Shown: positions 1 through 43,502 of the stretch, one piece after another
Layout: each line of letters opens with the position of its first letter
How positions within the stretch are numbered: the stretch's first letter is position 1
From: Candidatus Poseidoniaceae archaeon
GTDB lineage: Archaea > Thermoplasmatota > Poseidoniia > Poseidoniales > Poseidoniaceae
Direction of reading: 5' to 3'
Length of the DNA: 43,502 bases
Assembly (NCBI GenBank): GCA_938030705.1
Contig: CALHIR010000029.1
Location: 1 to 43,502 of the forward strand
Position numbers and translations under genes: made by a program
The notes under the pieces: model-generated
The model's input: only the letters and a program-made list of their open reading frames with translations
Databases searched by the model: none
Told to the model about the DNA's origin: nothing

Positions 1-2
1 CC

Positions 3-353
3 GGTTTCATGGGCAAACTCATGCCCGACCAGAAGAGCGCCGTTCGAAACTACCTCATCGCCACCTTCCTGCTGGGTTCGATGTTCATCGTGCTCAAGCT
101 CATTGAGTGGAGCCACCTCGTCGCTGAGGGCTTCACCATCGGCACCCAAGCCGGTTCCATCTTTTACATCTCGACGGGCGCCCACGGTTTGCACGTCTTC
201 ATCGGCTTGCTCGTGATGCTTTACCTGATTTTCAAGGCCGACACCGTCGGCTACGACGAGAAGAACGGGCAGGGTATCGAATACTTCGGGCTGTACTGGC
301 ACTTTGTTGACTTGGCTTGGGTGGTCATCTTCCCAGCCTTCTATCTGTATTGA
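3..353 (+). CDS. Cytochrome c oxidase (heme-copper oxidase) subunit III, 5' truncated
   Basis: This is the C-terminal part of subunit III of an aa3-type terminal oxidase, an integral membrane protein of the oxygen-reducing complex. The reading frame is open to the window edge (Gly-Phe precede the first Met), so the true start lies upstream. Visible are transmembrane helices near residues 17-36, 48-73 and 93-113 of the visible part. They hold the family-typical segments STGAHGLHVFIG and YWHFVDLAWVVIF, with the His/Glu pattern of the last helices of COX3. It lies 9 bases upstream of a subunit IV gene and in one transcription unit with an SCO chaperone, the expected partners. Confidence is high for the family. 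The exact oxidase class cannot be told without subunits I and II. Confidence 0.93.
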   Translation, partial: GFMGKLMPDQKSAVRNYLIATFLLGSMFIVLKLIEWSHLVAEGFTIGTQAGSIFYISTGAHGLHVFIGLLVMLYLIFKADTVGYDEKNGQGIEYFGLYWHFVDLAWVVIFPAFYLY

Positions 354-362
354 GGTGAGATT

Positions 363-758
363 ATGGGAGAACACGAAACATCTGGAATCTTGGAATCGAT
401 TGTTGAAAAACTGCCCGGTGGCTACGACATTTACTTTTGGAACTTCGTCGTCCTGATGTTCTTCACGTTGTTCGAAGTCGCCGCCGTTTTCTTTGAGAAA
501 ATACCCGGAACGGACATTGAAATTACCCTCTACGCCGTTTGGGCTATTCTGATCGGCGTTGGTGTCATCAAGGGCTACGGCATTGCAGCCTACTTCATGC
601 ACTTGAAAGGCGACCCACGTATCTACACCCGAACGGCCCTCTTCCCCGTCCTGTTTGTTTTGTTGATGCTCTGGGGCATTGGCCTGTCCAACCCCGGCTC
701 CGTTCAGGCCCTCCCAGAGTGGTGCACACCAAACTGGGACTTTGCCAGCCAACGCTGA
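363..758 (+). CDS. Prokaryotic cytochrome c oxidase subunit IV
   Basis: A 131-residue protein with three transmembrane helices, near residues 25-44, 54-80 and 90-108. That matches the length and layout of the prokaryotic COX4 family, the small accessory subunit of terminal oxidases. The charged loop with FMHLKGDPR between helices 2 and 3 is typical: in this family a helix-ending 'FMHL' is followed by a short polar loop. The gene starts with ATG directly after subunit III, preceded by GAGGTGAGATT, a good Shine-Dalgarno sequence. Its role is probably in assembly or stability of the oxidase rather than catalysis. The subunit III/IV/SCO order supports the assignment. Confidence 0.88.
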   Translation: MGEHETSGILESIVEKLPGGYDIYFWNFVVLMFFTLFEVAAVFFEKIPGTDIEITLYAVWAILIGVGVIKGYGIAAYFMHLKGDPRIYTRTALFPVLFVLLMLWGIGLSNPGSVQALPEWCTPNWDFASQR

Positions 759-769
759 GGCGGACCGTC

Positions 770-2293
770 ATGCGCTTGGGCCAAAAAGCGGCACTCACGG
801 TGTTTCTCTCTCTTTTGTTGCTCGCCCCCGCTTCGGCTTATATCGGGAAACAACTGGCCCGTGCCCCTGTGGACTCCTTTACACTGACCGACCAAGCCGG
901 CGAGGATTTCTCCTTTGGAACCGATACTGAAGGCGTGGTCATCGTTTCCTTCATTTTCACCCGATGCCCCGATGTTTGTCCTGTACTGACCCAAAGCCTG
1001 GCCGCCGTGGAAGCGGCGTTGACCGAAGACGAACGCGCTGATGTGACCTTTGTTTCCATCAGCGTGGACCCGGAGTACGATACCCCAGCAGCCCTGACAG
1101 AATACAGCGAGCGCATGGGCGTTTCATGGCCTCATCTAACGGGAACAACCGAAGAGATGCAACCGGTCTGGGATATGTTCGGCGTCGTCGTTCAACAAAA
1201 CGTCATCGATATGCACGTGATGGATTACCAACCAGGCGAAGCCTCCGTGACCGTGGTGGACACCTCGAACAACAGTACGCAGCACATGTTCGCTTGGTCG
1301 GGTTGGTCCGTAACCCAAACCATGGCGTCAACAGCAGGATGGACTGTGAACAGTTCGATCAGTGAATACGGTCGAATGCTCCACGGCATCAACGGTATGG
1401 ACTCACCTTCCGATTGGTCGTGGTGGTGGGAACTCAACCTTTGGAACGCCACCAACGGTACGTGGGAAGCCTCTGATGTCGGTATGGACGACGTGGATGG
1501 AATGGAAAACCAACATTTGGCTTGGATGCCGTCCAACGGCAATCGCAGCCTGCTCCCCTCACCCAACGAAACTCACGTGTCGAGTGTGAGCGTGCAGTGG
1601 CCAAACGGCACACATGACCAAATCGGTCAGGATGCCTTCACCGCCTACCACATCACACAGGGAGCCCTCAACGGGGCTGAGACCAACGCCACCATCGAAA
1701 ACACGGCCTACGGACATTACCTCTCCAGCCTCGCTGATGAAGACGCCCCCGATGATTACACGTGGTGGTGGAACCTCTACGGCTGGAATGAAACAGGGGG
1801 GCAATGGGAGTCCTCCAATGTCGGAATGGATGACTTCCTCGAACCCCTCCATCTCGCATGGGCACCGTCGTACACCAACATCTCAACGATACCCGCCCCA
1901 ACCAGCACCGCACAAGATGAAACGCTCTGCAACGGCCACGGTTGGGAGATGGGCAGCGGAGAATCCAAGCATTGCATGTGCGATAGTGGCTACACCTGGG
2001 CAGAGGGCGACCCGTTGTCCTGTGTCCCCGAAACCACGGAAGAGTACAACGTGGGTCATTCAACCATCACCTACATCCTCGCTCCAGATTTGACACCAAC
2101 CGTGGCATGGACCGGTGATTCTTGGCGCGTGGAAGATTTCACGGCCGATGTTCAAGAGTTGCTTGAAAAAGAACAACTGGGGGGATATGAGGCGGATTTG
2201 GTCCCTTCCCCATCACTCCTCATGACCACCACCGCCTTGCTTGCAGCCTTCGCTTACGTCGGTGCTCGCCGAACCAAATCGGGCAACGATTAG
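770..2293 (+). CDS. SCO1/SenC-family copper chaperone with a large internal insertion and C-terminal membrane anchor
   Basis: SCO proteins deliver copper to the CuA site of cytochrome oxidase and have a thioredoxin fold. The start at 770 is chosen because it gives a signal peptide or anchor (residues 7-23). The open frame extends upstream only inside the subunit IV gene. The copper-binding CPDVC motif is at residues 66-70, followed by FVSISVDPEYDTP, typical of SCO. The third ligand, the His of GHSTITYILAPD, is at about residue 430 rather than the usual 70-80 residues after the CxxxC. Residues 155-425 are an insertion holding two tandem repeats, each with a WWW-x-L-x-x-WN core and a VGMDD...HLAW.PS end, then an EGF-like Cys cluster (CNGHG...CMC...C). 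A C-terminal helix (about 480-497) with a basic tail follows. The frame is intact, so this is an architecture, not a frameshift. Confidence 0.88.
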   Translation: MRLGQKAALTVFLSLLLLAPASAYIGKQLARAPVDSFTLTDQAGEDFSFGTDTEGVVIVSFIFTRCPDVCPVLTQSLAAVEAALTEDERADVTFVSISVDPEYDTPAALTEYSERMGVSWPHLTGTTEEMQPVWDMFGVVVQQNVIDMHVMDYQPGEASVTVVDTSNNSTQHMFAWSGWSVTQTMASTAGWTVNSSISEYGRMLHGINGMDSPSDWSWWWELNLWNATNGTWEASDVGMDDVDGMENQHLAWMPSNGNRSLLPSPNETHVSSVSVQWPNGTHDQIGQDAFTAYHITQGALNGAETNATIENTAYGHYLSSLADEDAPDDYTWWWNLYGWNETGGQWESSNVGMDDFLEPLHLAWAPSYTNISTIPAPTSTAQDETLCNGHGWEMGSGESKHCMCDSGYTWAEGDPLSCVPETTEEYNVGHSTITYILAPDLTPTVAWTGDSWRVEDFTADVQELLEKEQLGGYEADLVPSPSLLMTTTALLAAFAYVGARRTKSGND

Positions 2294-2335
2294 GGGCGAA
2301 AGAAGAAAAAGCGGCGCCTCTCCCGTGGAAGCAAA

Positions 2336-2421
2336 GCAGTCGTCGCATAGCCTGGTATTGCGCCGGATTTGAAATCCGGTGTCCCCGTGACTCGGGAGTT
2401 CAAATCTCTCCGACTGCGCCA
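2336..2421 (+). tRNA. tRNA-Ser(UGA), with encoded CCA
   Basis: The acceptor stem is GCAGTCG paired with CGACTGC, followed by discriminator G and an encoded CCA. The anticodon stem CCGGA/TCCGG encloses the 7-base loop TTTGAAA with anticodon TGA. The T arm has GGGAG/CTCTC around TTCAAAT. The long variable arm with a GTC/GAC stem marks a class II tRNA, which fits serine. No intron is seen. It stands alone between the SCO gene and a lipoprotein gene, and is followed by a short CCCTTTTCC stretch that may end transcription. Confidence 0.93.
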
Positions 2422-2480
2422 ACCCTTTTCCGATAGGAATCAGGGAAGACTTCTCAAACTCCACCCTCCCTCAATGGAGC

Positions 2481-3878
2481 ATGCGCAGGGGTACGCTCGC
2501 CATCTGTCTCATCGCCAGCATGCTTCTCGCAGGCTGCTTCGGACCCTCAACTGCAGACTGGGGGACGGGGCCGGGAACGGTTCAAGTGGACTTCTCCATG
2601 GAGCAGACGACCGTGAAGAGCACCCTGTCGGGAGACTCAACCAGTACCGCAGTCGTTCCTGTTGGGTGCATTCCAGGAACTGCAGGTGGGGATTTACAGG
2701 ACGGAAATGGCTCGGCGATCTCATTTACAGGATACCTTGCGGCCAGTGCATTTTACGACAGCCACAATCAACAGAGCACCCAAGGTCTCGGCTCGAGCGT
2801 GACCACGGCTGTCGCTGTTCAATCCATGTCGTTCAGTGAGGCTGCTGCCGTCGTTGACGGCGAGGGTTCACGAATCGATCTCAAAGATTGGTCGGAACCG
2901 CTCTATCCGAGAACTGGTCCAGGTTCTGTGAATCTCGAAAAGATAGATGATAAAGACGACACCAGATGGTTTGTCCTCGGCCTTATTCCCACCTCTGAGA
3001 GCGTGCTCAAGGGTATGACATCGCTGAATGAATGGCATCAGCCCGTTTCCATACACGGGTACTTGGTTGACACCGAAGAAGGAGGCACCTTCTCCGTCGG
3101 TAAATGGAGGTCACAAGAAGCCACCAATGAGTGTTCCCTCAAGGTGGATCGAAACACCAACAGGGAGAACCTCTACGTCCTCGTGACTGGCATCACGCTT
3201 GACGGTGCAACAGTCTCTGCCAACGGAGAAGCTGACGATGAGTGGGTGCAGGGTGATGTTCCCTTCCTCGGCCGAGGCGGCTTCATCATGTTCTTCCTCG
3301 TTGCAGGCTTAGGCGGGGCCGTCGGTTTGTTCATCGTCTCAAAAGGCATGCTCATGAAATCCGCAGGGCGTTCCATGCGAATCCTCATTGGTGATGAAGG
3401 CATGAAAAGGGCTGAAAGCGTCAAAACGGATGCGAAAGCAGCGAAAAAAGCCGGAATGGAGTCACCAACTCAACGCCAAGAGCGCCTGAACCGAGAGCGC
3501 AAGAAGGAGCAGAAGAAAGAGCGTTCACCGGTTGAGGAGGCACCTAAGAAGGCGAGCAGTGGAGGCGCACTGGGAGGCTTTGACCTCGATAGTGTCCTCG
3601 CCTCGACCTCCTCCTCCTCAAGCAGACCCGGGGGCGGTGCTCCACCTGGACGAAAGAGTTCGGTAGTTGAAGCAACCAACAGAGACATCATCGTACAAAA
3701 CATCACCTACAACATTCAAGATAGTGCTGTTGCTGGAGATATTTCTCCACCAAAACCACCCGTGCGACGAAGGAAGGCCGTGAAGAAAGCACCTTCGGAA
3801 CCCGTTGAGGAAGAAGCCCCTCCTGTTCGCCAGTTTGAAGACGAAGAGGAAGAAGAATTCTCCGATTTCTCGTTCTAA
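2481..3878 (+). CDS. Uncharacterised lipoprotein with internal transmembrane helix and acidic cytoplasmic tail
   Basis: No family recognised. The N terminus has a lipoprotein signal peptide with lipobox LAGC, lipidated Cys at residue 19. Residues 20-260 would be extracytoplasmic. A single strong transmembrane helix lies near 266-288 (starting GGFIMFFLVAGLGG). The remaining 175 residues are highly charged: a Lys/Glu/Arg-rich stretch suggesting a coiled coil, then a Ser/Pro/Gly linker, a short beta-like segment NITYNIQDSAVAGDI, and an Asp/Glu-rich end. Lipid anchor outside plus membrane crossing plus cytoplasmic tail is an uncommon topology. Its stop codon overlaps the convergent lipid kinase gene by 4 bases. 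It could be a sensor or envelope-scaffold protein, but the sequence does not decide this. Confidence 0.75.
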   Translation: MRRGTLAICLIASMLLAGCFGPSTADWGTGPGTVQVDFSMEQTTVKSTLSGDSTSTAVVPVGCIPGTAGGDLQDGNGSAISFTGYLAASAFYDSHNQQSTQGLGSSVTTAVAVQSMSFSEAAAVVDGEGSRIDLKDWSEPLYPRTGPGSVNLEKIDDKDDTRWFVLGLIPTSESVLKGMTSLNEWHQPVSIHGYLVDTEEGGTFSVGKWRSQEATNECSLKVDRNTNRENLYVLVTGITLDGATVSANGEADDEWVQGDVPFLGRGGFIMFFLVAGLGGAVGLFIVSKGMLMKSAGRSMRILIGDEGMKRAESVKTDAKAAKKAGMESPTQRQERLNRERKKEQKKERSPVEEAPKKASSGGALGGFDLDSVLASTSSSSSRPGGGAPPGRKSSVVEATNRDIIVQNITYNIQDSAVAGDISPPKPPVRRRKAVKKAPSEPVEEEAPPVRQFEDEEEEEFSDFSF

Positions 3879-4933
3879 TTCGGACGCATCAGATGAGCAG
3901 CGTGCTTGAGCACCGTCATCTTCAGCGGTGTTGAACCAATGTTCTCGCCATCGATGTTGATGGCGGTAGGTTCCTCCGTATCGATGCTCAAGGAAGTGAA
4001 TCGGTGATAGTCCACCTGCGGATGGAACACATGACGACCCTCTTTTTTGAGCATGCCAAATGCTTTCAGCACGTCCCGTCGACTCATTTTCTTCAAAATG
4101 CCGATGTCCATCAAACCGTCATCCGTACTCGCACCTGGAGCCAGGGGGAGCATAGAGCCGCCTGTTTGCGTGTTTTGGACGAGAAAGAGCGTGAAATCAT
4201 CGGTAATGTATCGGTTGTCCAACGTGAGGGTTGCCGTACGCCGACGGTTCGCCATGATGGCCATCAGGATACCAACATCGTAGCGAATCGGCCCCATCCA
4301 TCGCATCTTTTCGGCCTGTATGGTTGAATCTACACCTAAGCCCCACGTTACGAGATTGTGGCTATAACGAATCATGGGTTTCCCCGTGGCCCCCGGAAGA
4401 CCTTCCGTCAATTCGACCTTCGCAAGGTCCAAGGCTTGTCGGCGCCCGCGAAGCATGGTTTCTACCGCTTGCTCTACCGATGCCAAGTTTAGATCGTACG
4501 CATGAGAATTACCAGTACCTGCTGGAACAATGGCGAAAGTCTCCTTGACCTGTTTACCAAGTAACATTCGTCCTGTCACCACTTCGGAAAGCGAACCATC
4601 GCCGCCCACAACAGCGATGATTTCATTTTCATCCACCACCAAGGCGGAAGCCATGGTTACCAAATGACCGCTGTAAGCCGAATAGGAACTGTCGACGGCA
4701 ACGCCGGCTTCTTTGACCAATTCAATCACGCGTTCAGCAACGGCCCGACCTTTCTTCTTCCCCGAGAAGGGATTGACAAGAAGATGGACCTTTTTGGGAA
4801 GATCAACGGGTTCACCATCGTGTTGAAACACATCGGCAAATACCGGACGGTGGGCGCCTTTCTTTTTCCGGCTTGCCGAATCCTGTTCAAAGCTCATCGG
4901 TTCCAAAAGACCTGCTTGCGGTTTGGTGCCCAT
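3875..4933 (-). CDS. Diacylglycerol kinase-family (YegS/BmrU-like) lipid kinase
   Basis: Members phosphorylate diacylglycerol, sphingoid bases or related lipid alcohols using ATP. The catalytic domain shows the NPFSGKK motif (residues 54-60) and the nucleotide-binding GGDGS loop (110-114), then PAGTGN, the second conserved family glycine motif. The C-terminal beta-sandwich half ends with DGENIGSTPLKMTVL, also typical. At 352 residues it is slightly longer than the usual 290-320. The extra is a polar N-terminal extension of about 45 residues, so Met13 could also be the start. The substrate cannot be read from sequence. In an archaeon it may be an isoprenoid ether alcohol (archaeol-like) or a true diacylglycerol; the PlsC-like gene at 9202-10803 makes the second possibility worth noting. 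Confidence 0.87.
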   Translation of the reverse strand: MGTKPQAGLLEPMSFEQDSASRKKKGAHRPVFADVFQHDGEPVDLPKKVHLLVNPFSGKKKGRAVAERVIELVKEAGVAVDSSYSAYSGHLVTMASALVVDENEIIAVVGGDGSLSEVVTGRMLLGKQVKETFAIVPAGTGNSHAYDLNLASVEQAVETMLRGRRQALDLAKVELTEGLPGATGKPMIRYSHNLVTWGLGVDSTIQAEKMRWMGPIRYDVGILMAIMANRRRTATLTLDNRYITDDFTLFLVQNTQTGGSMLPLAPGASTDDGLMDIGILKKMSRRDVLKAFGMLKKEGRHVFHPQVDYHRFTSLSIDTEEPTAINIDGENIGSTPLKMTVLKHAAHLMRPN

Positions 4934-4980
4934 GCTCTTCTGAGGAGATTGAAGCGCTTGAATGCTTCTCTAGCCTGCTG

Positions 4981-4997
4981 TTTTTGCAATTATGCAA
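4981..4997. promoter_or_regulatory. Inverted repeat TTGCA-ATTA-TGCAA in a divergent promoter region
   Basis: The 105-base region between the lipid kinase and ribD start codons is AT-rich in its centre. It contains a perfect 5-base inverted repeat with a 4-base spacer (4984-4997) preceded by a T run. On the minus strand the same bases give GCATAATTG, a possible TATA box for the kinase gene. An operator or a shared bidirectional promoter are both possible. Confidence 0.35.
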
Positions 4998-5038
4998 TAT
5001 GAATGTTATTCGCTTCAAACTGAATAAATGGAGGGTTT

Positions 5039-6136
5039 TTGCAAGAAATTGACGCTGGAAGGGATGCAAGCAGTGATGAACGAGGGGTTCCTCGGCTAAG
5101 CGTGGCAGAAGACTGGAGCGATGCAGATCGCATGTTCATGGAACATGCACTCTTGGTTGCAGAACGTGGTCGCGGAAAGGTCAGCCCCAATCCCTTGGTG
5201 GGTTGCGTTCTGGTCAAGGACGGCACCGTCATCGCTGAAGGTTGGCACGACCATCTCGGGGGCTTACATGCAGAACAGATGGCCATTCACGACGCTGAGG
5301 AAAAGGGCCACTCCCCCAACGGTTCCACTGCCTACGTGACGCTTGAGCCATGCAATCATTTCGGCAGGACCCCTCCCTGCACTGAAGCGCTGATGTGGGC
5401 CGGTGTACGCGAGGTCATCATCGCCCACCACGACCCAAACCCTAACGTTAGAGGAGACGGGTGTCGCGTGCTTGAAGCGGCAGGCATCCCAATCCGAGTC
5501 GGGCTCATGGAAGAGGAAGCCCACGAACAAATGCGGGCGTTCATGCATTGGTGCGCCCATCGACGGCCTCTGGTCACGGTAAAGTTGGCCTTGGACGCCC
5601 ACGGGTCCGTCGACGATCGTGCTTCAGAACCCCAGCGCTTCACATCAAGAGGGTGCTTGGAAAAAGTTCACGAATTGCGAAGAGATTGTGATGCCATCTT
5701 GGTAGGAGTGGAGACGGTAAACCGGGACAACCCACAACTCAATGTTCGCTTGGTCCCTTCAACCCGTCAGCCGCTTCGTGTGGTCATCGACCCAAGTCAG
5801 CGTATCGATGCGACGGCCAAACTTCTCGTTGACGAAGGCGAAACGCTGCTGATGCAGAGCGACTTCACCGGATTGAATTCCCTGCTCCATCAACTCGCAG
5901 ACCGAGAGATTCAGCGTGTTTTGGTGGAAGGGGGACCGACGACGGTCCACCGATTTTTAGAAGCGGGCCTCGTTGACGAGTTGTTCCTGGTCCACAGCGA
6001 AGTGGTCCATCAACAGCCGATTGATGCCGGGTTGTCCACGCAAAAACTCGCCGACGCAGGATTGTCCAAGGCCCAAGAATACGTATGGGGCGATGAGCGA
6101 GTAGAGCATTATCTGCGCACGCCTACTTCAGCGTGA
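5039..6136 (+). CDS. ribD: Bifunctional RibD: pyrimidine deaminase / 5-amino-6-(5-phosphoribosylamino)uracil reductase
   Basis: RibD catalyses the second and third steps of bacterial riboflavin synthesis: deamination of the pyrimidine amine, then NADPH reduction of the ribose. The N-terminal cytidine-deaminase-like domain has zinc ligands His77 in HAEQ and Cys105/Cys114 in PCNHFGRTPPC, with SPNPLVGCV upstream. The C-terminal reductase domain starts near residue 175 (RPLVTVKLALDAHGSV) and shows GVETVNRDNPQLNVR and LVEGGPTTVHRFLEAGLVDEL. The start is uncertain: TTG at 5039 follows GGAGGG very closely, while GTG 5102 and ATG 5132 are in frame and match the usual family N terminus better. The 3' end overlaps the convergent gene by 14 bases. 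The fused deaminase-reductase is the bacterial arrangement; archaea typically have a stand-alone reductase, suggesting transfer. Confidence 0.93.
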   Translation: MQEIDAGRDASSDERGVPRLSVAEDWSDADRMFMEHALLVAERGRGKVSPNPLVGCVLVKDGTVIAEGWHDHLGGLHAEQMAIHDAEEKGHSPNGSTAYVTLEPCNHFGRTPPCTEALMWAGVREVIIAHHDPNPNVRGDGCRVLEAAGIPIRVGLMEEEAHEQMRAFMHWCAHRRPLVTVKLALDAHGSVDDRASEPQRFTSRGCLEKVHELRRDCDAILVGVETVNRDNPQLNVRLVPSTRQPLRVVIDPSQRIDATAKLLVDEGETLLMQSDFTGLNSLLHQLADREIQRVLVEGGPTTVHRFLEAGLVDELFLVHSEVVHQQPIDAGLSTQKLADAGLSKAQEYVWGDERVEHYLRTPTSA

Positions 6137-6935
6137 TGATCTCATCCCAACGGTGCGAGGAACCCTTGCGGAACAAGCCTTCATGGAACGCTCGCTGATG
6201 CATGTGAACACAGCGAGCGATTCGCCCTCGGTGATTGTAGCAACCTTGTCGCGTGTGAACGACCACCAACACCTCATCGAGAGAGATTAGAGGTCCTGTG
6301 GGTTCGGGGGCTGGTGTTGAAACACGCTCGACCGTCCCGTCCCATTCAACATCGCCAACCGTTGGTGGCTCGAGAGCACCATGTTCGAACCGGATACTGC
6401 CTTCACCGAGTTTCACTGGACGCCAGGTGGAACGTGCACCGTTGTCAAGCCATTCTCGGAGGCGTTTCAATTGGTCTTTGGTCGCCAGGCCAATGTGAGA
6501 ACGCTCCCACCAGCCCGGCGTTCGGGCAAGCGTGACGTGATGAACGCCGGGGTAGGCGTCGCGCGGGTCCAAACCGTCTGCCCAGGTTCTGCATATGCCT
6601 TCGAGTCGAACCGTGAGGAGAGGGAGGGGTCCCATGTTGATGTCTTGAAGCCGATACGGGTTGGCCAACTCCCCCTGCAGCAGAATAAGGCGTCGCTCAT
6701 CAATGAGCGGCGCGTTCTCTTTGGCCAAGAGTTCATCAAGTGAGCTGTTTTTCGCCCCAAATCGCTTGAAATAAGACTTGAGGGTTGGGCCTTCGAGGAC
6801 CTCGTCGCTCATCTCGCCGTGGAAATCATCCAGCAAGATGACTTCGTTTGAAGTGAACAAAAGAGGATGTTCAGGCAACGCCAACGGAGAATTATTTGAG
6901 GCGTAGGGCCAACGTCGGGGCGAGCCTTCGTGCAT
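6123..6935 (-). CDS. Uncharacterised 270-residue protein
   Basis: No family recognised. It has no signal peptide or membrane helix, so it is probably cytoplasmic. The start is firm: GAGGAGGG stands 6 bases upstream of the ATG. The N-terminal half alternates short hydrophobic strands with charged loops and holds Trp-rich motifs such as GICRTWADGLDP and TPGWWERSH. Near the end CYNHRGRIARCVHMHQ contains two Cys and three His within 16 residues, which could bind a metal. It follows the zinc-ribbon gene at 6974-7396 with a 38-base gap on the same strand, so the two are probably co-transcribed. Codon use looks like the neighbours. Confidence 0.72.
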   Translation of the reverse strand: MHEGSPRRWPYASNNSPLALPEHPLLFTSNEVILLDDFHGEMSDEVLEGPTLKSYFKRFGAKNSSLDELLAKENAPLIDERRLILLQGELANPYRLQDINMGPLPLLTVRLEGICRTWADGLDPRDAYPGVHHVTLARTPGWWERSHIGLATKDQLKRLREWLDNGARSTWRPVKLGEGSIRFEHGALEPPTVGDVEWDGTVERVSTPAPEPTGPLISLDEVLVVVHTRQGCYNHRGRIARCVHMHQRAFHEGLFRKGSSHRWDEIITLK

Positions 6936-6973
6936 GGGCGACCCTCCTCAACTCCCGTACATGAACCCGCCTT

Positions 6974-7396
6974 TCAATTGGTGTAGGTCGTTTCGAAAAG
7001 ACACGCCGGACAGGTCACTTTGATCGGGCGGATGTCCGGGATACCAAGGGCAACACCGCACGCCGAGCAGAGGATGGCTTGACTCACCTGTTCTCGCCGC
7101 TGTTCCGCTTCTCGCGTGGGATCGTACTCAAATCGGAATTGTTGTTTGTCAACGATGGTTGGCATCGTTGGTGTTGTGGCTTGTTGGAAATTTGGAACCT
7201 CTTTGTGCGATGTATCCCATGAGGTGGAGGGGGCGTTCACCGGTGACCCTTGGACTGAGGGAGCGTTCTGAAGCAGTGCTCGGAGTGTTGCCTCGTCGAC
7301 CCCGTAAGTTTTGCACATCCGGTCGATTTCCAGCATCTGGTCGTAGCCAGATAACGTCCGTAGCGAGGCCAACTCGTGTTCTGGAACCGTGCCCAT
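6974..7396 (-). CDS. Small protein with C-terminal zinc ribbon
   Basis: A 140-residue soluble protein. The N-terminal 45 residues are predicted helical (ASLRTLSGYDQMLEIDRMC and VDEATLRALLQNAPS), resembling a small UBA- or HTH-like bundle. The middle is a polar linker rich in Ser, Thr and Pro. The end has two CxxC knuckles, CSAC and CPAC, about 20 residues apart, a classic zinc ribbon. The ATG lies about 25 bases from a TATA-like CATAAAAC, so the message is probably leaderless. A role in nucleic-acid binding or protein-protein contact is possible but not shown. It is first in a two-gene unit with the uncharacterised gene at 6123-6935. Confidence 0.72.
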   Translation of the reverse strand: MGTVPEHELASLRTLSGYDQMLEIDRMCKTYGVDEATLRALLQNAPSVQGSPVNAPSTSWDTSHKEVPNFQQATTPTMPTIVDKQQFRFEYDPTREAEQRREQVSQAILCSACGVALGIPDIRPIKVTCPACLFETTYTN

Positions 7397-7417
7397 GCGC
7401 CTTGGTGGGGTTTTCTC

Positions 7418-7425
7418 GTTTTATG
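7418..7425 (-). promoter_or_regulatory. TATA box (CATAAAAC) for the zinc-ribbon gene
   Basis: On the minus strand CATAAAAC is centred about 25 bases before the ATG at 7396. That is the archaeal TATA-to-start distance, and implies a leaderless transcript. Confidence 0.5.
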
Positions 7426-7455
7426 GGTTGAGGGTGTTCGTGTTGAGGCACAAGG

Positions 7456-7463
7456 CTTTATTT
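7456..7463 (+). promoter_or_regulatory. TATA-like box (CTTTATTT) for the CBS-domain gene
   Basis: It would place transcription initiation near 7485, between this box and the candidate start codons of the CBS gene (TTG 7490, ATG 7538). Confidence 0.35.
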
Positions 7464-7537
7464 CCAGTATCCGGTAACCGAAGGGGGTTTTGCGGAAGGG
7501 TTCAAAAGAGGTCGGCGGGGCGCAACCGCTGAACTGC

Positions 7538-7999
7538 ATGGCGAGTCGACCGTTTTCCCGTAAATCCAAAACTGTTCGCAAGAGCAAGGGCGTTCGTGAT
7601 GTGACGTGCGGCGCCGTGATGCAACATGCTCACGCTCTGCTGGCAAGCGATTCCATGGCCACCGTCCTGGAGGTGTTGACCAAACAGGACTGGGACCATG
7701 TGTTCATCATTGATGACGAAGGCGTTCCCATGGGTCGTATTCACGCCGTGGATTTGTTGAAGATCATCGCTAAAAAAACGGTCAATAGAAACGTGGCTTG
7801 GATGCACTCCATTCCAGCCCAACAAGTACTCACCCATCCGCCATTGACCGTTCGGCCTGCAACACCGCTGCTGAAGGCAGGGGCGCTGATGCTAACCCAT
7901 GACCTGAATCAGTTGGGCGTCGTTGACGATGACGGCGTGTTGATTGGCGTGGTCGGCCACAACACGGTAGCGAAAGTGCTGCCTCGCTTTTTGCTCTGA
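7538..7999 (+). CDS. Tandem CBS-domain protein
   Basis: A stand-alone pair of CBS domains (about residues 25-80 and 90-150), the module that binds adenosyl ligands such as AMP, ATP or SAM and usually regulates a partner enzyme or transporter. Characteristic pieces are the first domain's HVFIIDDEGVPMGRIHAVDLL and the second's NQLGVVDDDGVLIGVVG. The first 20 residues are basic and Ser-rich (RPFSRKSKTVRKSK). The ATG at 7538 is preferred; an upstream in-frame TTG at 7490 would add 16 residues and fits a leaderless start after the box at 7456-7463. It ends one base before the convergent DUF373 gene. The partner is not evident from neighbours. Confidence 0.85.
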   Translation: MASRPFSRKSKTVRKSKGVRDVTCGAVMQHAHALLASDSMATVLEVLTKQDWDHVFIIDDEGVPMGRIHAVDLLKIIAKKTVNRNVAWMHSIPAQQVLTHPPLTVRPATPLLKAGALMLTHDLNQLGVVDDDGVLIGVVGHNTVAKVLPRFLL

Positions 8000-9121
8000 T
8001 CAAATGCCCCAATAGCGGTCTGCTTGGGCCTGACGGGTTTGCAGGGTACGCACAACGGTGGTGACCATCCAGAGCACGGCGACCCAAATCAGTGGGTTCA
8101 TCAAATCATCGAGAATCATCTCGACGCTGAACTCGTAAGCCGTCCCACTGAGCACGCGAATGGCGATGTCCAAGGCAGCGTTGAGGAAGGAATAGACCAC
8201 CATGCCAAACACGCTCAACACGATGAGGCTCCCTGAAAAAGAACCACGCTTAAGGCGTAGCAGCATGAATCCGGCCGTTGAGGTCAAGAAGGCGATGACG
8301 GTCCATGCAAGTGATGAGTGGATCACGCTCAGCCACAACACCGATTGTGAATTGGCCGTGGCTTCCGTGAGGCCAAACGTTCGCCAACCTTCCGTTACGG
8401 CAAAGATGGCACTGAACAGCGTCGCCGTCCACAACAGCGAGGAAAACATGGCAGCGTCTGCGTTTTCACGCATTTCCTGAATCACGCGGTTTACGGTGGA
8501 TTCAATGCCGGCACCTTTGCTGAAGATGTAGAGGCCGAGCACCAGGGGGAGAGCCCCAATGACGACGCCCCCGATTTCGTTTGGGAGCATGATGCCCAAG
8601 CCAAAAATGGCCAGCACGGCGCCGAATGGAATCATGATTCGGGAGCGCCATTTCGGGTCTTCGAGCGCCTTGACGATGTAGTAATACGTTCCTTCAATTC
8701 CTTTGGATTGTCTGACGATGACCTTCTCGACGTGGTCAATGCGAACCTGCGAGGTGATGATGGGGAGGACGCTTTCGTCCTCTGCCCCGTCGGTGATCAA
8801 AATGGCTTGGTCTGGCTGGAAGGCGGAAACCACCTCATCGAGTTGAGCGGCGATGGCCCGGTCCGAGCGCACGCCGACCTTTTCGTCGCCCGTAAGGATG
8901 GCAATCTCAATCTCGTCCTCCTCGGATTTGCCTTCAACCAGCCTATCGTTGGCAGAAAGGGCGCCGAGAATGGCATTGGTATCGCTCTCTTCCGGGTCGG
9001 CGATGCCAAGTTTCAGGGCGGCTGTCAGGACATTGCGCCGACCGACAACGGGCCCTCTGATGGAGGTTTTGAGACCCAGGTCGTTGTCTCGGTCAACCGT
9101 CAACACCAGCGTCCGTGTCAT
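8000..9121 (-). CDS. DUF373-family archaeal membrane protein
   Basis: DUF373 proteins are found mainly in archaea and have no firm function. This one begins with the family's characteristic TLVLTVDRDNDLGLKT, followed by a soluble alpha/beta half including DQAILITDGAEDESVLP and the tail ESVLPIITSQVRIDHVEKVIVRQ. The second half holds about six transmembrane helices from around residue 160 onward. The start at 9121 is chosen over an upstream in-frame ATG at 9148 because GGAGGTG lies at 9127-9133 at ideal spacing, and because family members begin just before the VDRD motif. It lies downstream of the acyltransferase on the same strand, possibly in one operon with priL. Confidence 0.88.
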   Translation of the reverse strand: MTRTLVLTVDRDNDLGLKTSIRGPVVGRRNVLTAALKLGIADPEESDTNAILGALSANDRLVEGKSEEDEIEIAILTGDEKVGVRSDRAIAAQLDEVVSAFQPDQAILITDGAEDESVLPIITSQVRIDHVEKVIVRQSKGIEGTYYYIVKALEDPKWRSRIMIPFGAVLAIFGLGIMLPNEIGGVVIGALPLVLGLYIFSKGAGIESTVNRVIQEMRENADAAMFSSLLWTATLFSAIFAVTEGWRTFGLTEATANSQSVLWLSVIHSSLAWTVIAFLTSTAGFMLLRLKRGSFSGSLIVLSVFGMVVYSFLNAALDIAIRVLSGTAYEFSVEMILDDLMNPLIWVAVLWMVTTVVRTLQTRQAQADRYWGI

Positions 9122-9201
9122 GCCTGCACCTCCGTTTGATGAACCCACTCAAGTCCTTTCATTCAAACCCTTGTGCGAAAATCCCCTTTCCACCCGGACG
9201 T

Positions 9202-10803
9202 TCAAGATTGAACCGCTCCCGTTCGGCGTCGGACAGCCGCCACATCGTCGTGGCCAGAGGGAGGATCTTCCCAATCCTCATCTCCGGGCAGAACCAATCC
9301 TGCACCGAGGCCCACCAGTTCGTTGGCAAGACGTCGTTGCTCCTCGACCAAGAGGTCCCAATCCTTCGAGTCGTCTTTCCAGACCTTCCAGCGCTGTAGG
9401 TTCCGCGAACCACGGACCAAGCGAGCGTAGAGTTTGAGGTGAAGTTTCGCCGATACGGGCCACCAGAAAAGGAAGACCAAGAAGACACCCACGGCCGGTA
9501 ATTCCGTAATGCTAAGGAGCAACCAATGCTTGAGGAGAATCTCATTTATCGGGCTTGAGGCACTCAACAACGACCACGTGATCAACATGGAGGCCAAAAT
9601 CCACCAAAGGGGGAAAAACACCACGGCCGAGAACACTTTGGCCGTCCCTATCACCGAGGAATCAAGCGAACGGCGCTTGAGGAACCAACTCAGAAGACCG
9701 TTGACCTTGTAGGGCACGTAATTGCCTGCAATGGCACTCCAAGTGACCAAACCAAACATCCACACCAGCGCCCAAAGCCACTGGGTGAAGTATTTCGCGT
9801 ACCCCATGAACGACAGGCGCTCGGGGCGGGCATCAACATCAAACGGCGTGATGCCCCGCTGGTTCAGGGTCGCAAAGTGGTGCTGGCAAGATGCTGCAAG
9901 AGCTTGCGTTTCTTTGGGTTGTTCTTCGCTCATGAACTCCCAACCCGCCCGGAGACGGCGCGCAGCCAGGACCGATTCGGCATACGACGGTTTCACCAGC
10001 TCTTCGCCGGCTTGCCGTTGCTTTTCAGCGTAAACCAAACTTCGCCCTTTCCAAATCATCGTCCGTTCTCTCCACGAAATTTTGGAATGGTTGACGCGCT
10101 CAAGTTCCGTTGCAATCTGTCCTGTGACCGTCTGCACCCATGCACGGTCAAGGCGGTCTTGTTCTTCGTCGTCAGCGACGTTCTCGGGCACCTCGGGAAG
10201 GTCCATGGTTCGTTCAATAACGACGGCTGCCCGCTCTCGGAAACGTTGAGATTCAGAGTAATGAAGGCCTACAGGGACCAAATTTGGAACTGGCCTACCG
10301 TTTTCCTTGGCTTCACGAATCGCCGCCAGGAGAATGCGGGCTGCCCCCGAGCGAACGGTGCGGACCCCGGCGTCAGCATGTGTCACGCCCTCGGGGAAAA
10401 TCAGGAGACTGCCACCTTTTGAGAGCAGGGAGGAAAGGGATTGAAGGCGAGCAGTGTTTCGCTGTCGTGAAGCTTCGAGGTCTTTCGAATCGGACGGCCG
10501 TTCAATGGGGACAACATTCGAGGCCCTCAATAATCGCCCAAGTACCGGGATGCGAAACAGGGTGTGTTTGGCTACCGTGGTCAATTGACCTGGGAGCACC
10601 GATGTCATGAGCATGGGGTCAATCAAGCCGCTGGGGTGCCATGTGATGTAGAGCAGACCCCCTTCTTTGGGAAGGTTCTCGTCATCAACGATGTTGATTT
10701 CTCGAAACCAGATGTTGGTCAAAAAACGGTAAAATCGCCGACAGAGACGATAGGAGAGCGGAGGTTTCGGCGTTGGCACCGCATCTCCATGAGCGCCCTC
10801 CAT
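9202..10803 (-). CDS. PlsC-like glycerolipid acyltransferase with C-terminal membrane domain
   Basis: The N-terminal 240 residues form a 1-acyl-glycerol-3-phosphate acyltransferase (PlsC/LPLAT) domain. The catalytic block is HPSGLIDP (His56, Asp62), the variant spacing seen in the GPAT-like branch. Block II-like residues follow in KHTLFRIPVLGRLL, and IFPEG is at residues 135-139. From about residue 340 onward the protein has several hydrophobic helices (WLWALVWMFGLVTW, VFSAVVFFPLWWILASMLI, ELPAVGVFLVFLFWW), so it is an integral membrane enzyme of 533 residues, much longer than bacterial PlsC. The end is soluble and acidic. Such enzymes make ester-linked phospholipids; their presence in Marine Group II has been discussed in relation to the archaeal/bacterial lipid divide. 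The acceptor and donor here are unknown. Confidence 0.85.
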   Translation of the reverse strand: MEGAHGDAVPTPKPPLSYRLCRRFYRFLTNIWFREINIVDDENLPKEGGLLYITWHPSGLIDPMLMTSVLPGQLTTVAKHTLFRIPVLGRLLRASNVVPIERPSDSKDLEASRQRNTARLQSLSSLLSKGGSLLIFPEGVTHADAGVRTVRSGAARILLAAIREAKENGRPVPNLVPVGLHYSESQRFRERAAVVIERTMDLPEVPENVADDEEQDRLDRAWVQTVTGQIATELERVNHSKISWRERTMIWKGRSLVYAEKQRQAGEELVKPSYAESVLAARRLRAGWEFMSEEQPKETQALAASCQHHFATLNQRGITPFDVDARPERLSFMGYAKYFTQWLWALVWMFGLVTWSAIAGNYVPYKVNGLLSWFLKRRSLDSSVIGTAKVFSAVVFFPLWWILASMLITWSLLSASSPINEILLKHWLLLSITELPAVGVFLVFLFWWPVSAKLHLKLYARLVRGSRNLQRWKVWKDDSKDWDLLVEEQRRLANELVGLGAGLVLPGDEDWEDPPSGHDDVAAVRRRTGAVQS

Positions 10804-10853
10804 ATCACGACCTCGTCAACCTCTCATTTAGAGAAAACGCCTGCATTTTCCCC

Positions 10854-12074
10854 TTAATCCTCGGGTTTTTGACCTTCTTGGCCGCTTACAGCGTCGGGAG
10901 TAGACGCGTTTGAACGGTCGGTCAGTCGTTTCCAGCGTTGGGTCGCACGGATGTATTTGAGCGGGTGGTCCATCCAGGGTTGGTCGCACGTGCGGTTATC
11001 GCCGGGAAGCACCGGGCAGTTGTGGTTCACCTTGAGTTTCCCACAACCTGCGGGCGTGTATTCATGCTGGTAGACATGTTGAACCTGGTAGGAGGTCGTC
11101 GCCTCGCTAAAATCGGGCGCTCCACGAAAGAAGCTGACGCAGGCTTCCTGAGGTAACGCCAGTGTGGCTGCCATCGATGCCAAGAACAACCGGCCAAAGT
11201 GGTTCACGTTTACGCCGCCGGACAAGTCGGCGATGATCTTCTGCATGCAGGGTGGCCAATCGCTTTCTTCCGCCCCCACCAAGGCGATGGCTTCGCTGGC
11301 CTTGTTGGCCATCAAATTTCGTACCATTCCCACCGGCTCTGCAAGTCGCACAGCGAGGTCGGTGGTCACCTCGGCCATCTTCTCAAGCGCCTCGTTTTCG
11401 ATGCCCGATTTGATGCGTTCTCGGAGCAGACGAGCGAGTTTGGCGGATGAAGCATATTGACGTTCTCCGTGCAACTTCACCCACCCCTTCTCCACGTCCA
11501 CGTTCGGTAATCGCCAACGAGTGCCCGTAATCTTGGGACAAATTTCGATGAAATCTGCCAGCCCAACTCGCCATTCAGATGAGGAGGTTTGGCGGAGTTG
11601 TCGCATCGTCATGCCGGAACGCGTTGGAGAGGGAGCGGCACTCCCGCTTGTTTCTTCCACCTCTGTAAGATAGGTCCTCGCCACCGCTGGAAGATTCGCT
11701 GCGTCTTGAATCAAGAGTTGTTCCGCTCGGGCCGCTTCCGCCTGAGCCCACCGAGCAATGAGACGCTCATCTTCGCTGGCGCACATGACCAGCCTCGCGT
11801 AATAAAAGGAAAACGCCTCGATCAAACGTCCTTCCTCCGTATGGATATCCCCCCCAACGACCTGAACACCTTCCTTTGATTGCACGGAATCGATGAGGCG
11901 GATGCGTGCGCGCTGTCGGGCTTGCTCCATCCAAGGGCCTTCCAGCAATTCGTTCAAGTCAATACCGTGGCGGACCGCCATGTTTCGAATCCAATCCGAC
12001 GCTTGAGGCAGAAAGGGATAGCGCGCCAACGTGACCTCATCCGCAAGGGGCGGTGGAGTCGGCGGCACGGGCAT
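10854..12074 (-). CDS. priL: DNA primase large subunit PriL
   Basis: PriL is the regulatory subunit of the archaeal/eukaryotic primase that makes RNA primers for replication. The N-terminal domain (from LARYPFLPQASDWI) is helical. The C-terminal domain carries four Cys at about residues 276, 312, 344 and 353 that would hold the 4Fe-4S cluster, in typical surroundings PPCMQKI, QEACVSFF, YTPAGCGKL and NHNCPV. ATG 12074 is used: a TATA-like CATAAT lies 24 bases upstream, and extending to 12209 would run into the divergent mptE gene with low-complexity sequence. At 406 residues it is near the usual archaeal length. It is followed on the same strand by the acyltransferase and DUF373 genes. Confidence 0.9.
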   Translation of the reverse strand: MPVPPTPPPLADEVTLARYPFLPQASDWIRNMAVRHGIDLNELLEGPWMEQARQRARIRLIDSVQSKEGVQVVGGDIHTEEGRLIEAFSFYYARLVMCASEDERLIARWAQAEAARAEQLLIQDAANLPAVARTYLTEVEETSGSAAPSPTRSGMTMRQLRQTSSSEWRVGLADFIEICPKITGTRWRLPNVDVEKGWVKLHGERQYASSAKLARLLRERIKSGIENEALEKMAEVTTDLAVRLAEPVGMVRNLMANKASEAIALVGAEESDWPPCMQKIIADLSGGVNVNHFGRLFLASMAATLALPQEACVSFFRGAPDFSEATTSYQVQHVYQHEYTPAGCGKLKVNHNCPVLPGDNRTCDQPWMDHPLKYIRATQRWKRLTDRSNASTPDAVSGQEGQKPED

Positions 12075-12095
12075 GGTGGGAGGAGAAGGCCACGG

Positions 12096-12101
12096 ATTAT
12101 G
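12096..12101 (-). promoter_or_regulatory. TATA-like box (CATAAT) for priL
   Basis: Reads CATAAT on the minus strand, about 24 bases before the priL ATG, consistent with a leaderless transcript and supporting that start. Confidence 0.4.
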
Positions 12102-12152
12102 AAGTTCAACCTCGGGGTCGCTTTCTTGACCTCGGTCGGTACCGAGGCAACC

Positions 12153-12890
12153 ATGCGACCCGTGCCAGACGCAGCATTGGTTGCGATTCAGCATGATGTG
12201 CGGGCTCACTACGGTTGGGCCTACACCAACGATGTCAACAGTGCCTTAGGCCTGCGAACAACATGCAATGAACACCCAAGCGCCGAGGCCTGTAATTGGT
12301 CGGTAAACCAACGACGGCAAACCCTCAATGGACTGACAGAGCGGCTCGAGGAAGCCGCCCATGTGGTACTGGTGGGTGCGGCCGTGGTTGAGAGCGACCT
12401 GAACAGAGCGTGGCCCGAAAACACCGTCTTTGTTGCTGCCGATGGGGCTGTAGGGGCTTGCTTCGACAAGGTGGATGTCCTCTGTGTGGTCACCGACCTT
12501 GACGGAGGAGAACATCTCGACGAGGCGGTCAGGCGACGTATTCCGCTCATCGTACATGCCCACGGAGACAACGAAGCCCGCTGGCAACGGTGCATCGCTG
12601 CGTGGGCAGCCCTGGGCGGTGCGCCCTTGGTCCTGACCCACCAAACCGATGAACTCTATCCCGATATGCTCAATGTCGGTGGTTTCACCGACGGCGACCG
12701 CGCCGCATGTCTCCTCGCAGCCCTTGGTGTCCCACTGGACCGAATGAAATTTGTTGGCTATGCGGTGGACCATGTCGGTCCATGGTCTGGAGCGACGGAC
12801 CCCGTCCGAAAGTTGGACAAATTGAAGTGGATGGAACGGATTCTTGACCATCTGGGCGCATCTTGGAAGAATCGACGAGAATCGGCTTGA
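12153..12890 (+). CDS. mptE: 6-hydroxymethyl-7,8-dihydropterin pyrophosphokinase (MptE-like)
   Basis: This archaeal enzyme transfers pyrophosphate from ATP to 6-hydroxymethyl-dihydropterin in folate or methanopterin-type cofactor synthesis. It is unrelated to bacterial FolK. The family is recognised by VFVAADGAVGA, the strongly conserved VVTDLDGG (Mg/ATP site) and LIVHAHGDN, and by the later FTDGDRAACLLAALG. ATG 12153 is chosen; ATG 12099 is in frame but leaves only 24 bases to the divergent priL start and adds a segment unlike the family. Length 245 residues is normal. In a non-methanogen the product would feed folate synthesis. Confidence 0.88.
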   Translation: MRPVPDAALVAIQHDVRAHYGWAYTNDVNSALGLRTTCNEHPSAEACNWSVNQRRQTLNGLTERLEEAAHVVLVGAAVVESDLNRAWPENTVFVAADGAVGACFDKVDVLCVVTDLDGGEHLDEAVRRRIPLIVHAHGDNEARWQRCIAAWAALGGAPLVLTHQTDELYPDMLNVGGFTDGDRAACLLAALGVPLDRMKFVGYAVDHVGPWSGATDPVRKLDKLKWMERILDHLGASWKNRRESA

Positions 12891-12944
12891 AACCCCGCTG
12901 TGCGTGAACATAAGCATAAGAAGGCCAAACAAGGATTGAGCGAT

Positions 12945-13568
12945 ATGGAAGGACGCCGTTCCATGCAATCCATCCTGCTTTGGGTGGTGGCTGTGGTCCT
13001 TATCAACGCACTTTGGTTGAACGTGGCCAACCAGTCGGCACCCAATGAGATCAACAGCCCAAACCAATTTCAGACCCACAGAGAGGTCGAAATCTCCCCT
13101 GTTTTTGGCACCTCAGCATCCATTCCAGCGGAGTTGAGCACGGTGTTTGAAAGCACAAAGGTGAGCAATGCAAACGTGAGTTTTTCCATAAAAAAAGACA
13201 ACCAAAGCACGGTGTTTTCTTGGTCGGGAACGTTGACCGATGATGTCCCGATTTGGTCGGGTGAGTTAGCACCCGGGTCCTACACGGTTGAAACGGTGAT
13301 GGAGGAAGGTGTTGAGGTACAACAACAATTGAACCTCAAGCCGTTCGCAGCCATCCAAACGGTGGGCCATGTGGTGCTCACGTTGATGTTGGTGGCCCTT
13401 GCTTGGGGAGAGCAAGGTGTGCGGGCTCTCTACGCCCGTAGACCGCGCCCCGAGGCTGCAAAACCGGCCGTGGAAAAAACGCCGTTTAAGTCCCAAAAAT
13501 TTGCCCTTGAAGACGACCCGCTGACATGGGATGAAGCCGACTCACCGTGGCGAGACCCCATTCAATGA
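12945..13568 (+). CDS. Uncharacterised membrane protein with two helices and an external beta domain
   Basis: No family recognised. The ATG at 12945 is preceded by AAGGA at suitable spacing; a GTG at 12900, 10 bases after mptE, is also in frame. The N terminus has a hydrophobic helix (SILLWVVAVVLINALWLNV). Then comes an extracytoplasmic region of about 110 residues with alternating beta-type sequence, including FSWSGTLTDDVPIWSGEL and APGSYTVETVMEEGVEVQ, like a small immunoglobulin-type or carboxypeptidase-regulatory-type sandwich. A second helix (VGHVVLTLMLVALAWG) leads to a basic, then acidic cytoplasmic tail. It may be co-transcribed with mptE and ends one base before the convergent polymerase gene. 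Confidence 0.7.
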   Translation: MEGRRSMQSILLWVVAVVLINALWLNVANQSAPNEINSPNQFQTHREVEISPVFGTSASIPAELSTVFESTKVSNANVSFSIKKDNQSTVFSWSGTLTDDVPIWSGELAPGSYTVETVMEEGVEVQQQLNLKPFAAIQTVGHVVLTLMLVALAWGEQGVRALYARRPRPEAAKPAVEKTPFKSQKFALEDDPLTWDEADSPWRDPIQ

Positions 13569-13569
13569 A

Positions 13570-16500
13570 TCACAAAAAGTCGGACAGCGAGAGTTGTTTT
13601 GCACGGTCGTTATTGAACAGGGAATCTGCGCTGGAGGCCAACCAGTCGGCGTTTTGCCGCGTGTACAAATCCACGCCATAGTGGTCCATGACGAAGCGCA
13701 TGACCTCGATGTATTTCCGAACGGCCCCCTCGGAGACGGTCAGGGCAAGGTTGCCGTTGCACAACCCACCTTCGGCTTTGGCCACGCCCATCCTTGAAAG
13801 CCCTCGACCGGTTTCCTTCTTGGGTTGAATGCAACTTCCCGAAAGTGGCATTCGACGATAGGAATGTGCGCACTTGAGGCAACGAACCTTCTGGCGGCCG
13901 TAAGCGTTCAAATTGCCTCGTAAGTCCGGCAAAAAGTGCGACCGAACCACGCTGGAAGCTACTTGTCGAACATTCACGCCACGGAGGCGATGTCCAAGCG
14001 CCAGTTGACCGTTCATTTTGTCGATCATCGTTTCCAGCGTTTTGTACGCCGAGAGAGCGGGGCCTCGGTCGAGGGCGTAGCAATCGTGCGTAAACCCATA
14101 ACCACGTACAGCAGCAACGCTTCCGAGGCGTCGTTCTACGAAATCCATCCGGTGCTGAATGTCCTTTGGATGAGGTTGTTGCAGCGTCGCCTCATAGAAA
14201 TCTCGCTCGTAAAACCAAGCGGCGTCGACATTGAGGGCTTCCTTGTCAACTTCGGTCGGGTTGAGTCGCGTGGTCAAGACCAACGGAGCGTCCATTTGAC
14301 CTCCGCGATTGGCGGGCAAAATATCACGACTGAAGTTCAACAGACCGTCCATTAGAAGCATGATGGCGTCTTCATCGCCGTCACAATTTCGCCGTTTGGC
14401 CGCATGGAAGAGTGGATGAGCGTACCCCCCTGAGCAATCAGCCCACCCGATGATCCGAGAGAGAACTCCCCCACTGGTGTGGGGTGCGAGGGCGCAGATG
14501 AGGTGGCCGATGAGGTCGTCGGGTTTGTCGGCGTTGTAATACGGTTCCATCTTGTAAAATCGTACGAGCAACTCGTCGATGTATTTCGCTGTGCGAAGCA
14601 GGAAATCGGCCGCTCCTTTGGCGACGATGAAATCCTGAGGGAACAGTTCCAGCGTTTGCTCGTCGTCGTTCAACGGCCGACCGCGGTAATCGTGCGTGTA
14701 GCCCAAACCGTGGAGCGTCTTCCAAGGCACGCCGATTTCTCTGGGCCGGAAATGGGTGATGGGAACGTCACTCATGTCGTAACGCACCGTCCCGTCTCGG
14801 AAGACAGGGAGTTCGTGGCGGGCCCGAAGAATTCCTTTTTCGATGGCCTCCGGCGTTTGGTCGCGGCTGTTGAGTTTCTTGGTGCACTTCACCTGGGCAG
14901 GGAGGCGGTCAATACCCAAACGAATACGTGCGTCTTCAACCATATCGTCCATCCGAACGGACTGCACTTCCCCTCGGCGATACGCCGTCGATTTTGTTTC
15001 CTTTGCTTGTGTTCGCCCGCCGCATGTCTCTCCAGCCTTCGTCTCGCCGTGTGCATCCAGTGCTCGGTGATGGCAACGAAGGTAGGGTGACTCCCGCTCG
15101 CAGACGCTGCATGTTCGGCGCCCCAATTGGACCCGAATCGTTCGCTTGTCAATGGCGTGATTCAGCAATCGCTGATTGCCCCCGTTCAATTCGATGGGAA
15201 ACAAGGAGTGCGTCATTGGATTCATGATGCGAGGGGCGGCCTTTTCGGGACGGCCCATACGGCAGCCCACGCGAACCGGTGCACTGTGTTCCCAGCGCAA
15301 GTCGGACAGTTGCCGCACAATGACCATGATGCCCTCGATGGCGTGTTCGTCTTCCAGGCGCTGGGCTGCGAGGTAGGCAGCCGGTTCGCTTGGACCTTCA
15401 TCGGGAACCGAAGCCGCTGCGTCCCGACCAACCCGGTCGGTCTCGGCGATACCAAGGCCACGCTGTCTCGCCCCTGTTTCAGCCGCAATACGAATTGTTG
15501 CGCGCTCTTTTTCCAGCTCACCTTTGCGGGCTCGCTCCTCGTCGAGGACCAATTTCGCTTTGCGCAAAGAGGCGAGGCGATCGCTGGCGACCTTCGAAGC
15601 GTTCTTCTGTCGGAGCGGAGCCTTCCTCTCGCTGGAATAACCGAAGGCCTCGAGGAAGGATTCCCATCCTGCGGAGACCACGATGTCTTCACCATCGTGA
15701 TGATGAGGGAGACCCAACAGCATCATCGCGCCCTTGGCCAGACCGTGTTGTTGCAAAGCCCATCCTTCGGGCAAGGTTGCGGTCATGACCGGCTGCTCCA
15801 TCGAAAAGGAAGGGCCAGGGAAAGAAGACGATTCAACATCAGGGAGTGTTTCGGGCTGCAGTTCATCCATCTTTTTGGGCGACCACGCTTTGGCGCCACC
15901 GGGAAGACGAAGTTGCCGTTCGCTGGTCAACGGCCGGGCTCCTTTGGGTGCATCGGCTTCACCTGTTGTTGGTTCGATGATGGCGCTGTCAAGCAAGTTG
16001 AGAACGGCGGGGAGCCATTCGATGGGGAGGTCCTTGAGCCATGGGTTATGAGGTGGAGGAAGGGACGTGGCAAAACGTCGTGAGCATGCCACGGCTTGCG
16101 ACCAATTCAAAGCTAATTTTCGTAATTGTTCATGCCATTCACAGCGGACCCAAAACTGCGCATTGGGGTCCTGGCTTTCCTCCGGGGGAAGACCGGGTGT
16201 CGCCTCCGGCCAGTCTTCGCGAGCAAAACCAAAGGTATCGAGGAAGAAGGCCACGTCCTCCTCGGTGGCCAAACTGTCGACCATATCACTGGCCCACCAG
16301 TCCATCGTGTACCCTGCGGGCACCAAACGCTTGTTGTTCTCCATGAATTCCCCGTAGCCGATCACCAATTCTCCGTTGTCCCAAACCTGTTTGACTCGGT
16401 GGCGGAGCGTGGCGTACGCTGCGGGGTCATCAACGCGCAGGAATCGCCCGTCCTCCAAGACCACCCAAGGACCCTCGGATTCGTCGCAAGGCGTGATGGC

Positions 16501-17667
16501 GCACGCTTTTCCGGGACGCTCAATTTTCATTTGCGTTCCAATGGTGATGAAATCATCCAAGGCTAACATGGAAGCGGTGTTGGTGGAGGCTGCGGCAAGG
16601 CCTGAAGGGCGGGCTCGGCCATAGCGAAGTCTGAAACCCCCGGGTTGCAACGGGCCGCCAAACACTGGCCTGCCCGCAATAATGTCGTTCATGAATTTCG
16701 TAATCGGGGCGATTTGTTGGCTCTTAAAAGCCGCTTTATCCGACGTTTCCGACTCCTTTCCACGGCTGGCGAACTTGGTGATGAATTCCCATCCAGGGAG
16801 GTTAAGTCGTTCGGTGTGTTTCTGGATTTTAGGGGCTTTCAAACACATGCCTTCGCCGATGACGAGGAGGACACCCCCTCGGATACGTGCTTCGTCAATG
16901 TTGCGTACATTTCCGTACCCCGCACACTCGATGCGTTCGGTTGACTCTCCGTTCACCATCACCGGGCATGCCCGGACAATCTCATCAATTTCTTCGGGAG
17001 AGGGGCGGTATTGGAGGTTGCCGCGATACAATCCAAACTCTTCCTTGACGCGCTCAACTTCGGGGTCAGTGGGTTGGTAGTGGCCGATGTTCAACTCACG
17101 ACGAATCATATCGGCAATGAGGACTGCCAAGGCTTGGGCTGTACCGCCTGCGGCTCGAATTGGACCTGCAAAATGAACAGAAACAAATTGAGAACCGTCG
17201 ATGTTGTTGAGCAAGCGCACCTCGCTGATGCCTTCCAACGGCGCCACAAGCACCGCTTCGGTCAAGACAGCAAGACCGACTCGAAGACCGACATCAATCG
17301 ACTTCTCAAGGTCGTAGCCTTGTTCACGGAAGCCTCGTGCGACGGATTGTGCGATGATGATCGACGTCGTTTCACGATCGTGCTCGTCCAACAAAGCACG
17401 GATATCGTCAGCGACTTCGTATCCGTCCAGATGTTCAATCAGAAGTTTTTCTGTTCGCCCTGCCAAATCGGAGGCACGGGGAATTTCGACCCGGTCTTTG
17501 TGGTCGAAGCCGAGTTGCCGGGCTTGTTCTGCGACACGATAGGCGTCGTCAGCGCGCTCATCGAGCCATTGATGGTAAGCGACCATCTCCTGCTCCAAAC
17601 GCTCCAAATCAAGACCAAGAAGAGGGTTGCTTTTCCCCACATCTGCGGCTTGCTTGGGCTCGGACAT
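13570..17667 (-). CDS. polC: DNA polymerase D (PolD) large catalytic subunit DP2
   Basis: DP2 is the catalytic subunit of the archaea-specific replicative polymerase PolD. The family is certain: the N-terminal block FVSVHFAGPIRAAGGTAQAL and the active site near RRNCDGDEDAIMLLMDGLLN with its Asp-Gly-Asp metal-binding residues. Zinc-binding clusters include CSVCERESPYLRCHH and CLKCAHSYRRMPLSGSC. Length is about 1365 residues, longer than the usual 1100-1270. Part of the excess is a charged stretch with Lys/Arg/Glu-rich helices around residues 700-800. No intein interrupts the NCDGDED site where some archaea carry one. The last residues, KQLSLSDFL, look like a PCNA-interacting motif. ATG 17667 with GGGTGA upstream is preferred over GTG 17673. 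Confidence 0.97.
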   Translation of the reverse strand: MSEPKQAADVGKSNPLLGLDLERLEQEMVAYHQWLDERADDAYRVAEQARQLGFDHKDRVEIPRASDLAGRTEKLLIEHLDGYEVADDIRALLDEHDRETTSIIIAQSVARGFREQGYDLEKSIDVGLRVGLAVLTEAVLVAPLEGISEVRLLNNIDGSQFVSVHFAGPIRAAGGTAQALAVLIADMIRRELNIGHYQPTDPEVERVKEEFGLYRGNLQYRPSPEEIDEIVRACPVMVNGESTERIECAGYGNVRNIDEARIRGGVLLVIGEGMCLKAPKIQKHTERLNLPGWEFITKFASRGKESETSDKAAFKSQQIAPITKFMNDIIAGRPVFGGPLQPGGFRLRYGRARPSGLAAASTNTASMLALDDFITIGTQMKIERPGKACAITPCDESEGPWVVLEDGRFLRVDDPAAYATLRHRVKQVWDNGELVIGYGEFMENNKRLVPAGYTMDWWASDMVDSLATEEDVAFFLDTFGFAREDWPEATPGLPPEESQDPNAQFWVRCEWHEQLRKLALNWSQAVACSRRFATSLPPPHNPWLKDLPIEWLPAVLNLLDSAIIEPTTGEADAPKGARPLTSERQLRLPGGAKAWSPKKMDELQPETLPDVESSSFPGPSFSMEQPVMTATLPEGWALQQHGLAKGAMMLLGLPHHHDGEDIVVSAGWESFLEAFGYSSERKAPLRQKNASKVASDRLASLRKAKLVLDEERARKGELEKERATIRIAAETGARQRGLGIAETDRVGRDAAASVPDEGPSEPAAYLAAQRLEDEHAIEGIMVIVRQLSDLRWEHSAPVRVGCRMGRPEKAAPRIMNPMTHSLFPIELNGGNQRLLNHAIDKRTIRVQLGRRTCSVCERESPYLRCHHRALDAHGETKAGETCGGRTQAKETKSTAYRRGEVQSVRMDDMVEDARIRLGIDRLPAQVKCTKKLNSRDQTPEAIEKGILRARHELPVFRDGTVRYDMSDVPITHFRPREIGVPWKTLHGLGYTHDYRGRPLNDDEQTLELFPQDFIVAKGAADFLLRTAKYIDELLVRFYKMEPYYNADKPDDLIGHLICALAPHTSGGVLSRIIGWADCSGGYAHPLFHAAKRRNCDGDEDAIMLLMDGLLNFSRDILPANRGGQMDAPLVLTTRLNPTEVDKEALNVDAAWFYERDFYEATLQQPHPKDIQHRMDFVERRLGSVAAVRGYGFTHDCYALDRGPALSAYKTLETMIDKMNGQLALGHRLRGVNVRQVASSVVRSHFLPDLRGNLNAYGRQKVRCLKCAHSYRRMPLSGSCIQPKKETGRGLSRMGVAKAEGGLCNGNLALTVSEGAVRKYIEVMRFVMDHYGVDLYTRQNADWLASSADSLFNNDRAKQLSLSDFL

Positions 17668-17695
17668 GTTCACTCACCCGTTCTTCACCACGACC

Positions 17696-17704
17696 CTTTA
17701 TCAT
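17696..17704 (-). promoter_or_regulatory. TATA box (ATGATAAAG) for the PolD large-subunit gene
   Basis: Minus-strand ATGATAAAG lies about 25-31 bases before the GTG 17673 / ATG 17667 starts, leaving a leader of only a few bases. Confidence 0.45.
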
Positions 17705-17787
17705 CAACACGGTGCCCTCCGATGGAACAGTCTTGCGAGTGGTTTGGTAAAGGAAAGTTCATGTCGTGACGGCGGAGGAAGGGGTTC

Positions 17788-18387
17788 ATGGCCGTCCACG
17801 ACACCGTTCGCAACCATCCTGACTGGCCTGAATTAGCACGTCTGGTTCACGAATTAGCGTTTCTCGACGGCGGGAGCGATACCGCCTTCACCCTCGCCAG
17901 CGGACGGCAATCTCGCTGGTTCTTCGACACCAAGCCGGTGATGATGCACCCTCATGCGGCCAGCATCATGGGCCGACTCCTGAACCTCCGAATCAAGGCC
18001 CTTGGTGCGACGTTGGTGGGCGGACTTGAACTGGGTGCCGTACCGTTGACGGCGCTCGTCGTCGCCTCGCCCGATGCAGATGATGACCTGCGCGGTTTCA
18101 TGGTTCGAAAGTCGCCAAAGGGGCGAGGTGGGCGGAAAACCAACAACCCTCCTGGCATTGAAGGCACTTCGCTGGAAGCAGGCGGCAACGTGGTGATCGT
18201 CGAGGACGTGACGACAACGGGGGGTTCTTCCATCGTGGCGGTGGATCGCATTCACAACGATACAGATTGCAAGGTTCTTGCCGTCATCAGCATTCTTGAC
18301 CGTGAAGAAGGCGCTGAGGCGGCCTTCGCAAACGCCGGCATACCCTTCGAATCCCTCTTGACGCGTTCGGATATCGTCGCTCTTTGA
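17788..18387 (+). CDS. pyrE: Orotate phosphoribosyltransferase
   Basis: PyrE joins orotate to PRPP to form OMP in pyrimidine synthesis. The PRPP-binding loop VVIVEDVTTTGGSS is at residues 135-148, with the expected two acidic residues and the TTGG turn. The upstream GGLELGAVPLTALV and FMVRKSPKGRG match the conserved loop carrying catalytic Lys/Arg residues. The N-terminal FTLASGRQSRWFFDTKP is the family's typical orotate-side segment. At 199 residues it is normal in length. The ATG follows GGAGGAAGGGG. It is followed 9 bases on by a methyltransferase gene, probably in one operon. Confidence 0.94.
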   Translation: MAVHDTVRNHPDWPELARLVHELAFLDGGSDTAFTLASGRQSRWFFDTKPVMMHPHAASIMGRLLNLRIKALGATLVGGLELGAVPLTALVVASPDADDDLRGFMVRKSPKGRGGRKTNNPPGIEGTSLEAGGNVVIVEDVTTTGGSSIVAVDRIHNDTDCKVLAVISILDREEGAEAAFANAGIPFESLLTRSDIVAL

Positions 18388-18396
18388 GGTGAAGAA

Positions 18397-19689
18397 GTGC
18401 ATCATGTGTTCAACCCGTCCGATGTTGTCTCCGACGGACTCATCGAATTTGCTCAAGACGCTACGGCGCCTCAAGGTCTGCTGTTCTTCCACGCCAAGGA
18501 AGGTCGCCCGCTCGCCACGCCGTGGCAGGTGGCTGCCTTGCGTGCCCGAGCGGTGGCCGAGCATCGCTTACCCAACGGTTTGGTGTTGGACTGCGCCTGC
18601 GGAAGCGGCATCCAACTCGCGGCTTATGCCTTGACGCTTCAGCGGCCCGTTCTCGGTGTGGAATTGGACGATGAGCGGGCCCGTGCCAGCGCAGTGAACT
18701 TGCAAACCGTGGCTGGCCATGCACGAGCTGAAGCGGCGAGTTGGTTCCTCGAAAGTTCCGTGGTGGCCGGCGATGGGACCGCAGCGAAGGACGTTCTGGC
18801 AGCCCTCGAGGGCGAAGCCCCCCACGTCGCCTTTCTTCATCTCGACCCGGCTCGGCCTCGCAACAGCCGGACGCACGCATTGGAAGAGATGCAACCCCCC
18901 CTTCACCGCGTGCTTGAATCGTGGTCCCCTCACTTCGCACCCTCAGAACAAGGCCCTGCCGTGTTGTTGGACCTGTCGCCACGGTTGACGCCGACTCAAC
19001 GCCACGAAGTGGAGGAAATCGTTGAACGCGTCTGGCCTGGAATCGCTAAAACTTGGGAATGGACTTCGCGAGGGCGGGGGCGCGTTGACCGGTTGGCGTT
19101 GTGGCTGGGCGGTATCGCCTCGGACGGGGTTGCGCGCCGTTTTGTACGGGTCCCGTCGTCCCTTGCCCAAAGGCCGTTGATGCTCTCGACCAACCAAACC
19201 GAACCGTCCCTTGTTTGCCAGCACCATCCACCAAAGCGTGGAGAGCAGGTTAGCATTCTTGATGCCGCCCTTATCGAGAGTGGCCTTGTTGAAAGGTGGT
19301 TGGCTCGGGTCAGTGCCGACGACCTCCATCGGTGGGCCTTCATCGAGGGGAGGCGCCCACAGGTCCACCACGACCGGCCGCTGCAGATGTACGAAGACGA
19401 TGCTTGGCTCGTACAAGCTACAGGGAAGGTGGTGGAATTGCTGACCTTTGACCTCGACGAAACCACGGTCGACCGTTTGGTTGAGATGGCACTGGAACAC
19501 CGCATGGCTTCCGTCAAACTTCGTTTCGATCTCGACCCTTCGCTTCAGCCAATTTTGCAGGGCTCACTGGACCGGCAATTGCGACGACGGCATGGGGTTC
19601 GTGAAGGATTTGTGGCCCGACACCCGGTGGCTGATGTCTTGCTGCTCTGCGTTTCTCCGGCCAAGGATGAAGAGTTACCTCCGATTTGA
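18397..19689 (+). CDS. Class I SAM-dependent methyltransferase with THUMP-like C-terminal region
   Basis: The N-terminal half is a Rossmann-fold methyltransferase: motif I DCACGSG at residues 65-71, the acidic ribose-binding end of strand 2 in VLGVELDDERARA, and motif IV-like LHLDPARP. The DPARP sequence resembles RNA methyltransferases and the bacterial THUMP-like methyltransferase family. The C-terminal third (about 290-425) has alpha/beta sequence consistent with a THUMP-like domain. The start is GTG at 18397, with GAGGTGA placed 6 bases upstream and overlapping the end of pyrE. The likely target is rRNA or tRNA. Downstream lies the promoter of the ribosomal cluster. Confidence 0.8.
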   Translation: MHHVFNPSDVVSDGLIEFAQDATAPQGLLFFHAKEGRPLATPWQVAALRARAVAEHRLPNGLVLDCACGSGIQLAAYALTLQRPVLGVELDDERARASAVNLQTVAGHARAEAASWFLESSVVAGDGTAAKDVLAALEGEAPHVAFLHLDPARPRNSRTHALEEMQPPLHRVLESWSPHFAPSEQGPAVLLDLSPRLTPTQRHEVEEIVERVWPGIAKTWEWTSRGRGRVDRLALWLGGIASDGVARRFVRVPSSLAQRPLMLSTNQTEPSLVCQHHPPKRGEQVSILDAALIESGLVERWLARVSADDLHRWAFIEGRRPQVHHDRPLQMYEDDAWLVQATGKVVELLTFDLDETTVDRLVEMALEHRMASVKLRFDLDPSLQPILQGSLDRQLRRRHGVREGFVARHPVADVLLLCVSPAKDEELPPI

Positions 19690-19734
19690 GGCTGTTTCGC
19701 GGCTCAGTGGCGCGAAAGTCATCATCGCGGTCTT

Positions 19735-19742
19735 GATATATG
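19735..19742 (+). promoter_or_regulatory. TATA box (GATATATG) of the S13-S4-S11-RpoD operon
   Basis: A clear AT-rich element in the 108-base gap between the methyltransferase and S13 genes, 56 bases before the S13 ATG. It implies a leader of about 30 bases, which contains GAGGG ahead of the start codon. Confidence 0.55.
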
Positions 19743-19797
19743 CGAGGTTGGTCGGAGGGATGCTTGACACAGTGGTGTTAACGTTGAGGGAAACCAG

Positions 19798-20265
19798 ATG
19801 GCACGACCGAAGGATGAGGACCTTGGTGATGACTTTTCATACATTTTGCGTATGGCAGATACGGACATGGACGGCTTGAAGCCGCTTGCAACCGCCTTGA
19901 CGTCGGTCAAAGGTGTCGGTGCACGTACCGCCATCCAAATTTGCAAGAACACTGGTTTTGACCCTTACAACCTCGCCGGCTACCTCAACGCCGAGCAGCA
20001 AGAGCAACTCCGCCTCGCCATTGAGTCCTACGCTGAGAACGTCCCCCTCTGGATGCTCAACAGGCAACGAGACCTCGAAACAGGCAACGAAATTCACCTC
20101 ACCGGACAGCAAGTTCGTTTCACCCTGCAAGACGATATTGACCGTCTTCGTACCATGAAGTGCTACCGTGGCGTTCGCCACGCATCTGGCAACAAAGTTC
20201 GTGGCCAGCGAGGTCGCTCCAACGGCCGTGGCGGCTTGACCCTGGGTGTCAGCCGAAAGAAGTGA
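19798..20265 (+). CDS. rps13: 30S ribosomal protein S13
   Basis: S13 sits in the head of the small subunit and contacts the P-site tRNA and L5. The archaeal form is recognised by SYILRMADTDMDGLKPL at the start, ALTSVKGVGARTAIQIC (the helix-hairpin-helix-like element), and the basic C terminus KCYRGVRHASGNKVRGQRGRSN. Length 155 residues matches archaeal S13. It heads a tightly packed operon: 15 bases to S4, then S11 and RNA polymerase subunit D, the conserved archaeal order. Confidence 0.97.
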   Translation: MARPKDEDLGDDFSYILRMADTDMDGLKPLATALTSVKGVGARTAIQICKNTGFDPYNLAGYLNAEQQEQLRLAIESYAENVPLWMLNRQRDLETGNEIHLTGQQVRFTLQDDIDRLRTMKCYRGVRHASGNKVRGQRGRSNGRGGLTLGVSRKK

Positions 20266-20280
20266 TGAGGAGGAATCAAG

Positions 20281-20931
20281 ATGGGAGAGCCAAAGTTTTC
20301 ACGACCCAAGTACGATACCCCTTCCCACCCGTGGAAGGCTGACCGAATTGAAGAAGAACACGCCATTCAAGGCAATCACGGCCTCAAGAACATGAAGGAG
20401 ATTTGGAAGGCCAAGTCCCAACTTCGCCGACATCGACGTCAAGCCATGCGCCTCATCGGAAACATCGACACCACCGAAGGACACGGCAAGCGAGAGCGAG
20501 AAGACCTGCTCCGCTCCCTCCACCACAAGGGCCTCATCGAATCCGATGCCGACCTTGGTGACATTCTCTCCCTCAGCACGGAAGACGTGTTGAACCGACG
20601 CTTGCAAGCCCAAGTTTACTACAAGGGTCTCGCCTGTACCATGAAACAAGCCCGCCAATTGGTCACGCACGGCCAAATCTGCATCGGCGAGCAGAAGATC
20701 ACCATCCCGTCCTACGCCGTGAGTCGAGACGAGGAAGGCGAACTTCGCTACCATCCTGCATCCCCGTTGAACGACCCGAACCACCCCATCCGCAAGGCCA
20801 TTGAGGGTGTTCGAGAAGCTGCCTCCTACGAGGAAGACGAAATCGACCCGGAAGCGACACCTGAATTCGCTGAAGAAGTGCGTGAGGCTGGAGAAGCCTC
20901 CACCGCCGCCATTGAAGGAGGTGACGAGTGA
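20281..20931 (+). CDS. rps4: 30S ribosomal protein S4
   Basis: S4 binds 16S rRNA early in small-subunit assembly. The N terminus has the archaeal [21 protein letters not shown]. The S4 RNA-binding domain lies in the middle ([19 protein letters not shown], then [22 protein letters not shown]). The tail from about residue 165 is acidic and extends beyond the core domain by some 35 residues, ending in Glu/Ala-rich sequence; acidic extensions are not universal in this family. GGAGG precedes the ATG. The stop overlaps the S11 start by one base (TGATG), implying translational coupling. Confidence 0.97.
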
Positions 20932-21314
20932 TGCCCCGCAAAGCCATCGTCAACATCTTCAGTTCCTACAACAACATCCTCATGACGGCCACGGATTTGA
21001 CCGGTGCTGAAACCATCACGACCTGCAACGGTGGTGAAGTGGTGAAGGCCGGCAAAGACAAAGGAGGCCAATTCGCTGCAACCCGTGCCGCTGAACGCAT
21101 GGCTGACGCCCTCAAGGACAAGGAATTCAACGAACTCATCGTGAAGTACCGTGCTCCTGGAGGCAACCTGTCCAACAACACCGGTCCCGGCGCTCAAGCC
21201 GCCATTCGTGCCCTCACCCGTGCGGGCATGACCATCACTCGAATCGAAGACGTTACACCCATCGCTCACGATGGAACCAAGAAGAAGGGTGGCCGACGTG
21301 GCCGACGTGTCTGA
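20931..21314 (+). CDS. rps11: 30S ribosomal protein S11
   Basis: S11 lines the platform of the small subunit near the E site. Typical sequence includes [23 protein letters not shown], the [15 protein letters not shown] helix, [25 protein letters not shown], and the C-terminal [23 protein letters not shown]. The ATG at 20931 has AAGGAGGTGA about 6 bases upstream, one of the best ribosome-binding sites in the window; the preceding GTG codon at 20928 is unlikely. Length of 127 residues is normal. Confidence 0.97.
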
Positions 21315-21329
21315 TGAAAAGGTGATGAT

Positions 21330-22262
21330 ATGAAGACCGAAGTTGTTCAAGGCTGGCCCCAAGGCCACGAAATTCGTATTCTGATCACCGAGACCGACGC
21401 GTCTCAAGTGAACGCTATTCGCCGTGCACTCATCGCTGATGTCCCAAAGTTGGCCATCACACGAGTCGATTTCTCGCAAGGCGTTACTCAAGATAACAAA
21501 GGCGAGGTTGTTGAATCCGTGAACGTTCTTCCCGACGAAGTGCTCGCTCACCGCTTGGCCATGATCCCCATCCCTACCAACCTCGACGAAGGTTTGGTCT
21601 TCCCCGACGCCTGTGAAAACTGCATGGACGTCGTCGAGAAGGACAAAGGCTGTCCAATGTGCCAGGTGCTGTACACGCTTTCTGCACGTGGGCCTGCCTC
21701 AGACGCTGAAGAAGACTTCAAAACCGTATACGCCGGCGACATCACCACCATTTCCGACCCTGTGTTTGACATTCGTGATGAGCACAAGCAAATCCCCTTG
21801 ACCGTGCTCGCCAAAGGCCAATTCCTGGAATTCTACGCCTTTGCTGTCCTCGGACGAGGCCGGGACCACGCCAAGTGGTCTCCCGTGGCCGCCGTCGGTT
21901 TCCGACCGCAGCACATGGCCGTGCTCAACAAGCCAAAGAAAGCCAACGTCCTCTTCGACCTCGGATTGACGACCAGCGATGGCAAACCCATTGACGCCAA
22001 ACTTTTCGGCAAGGACAAGAAAGTGACCGATGTCAATCACGTGATGGACCTTGAGAACGCGCTTCACCAAGTCGGCCCCGGCACCGGTCGAGACGGCGAT
22101 TTCGACGATGCCATCACCCTCGAACCCGTGGAGGACGCTTACGTCTTTTCCTACGAGACCGACGGCAGCCTCGACCCGGTTACGGCGTTCAACATGGCGC
22201 TTGACGAACTCAAGAATCGCTTTGACAACCTGAGCGAAGACTTGGCTTCCGCCCTCGCTTGA
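21330..22262 (+). CDS. rpoD: DNA-directed RNA polymerase subunit D (Rpo3)
   Basis: Subunit D pairs with subunit L to form the assembly platform of archaeal RNA polymerase, like bacterial alpha and eukaryotic Rpb3. The dimerisation domain begins with IRILITETDASQVNAIRRALIADVPKLAI and closes with the C-terminal TAFNMALDELKNRF. In between is an inserted domain with four Cys at about 95, 98, 108 and 111 (CENC and CPMC), the position at which some archaea hold an iron-sulfur cluster. AAGGTGATGAT precedes the ATG. At 310 residues it is longer than the usual 250-270. Canonical neighbours S13, S4 and S11 lie upstream, but the usual downstream L18e is absent. Confidence 0.96.
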   Translation: MKTEVVQGWPQGHEIRILITETDASQVNAIRRALIADVPKLAITRVDFSQGVTQDNKGEVVESVNVLPDEVLAHRLAMIPIPTNLDEGLVFPDACENCMDVVEKDKGCPMCQVLYTLSARGPASDAEEDFKTVYAGDITTISDPVFDIRDEHKQIPLTVLAKGQFLEFYAFAVLGRGRDHAKWSPVAAVGFRPQHMAVLNKPKKANVLFDLGLTTSDGKPIDAKLFGKDKKVTDVNHVMDLENALHQVGPGTGRDGDFDDAITLEPVEDAYVFSYETDGSLDPVTAFNMALDELKNRFDNLSEDLASALA

Positions 22263-22309
22263 AGACATCAGCGCGGGGTTCATCAGCCTTCACCGCCTCG
22301 CTCGGTAAG

Positions 22310-23344
22310 ATGACGTCCACAACCGTTCAGCGCTGCGGTGGACACATTACCCTGCTGTTCACCGTTGACAAATCCAACGCGTTGATGCGAAGCCAAGGAA
22401 GCCGTGGTGCAGGTTTTTCCATCGACCACGGTGTTGAAATCAAAGCCACACTCCATCGTGTTGACCAGGGCGATGCTTGGAAAATGAGCGGTATCGCTCC
22501 AGACCAACCGCCTCCCCTTCAGGAAACAAAACCGTCCACCATCGCCGTCATCAACATGAACGGCGACCACCTTGAGAACACCGAATTATACCTCGACTTC
22601 CTTGAGGCCTGCCGAGAAGCCACACTGCTTCGACCCGAGGAATGGATGGAGGTAAAGGTCCGGTTGGAGTGCCCCACGAGCCAAGGGTTTGGAATGTCAG
22701 CCGCGGGATTGATAGGTCTTGGTAAAGCGGTTCACGCATTGACTGGAAGAGGGCGGTTGAATCAGTACCTGAAAATCGCCCATCGCATCGAGCGGGTCCA
22801 CGGAGCAGGTCTTGGTGACGTCCTCGGAGCCTCGGTTGGTGGCGTGGAACTTCGCCTGGCACCGGGAGCCCCCGGATGGCCAGGAGACGTGGTTGGTTTT
22901 GCTTGCGAAGCCGAAGTCTTGCTGATTTGGAACCCCCATGAAGAACGCCACACGTCCACCTACATCGATGACCCGAACTGGCAGCGCTCAATCACCGCTG
23001 CGGGCAATGCTTGCGTCGATGCTTTGGCCTCTAAGCCATGGAATGCCGAGCGCTGGCCCGATGTGCTCACCCAATCCCGTCTGTTCGCGACAGCATCCGG
23101 CATGCTTGAGGAAGAAGAGCGGGCCCGCCTCTACCGGTGCGTCCTGGAAGCGGTTCAAGCCATTGAGGCTCAAGCCACGCTCGCCGTACGCCTTTGCATG
23201 TTGGGAAGTTCGGTGGTGGTTCTTCCTCGACGGTTGAGCGAGCCGGTCGCTGCCGAGGTCTTCGAAGCGATATCGACAGAAGCCGAAGCGATTGGATTTA
23301 TGGCAATGACCTCATCGATTTCGGGTCTCAGTCCTCAGCCGTGA
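22310..23344 (+). CDS. Pantoate kinase (GHMP family)
   Basis: In archaea pantoate kinase plus phosphopantothenate synthetase replace bacterial PanC/PanK in coenzyme A synthesis. The N terminus VQRCGGHITLLFTV fits the family's opening (P/C-G-H-I-T), and the GHMP ATP-binding loop is GFGMSAAG at about residues 126-133. The segment HGAGLGDVLGASVGGVELRLAPGAPG matches the conserved GLGDV...GG block. ATG 22310 is used, as it directly precedes that opening; a TTG at 22259 overlapping rpoD is in frame but gives an unconserved leader. A different GHMP kinase is possible but less likely. The 3' end overlaps the convergent nuclease gene by 17 bases. Confidence 0.8.
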   Translation: MTSTTVQRCGGHITLLFTVDKSNALMRSQGSRGAGFSIDHGVEIKATLHRVDQGDAWKMSGIAPDQPPPLQETKPSTIAVINMNGDHLENTELYLDFLEACREATLLRPEEWMEVKVRLECPTSQGFGMSAAGLIGLGKAVHALTGRGRLNQYLKIAHRIERVHGAGLGDVLGASVGGVELRLAPGAPGWPGDVVGFACEAEVLLIWNPHEERHTSTYIDDPNWQRSITAAGNACVDALASKPWNAERWPDVLTQSRLFATASGMLEEEERARLYRCVLEAVQAIEAQATLAVRLCMLGSSVVVLPRRLSEPVAAEVFEAISTEAEAIGFMAMTSSISGLSPQP

Positions 23345-24371
23345 GGGCGGACAGGTCAATGGGCGCAGCGTCCAGCATCAACACGCCGGGAAGGAACAAA
23401 TTTTCAGAAAAACCATGTCGAAACATGATGGCTCCACTGCCCCATTCTTCGATGTAGCGATTCATCTGTTTCTTCATTTTCTTACGCTGGAACTCAACAT
23501 CAGCACCATAGAAGTGCTTGGCATCAATCCACGCCACGGGCTGGTCGTTGATGTAAACGTGGTCGAGGAAGAGCAAGTCAGGTGTACGCACAGGTCGACC
23601 GAGCAGTTCCGATTGTTCCTTGACCATCTCAGGCTGGCGGCGGAGACGAATGCCCTGGGCTTCAAACCAGTTTGCTAGGATGTCCTCAAATAAATCAGCT
23701 CTGACCTGAGTTTCTGATTGATCAACGCTGGAGACCCTGTCGGCAGCTTCAGCGGCTTCAAACTCGTCCTGCTCGCGTTGCTTCATGGAGGACGGGTTGC
23801 GGAGGCTTTCTTTGATTCGCTTTTTTGACCAACCCATCGCTTCCAGCACCACCCTGAAGATGTTCATGGGTGGAAAGTCGTATTGTTTGGACAGTGCCAC
23901 CACAGAGGTTCCCGAGCGGTAGTGGCGAGCAAGTTCTCGTGCTTTGGATTTCAATTTATGATGCGAGTAGACCGTCTTTTGCTGAAGGAGAGCGGAACGA
24001 AGGGAGAGAGCTTGGTCGAGGTTCATTGCTTCATCGTCCAACGAAGCCGCGATTTCATCCACTCGCTCATCGCTCAACCAACCGAAGTCCCCTCGCTTTA
24101 CAACAAAGGAAGCCACGCGCTGCTCCTCCTTGAGTGACACCGGTTCAGGTTTCCAAGACAGGTGGAATGTGCGGGGAGGGTCCATGTCCTCTGGGAACGC
24201 CATGGGGAGGGGGGTTCGTTCAAATCGCTGCTCCGCCGCCATGTTCATGGTGTTGATTTCTGAAGCAAAACGCTCCATCTGATGTTCTCGTTTGGGGCCG
24301 CCGTAGCGTCGTTTAGAGGGCGAACTACGGCGCTGATTGGAACGACGTGGCGACCGAGGTGATTCACCCAT
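23328..24371 (-). CDS. TPD-motif PD-(D/E)xK nuclease-like protein (CDIN1/C15orf41 family)
   Basis: The C-terminal region has the hallmark RTPDLLFLDHVYIN followed by PVAWIDAKHFYG, around residues 260-287. This is the signature of the TPD-sequence-motif family (Pfam PF14811), whose human member CDIN1 (C15orf41) interacts with codanin-1 and is mutated in congenital dyserythropoietic anaemia type I. The Asp of TPD and the D-x-K are the restriction-endonuclease-fold active-site residues. Upstream, about residues 130-190 (RHYRSGTSVVALSKQYDFPPMNIFRVVL, then GWSKKRIKESL) form a helix-turn-helix-like domain, as in the human protein. The N-terminal 45 residues are basic and Ser-rich. It is probably a structure-specific nuclease or nucleic-acid-binding protein; the substrate is unknown. 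Confidence 0.85.
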   Translation of the reverse strand: MGESPRSPRRSNQRRSSPSKRRYGGPKREHQMERFASEINTMNMAAEQRFERTPLPMAFPEDMDPPRTFHLSWKPEPVSLKEEQRVASFVVKRGDFGWLSDERVDEIAASLDDEAMNLDQALSLRSALLQQKTVYSHHKLKSKARELARHYRSGTSVVALSKQYDFPPMNIFRVVLEAMGWSKKRIKESLRNPSSMKQREQDEFEAAEAADRVSSVDQSETQVRADLFEDILANWFEAQGIRLRRQPEMVKEQSELLGRPVRTPDLLFLDHVYINDQPVAWIDAKHFYGADVEFQRKKMKKQMNRYIEEWGSGAIMFRHGFSENLFLPGVLMLDAAPIDLSALTAED

Positions 24372-24460
24372 GGCCCCTTACCTTTGGCGACACTCAATGA
24401 AGGCTCCCCCGCTAAACGCCTACACGACGGGTTCTTATGCAAGTGGGGCATGGTGTTTTC

Positions 24461-27136
24461 ATGCGTTTCAAGGCGTTTCTCACTGGTTTGGCCGCCTGCA
24501 TGCTCCTTTTGTTTCCATTCTCCGCAGTTGAGTGGCAACCGCAATCCAGCCTCGAAGATTTCCCACCCGTTCACCTCAATTCGGAGGTGAACGAAAGCGG
24601 TTGGCTGGCCAGTGCTGGCGGTTCAAGTTACGAACGCATCCGAGGCATGGTTCCCCTTTCCAATGGAAGCATGATCGTTGGTGGTATGTTTGAGCAGAAC
24701 ATTGATTTTGATGGCGACGTCATTGGCTTTACGAGCAATGACTCCTCTTTTGGCATTGATTTCTTTCTCGCGTGGCTGGATGAAAACGGCACCTGGACCA
24801 ACACCATGTCCGGAAGCAGCACCGGACTGGACGGTATTGATGCCATGGGTCGGCTCAGTGATGGGACCGTACTGGTAGCCGGTACCTTTTGTGGCATGAC
24901 CAAAGGCGACCCGTGCAACATGACATTGGGAGGATTGGAGCCGTTGAACAAAAGCGCCGACGACCATGAAAACGCAGTATTTTTGGCAGCGATGAACACG
25001 TTTGGTGAATGGATATGGGGCACTTCGTTATCCAACCCGTTCCAGATTTCCATCATTGACCTGATGGTACTTTCAAACGACCAGATTCACCTTGCAGTTC
25101 TCCATCGGGATTCGCTCGCCGCGGGTGATGAATTGGCCCCCGGAAGCATTTCAGAAGATTCCATCGCCATCCTTGTCCTCAATGAAAACGGCGAACATTT
25201 GCGCATGAACACCGTCTTCTCAAGTGAAAACTTGGAGGCGACCGGTTCGCTTTGTCAAGATGGTTTTGGACAAACTTACCTCGCCACCACCTTCGTGGAT
25301 TGGGTCAGTTTTGGTGACCACGCCTTGACCACTGCGGGCGGCTCCAACATCGCGATTGGGCAGTACAACTCGGGAGGTTGGTTGTGGGCGTCGGGTGCTG
25401 GAGGCCCCAGTGATGCATCCGTAGCCGATTGCGCCGGCCGATCAGAAGGCGGCGTGGCCATCGTCGGAGATTTCCTGCAAAACATGTCCTTCGGCAACAT
25501 CGAGGTGGCTCCCTCCGTTTGGATTGATTTCTACGAAGCCCACATTTCATCCAACGGCACGTGGTTGCACGCCACTGGATTTGGTGGTGTCGGCGCAGAC
25601 CATGCCGTCGGCCTTCATTTGACCGAACAAGGCGATTCCATCGTGGTCGGGAAATCCACCGGTTCCTTGACTTTAGGCGAGTTCGTCTTGGACGATATTG
25701 ACGGCATCAACAATGGCAACCACCACGACGTCTTCCTTGGACAGCGACAAGCCAACGGGGATTGGGACTGGGCTATTTCCGCCGGAGGCCAGGGCGATGA
25801 CCTCCCTGACCTTCTCAGCATGAGCGCCTTCGGTTCTCCGATCGTGTCGTTCGTCTCCAACGGCGACGGGATGTTTGGTACCCATGACTTCGTCCAGCGT
25901 CAGCAATACGACATGGGGTTGTGGTTGTACGAAACCGATTTGGATCTTGACGGGGTTCTCGACGGCGTGGATAATTGTCCCAAACTGGCCAACAGCGACC
26001 AAGCCAACCTGGATTACGACGCGTTCGGCGATGTCTGCGATGACGACATCGACGGAGATAGCGTGTTCAATGGGGATGACGAATGTCCGGTTGGCGACAT
26101 GGGGTGGGCTGCCAACAGCGCCTCCGACCACGACGGTGATGGTTGCAGGGATTTGACCGAAGACTTGGACGACGATGAAGACGGCGTATTCGATGAATTT
26201 GATCTCTGTCCGAAAGGACCTGTTGGGTGGGTATCCACCGAAGAGAACGACATTGAGGGGGACGGTTGTTCGGACGAAGACAACGATAACGACGGTTTTG
26301 TTGACCAAGCAGACAACTGCCCAACCATGGCCAACCCCACGCAAGCCGACCTCGATAACGACGGCGTTGGTGATGCTTGCGACGTGGACAAAGACGGCGA
26401 CGGCATCTCCATTCCCGACGATAACTGCCCGAACGACATCGATTCATGGATTTCATTCAGTTGGAACGATTACGACAGCGATGGCTGCTTGGACGAAGAA
26501 AGCGATGATGATGATGACGATGATGCAGTGGTCGATGTGAACGACGCATGCCCTCTGGGTGCGAAAAACTGGGGCGATGATGCTGCGAACGTGGACCACG
26601 ACAGCGATGGATGTCACGACGAATTGGAAGACGACGATGATGACCAAGACGGCATCAACGACTCCCTTGACCGATGCCCAAGAGGACTCATCGGTGCAGC
26701 ACAGGCCGGACAGGACTACGACGGCGACGGATGCATCGATGCTGTTGAAGACGACGATGACGACCAGGACGGTGTGCTTGACCCGCTCGATCGATGTGCA
26801 AACACGGACCCTTCAGAACAAGTGTCCTCCGACGGTTGCAGTCAGTACCAACTGGACGACGATAGAGACGGCGTCTTCAACGCTTATGACTTCTGTTTGG
26901 ATTCCCCACTCAACGCCGTGGTCGACGAACGTGGTTGTGGAACTGAAGCCTTGGCCCCATCGGGTGAAACGGACAGCGGAGGCATCGGCTTGGCAGGCAT
27001 GGTCTTCATGGCGACAGGAGCCATTGTTCTCTACGCCATCTACCTGAGCAATAAGCGACCGGGGCCTCCACTCCCAAAAACTCCGGTTGGATTTGAAACG
27101 CCACCTCCCCGTCCAGCTATGGATGAAGAGGAATGA
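24461..27136 (+). CDS. Secreted, membrane-anchored protein with beta-propeller-like N half and thrombospondin type 3 repeats
   Basis: The 891-residue protein starts with a clear signal peptide (MRFKAFLTGLAACMLLLF). The upstream in-frame ATG at 24437 would bury it, and a TATA-like TTCTTATG sits 25 bases before 24461. Residues 45-490 contain repeated blocks of the type 'G-x-x-x-L-x-DG-x-x-V-x-G-x-F' (for example MVPLSNGSMIVGGMF, MGRLSDGTVLVAGTF, AGRSEGGVAIVGDF), suggesting a beta-propeller. Residues 493-827 hold thrombospondin type 3-like calcium-binding repeats (D-x-D-x-DG...DNCP), with longer Trp-Gly/Cys-containing spacers and acidic runs. A transmembrane helix at about 842-863 and a Pro-rich cytoplasmic tail anchor it. 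Its role is probably adhesion, envelope structure or polymer binding, by analogy only. Confidence 0.85.
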   Translation: MRFKAFLTGLAACMLLLFPFSAVEWQPQSSLEDFPPVHLNSEVNESGWLASAGGSSYERIRGMVPLSNGSMIVGGMFEQNIDFDGDVIGFTSNDSSFGIDFFLAWLDENGTWTNTMSGSSTGLDGIDAMGRLSDGTVLVAGTFCGMTKGDPCNMTLGGLEPLNKSADDHENAVFLAAMNTFGEWIWGTSLSNPFQISIIDLMVLSNDQIHLAVLHRDSLAAGDELAPGSISEDSIAILVLNENGEHLRMNTVFSSENLEATGSLCQDGFGQTYLATTFVDWVSFGDHALTTAGGSNIAIGQYNSGGWLWASGAGGPSDASVADCAGRSEGGVAIVGDFLQNMSFGNIEVAPSVWIDFYEAHISSNGTWLHATGFGGVGADHAVGLHLTEQGDSIVVGKSTGSLTLGEFVLDDIDGINNGNHHDVFLGQRQANGDWDWAISAGGQGDDLPDLLSMSAFGSPIVSFVSNGDGMFGTHDFVQRQQYDMGLWLYETDLDLDGVLDGVDNCPKLANSDQANLDYDAFGDVCDDDIDGDSVFNGDDECPVGDMGWAANSASDHDGDGCRDLTEDLDDDEDGVFDEFDLCPKGPVGWVSTEENDIEGDGCSDEDNDNDGFVDQADNCPTMANPTQADLDNDGVGDACDVDKDGDGISIPDDNCPNDIDSWISFSWNDYDSDGCLDEESDDDDDDDAVVDVNDACPLGAKNWGDDAANVDHDSDGCHDELEDDDDDQDGINDSLDRCPRGLIGAAQAGQDYDGDGCIDAVEDDDDDQDGVLDPLDRCANTDPSEQVSSDGCSQYQLDDDRDGVFNAYDFCLDSPLNAVVDERGCGTEALAPSGETDSGGIGLAGMVFMATGAIVLYAIYLSNKRPGPPLPKTPVGFETPPPRPAMDEEE
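25936..26950 (+). repeat. Thrombospondin type 3 repeat-coding array (surface protein 1)
   Basis: Coding repeats rich in GAC/GAT that translate to about eight D-x-D-x-DG units with paired Cys and long spacers, including a stretch of seven consecutive Asp codons near 26507-26527. Confidence 0.7.
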
Positions 27137-29962
27137 TCACGCATAGACGACGGCCGGCGACAGCGGCATGGCCGAAGCGGCCCGACCGGTATCGTCGTCT
27201 TCGCTTTCTCCGAGGACAATGTGAACTTCCGTCAGTTGGAGTTCATCGGCGATAAAAGCTGAGGCCGCCGAGAGAACCGACGCTTCGTCCATGGCTGAAC
27301 AAATGACGTCTCTCGAAGCATCGTCCCACTTGAAGACTTGTGGAAGCATTTTCTTACCCCAGAAGCCCATCATCTCGCCCTTGCGCTCCCCTTGAGCCAG
27401 CGGTAGTTGCTGGAGGACGGGGATGAATTGTTTTGGATGACCGCCTTCGCTGATGAAGGACAGGGCAGCCACCGCCATGTCTCGCTTCCACGGGGGAGAG
27501 ACCACGAAGGTGGCCTTGCTCGCCGGAGCCCCGAGGTGGCGCTCAGCGACGTTTCGAACCTTACGAGCCTGGTCGAGGAGGTCACGAATATACTGTTCAC
27601 CGGACAGGGTCAACTGTTGGGCCTCACTGAGCGGTTCGGGGAGGTTGAGGGTGCTTCCAGCCACCAGACCGGAAGTTGAAGCGAACGACGCCCACCACTC
27701 TTCGGCCAAGTGAGGTGTTGAAACCGAGACCATTTGCGCCCACAACGGCAGCCAGCGTTCGGCGACGGCGAGGTTGCCACCGCCTCTACGGACGTACCAG
27801 TTGATGTCCTTGATGACGTCGTAATGCGACAATTCAACCGCTCGGCGAAGGTCGTACGTTTCCATGGCCGTACGGAACTCATGAAGTCGTTGGGTGAAGC
27901 GTGCCTCCAACCAGTCGTCCATTGGTGAGGGGCCTACTGACCAACTCATGAGTTGCTCCGGCATCGTTCGCATTTGCATCATCACGCGATGGTTGGCATC
28001 AAGGGCAGCATCCGACCAATCCATGCCCGCCGTGGGGTTGGCAGCAAAGAGAATGAACAGACGTACGGTATCGGCACCGAAGCGGTGAATCATGTCCTCG
28101 GGCGACACCGTATTACCGAGCGATTTGCTCATTTTTGCGGAGCGTGAGCCTAATTCTCCACCGCAATGGGGACAGGGAGAGCCTTCGTGGGCCGTTGAGA
28201 GCGTGACGCCGCAGGATGCGCAAAATGGAGCCGATTTGTTGACCATTCCCTGGCACAGAAGTTCGTTGAACGGCTCGTCAATGCTGGTGAGTCCCAGATC
28301 GCGCAAAGCCTTGGTCATAAAGCGGGCATAGATGAGGTGCATTTGTGCGTGTTCGATACCGCCGCAATAGAAATCAACCTGCATCCAGTGGTCGGCAATT
28401 TGCTTGGCAAAGGGTTCATGGTCGTTGAGCGCATCGGTGTAGCGCAAGAAATACCAGGATGAATCCATGAAGGTGTCCATGGTATCGGTCTCACGTCGCC
28501 CCTCGCCGCCACAGGTTGGGCAGGGCACGTTGAGGAAGGATTCCGAAGTTTCCAGCGGGTTTCCGTGCCCAAACAGGACGTCTCGGGGAAGTTCAACGGG
28601 CAAATCCTTCTCCGGAACAGGGACGATGCCGCACGAAGCACAATGAATGGCGGGAATCGGCGTGCCCCAGTACCGTTGACGAGAGACCAGCCAGGGTCGG
28701 ATTTTCCAATTGATGGTCTGGTGGCCTCGTCCTTTGGCTTCCAAGGCCTGACAGACGGCGGCCTTGGCTTCTGAGCCGTACAGCCCGTCAAAGCCTTCCA
28801 TGGGGCTGTTGACCATCCAACCGAGTTCAACTTCGGCCTTCTTCATGGGCGCCGACGAGTCCCCCTCTTCCGACATCACCAAGACGCGATGGATGGGGAT
28901 ATCGTATTGTTGAGCGAAATCGAAATCGCGTTCGTCATGGGCAGGAACCGCCATGACGGCTCCTGTTCCGTAGGTGGCGATGACGAAATTTCCGAACCAA
29001 ATGGGCACGTGCTCACCGGTCAATGGATGAATGGCATACCGCCCGGAAAAGACACCGTTCTTCTTGTTCATGTTCTTGATTCGGTCGAACTCGGACATGG
29101 CCGATACCTCGTCGTACAACACCCTCCAAGCATCTTCGTAGGGTGTACCCGCCACCAATGAAGGCGCGAGAGGATGCTCGGGTGCGAGGGTGACGAACGT
29201 AGCCCCAAAGAGCGTATCCGGCCGGGTCGTGAACACTTCGATGTCGTCATCGGCGTCGACGACGCCGAACAAAATGTTGGCGCCTTCAGACCGACCGAGC
29301 CAGTCCTGTTGAAGCGATTTGACGTTCTCGGGGAAATTGATGGTCTCCAGACCGTCGTGCAGTTCTTGGCAATACGCGGGAAGGTTGAGGAACCACTGGC
29401 TCATTTCCTTTTGGATGACAGGGCCGTTGCATCGCCAGCAACGTCCTGCTTTCACCTGCTCGTTTGCGAGCACGGTGGCGCAGGTGTTACACCAGTTCAC
29501 CGGAGCGAACTCTCGCGTAGCCAGTCCATTTTCCATAAATTTCGTGAAGAACCATTGGTTCCATTTGTAGTACTTCGGGTCGTGACTCTTGAGGGTGCGG
29601 CGCCAATCATAGGAGAACCCCATACGCTTGATTTGGGCGGTGATGGACGCCATGTTGCGTTCGGTGATCTCGTGGGGATGGGCGCCCTCAGAAATCGCTG
29701 CGTTCTCTGCCGGCATACCAAAGGAATCGAAGCCCATGGGGTAGAGGACGTCAAAACCCATCATGCGCTTAAATCGGGCGACTGCATCGCCAATCGAGTA
29801 ATTTCGCACGTGGCCCATGTGCATTTTCCCCGAGGGATAGGGGTACATCTCCAAGCAGTAGAACTTGGGTCGGTCGCTGTGAATGTCAGCATGGAAAAGT
29901 CCAGCCTCATCCCATGATTTCTGCCAACCAACCTCGTCAACGGGGGTCGTTTCGGCTGACAT
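27137..29962 (-). CDS. leuS: Leucyl-tRNA synthetase, bacterial type
   Basis: Charges tRNA-Leu with leucine. The class I HIGH motif appears as HMGH (residues 48-51) within YPYPSGKMHMGHVRNYSIGD, and KMSKSLGN lies near residue 610. The zinc-1 domain has CNTC...CWRC, and the CP1 editing domain shows TTRPDTLFGATF and YGTGAVMAVPAHDERDFDF, so editing looks intact. A second Cys set (CASC...CPHC) precedes KMSKS. The PYPSG..HMGHVRNY form, the overall order and the length of 941 residues are those of bacterial LeuRS; archaeal LeuRS has a different N terminus and editing-domain placement. It lies 85 bases after a membrane regulator gene on the same strand, and ends just after the convergent surface-protein gene. 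Horizontal acquisition is likely. Confidence 0.95.
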   Translation of the reverse strand: MSAETTPVDEVGWQKSWDEAGLFHADIHSDRPKFYCLEMYPYPSGKMHMGHVRNYSIGDAVARFKRMMGFDVLYPMGFDSFGMPAENAAISEGAHPHEITERNMASITAQIKRMGFSYDWRRTLKSHDPKYYKWNQWFFTKFMENGLATREFAPVNWCNTCATVLANEQVKAGRCWRCNGPVIQKEMSQWFLNLPAYCQELHDGLETINFPENVKSLQQDWLGRSEGANILFGVVDADDDIEVFTTRPDTLFGATFVTLAPEHPLAPSLVAGTPYEDAWRVLYDEVSAMSEFDRIKNMNKKNGVFSGRYAIHPLTGEHVPIWFGNFVIATYGTGAVMAVPAHDERDFDFAQQYDIPIHRVLVMSEEGDSSAPMKKAEVELGWMVNSPMEGFDGLYGSEAKAAVCQALEAKGRGHQTINWKIRPWLVSRQRYWGTPIPAIHCASCGIVPVPEKDLPVELPRDVLFGHGNPLETSESFLNVPCPTCGGEGRRETDTMDTFMDSSWYFLRYTDALNDHEPFAKQIADHWMQVDFYCGGIEHAQMHLIYARFMTKALRDLGLTSIDEPFNELLCQGMVNKSAPFCASCGVTLSTAHEGSPCPHCGGELGSRSAKMSKSLGNTVSPEDMIHRFGADTVRLFILFAANPTAGMDWSDAALDANHRVMMQMRTMPEQLMSWSVGPSPMDDWLEARFTQRLHEFRTAMETYDLRRAVELSHYDVIKDINWYVRRGGGNLAVAERWLPLWAQMVSVSTPHLAEEWWASFASTSGLVAGSTLNLPEPLSEAQQLTLSGEQYIRDLLDQARKVRNVAERHLGAPASKATFVVSPPWKRDMAVAALSFISEGGHPKQFIPVLQQLPLAQGERKGEMMGFWGKKMLPQVFKWDDASRDVICSAMDEASVLSAASAFIADELQLTEVHIVLGESEDDDTGRAASAMPLSPAVVYA

Positions 29963-30047
29963 GAGGGTTCACCGTCCACAGGACATGCTACCCGACTCAC
30001 CGACACGCTATGAAATCCACGCCTTAATTGAGACCGAACCCCGCACA

Positions 30048-32603
30048 TCAAAGGGCGTCTTCGTGCGTGAAATCACCGCTGGTTTCCAACAGGAAAATAG
30101 CCTCTCTCGTGAGTTTGTACCGGTTCTTGACGCCCATCTTCCGCCGTTCAACCAACCCGAATTTTTGGAGTGTACGAAGGTGGTGAGAAATCAACTGCTG
30201 GCTTTTCTCCAATCGCTTAGCCAGCTCTGCTTGGGTTGGAAACTGGCCCATGCCACCATCTTGGTCCAAGAGGTTCAGAATCTTCCCCTGAAGGCTGTTC
30301 GGGTCTGGCGAGAGCGGTGGCACAGGGAGGTCCTCCTCTCGGGTGTTGGGGTGGAGTTGGTTGGTCAGCGGGTAGAAACGAACCAGGCGCCCGTCGTTCT
30401 TCCGCCAGACATTTTCCTCCGATTCAAGGATTCTCAAGTGGTGGGTGATTTGGCCGTTGCTCATGTCGAGTGCACTCATGAGCGCACGGAAGTGGCATCC
30501 AGGGTTGGCGGTCAAGTAGCCCATCAATCGACCCCGCTGATAGCGGCCATCCGTGGTTTCGTGGGTTTTGCCCAACAGGCCAAGGAACCACAGACCCGCC
30601 ATCGTGGCAGGAAGGCGAAGGGCTTCGTTGGTGGTCGCCGCCACCACGAACAAGGAGAGAAGAGAAGCCGTCACAACGATCGAAACGACCGCGATGACCG
30701 GGCTTGAAGAGCCGGAAGGTGCCATCTCCTCAATCGGTGCGGCGACCGCAGGTTCTTCTTCGGTCAAGAGGGCCTCTTCCATGCGCACTTCAACCACCTC
30801 AACCGAATCGGCGAGGAATCCAACACAAGCAGGTGAAGGTTCAGCCAGCGTGACGACGTAGAGCCCCTGAACTTCCGAATTCGGAGTCCAAGAGGGCAAG
30901 GTCTTGGCGTTGGAGAGCAGGTGGGTTCCCTCACCGTCATCCATCACAAAACAGGTGCCTTGGTCGGTGGTCAAAGCCGTCCAAGTTCCGAGAAGTTCAA
31001 ATTGCTCGAGAACGGTTTCCTCGGTCGTTTCTTCGATGGTGGCCTCACTGAAGTCTTGAGGCCATGAGAACGGGAGCGTGGTGGTGGTGGTAGCCGTGGA
31101 CAGAACAGTCAGTCGGAGGGTGTATCGGCCATCGGGAATCAACGCCTCTCCGTCCTGAACCATGCTGATGTCGACCGTATCAAATTGCAGCGATTCTCCA
31201 GAGGATGATAAGAGAATCTTGCGCCCGTCGTAGGCGTCACACAAGGTCTGGAAGCGGTGAACGGGCTCGTTATCGTCGTTCAGGAATTCAACTTCAAAGG
31301 TGCAGGGCTGGGCCATTCGCAGGTACTCGTCGCCTTCGCTCGACATCAAGGCGGCAACGCTCATGGTGGTGTCATCGCTCCACGTCATTGCGGCTTCGAA
31401 ATCAACAGAACTGGCCTCAGCACAGGGGTTGGCTTCGATGGACGCGTACTCAACGTGTTGGCTGGCCACCAGGCCGTGTTCCGGCACCTCGGCGATGACC
31501 GTGTACGTACCAGGCTGTGCCTTGCAGCCGTCATCGAGGTAGAAATTCCATTGAGGCAAGGTGAGACGTTCGGGTTCTTCGCCCACGGTCAGTTCCAAAT
31601 CGATTTCCGTGCAGGTCTTTCCGGTTCGTGAATCGAACACGGTTTGTCCGAGGTCGTCGACGATCCACATCTCTGCTTTGCACGACGACGAGAAGTCAAC
31701 CACCGTAGAAGTCTCGACGGCTGATGTGAGAAGGACTTCGCTCAGCAGGATGTCTTCAGGTCCAAACTTTGGGAGTTGGTTTCCACTGACCTCAAGGGCC
31801 ATGCTCACCGTTGGTGCGGCGGTTGAGTCCACCGTGCTTGCCGAAGTGGCGAACGTGAAATCATCGCCCGGGGTGGCGATGGAAACGAAACGCTCCGCGG
31901 GCGCTGTGAACTGCTCAATCAACATGACTTCACCGGGCATGAGCGTATTGATATCGGCAAAACAGCTTGACCCGATGTGCGATGCAGTGTCAATTTGAAT
32001 TTCGAGCAAGCAAACCGGTTGGAGGGACAAATCAACGGTTGAGGCCGTTGGATTGTAGAGGTTGACCATGTAAACCACGGGCCCTTCCGAATTCGCTCGT
32101 TGCGTTGATTCCACGGTATAGGTCAAGGCTTCGGGAAGAGCAACTGGCGTCTGAACGGTCGCCTCAAGAACAGCGGTCAAGCCGCTGGAGTGAAGCAATT
32201 CAACGCTGTACGTGCCGCTTTCAAGCCATTCCCCATCGGTATCTTTCATGGGCCACGCAACGGGTTCAAACTCCATTTGCTCGCCAGCAAACAGGTCCAG
32301 CCCTTGCTCCCGAATCGGGCAAGCATCTGAGCCGTTGACGACCATCACGCCGGAAGCATTGTAGACGTTGTAAACAAAAGAGCAGGCTGGATTCACGGTC
32401 AGGGAGACATCGGGGCCGTTGTTCACCAAGGTTGGCGTCAGTACAAGCGGATGTTCAGGGGAATACCACGGGGTTTCCACCGGCGTTTCCTCAACGATAA
32501 CGAGCGTGACATTGCCCGTTTCTGCCGAAACCATGCCGATGAAGAGCGAGGTGAGTAACACCCCCGCCAACACCAACAATCGGCCTGTCGGCTTCTCGCC
32601 CAT
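30048..32603 (-). CDS. Membrane-bound transcription regulator: secreted beta repeats, transmembrane helices, two winged-helix domains
   Basis: An 851-residue one-component regulator-like protein. Residues 8-27 are a signal peptide. Residues 28-630 are extracytoplasmic and contain about four tandem beta-sandwich-type repeats. Each has a pair of Cys and a G-x-Y-x-V-like closing strand (GTYSVELL, GTYTVIAEV, GRYTLRLTV), vaguely like BsuPI-type domains. Two hydrophobic helices lie near 633-655 and 662-682. The cytoplasmic end has two winged helices: about 690-750 (GCHFRALMSALDMSNGQITH, with a wing ending RLVRFYPL) and 775-845 (PTQAELAKRLEKSQQLISHH, RRKMGVKNRYKLT), both ArsR/MarR-like. It probably senses an external signal or stress and binds DNA at the membrane. 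It lies 58 bases downstream of the WD40/thrombospondin gene and is likely co-transcribed with it. Confidence 0.85.
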   Translation of the reverse strand: MGEKPTGRLLVLAGVLLTSLFIGMVSAETGNVTLVIVEETPVETPWYSPEHPLVLTPTLVNNGPDVSLTVNPACSFVYNVYNASGVMVVNGSDACPIREQGLDLFAGEQMEFEPVAWPMKDTDGEWLESGTYSVELLHSSGLTAVLEATVQTPVALPEALTYTVESTQRANSEGPVVYMVNLYNPTASTVDLSLQPVCLLEIQIDTASHIGSSCFADINTLMPGEVMLIEQFTAPAERFVSIATPGDDFTFATSASTVDSTAAPTVSMALEVSGNQLPKFGPEDILLSEVLLTSAVETSTVVDFSSSCKAEMWIVDDLGQTVFDSRTGKTCTEIDLELTVGEEPERLTLPQWNFYLDDGCKAQPGTYTVIAEVPEHGLVASQHVEYASIEANPCAEASSVDFEAAMTWSDDTTMSVAALMSSEGDEYLRMAQPCTFEVEFLNDDNEPVHRFQTLCDAYDGRKILLSSSGESLQFDTVDISMVQDGEALIPDGRYTLRLTVLSTATTTTTLPFSWPQDFSEATIEETTEETVLEQFELLGTWTALTTDQGTCFVMDDGEGTHLLSNAKTLPSWTPNSEVQGLYVVTLAEPSPACVGFLADSVEVVEVRMEEALLTEEEPAVAAPIEEMAPSGSSSPVIAVVSIVVTASLLSLFVVAATTNEALRLPATMAGLWFLGLLGKTHETTDGRYQRGRLMGYLTANPGCHFRALMSALDMSNGQITHHLRILESEENVWRKNDGRLVRFYPLTNQLHPNTREEDLPVPPLSPDPNSLQGKILNLLDQDGGMGQFPTQAELAKRLEKSQQLISHHLRTLQKFGLVERRKMGVKNRYKLTREAIFLLETSGDFTHEDAL

Positions 32604-32615
32604 GTGAAAACATGG
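32600..32615 (-). promoter_or_regulatory. Hairpin overlapping the start codon of the membrane regulator
   Basis: CCATG-TTTTCA-CATGG is a perfect 5-base stem with a 6-base loop; the initiating ATG (32603-32601) lies in its 3' arm. It could lower translation initiation in the RNA. Confidence 0.3.
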
Positions 32616-32661
32616 CCTGTTCTCCTTTGAAAGGTCAGCGGTGCAAAAAATGCGTGAACCC

Positions 32662-35600
32662 TCAGAGGTTTTCGAGGTCCATCATCGTTGGAATGGCCGC
32701 TTCTTGCGCAGCTTGCTGTTGCATCTCGTACTGCTTCCATTCGGGAAGCCCTTCGGTACCCTCCCAGCCGAGGGCTCGTGCTTCAGCGTAATTTCCTTCG
32801 GCAAGGTAGTGTTGTATCCAGGCTTGTCGTCGTTCTTCTTCTTCAGCGAAGGACGATTGAACCATCTGTTCATCTCGCTTGGCTGCGATGGCTTTTCGCT
32901 TGGCTGCGGCGCGAGAGATTTGAGCAACGACAATCAGGGCCAGAAGGAAGATGATCAAACCGCCCATCAGTTGCAGCGTGCTGTTGTCGCCACCAAGGAG
33001 AGAAACGCTATCGTCGTCATCGTTGGCGAGAACATTGGGGTCTGAGGTGATGTCGCAGTTGGCCGTGCTTCGAGCACCCTCGGAAACGGCAGGGTCCCAC
33101 GGACACGGGTCTGCATCGTCTGAAACGCCGTCGTTATCGGCATCGGGACAACCGAACTCGTCGTTGGCCGTTGATGTTCCTGGGACTTTGGGGCAAGCAT
33201 CGGGCTGGTAGGAACCTGCCACGGCGTTATCGCCGAATCCATCGCCGTCAAAATCGTTCCACTGAGTGATGCGAAGCGGGAAATTGTCAACACGATTTGA
33301 GCTGCTCTGATTGTCGCCCCAACCGTCGCCATCAATGTCTGACCACTGGGTCGCAATTTCCGGGAACGCATCGCCGCGCTGCTCGCGCAGGGTGATGAAC
33401 AGCCCAAGGTTCTCTTCATCGGCTACCGTGGTGTTTTCCCAGTAGTAATTATCACCGTACCCGTCGCCGTCAGAATCTTCCCATTGCTCCCCATCTTCAG
33501 GGAAAGCATCGTCAACATCCGCATAGCCATCGAGGTCGGCATCGGGGCATCCTTGTCGGCCTTCTTTGAAGGATTTGCCAAAGACGTCCAAACAATCATC
33601 GCCGCTGGGAACGTTGGTGTTATCGCCGTACCCGTCGCCGTCAGAATCTTCCCACTGGAACCCATCTTCAGGGAAAGCATCCAAGTTATCCGGCACGCCA
33701 TCGAGGTCGAAGTCAGGGCAGCCTCTGCTGAGCGGTTCTTGCGATTCGCCGTATTCAACTGGACAAACGTCGCCGTTGGTTCCATCGGGGTTATCGCCGT
33801 AACCGTCGCCGTCTTCGTCGCTCCACTGGCTCGAATCGGTGGGGAAATAATCGCCGTTGTTGCCACCGGGGTTATCGCCGTAACCATCGCCATCAGTGTC
33901 CTTCCACTGGCTGGTGTCATCGGGGAAAGCGTCGGGGTTGTTCCCGCTGGCGTTGTCGCCACGGTTATCGCCGTCTCGGTCCGACCATTGCGTGGGGTCA
34001 TCGGGGAACGGGTCACCAGCATTTGAGTAGCCATCACCGTCTCGGTCAGCGCAACCCACGCGGTCGATGGTGGACGAGCCGGCACTGTTGGGGCATTCAT
34101 CGGAGAGGTTGCCATCGGGATTGCTGCCAAAACCATCCCCGTCTTCATCGCACCACTGGGTCGGTTCGTTAGGGAAGGCGTCGGCCCCGTAGCAATCGGG
34201 TGTGCTGGGCCAGTTTGGCGTTGGGTTGGAATAGCCGTCACCATCGCTGTCCAGGCACCCCAAACGGTCGTATTGTGAGTCGCCCCATGTGTTGGGACAA
34301 GCGTCCGCTCGGTCGCTGTTCTGATTGTCGCCTATCCAATCACCGTCGCTGTCGACGTATTGGGTTCGGTCAAGGGGGAACGCGTCCGGCGTGTTGGCTG
34401 AAGAAAGCAACAGCCCCGGCCATGTAGGCGGGCGGTACGATGTCCACGAGGTGTTCTCGTAATTATCGCCATAGCCATCGCCATCGGTGTCGTTCCACTG
34501 CGTTGGGTCGCTGGGGAAGGCGTCACCGCTTTGGTTCACGTGATACTGGTATTCATCCAGGTCAAACAGATAGTTGTCGCCGTAGCCGTCTTCGTCCGCA
34601 TCAACCCACTGGTCCGGGTTGAGCGGGTCCCAATCGCCTGCATCTGACCATCCATCGCCGTCGGTGTCCGGGCAACCAAAGCGATCTTCCGTGGAGGTGC
34701 CCGCCGTGTTGGGGCAGGCATCGGGTTCATTCGCTGGCGCAGGGTTGTCACCAAAACCATCGGCGTCCGTATCGTTCCACTGTGTACCGTCGGACGGGAA
34801 CGCATCCACAATGCCGTCACCTTGGTCGGTGGTGTTGTAGCCGTCGTTGTCTTCGTCAATATCGGCGTACCAGTAGTAAACGCCCTCGTCGTTGCGACCG
34901 TGGGCCGTGACGATGTGAGTGGCATCAGGACTCCATGTGACACCGTAGATGGTGCCGCACTGGTTGTTGTTTCCAGAGGTGCAGCCACCCGGCCGGGGGC
35001 CATTGAACGAATCGATTTGGACACCGGTGTTAGCGCTGTACACTCTGGCCGTGGCACCGTCCGTTTGGTACCAATACATGCCTGCAATCACTTGGGAACT
35101 GTCAGATGAGAACGTGGTTGAAGCGCAGGATGTCGAGGTCGTCTTCTGCCAGATACGGCTCCATGCTCCGTTGGTGTATTGATACATGTCAAAACTGGCT
35201 GACGAGCCTTCCCAACCCCCGCACATCGAGATGTAATTTCCATCAGGCGACCATGCAATGGCATTCACTGCTGCGGGTGGGTTCGTGATGGTCCACGTCG
35301 TGGCCCGAGAAGTCGTGTTGACGATGTAGATGTCGCTGTTTCCGGCCAGGGCCATGTACTGGCCGTCCGGGGAATGGGCGAGGTCGTAGAAACGGTCTTC
35401 GCCGTTTGGATTGACGGCGTAAAGTTCCGTTCCCGTTTGAACGTCGATCACGGTCACTTCTCCGTTGGTACCGCCGTTGCCGGACCGACCAATCGCTACG
35501 GCGACGGAGGAGCTGTCGGGCGAGAATTCCACAGCGTTAACCTGGTCGCCACCACCGACATCAACACTGATGCTACCGTGAACCGTCGAGAGGTTGCTGC

Positions 35601-36087
35601 TGTAAAAAATCTCGATGCTGTCATCGTTGCGGGCGGCGGCGATGAAGTCCCCGTTCGGCGACCAATCCACATCGTTGACATCGTTCCCTGTATCATCAGA
35701 CCGAATGTTTGTCCACGTGCTGGCGTTCCAAATGCGCACGAAACCGTCTTCAGAACCGGTGACGATGAACGCCCCGTCAGGCGAAAAATCCACGCCGTAG
35801 TAATCGCTGCTGGAACTGGTGGTGAATTCGTTCTGATAGTTTGGGTTGGTGAGGGCCCACCCATCGTTGAAATTGGAGGTCCCGTCGGCGTCTCGATCCG
35901 GGCATCCATCCTTGTCAACCGTCGAGGTTCCCGAAGACCACGGGCAGTCATCGACGCTGTCCTGAACACCGTCGCCATCGGAATCTGCGGCTTGAGCCGC
36001 AAGGCTTGTGACCGAGAGAACGAAAAGGAGAGCGAGGAAAAGAGCCCCTCTTTGTGGGGTTCTCTCGCCGTCATCGGATTGAACCAT
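32662..36087 (-). CDS. Giant surface protein: WD40-like propeller, thrombospondin type 3 repeats, membrane anchor, cytoplasmic tail
   Basis: The start at 36087 (MVQSDDGERT) is chosen because a TATA box lies about 22 bases upstream and a signal peptide (residues 15-32) follows. The encoded product has 1141 residues. A short D-x-DG calcium-binding unit comes first. Residues 70-405 form a WD40-like beta-propeller with repeated 'SPDG' strands (FSPDGAFIVTGSEDGFVRIWN, WSPNGDFIAAARNDDSIEIF, HSPDGQYMALAG, WSPDGNYISMCG). Residues 405-1000 hold 12 copies of QW-x-D-x-DGDG-x-GDN alternating with DACP/GCPD or DAFP units, typical of thrombospondin type 3 calcium-binding arrays. A helix at about 1038-1058 crosses the membrane and an 85-residue charged helical tail is cytoplasmic. 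Intracellular tail plus outer propeller suggest anchoring or signalling; the ligand is unknown. Confidence 0.88.
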   Translation of the reverse strand: MVQSDDGERTPQRGALFLALLFVLSVTSLAAQAADSDGDGVQDSVDDCPWSSGTSTVDKDGCPDRDADGTSNFNDGWALTNPNYQNEFTTSSSSDYYGVDFSPDGAFIVTGSEDGFVRIWNASTWTNIRSDDTGNDVNDVDWSPNGDFIAAARNDDSIEIFYSSNLSTVHGSISVDVGGGDQVNAVEFSPDSSSVAVAIGRSGNGGTNGEVTVIDVQTGTELYAVNPNGEDRFYDLAHSPDGQYMALAGNSDIYIVNTTSRATTWTITNPPAAVNAIAWSPDGNYISMCGGWEGSSASFDMYQYTNGAWSRIWQKTTSTSCASTTFSSDSSQVIAGMYWYQTDGATARVYSANTGVQIDSFNGPRPGGCTSGNNNQCGTIYGVTWSPDATHIVTAHGRNDEGVYYWYADIDEDNDGYNTTDQGDGIVDAFPSDGTQWNDTDADGFGDNPAPANEPDACPNTAGTSTEDRFGCPDTDGDGWSDAGDWDPLNPDQWVDADEDGYGDNYLFDLDEYQYHVNQSGDAFPSDPTQWNDTDGDGYGDNYENTSWTSYRPPTWPGLLLSSANTPDAFPLDRTQYVDSDGDWIGDNQNSDRADACPNTWGDSQYDRLGCLDSDGDGYSNPTPNWPSTPDCYGADAFPNEPTQWCDEDGDGFGSNPDGNLSDECPNSAGSSTIDRVGCADRDGDGYSNAGDPFPDDPTQWSDRDGDNRGDNASGNNPDAFPDDTSQWKDTDGDGYGDNPGGNNGDYFPTDSSQWSDEDGDGYGDNPDGTNGDVCPVEYGESQEPLSRGCPDFDLDGVPDNLDAFPEDGFQWEDSDGDGYGDNTNVPSGDDCLDVFGKSFKEGRQGCPDADLDGYADVDDAFPEDGEQWEDSDGDGYGDNYYWENTTVADEENLGLFITLREQRGDAFPEIATQWSDIDGDGWGDNQSSSNRVDNFPLRITQWNDFDGDGFGDNAVAGSYQPDACPKVPGTSTANDEFGCPDADNDGVSDDADPCPWDPAVSEGARSTANCDITSDPNVLANDDDDSVSLLGGDNSTLQLMGGLIIFLLALIVVAQISRAAAKRKAIAAKRDEQMVQSSFAEEEERRQAWIQHYLAEGNYAEARALGWEGTEGLPEWKQYEMQQQAAQEAAIPTMMDLENL
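33200..34850 (-). repeat. Thrombospondin type 3 repeat-coding array (surface protein 2)
   Basis: Degenerate direct repeats on the plus strand with the core 'ttatcgccgta.ccgtcgcc' recur about every 90-150 bases and encode the 12 QWxDxDGDGxGDN units. Recombination-driven copy-number change between strains would be expected. Confidence 0.75.
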
Positions 36088-36103
36088 GAACTTCGCAAAC
36101 TTG

Positions 36104-36113
36104 TCAATATAAA
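36104..36113 (-). promoter_or_regulatory. TATA box (TTTATATTGA) of the WD40/thrombospondin gene
   Basis: The strongest TATA element in the window, read on the minus strand 17-26 bases before the ATG at 36087. It supports a leaderless or near-leaderless start there rather than at the upstream ATG 36126. Confidence 0.6.
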
Positions 36114-36171
36114 GGGGTTTTTGCAATAATGCTCAAACAGCACGGGCCGTTGTACACGAAGTCTTGAACAG

Positions 36172-37746
36172 ATGGAAAGGTTAGGAAGAGGCATGGCGGG
36201 GGAGATACCCAAGGTGAGTGTTGCCGCCAAAGACCGTATTCTTCTCCACCTCTTGGCCAACGATGCATGGGCCGACCGCTACATGGTTCCTCCTTCGTTG
36301 ACCCGCCCCGGTATTGCCGAAGCCTGCGCACAACACCCTCCCAATGTCAGCCGTACCATGCGTGATTTGCTCAAATCCCTCCTCGTGGAGGAACATACGC
36401 GCGCCGTTCAAGGAGATGAACGACGCCAGAAAACATGGCAGTTGACCGAGGAAGGGCGCTTGCAAGCCTCGCAACGCCAAGTTGTTCTTGAAAAGACCAA
36501 GGTCTTGGTTCGGAACATGGAAGGGGAACTCTTGGAAGTGAAAGCTTCGGAAGCGCCGACATTGCTTGAAACAGAATTGAGTCTGCTCCAAATCCTCCTT
36601 CACGCTCAACACGAAGGCGTTCTCACCTACGGCGATATCCGATTTGGTAGCATTCGGAAGGGGTCGGAACCTGATGGTTTGCCAAAACCCGGCCGATTGA
36701 CGCCGTTGGTCGGCGTTCACGCAACCTATGCCAATCAACCGCCCACGACACGCCCTGTTTACGGGCGAGACGGAGAACTGCAAACGCTGCACGATTGGTT
36801 TGCTGACCGGCACCCTTGCATGGTGGTTCACGGCATTGCGGGAATCGGAAAATCAACCCTTATCGCCCACTGGCTCAAGAAGCACATGGAGACCGACCCT
36901 CACCTTTCGGTTTGCTGGTACACCTGTCAACCGTGGGACCGTGCTCTCGGCCTCGCCACCAGCCTCCTTCACCGATTCGGCATTGACGAATCCCATGACC
37001 CGTATCGGATTATCGAGACCTTACCTTTGACGCCCGGCGCCGACATGGATGTGGACACGTGGCGCCGCAGGTTGATGGCGTACATGACCGACGCCAACAC
37101 CATCCGAGAGCGCTTCAAGGACAGCGTCGGAGGACCGCCGCCCTACTGGCTCATCGTCTTGGACGACGTGCATTACATCAGCGAAAAGGCACGGCACCTT
37201 CTCGGCTCACTCCTCCAACTGGCGCAAAAAGGACCGCTTCGCATTTTGTTGGTCTCAAGAACGGAACTCAACGTGTACGACCGAAGGGACGTCCACATCC
37301 GAGGGAACGTCCGGGAACTGGCGCTCAAAGGGTTGAGCCTTGAAGCCACCGAGGCCTGGTTATCCTCGCTTGAGAGTGGTGATTCACCCGCTGCAAAGGA
37401 CGTGCATGCGGCGACAGGTGGGCACCCCTTGGCCATGGAACTGCTCGAACTCTACGGACAACCAACGCACAAGGATTGGCTCAGGTTCTTGGATGAAGAA
37501 ATTCTGCTGAGGCTTCCCGAACAGGAGAAGGAATTGTTGGCGACCTTGGCCGTCGCTGACGCCCCGGTTGAATGGGAAACCTTGGCTGCAGGCGTGGGCT
37601 GGAACGGGACGCCTCCCGAGAACTTGCTCAAGCACGGCTTGCTGTTGGAACTCGAGGAAGGGATGTGGCTTCACGAAGCACTGCGTGAGCGCTTACGAAG
37701 AGACGTGGGGAAGGCCACCGAGGTGCGAAAGAATCGCCTGGCTTGA
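36172..37746 (+). CDS. STAND-type ATPase with N-terminal winged helix (MalT/NB-ARC-like regulator)
   Basis: Residues 15-90 form a winged-helix DNA-binding domain (RPGIAEACAQHPPNVSRTMRDLLKSLLVEE, then KTWQLTEEGR). After a helical linker, the ATPase starts at VYGRDGELQTLHDWF (about residue 200), the usual STAND entry. The Walker A loop GIAGIGKST is at about 221-229. Walker B LIVLDDVHY follows near 327 and a sensor-like ILLVSRTE near 360. The GGHPLAMELLELYG segment (about 423-436) is the GxP motif of NB-ARC/MalT-like winged domains. The C terminus is a short winged-helix-like region without visible TPR or WD repeats, so the usual sensor part is missing. ATG 36193 (MAGEIPK) is an alternative start. 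It diverges from the giant surface-protein gene, sharing an 84-base control region. It probably is a transcription regulator; a defence role is possible but unsupported. Confidence 0.8.
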   Translation: MERLGRGMAGEIPKVSVAAKDRILLHLLANDAWADRYMVPPSLTRPGIAEACAQHPPNVSRTMRDLLKSLLVEEHTRAVQGDERRQKTWQLTEEGRLQASQRQVVLEKTKVLVRNMEGELLEVKASEAPTLLETELSLLQILLHAQHEGVLTYGDIRFGSIRKGSEPDGLPKPGRLTPLVGVHATYANQPPTTRPVYGRDGELQTLHDWFADRHPCMVVHGIAGIGKSTLIAHWLKKHMETDPHLSVCWYTCQPWDRALGLATSLLHRFGIDESHDPYRIIETLPLTPGADMDVDTWRRRLMAYMTDANTIRERFKDSVGGPPPYWLIVLDDVHYISEKARHLLGSLLQLAQKGPLRILLVSRTELNVYDRRDVHIRGNVRELALKGLSLEATEAWLSSLESGDSPAAKDVHAATGGHPLAMELLELYGQPTHKDWLRFLDEEILLRLPEQEKELLATLAVADAPVEWETLAAGVGWNGTPPENLLKHGLLLELEEGMWLHEALRERLRRDVGKATEVRKNRLA

Positions 37747-37747
37747 C

Positions 37748-38077
37748 TCAAAAGTCGTCGGCCGTCATGACCTCGTCAATCCATGAAAGCAACTTGGCTT
37801 TGGGCATGCTGCCCGTCTTTTGAGAGACCAAGGTGCCGTTTCGGTACATGAAGAGCGCCGGAATGCTTCGCACGCCGAGTTGGGCGGCGGTAGCGGTGTT
37901 TTGTTCAGTGTCCACCTTGGCGACGAGAATCTCCCGTTCCTCAGCCACAGCGGCCAGGACCGGGGCAATGGCTTTGCAAGGCGCACACCATGGCGCCCAA
38001 AAGTCAACGATCACCCACTCGGTTTCGTTGACGGTATCGTTGTATTCACTGTCGCTGATGTTCCTTACTTCGCCCAT
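37748..38077 (-). CDS. Thioredoxin
   Basis: A 109-residue thioredoxin-fold protein with redox site WCAPC (Cys31, Cys34), preceded by EWVIVDFWAP. The later conserved cis-Pro is in VRSIPALFMYRNG. There is no signal peptide, so it is cytosolic and likely reduces disulfides. The start at 38077 is firm: AGGTGA stands 5 bases upstream and a TATA box lies near 38109-38115. Longer open frames upstream are not coding. It is convergent with the STAND gene and divergent from rpe. Confidence 0.94.
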   Translation of the reverse strand: MGEVRNISDSEYNDTVNETEWVIVDFWAPWCAPCKAIAPVLAAVAEEREILVAKVDTEQNTATAAQLGVRSIPALFMYRNGTLVSQKTGSMPKAKLLSWIDEVMTADDF

Positions 38078-38108
38078 GGGTTCACCTACTACACGGTCGG
38101 GAAGGGGC

Positions 38109-38115
38109 ATTATAG
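38109..38115 (-). promoter_or_regulatory. TATA box (CTATAAT) of the thioredoxin gene
   Basis: Minus-strand CTATAAT about 33 bases before the ATG at 38077, leaving a short leader that contains AGGTGA. Confidence 0.45.
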
Positions 38116-38135
38116 GCGTTTGCGCCTTTTTTTTT
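38115..38135 (+). terminator. Hairpin followed by nine T's, terminator-like
   Basis: GGCG-TTTG-CGCC followed by T9 on the plus strand. It would stop plus-strand read-through from the STAND gene across the thioredoxin gene before rpe. T-runs alone end transcription in archaea, so the stem may be incidental. Confidence 0.45.
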
Positions 38136-38195
38136 GGTCGGGCAACATGGCAAGTCTCTTCAAATGGCGCCCGCTGCGTGGGCATGAGGGATGAC

Positions 38196-38867
38196 ATGAT
38201 TATTGCACCCAGCGTCTTGACTGCCAACCTCGCCGACCTGTCGACCGACTGCAAGGAAGCGGTGGAGGCCGGCCTTGATTGGTTACACCTCGATGTGATG
38301 GACGGAAACTTCGTGCCCAACCTCACTTTTGGACCGCCCGTTATCCGTAGCCTTCGCCAAGCGCTTGGCCCTGAGGCGGTGTTTGACGCCCACCTGATGA
38401 TCGAAAACGCCGAAGCCTGTTTCCAAGATTACATCGATGCCGGTTGCAACCATCTCTCCGTCCATGTCGAAGCCGTGAAGCACCTGCACCGCCTCTTGGG
38501 CGCTATTCGTGAAGGCGGAGCCTCGGCGGGCATTGTCCTCAACCCAGCCACACCGGTTGAAGCAGCGCTTGAAGTCTTGAGCGAAGTGGATTTGGTGCTG
38601 ATCATGAGCGTGAATCCAGGATTCGGAGGACAATCCTTCATTCCAAACGTTGAGAGCAAAATTCGCCGGCTCGCCAAGGCCATTGAAGCACAAGTCGCCG
38701 CCGGCGGACGCCCGGTCCAAATCCAAGTGGACGGTGGCGTGAAAGCGCACAACATCGCCATGCTGCGAGACTGGGGCGTGACCAATTGCGTGGTGGGCTC
38801 TGGCTTGTTCAACGACCGCGCCAACGTCGCCGACAACCTTGCAGAAATTCACAAAGCACTCAACTGA
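38196..38867 (+). CDS. rpe: Ribulose-phosphate 3-epimerase
   Basis: Interconverts ribulose 5-phosphate and xylulose 5-phosphate in the pentose phosphate pathway; a TIM-barrel metalloenzyme. Recognised by IIAPSVLTANLADL at the start, HLDVMDG (His31, Asp33, metal ligands), LIMSVNPGFGGQSFIPN, and the phosphate-binding QVDGGVKAHN and VVGSGLFN. Both catalytic Asp and metal-binding His are present. ATG 38196 after GAGG is used; ATG 38184 is possible. It is 223 residues, normal for the family. It is followed directly by a glycosyltransferase, which may be translationally coupled. Confidence 0.96.
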   Translation: MIIAPSVLTANLADLSTDCKEAVEAGLDWLHLDVMDGNFVPNLTFGPPVIRSLRQALGPEAVFDAHLMIENAEACFQDYIDAGCNHLSVHVEAVKHLHRLLGAIREGGASAGIVLNPATPVEAALEVLSEVDLVLIMSVNPGFGGQSFIPNVESKIRRLAKAIEAQVAAGGRPVQIQVDGGVKAHNIAMLRDWGVTNCVVGSGLFNDRANVADNLAEIHKALN

Positions 38868-38879
38868 GGAGGGGTTCCC

Positions 38880-39974
38880 ATCCAAATCCTCGTGGTGAGT
38901 CTCCTCTATCCTGTCCCGCTCAACCCCACGCGTGGTATCTTCGTTGAAGACCATGTGCACCTGCTTGGTGAGATGGGTCATGACGTGAAGGTGGTGAACC
39001 CACTCCCCCGCATGCCGAAATACGCCGAAGCACGACGCTCGACGATGATGGGCGTCTCCAAAGCGCCGCGCAAGTGGACGCATCAAGGCGTGGAGGTCTT
39101 GGTGCCACGATTCACGGCCTTACCCGACCACCCTTACCCCCGTTTGACCGCCAGCAGCATCGCTCGGCGAGCAGGGTGGGTGGAGAAGAAACTCGGCACT
39201 TGGCGCCCTGACATCATCATCTGTCACACCTTGTGGCCCGTTGCTGGGCTGGCCGAACGGCTCGCCCAACGATGGGGGTGCCCGTGGGTGGGGGTCGTCC
39301 ACGGCTACGATTTCGACGTCGGCCTGACCCTCAAAGGCGTCGGGAGTCGGATTGAAAGTTCGGTCGCCTCATGCAACGCCTTGGTGTGTTCATCAGCACG
39401 CCTTCAAGCGATGGCAAACGCCCTTCAAGACCCTCCAGAACGCGTGGAAACCGTTTCCTGCCTTACGGCGATTGACAAGGAATGGCGTCGACCCGTTACG
39501 CCGATGAAGAAGGCGTGGCAAAAAGAACCCATTGACATCCTCTTTCCCGCGGACCCCCGTCGCCCGGAGAAACGCCACTTGTTGGCGCTTCAAACCGGTG
39601 AGGTGTTGGAGGCACGCGGCTGGATGGTTGGCATCACCTCGTTACGCCATCAGCCACGAGATATCGTCTATGACAGAATGCTAACCGCTGATGTGACCCT
39701 CATCACATCGCGCCGAGAAGCAGGGCCCTTGGTGGCCAGGGAGTCTTTGCTTTGTGGCACGCCAGTGGTCAGCGTTGACGTCGGTGAGGTCGCCCGCTAT
39801 TTGCCGGCACCTTGGGTGCGAACCGACGACCCTGAGGCCCTGGCGGACGGCATTGAAGCGGCCTTGCGGACGGGTTGGACCGAGGAAGAGTCGGTTGAAG
39901 ACCGGCTACGCTTCGCTTCAAAAGAAGCGGTCACTCAAGCGTGGAGCGAACTGCTCGCCAGCCTTGTTTCGTGA
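38880..39974 (+). CDS. GT-B glycosyltransferase (GT4-like), possible ATC start
   Basis: A retaining-type glycosyltransferase of the GT4-like group, probably building an exopolysaccharide or glycan at the cytoplasmic face. The N-terminal domain begins ILVVSLLYPVPLNPTRGIFVEDHV, the usual opening with the GIFV loop, and holds VGVVHGYDFDV. The C-terminal domain carries the E-x7-E motif in REAGPLVARESLLCGTPVVS. No ATG or GTG starts the conserved N terminus: GAGGAGGGG lies 6 bases before ATC 38880, whereas GTG 38892 is too far from it and would cut the first beta strand. A non-standard ATC start is therefore favoured, with GTG 38892 as the alternative. The end overlaps the convergent flippase gene by 44 bases. 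Confidence 0.82.
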   Translation: MQILVVSLLYPVPLNPTRGIFVEDHVHLLGEMGHDVKVVNPLPRMPKYAEARRSTMMGVSKAPRKWTHQGVEVLVPRFTALPDHPYPRLTASSIARRAGWVEKKLGTWRPDIIICHTLWPVAGLAERLAQRWGCPWVGVVHGYDFDVGLTLKGVGSRIESSVASCNALVCSSARLQAMANALQDPPERVETVSCLTAIDKEWRRPVTPMKKAWQKEPIDILFPADPRRPEKRHLLALQTGEVLEARGWMVGITSLRHQPRDIVYDRMLTADVTLITSRREAGPLVARESLLCGTPVVSVDVGEVARYLPAPWVRTDDPEALADGIEAALRTGWTEEESVEDRLRFASKEAVTQAWSELLASLVS

Positions 39975-41385
39975 ACAGGAACAACGGCAAACCCAACACC
40001 CACCAGAAGGTTTGGGAAAGCAAACCTGCCACGATAAAACCGAGGCAAAGGAAGACCAAAGCCCATTCATCTTGACGAGCGCGAATCGCACCCATGTTGC
40101 CGCTCATCCACCACGACAGGAGCAGAAGAACGCCTGCAGAAAGGCTGCTTGCGGTCGCAGCAGCGTACAATTTCGCACCGTTTTCAGCTGGACCGTTCAA
40201 CACCAAGGCCACCCCCAAAACCACGGCGGCCAACAGGACGAGGAGAATGAAGAGGGTGAACCGCCACGGTCGATGCCCCGCCATCAGACTGGCGTAGGTG
40301 GGCGTGGCTAACAACGTGAACCCCCATCCGGCCAACAATACGGTGAACAGATCGATGGCAGAAGCACCGTGGGTTCCATCGAGGTACGCAACAGGAAAGG
40401 CGAGGGGGGCGAGCAGATGAACCACGAGATAGCCCCCAAACAGACCGTAGGGCAACAAACCAAAGCACATGTCGAGGGCGTGATTGAACTCTCGACGGTA
40501 CACCGAAGGGGCGTCTCTTGCACGACCAAACACCGGGAGAAGCGCTGAGCGTATCGCGGCCGGAACCACAAGGCCGGCCAACCAGACGAGTTGCGCCACG
40601 TGAAAAACGGCGCCGAGCGTTGCGCCGCCCGACGCCGCAACCATGAACTTCTCAATGCGGACCACGTAGGGGAGAATCCCGAGCGTGATGGCGAATGGGA
40701 GGGCTGAGAACAAGAGCGCCTTGGAAGAGGACCAACTCGCACCCAAGTCGTCCCATGTTGTCGTGGAACGGGGAGGGGGAGCGATGCGCATCATCCAGAA
40801 AAGGGCGAGAGCCCACCCTGCGATGGCTCCAAGCAGAAACGCTCCCGTGTAAGCTGTCGCCGAGGAAGAGCCCTGCAAAGCGAGGGCGGCATAAGCGACG
40901 ACCGTGATGCCTCGCTCCACCACCTTCGTCATCGCCTCCAGTCGGGCCTCACCCAAGACCCTCAACCCCGAGCGAGGCGCATACGAGGCAACGTGGACCA
41001 GGGCGATCAGGCCAGCCAAAACAAGGAGCGTGGTGGGCGCCTCTATGTTGAGCAACCCCTCAGGACGAAGGAGCACAGCGAGCAACACAAAGGGTACGGC
41101 CGCCAAAAATTGCCAGCGATAGGTTCGCCAAACCGCTCGGGAAACCATGGCGGGGGCTTTGGTCCCGTCCCGCGCCAAGAGCGTGGGTAAGCCGAGGTCG
41201 ACGACCAAGAACAGCGAAGCATAGAGGTCGATGGCGAGGACCATCCACCCGTACTGTTCCTCCATTAATGCGTGGGTCAGAACGATTTGACCGAGGAAGG
41301 CCAAAGCGACCGCCAACAGGTCGGCACCAACGAGCCACGACGCATCCCGTCCGCTGGAAGGGGGGCGATGGGCGGTCTCGCTCAT
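39931..41385 (-). CDS. Polysaccharide/lipid-linked oligosaccharide flippase-like membrane protein
   Basis: A 484-residue polytopic protein with about 12-14 hydrophobic helices, in the length and style of the MOP-superfamily Wzx-type flippases: pairs of short-loop helices, an N-terminal LVGADLLAVALAFLGQIVLTHAL and a charged loop near DLGLPTLLARDGTKAP. It would move glycans across the membrane. The nearby glycosyltransferase and TupA-like genes support this, but no unique motif proves it. It is convergent with the glycosyltransferase with a 44-base overlap, and follows the small winged-helix gene at 41429-41695 by 43 bases on the same strand. Confidence 0.75.
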   Translation of the reverse strand: MSETAHRPPSSGRDASWLVGADLLAVALAFLGQIVLTHALMEEQYGWMVLAIDLYASLFLVVDLGLPTLLARDGTKAPAMVSRAVWRTYRWQFLAAVPFVLLAVLLRPEGLLNIEAPTTLLVLAGLIALVHVASYAPRSGLRVLGEARLEAMTKVVERGITVVAYAALALQGSSSATAYTGAFLLGAIAGWALALFWMMRIAPPPRSTTTWDDLGASWSSSKALLFSALPFAITLGILPYVVRIEKFMVAASGGATLGAVFHVAQLVWLAGLVVPAAIRSALLPVFGRARDAPSVYRREFNHALDMCFGLLPYGLFGGYLVVHLLAPLAFPVAYLDGTHGASAIDLFTVLLAGWGFTLLATPTYASLMAGHRPWRFTLFILLVLLAAVVLGVALVLNGPAENGAKLYAAATASSLSAGVLLLLSWWMSGNMGAIRARQDEWALVFLCLGFIVAGLLSQTFWWVLGLPLFLFTKQGWRAVRSTLE

Positions 41386-41428
41386 GAAGCAGGGAGGTTG
41401 GTCAGGCTATCAAGCACTTCCGCCTATC

Positions 41429-41695
41429 TCACGCAAGGTCGTCCTCTTCCACGCCCCATGCCCAGAGGCTGACCGTTCCCTTTTGCCCTGACTGAGAGCC
41501 GATGCGGTGAACAAAGGGCGACTTGCGAAGGGCTCGTTGCAAAATATGAGCTCGCACGTCCCGGCCTTCCGCTTCCAAGGCTTCGATGATTTGGGGTGTG
41601 GTCGCCGGTCCGTTGAGGCGAAGCCAACCGACGATCCACTCGGCCTGTTCTCGGTTGGCTTTACGCTCATCACTCCAACGTGAGGGGCGGCCCAT
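41429..41695 (-). CDS. Small winged-helix-like protein
   Basis: 88 residues, charged at the start (MGRPSRWSDERKANREQAEW), then a likely winged helix: helices in WIVGWLRLNG and TTPQIIEALEAEG, a recognition helix in RAHILQRALRKSPF, and a wing with HRIGSQSGQKGTVSLWAWG. It ends in an acidic EEDDLA. This frame has sensible amino-acid composition, whereas the other two overlapping frames are Ser/Arg/Pro-rich shadows. A DNA-binding or regulatory role is possible. It lies just upstream of the flippase gene on the same strand. Confidence 0.6.
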   Translation of the reverse strand: MGRPSRWSDERKANREQAEWIVGWLRLNGPATTPQIIEALEAEGRDVRAHILQRALRKSPFVHRIGSQSGQKGTVSLWAWGVEEDDLA

Positions 41696-41730
41696 GCCGA
41701 TGACTTCGGGCAGCGAGCCAAGAAGATTTG

Positions 41731-41829
41731 TCAGTCCTCGTCGTCAAGGTTGAGGTCCAAATGGACGTGCAAATCGGCGCCCCTAGGGCCATTCCTTCCA
41801 AAAAGGCATGAAGGGAAGCGGAGGCCCAC
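41731..41829 (-). CDS. Possible tiny ORF after the TupA-like gene
   Basis: A 32-codon frame starting with GTG, in the same frame as the TupA-like gene just past its TAG stop, ending LHVHLDLNLDDED. No clear ribosome-binding site. The 143-base gap between 41696 and 41838 otherwise contains nothing recognisable. It may be a small gene, a readthrough extension or chance. Confidence 0.2.
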   Translation of the reverse strand: MGLRFPSCLFGRNGPRGADLHVHLDLNLDDED

Positions 41830-41838
41830 TTTGTGCGA

Positions 41839-42747
41839 CTACGAGCCTTCATTCAACCACAGGCTTCCACCGAGTTCCTCCCACTCGGTCGATTGCGGAT
41901 AGGCTGAATTATGGTAGTTGGTAAATTCGCCAAAATACCATTTTCCTTCGGCCAAGAACAGGTCAACCCTCGTGTAGTCAATGTCTTCAGCCAAACGCTC
42001 GGCGATGGTGATGAGTTCACGAAGGCCTTCCTTTCCAATAAGAGAGACGATCTCGTCGGGCGTATCGTTCTCACTCCATCGGGGGTTGGTTTGGGGGATA
42101 CGCTGGCCATCGCAGCCGTAAATGGATTGAGAGTGGGCGCCCATTCGCCCAACATCGTATTGGATGAACCCCGCTTTTCCGTGGAACACATGGACCTTCC
42201 AATCTTCGGGTAATCGGTTGCCATCCGTCAGCAGTTCTTCGATCATCACGCCCCGTGGTCGTATGTTCACCGCCCCCCATTCGAGAGGAACAGGGAAATC
42301 TTGTTGCAAGCACCAACGCAACGAGCGTTCAATGCGCTTTGTTGTCCACGATTTACCGTCTTGATCGCGTCCGTGTCGAATCACGCGATACCCCTTTGCT
42401 CTACGTGAAAACAAACGACGCTTTCGAGGGACGTTGGCCAGCGGTTCTGGACCGTTATCCATGATGAACAGCACATCCCCGGACCAGTGGTTCGTTTTGA
42501 TGACGCACCGCTCGGGGAGATTGTCCCAATCAATGTTCACGTCCTCGGACCAGTGATAGAGTTCAGTAAGATAACAGATGTCCTTGGAGTGAACGAGTTC
42601 CCGTGAACGGTATTTATCTTCCATCACCGGCAGAAGCGGATTGCGGTCGTCCATGCATCGTTTCAGCAAAAGTTGACTGTAATAGCCCGACTTGGATTCG
42701 TCAAAGACGTGCCACGGTTGGACGCCGCCCGGTAGCAACTCAGCCAT
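41839..42747 (-). CDS. TupA-like ATP-grasp protein, glycan-linked ligase
   Basis: The TupA-like ATP-grasp family (named for teichuronopeptide synthesis) joins amino acids or similar groups to polysaccharides in ATP-dependent steps. Family features seen: an N-terminal MEDKYRSRELV, a conserved VIKTNHWSGDV, the strand-loop VMIEELLTDG typical of ATP-grasp folds, YTRVDLFLAEGKWYFGEFTNYHNSA at the metal-binding end, and Trp-rich pieces. The start at 42747 (MAELLPGG) is chosen over GTG/ATG further up because the extension has no sign of coding. Length 302 residues is normal. Together with the GT-B enzyme and flippase it makes a probable surface-glycan group. Confidence 0.82.
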   Translation of the reverse strand: MAELLPGGVQPWHVFDESKSGYYSQLLLKRCMDDRNPLLPVMEDKYRSRELVHSKDICYLTELYHWSEDVNIDWDNLPERCVIKTNHWSGDVLFIMDNGPEPLANVPRKRRLFSRRAKGYRVIRHGRDQDGKSWTTKRIERSLRWCLQQDFPVPLEWGAVNIRPRGVMIEELLTDGNRLPEDWKVHVFHGKAGFIQYDVGRMGAHSQSIYGCDGQRIPQTNPRWSENDTPDEIVSLIGKEGLRELITIAERLAEDIDYTRVDLFLAEGKWYFGEFTNYHNSAYPQSTEWEELGGSLWLNEGS

Positions 42748-42810
42748 CGTTGGACCGTGCGGGCCCGTCCGCTTTAGACTTGGCACGGTCGGCTTTTCAA
42801 ACCGTTTTGT

Positions 42811-43131
42811 TCAGCCTTGACGGCCAGCGTCGAACATCTCACGCAGGCTGCCGTCTTGCAGCATCTCAAGCGCGATGTCCGACCCGCCAATGAGTTCGCC
42901 GTGAACGTAGACCTGAGGCATGGTAGGGAAGTCCGACCATGCGCAGATGGAGGGAATGGCTCGTGCGTCGCTGAGGACGTTGACGGAGGCGAATTCCTCA
43001 CCGAGGGTCTGGAGGACTTGGGCCGCACGGTTGGAGAAACCGCATTGCGGTTCATTTGGGCTGCCCTTCATGAAGAGCACGAGGGGGTGGTCGTTGACGA
43101 GGCTTTGCAGTTCTTCTGGGGTCCAGTTCAT
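42811..43131 (-). CDS. Monothiol glutaredoxin (CGFS type, GrxD/Grx4 family)
   Basis: 106 residues with the CGFS active site at residues 30-33 in KGSPNEPQCGFSNRAA, plus TMPQVYVHGELIGGSDI, the conserved glutathione-binding TxPxxF/Y and GGxD motifs. CGFS glutaredoxins carry and transfer [2Fe-2S] clusters together with BolA proteins, and take part in iron sensing. ATG 43131 is preceded by AAGGAGTGA; the stop codon of the upstream bolA lies inside this element. A bolA-glutaredoxin operon is a widely conserved pairing in bacteria and eukaryotes. Confidence 0.94.
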   Translation of the reverse strand: MNWTPEELQSLVNDHPLVLFMKGSPNEPQCGFSNRAAQVLQTLGEEFASVNVLSDARAIPSICAWSDFPTMPQVYVHGELIGGSDIALEMLQDGSLREMFDAGRQG

Positions 43132-43136
43132 GGGGT

Positions 43137-43454
43137 TCACTCCTTGTTTTTCTGTATTCGGCGGATGTGGACGCCTCGCCCGCCGCCGTGCGGGTCAAAG
43201 GCCGTGTCGCCAGCCGTTTCGGCTTGGGCGGGGGTCATGCACTTGAGGTCAAGCGCGTGAACGGGGTGGGGGATGTGCTGCTTCATGACGGCGAGCACTT
43301 GCTTTTGGCGTTGAAGGGGACGGACGCCTTCGAAGGTCTCGGAGATGACGCGAACGTGGAAATGGTCGCCCGAGCCGTGCAGATCAATGACCTCGACATG
43401 GGCCTCTGGCACGGCTTTCAGGACTTCAGCCTCAACCCACGCTGCCTCAACCAT
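43137..43454 (-). CDS. bolA: BolA-family protein
   Basis: 105 residues of the BolA family, a class II KH-like fold. The conserved HGSGDHFHVRVISETFEGVRPLQRQKQVLAVM block contains the metal-binding His residues and RhxxV. The C-terminal extension after residue 80 (MTPAQAETAGDTAFDPHGGGRGVHIRRI) is longer than in minimal BolA and holds further His residues. With the downstream CGFS glutaredoxin it would form a [2Fe-2S]-bridged heterodimer. The start at ATG 43454 is 48 bases from the window edge, with GAGGCGT upstream. The remaining upstream bases contain no clear gene. Confidence 0.92.
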   Translation of the reverse strand: MVEAAWVEAEVLKAVPEAHVEVIDLHGSGDHFHVRVISETFEGVRPLQRQKQVLAVMKQHIPHPVHALDLKCMTPAQAETAGDTAFDPHGGGRGVHIRRIQKNKE

Positions 43455-43502
43455 GCTTACGCCTCAACAATCCGAGTATTCGCACCTTCTTTGAACCTGC
43501 GC

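Follow-up and report, generated by a model that had tools for sequence, protein, structure and literature searches.

A SCO-family protein of a Poseidoniaceae archaeon with its domain split by predicted DUF4430-like units and a Cys-Met-His module

How a SCO copper chaperone could keep its metal site when the parts of that site lie hundreds of residues apart in the chain is the question raised by an open reading frame of a Candidatus Poseidoniaceae archaeon (GCA_938030705.1, contig CALHIR010000029.1). The window, that is, the whole stretch of DNA analyzed, comprises positions 1-43,502 of the forward strand of this contig. An earlier note, made from the letters alone, had described an intact frame encoding a SCO protein with a long insertion, and positions 770-2293 (+) are indeed open from ATG to TAG, encoding 507 amino acids (Table 1). 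Like SCO1/SenC proteins (human SCO1, B. subtilis YpmQ, ScoI), the protein has a thioredoxin-like domain, a CxxxC motif with a distal histidine, and linkage to cox genes. Unlike them, it carries about 270 residues in the Sco loop, before the ligand histidine, and is anchored at the C terminus, the usual SCO anchor being N-terminal. The anchors of this and other SCO proteins (window 2204-2290; L015, L016, L022) resemble archaeosortase PGF-CTERM signals, with a weak TIGR04126 match for that of L015 (E 0.019, 14.6 bits against a cut-off of 24.5). A search of the whole 507-aa protein against NCBIfam returned one weak peroxiredoxin match and nothing more.

Table 1. Features of the SCO gene and its immediate neighbours (window coordinates).
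Feature	Position	Strand	Basis
cox subunit III, C-terminal part	1..353	+	NCBIfam CyoC and other subunit III models, below cut-offs
cox subunit IV-like gene	363..758	+	caa3_sub_IV, E 5.5e-6, below cut-off
SCO copper chaperone with inserted domains	770..2293	+	507 aa, Pfam
Putative signal peptide, residues 1-22	770..835	+	hydrophobic from residue 7 (hydropathy)
SCO domain, N-terminal part, residues 30-150	857..1219	+	Pfam; SCO structures by sequence and fold
CxxxC copper/redox motif, C66-C70	965..979	+	unchanged throughout the 19 A1 rows
H149, additional invariant His bordering the insert on its N-terminal side	1214..1216	+	A1
DUF4430/transcobalamin-beta-like domain 1, residues 157-262	1238..1555	+	model, fold match, profile
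DUF4430/transcobalamin-beta-like domain 2, residues 268-376	1571..1897	+	model, fold match, profile
Cys-Met-His module (HCMC), C387-C418, EGF-like spacing	1928..2023	+	conservation
SCO domain, C-terminal part (hairpin and last helix), residues 422-468	2033..2173	+	splice tests, profiles
H430, predicted as third copper ligand in the SCO motif	2057..2059	+	aligned to the human SCO1 His in 'vdhtiimyl'
C-terminal membrane anchor and basic tail	2204..2290	+	hydropathy; PGF-CTERM-like in relatives
tRNA-Ser (tga)	2336..2421	+	directly downstream of the SCO gene

Regarding the neighbourhood, the contig starts within the cox subunit III gene, which is longer in the related locus L004, and the subunit III models stay below their cut-offs because the gene is partial here. 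The subunit IV-like gene ends 11 bases before the SCO gene; its L004 counterpart matches COX4_pro above the cut-off, and the gene order in L004 is cox2-cox1-cox3-cox4-SCO. It was also observed that Cox subunit I of that locus (L004:859-3162) bears an N-terminal extension of ~230 aa, with a GCTCHGG motif, ahead of its COX1 domain. A second SCO gene, without domain insert, is found in the window's own genome (L002).

The third-ligand histidine had been placed about 360 residues from the CxxxC motif, and 360 residues is what was measured between C66/C70 and H430; the 70-80 residues given as the normal spacing proved too low, as 14 uninserted relatives have 82-92 (rows L026 and L101 left out as artefacts). 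Pfam SCO1-SenC matches residues 36-147 (93.2 bits, cut-off 22.8) and ends at profile position 113 of 134, and among solved structures those closest in sequence belong to SCO proteins. In a splice test, residues 26-150 and 422-475 were joined, and the uninterrupted native segment 26-200 (the continuous form) served for comparison. With human SCO1 (2gqk) as target, the spliced halves scored 52.9 bits versus 42.2 for the continuous form, whose alignment stops at construct residue 114, whereas in the joined form 'eynvghstityilapd' pairs with 'edyivdhtiimyligpd', ligand histidine included. Joining also raised the scores for 6n5u (42.1 to 53.8 bits), 4bpy (46.1 to 52.2) and 2k6v (46.1 to 52.1); for 4hde, the best structure of the continuous form, the change was from 50.7 to 51.6 bits, with the histidine reached by neither alignment. 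The Pfam score itself went from 93.2 to 101.8 bits, covering profile positions 3-131 of 134.

Profile comparisons against 19 relatives without domain insert (the canonical SCO set) gave the same picture. Residues 422-470 matched the C terminus of this set at 98.0% (E 2.5e-13), and the joined halves scored 350.6 versus 285.7 for the N part alone, the match of the continuous form ending at most 3 columns from the end of the N part; units 1 and 2 had no match to this set (0.1% and 0.0%). The histidine at the H430 position is conserved in 54/54 two-unit forms, the window protein counted. The SCO domain is not one continuous stretch, being broken by about 270 residues; both of its parts are clearly homologous to SCO, and the protein was therefore classed as a variant SCO. 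As far as sequence comparison goes, the results support a SCO copper chaperone with a split domain continuing on both sides of the insert, as first noted, in which removal of the insert restores one SCO domain through H430.

In the full-length model, pTM is 0.48 and residues 379-431, in the module region, fall below pLDDT 50. The best SCO matches of this model in Foldseek extend over ~110-125 columns at 2-3 A, presumably covering just the N part; longer matches have rmsd values of 7-15 A. That C66, C70 and H430 would meet in one fold is suggested by the splice alignments together with the uninserted relatives.

We then focused on the content of the insert. The two tandem repeats quoted in the earlier note are both present (WWWELNLWN..GTWE..VGMDD..HLAWMPS and WWWNLYGWN..GQWE..VGMDD..HLAWAPS), the units being 41% identical over 91 aa and related at 99.8% in profile-profile comparison. 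Modeled alone with AlphaFold, they reach pLDDT 91.3 and pTM 0.86. The 19 best PDB matches of this model are 3u7z, transcobalamin, intrinsic factor and haptocorrin, with probabilities of 0.93-1.00, E values from 9.6e-4 to 0.056 (below 0.001 in the first only), a best target TM-score of 0.55, and rmsd values of 7-16 A, because the query holds two domains. The record of 3u7z, which we take to be a DUF4430 protein, is titled putative metal-binding protein. In addition, against a profile of 19 DUF4430 proteins of the class (11 of 30 loci were left out for failing the pattern), unit 1 scored 84.5% and unit 2 64.8%, with controls below 1%. Like the DUF4430/transcobalamin C-terminal beta domain (3u7z, 5no0), the units have the predicted fold and, by eye, similarly placed W, N and G positions; unlike it, they are in tandem, inside a chaperone, and below the Pfam cut-off. 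The hesitant DUF4430 guess made at the outset is in agreement with both fold and profile, and the models bear out that the two parts are tandem DUF4430/transcobalamin-beta (beta-grasp) domains.

Pfam DUF4430 matched 4/19 members of A1, the alignment defined below, at E up to 1 (best 0.0016), the window protein and its separate units staying below the gathering score with no match. When each unit was searched separately against all of Pfam, unit 1 matched no family, and the sole match of unit 2 was UnbV_ASPIC (E 0.038). At E up to 1, DUF4430 was also not matched in the one-unit forms L087, L092 and L029; their 'one unit' label therefore comes from the A3 profile, in which some of these rows are themselves included, and from the motif by eye. 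The DUF4430 search of the window's own genome gave no match at the SCO locus. Elsewhere in that genome, a 551-aa protein, probably exported, has a weak DUF4430 match at its end (L023:43-1698), and, among the matches listed, DUF4430 recurs in family f1 in frames of ~550-600 aa. Moreover, N-glycosylation sequons in the units number 517 over 54 proteins, against a shuffle mean of 181 (sd 22, 50 shuffles), which corresponds to 4.19 per 100 residues, compared with 1.13 in the N-terminal SCO part, 0.05 in the module stretch and 0 in the C-terminal SCO part. A STT3 match was found in the same genome (L178, contig C39), inside a 3204-aa open frame.

The description of the insert as two repeats held, and left out a third part, the module of 32 residues that lies just before H430, with four cysteines and an invariant methionine and histidine. 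To place its conservation, we used A1, an alignment of 19 rows in which the window protein stands with 18 relatives aligned end to end, out of 20 related loci in other assemblies that match over nearly full length; L019 and L021 were left out for undetermined bases. At residues 386-420, 17 of 35 positions (49%) are invariant, as opposed to 0-23% elsewhere (29/128 in the N-terminal and 10/48 in the C-terminal SCO part, 7/107 and 10/113 in the units), and the module stretch is the most conserved segment of the protein. The HCMC module occurs in 54/54 two-unit and 20/20 one-unit forms (17 caught by the pattern, 3 on sight), and 10-14 residues separate its end from the ligand histidine in two-unit forms. 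H401 and M403 are kept in 54/54 two-unit modules and in 19/19 of the one-unit modules caught by the pattern, which missed 1/20 in this count; H390 is less constant (42/54 and 11/19).

The class-wide variation of the same site had likewise been overlooked. A SCO match is present in 307/339 genomes of the class. We read 133 SCO-like frames, drawn from several searches and not at random; 125 have both halves (L134 and L141 come from outside the class), and 8 lack a usable C-terminal part or Cys column. Both cysteines and the histidine are kept in 123/125, across seven loop types, the exceptions being L026, truncated where its locus ends, and L134, which belongs to another class and has Met in place of the first Cys; L101, among the 123, lacks the C-terminal part, so its histidine is an artefact. 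The distance from the second Cys to the His is 81-92 in short loops (16 rows, including L026 and L101, both wrongly typed as canonical), 99-247 with a linker (15), 128-134 in TSP3-like loops (13), 238-276 with one unit and module (20), 356-376 with two units and module (54), 291 and 324 with a unit and no module (2), and 350-368 with thioredoxin and module (5). The loop contents include His/acid linkers. The loop labels are rough: that of TSP3 is weak (in L093, Pfam TSP_3 matches at E 0.0078, below cut-off), and four 'longer linker' rows (L175, L169, L170, L095) are TSP3-like on sight, a mistyping that inflates the count of loop changes on the tree; L084-L086 also carry a unit. Separately, the window holds a 899-aa protein with a thrombospondin type 3 repeat (24437-27136).

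The insertion recurs in other Poseidoniales SCO genes, the comparison that the earlier note had proposed. A match to the module and C-terminal SCO part below E 1e-30 was counted by hand in 29/39 genomes at least 90% complete (f1 19/22, f2 9/14, f3 1/3). The A3 profile matches 288/339 genomes; since the weak matches among these may come from free DUF4430 proteins, the figure was not used to count split SCO genes. In a tree of 121 rows (4 of the 125 not entered), built from SCO columns only by a quick method that gave long-branch warnings, the two-unit form is a single clade (support 84) with one-unit forms around it, which is consistent with an origin of the two-unit form by duplication of a single unit. 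The TSP3-like and short-loop genes fall on the other side of the tree, except L134, whose short loop sits among inserted forms on a long branch. Within genus g25, the 52-aa linker of L139 corresponds in L099 to 170 aa comprising a unit and the module; on the two flanks of the loop the proteins are identical at 140/166 and 35/41 positions. The sister genus g23 has a thioredoxin-like domain inside the SCO loop; in L097 this domain shares 39% identity over 143 aa with an adjoining free thioredoxin gene, which is followed by a VKOR gene. Overall, the Sco loop site is, judged from these alignments, an insertion hotspot in the class, where the insert varies by lineage and the putative copper-binding residues stay constant.

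Two arrangements of genes may be recorded here. The SCO with inserted thioredoxin, free thioredoxin and VKOR of L097 (L097:1695-4270) could form a disulfide-exchange set beside cox genes. In the family f2 genomes listed here, two SCO genes are direct neighbours: the loop of one is short and TSP3-like, that of the other holds a unit and HCMC module (L090-L095, L160, L162, L167, L169-L171, L175).

The architecture is well supported, and the analysis supports a divided SCO domain, a fold for the insert, the conservation described, the hotspot and the order of the genes. The protein most probably serves as a functional chaperone of CuA assembly, with a redox or copper partner supplied in cis by its insert. 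In the review PMC6696091, the Sco loop is described as carrying an extra histidine and as a beta-hairpin when copper is bound, PCuAC as a Cu(I) chaperone working with SCO on CuA, and TlpA as reducing ScoI and subunit II; in Thermus, pCuAC inserts copper and Sco reduces the cysteines. We propose that a CuA-assembly protein of the SCO family, encoded after cox genes, exported and held in the membrane by its C terminus, would have had this loop, bearer of the third copper ligand and source of the SCO metal site, opened just before the histidine to take in two glycosylation-prone DUF4430 domains as well as a small Cys-Met-His module. The two parts of the SCO domain would close into one thioredoxin-like fold, with C66, C70 and H430 forming the usual copper site. 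The beta domains may be an outward arm that docks a partner, either subunit II or the surface; given the sequon excess in the units, the near absence of sequons in the module and the STT3 match, we read this arm as glycosylated. The module, beside H430, would be the working part of the insert, acting on the SCO site as a thiol-disulfide or copper relay in cis. Taken as a whole, with the units as arm and the module as relay, this is the best explanation we have, and we consider it fairly probable. Such a protein bears on copper delivery to CuA in organisms without PCuAC, and a metal-ligand loop that takes whole folded domains with its ligands kept is a striking case of active-site domain insertion. 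Among the papers listed by our literature searches, none dealt with copper delivery without PCuAC in Poseidoniales or with a SCO insertion in these archaea. Moreover, the natural series of loops (none, linker, TSP3-like, one unit, two units, thioredoxin) makes loop function directly testable.

The module may be just two structural disulfides. If it is an ordinary EGF-like knot stapling the base of the insert, the rest would be neutral or surface-adapting decoration. Its C-x-C-x-x-G-Y spacing fits such a knot, and so do weak EGF-type Pfam matches, all below cut-off (EGF_Teneurin E 0.34, 11.5 bits against 24.3), the poor conservation of the units (7-9% invariant), and the near relative L139, which manages without units. 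However, H401 and M403 are as invariant as the cysteines. Among the rows without module on the SCO-A side of the tree, 9/11 have at least four histidines in the loop (L051, L102, L024, L025, L139, L084-L086, L164), L166 having two and L134 none. The inserted thioredoxin also suggests a redox theme, and its five forms carry a related GCHCNPG module. We regard a purely structural module as possible, though on the doubtful side.

A broader reading would make the Sco loop an evolvable socket, in which Cu(I) donor and thioredoxin partners, separate in bacteria, have been repeatedly installed in cis, with HCMC as a second copper site replacing PCuAC; we hold it to be unlikely. As in PCuAC, whose His/Met ligands end in HxM according to PMC6696091, the module ends in H401-C-M403, a likeness that is only suggestive, and its fold is different. 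The PCuAC Pfam profile had no match in the window protein or its own genome, and none in 118 class genomes, with 3/14 control genomes positive; this absence proves little, since B. subtilis also lacks PCuAC, according to a table in PMC6696091. The g23 loop recalls Bradyrhizobium TlpA, in that it holds in cis a thioredoxin-like domain comparable to that ScoI-reducing thioredoxin (PMC6696091); unlike TlpA, a separate protein in the bacterium, it is part of the SCO chain, and the window protein has none.

Another possibility, that residues 30-190 already make up a whole SCO domain, H149 being its third ligand and the C-terminal SCO-like piece a duplicated remnant, seems very improbable to us. H149 does lie 79 residues after C70, near the canonical spacing, is invariant in A1, and HMM matches to the N part often extend through the first hairpin of unit 1. 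Nevertheless, by alignment H149 is off the SCO ligand position, and it was rejected as a candidate ligand: the continuous construct's alignment ends before any SCO ligand histidine, whereas the C-terminal piece matches the SCO C terminus. L024, without domain insert, has both a H149-like histidine and the histidine of YxVGHST. By a loose pattern, a H149-like histidine is found in 54/54 two-unit and 17/20 one-unit forms, but in 0/13 TSP3-like and 0/5 thioredoxin forms. Unit 2 has a hairpin and a helix corresponding to those of unit 1; a SCO C terminus hidden within unit 1 was also rejected, unit 1 matching the canonical set at 0.1%. Finally, an assembly chimera or frame error fusing unrelated genes, for which nothing speaks beyond the single contig, is excluded for practical purposes, as the earlier note had expected, because the 20 loci of other assemblies carry the same architecture, the frame is intact and the L004 copy occupies the same site after cox4.

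Elsewhere in the window, positions 13570-17673 encode DP2, the large subunit of DNA polymerase D; its central domain is matched as two stretches.
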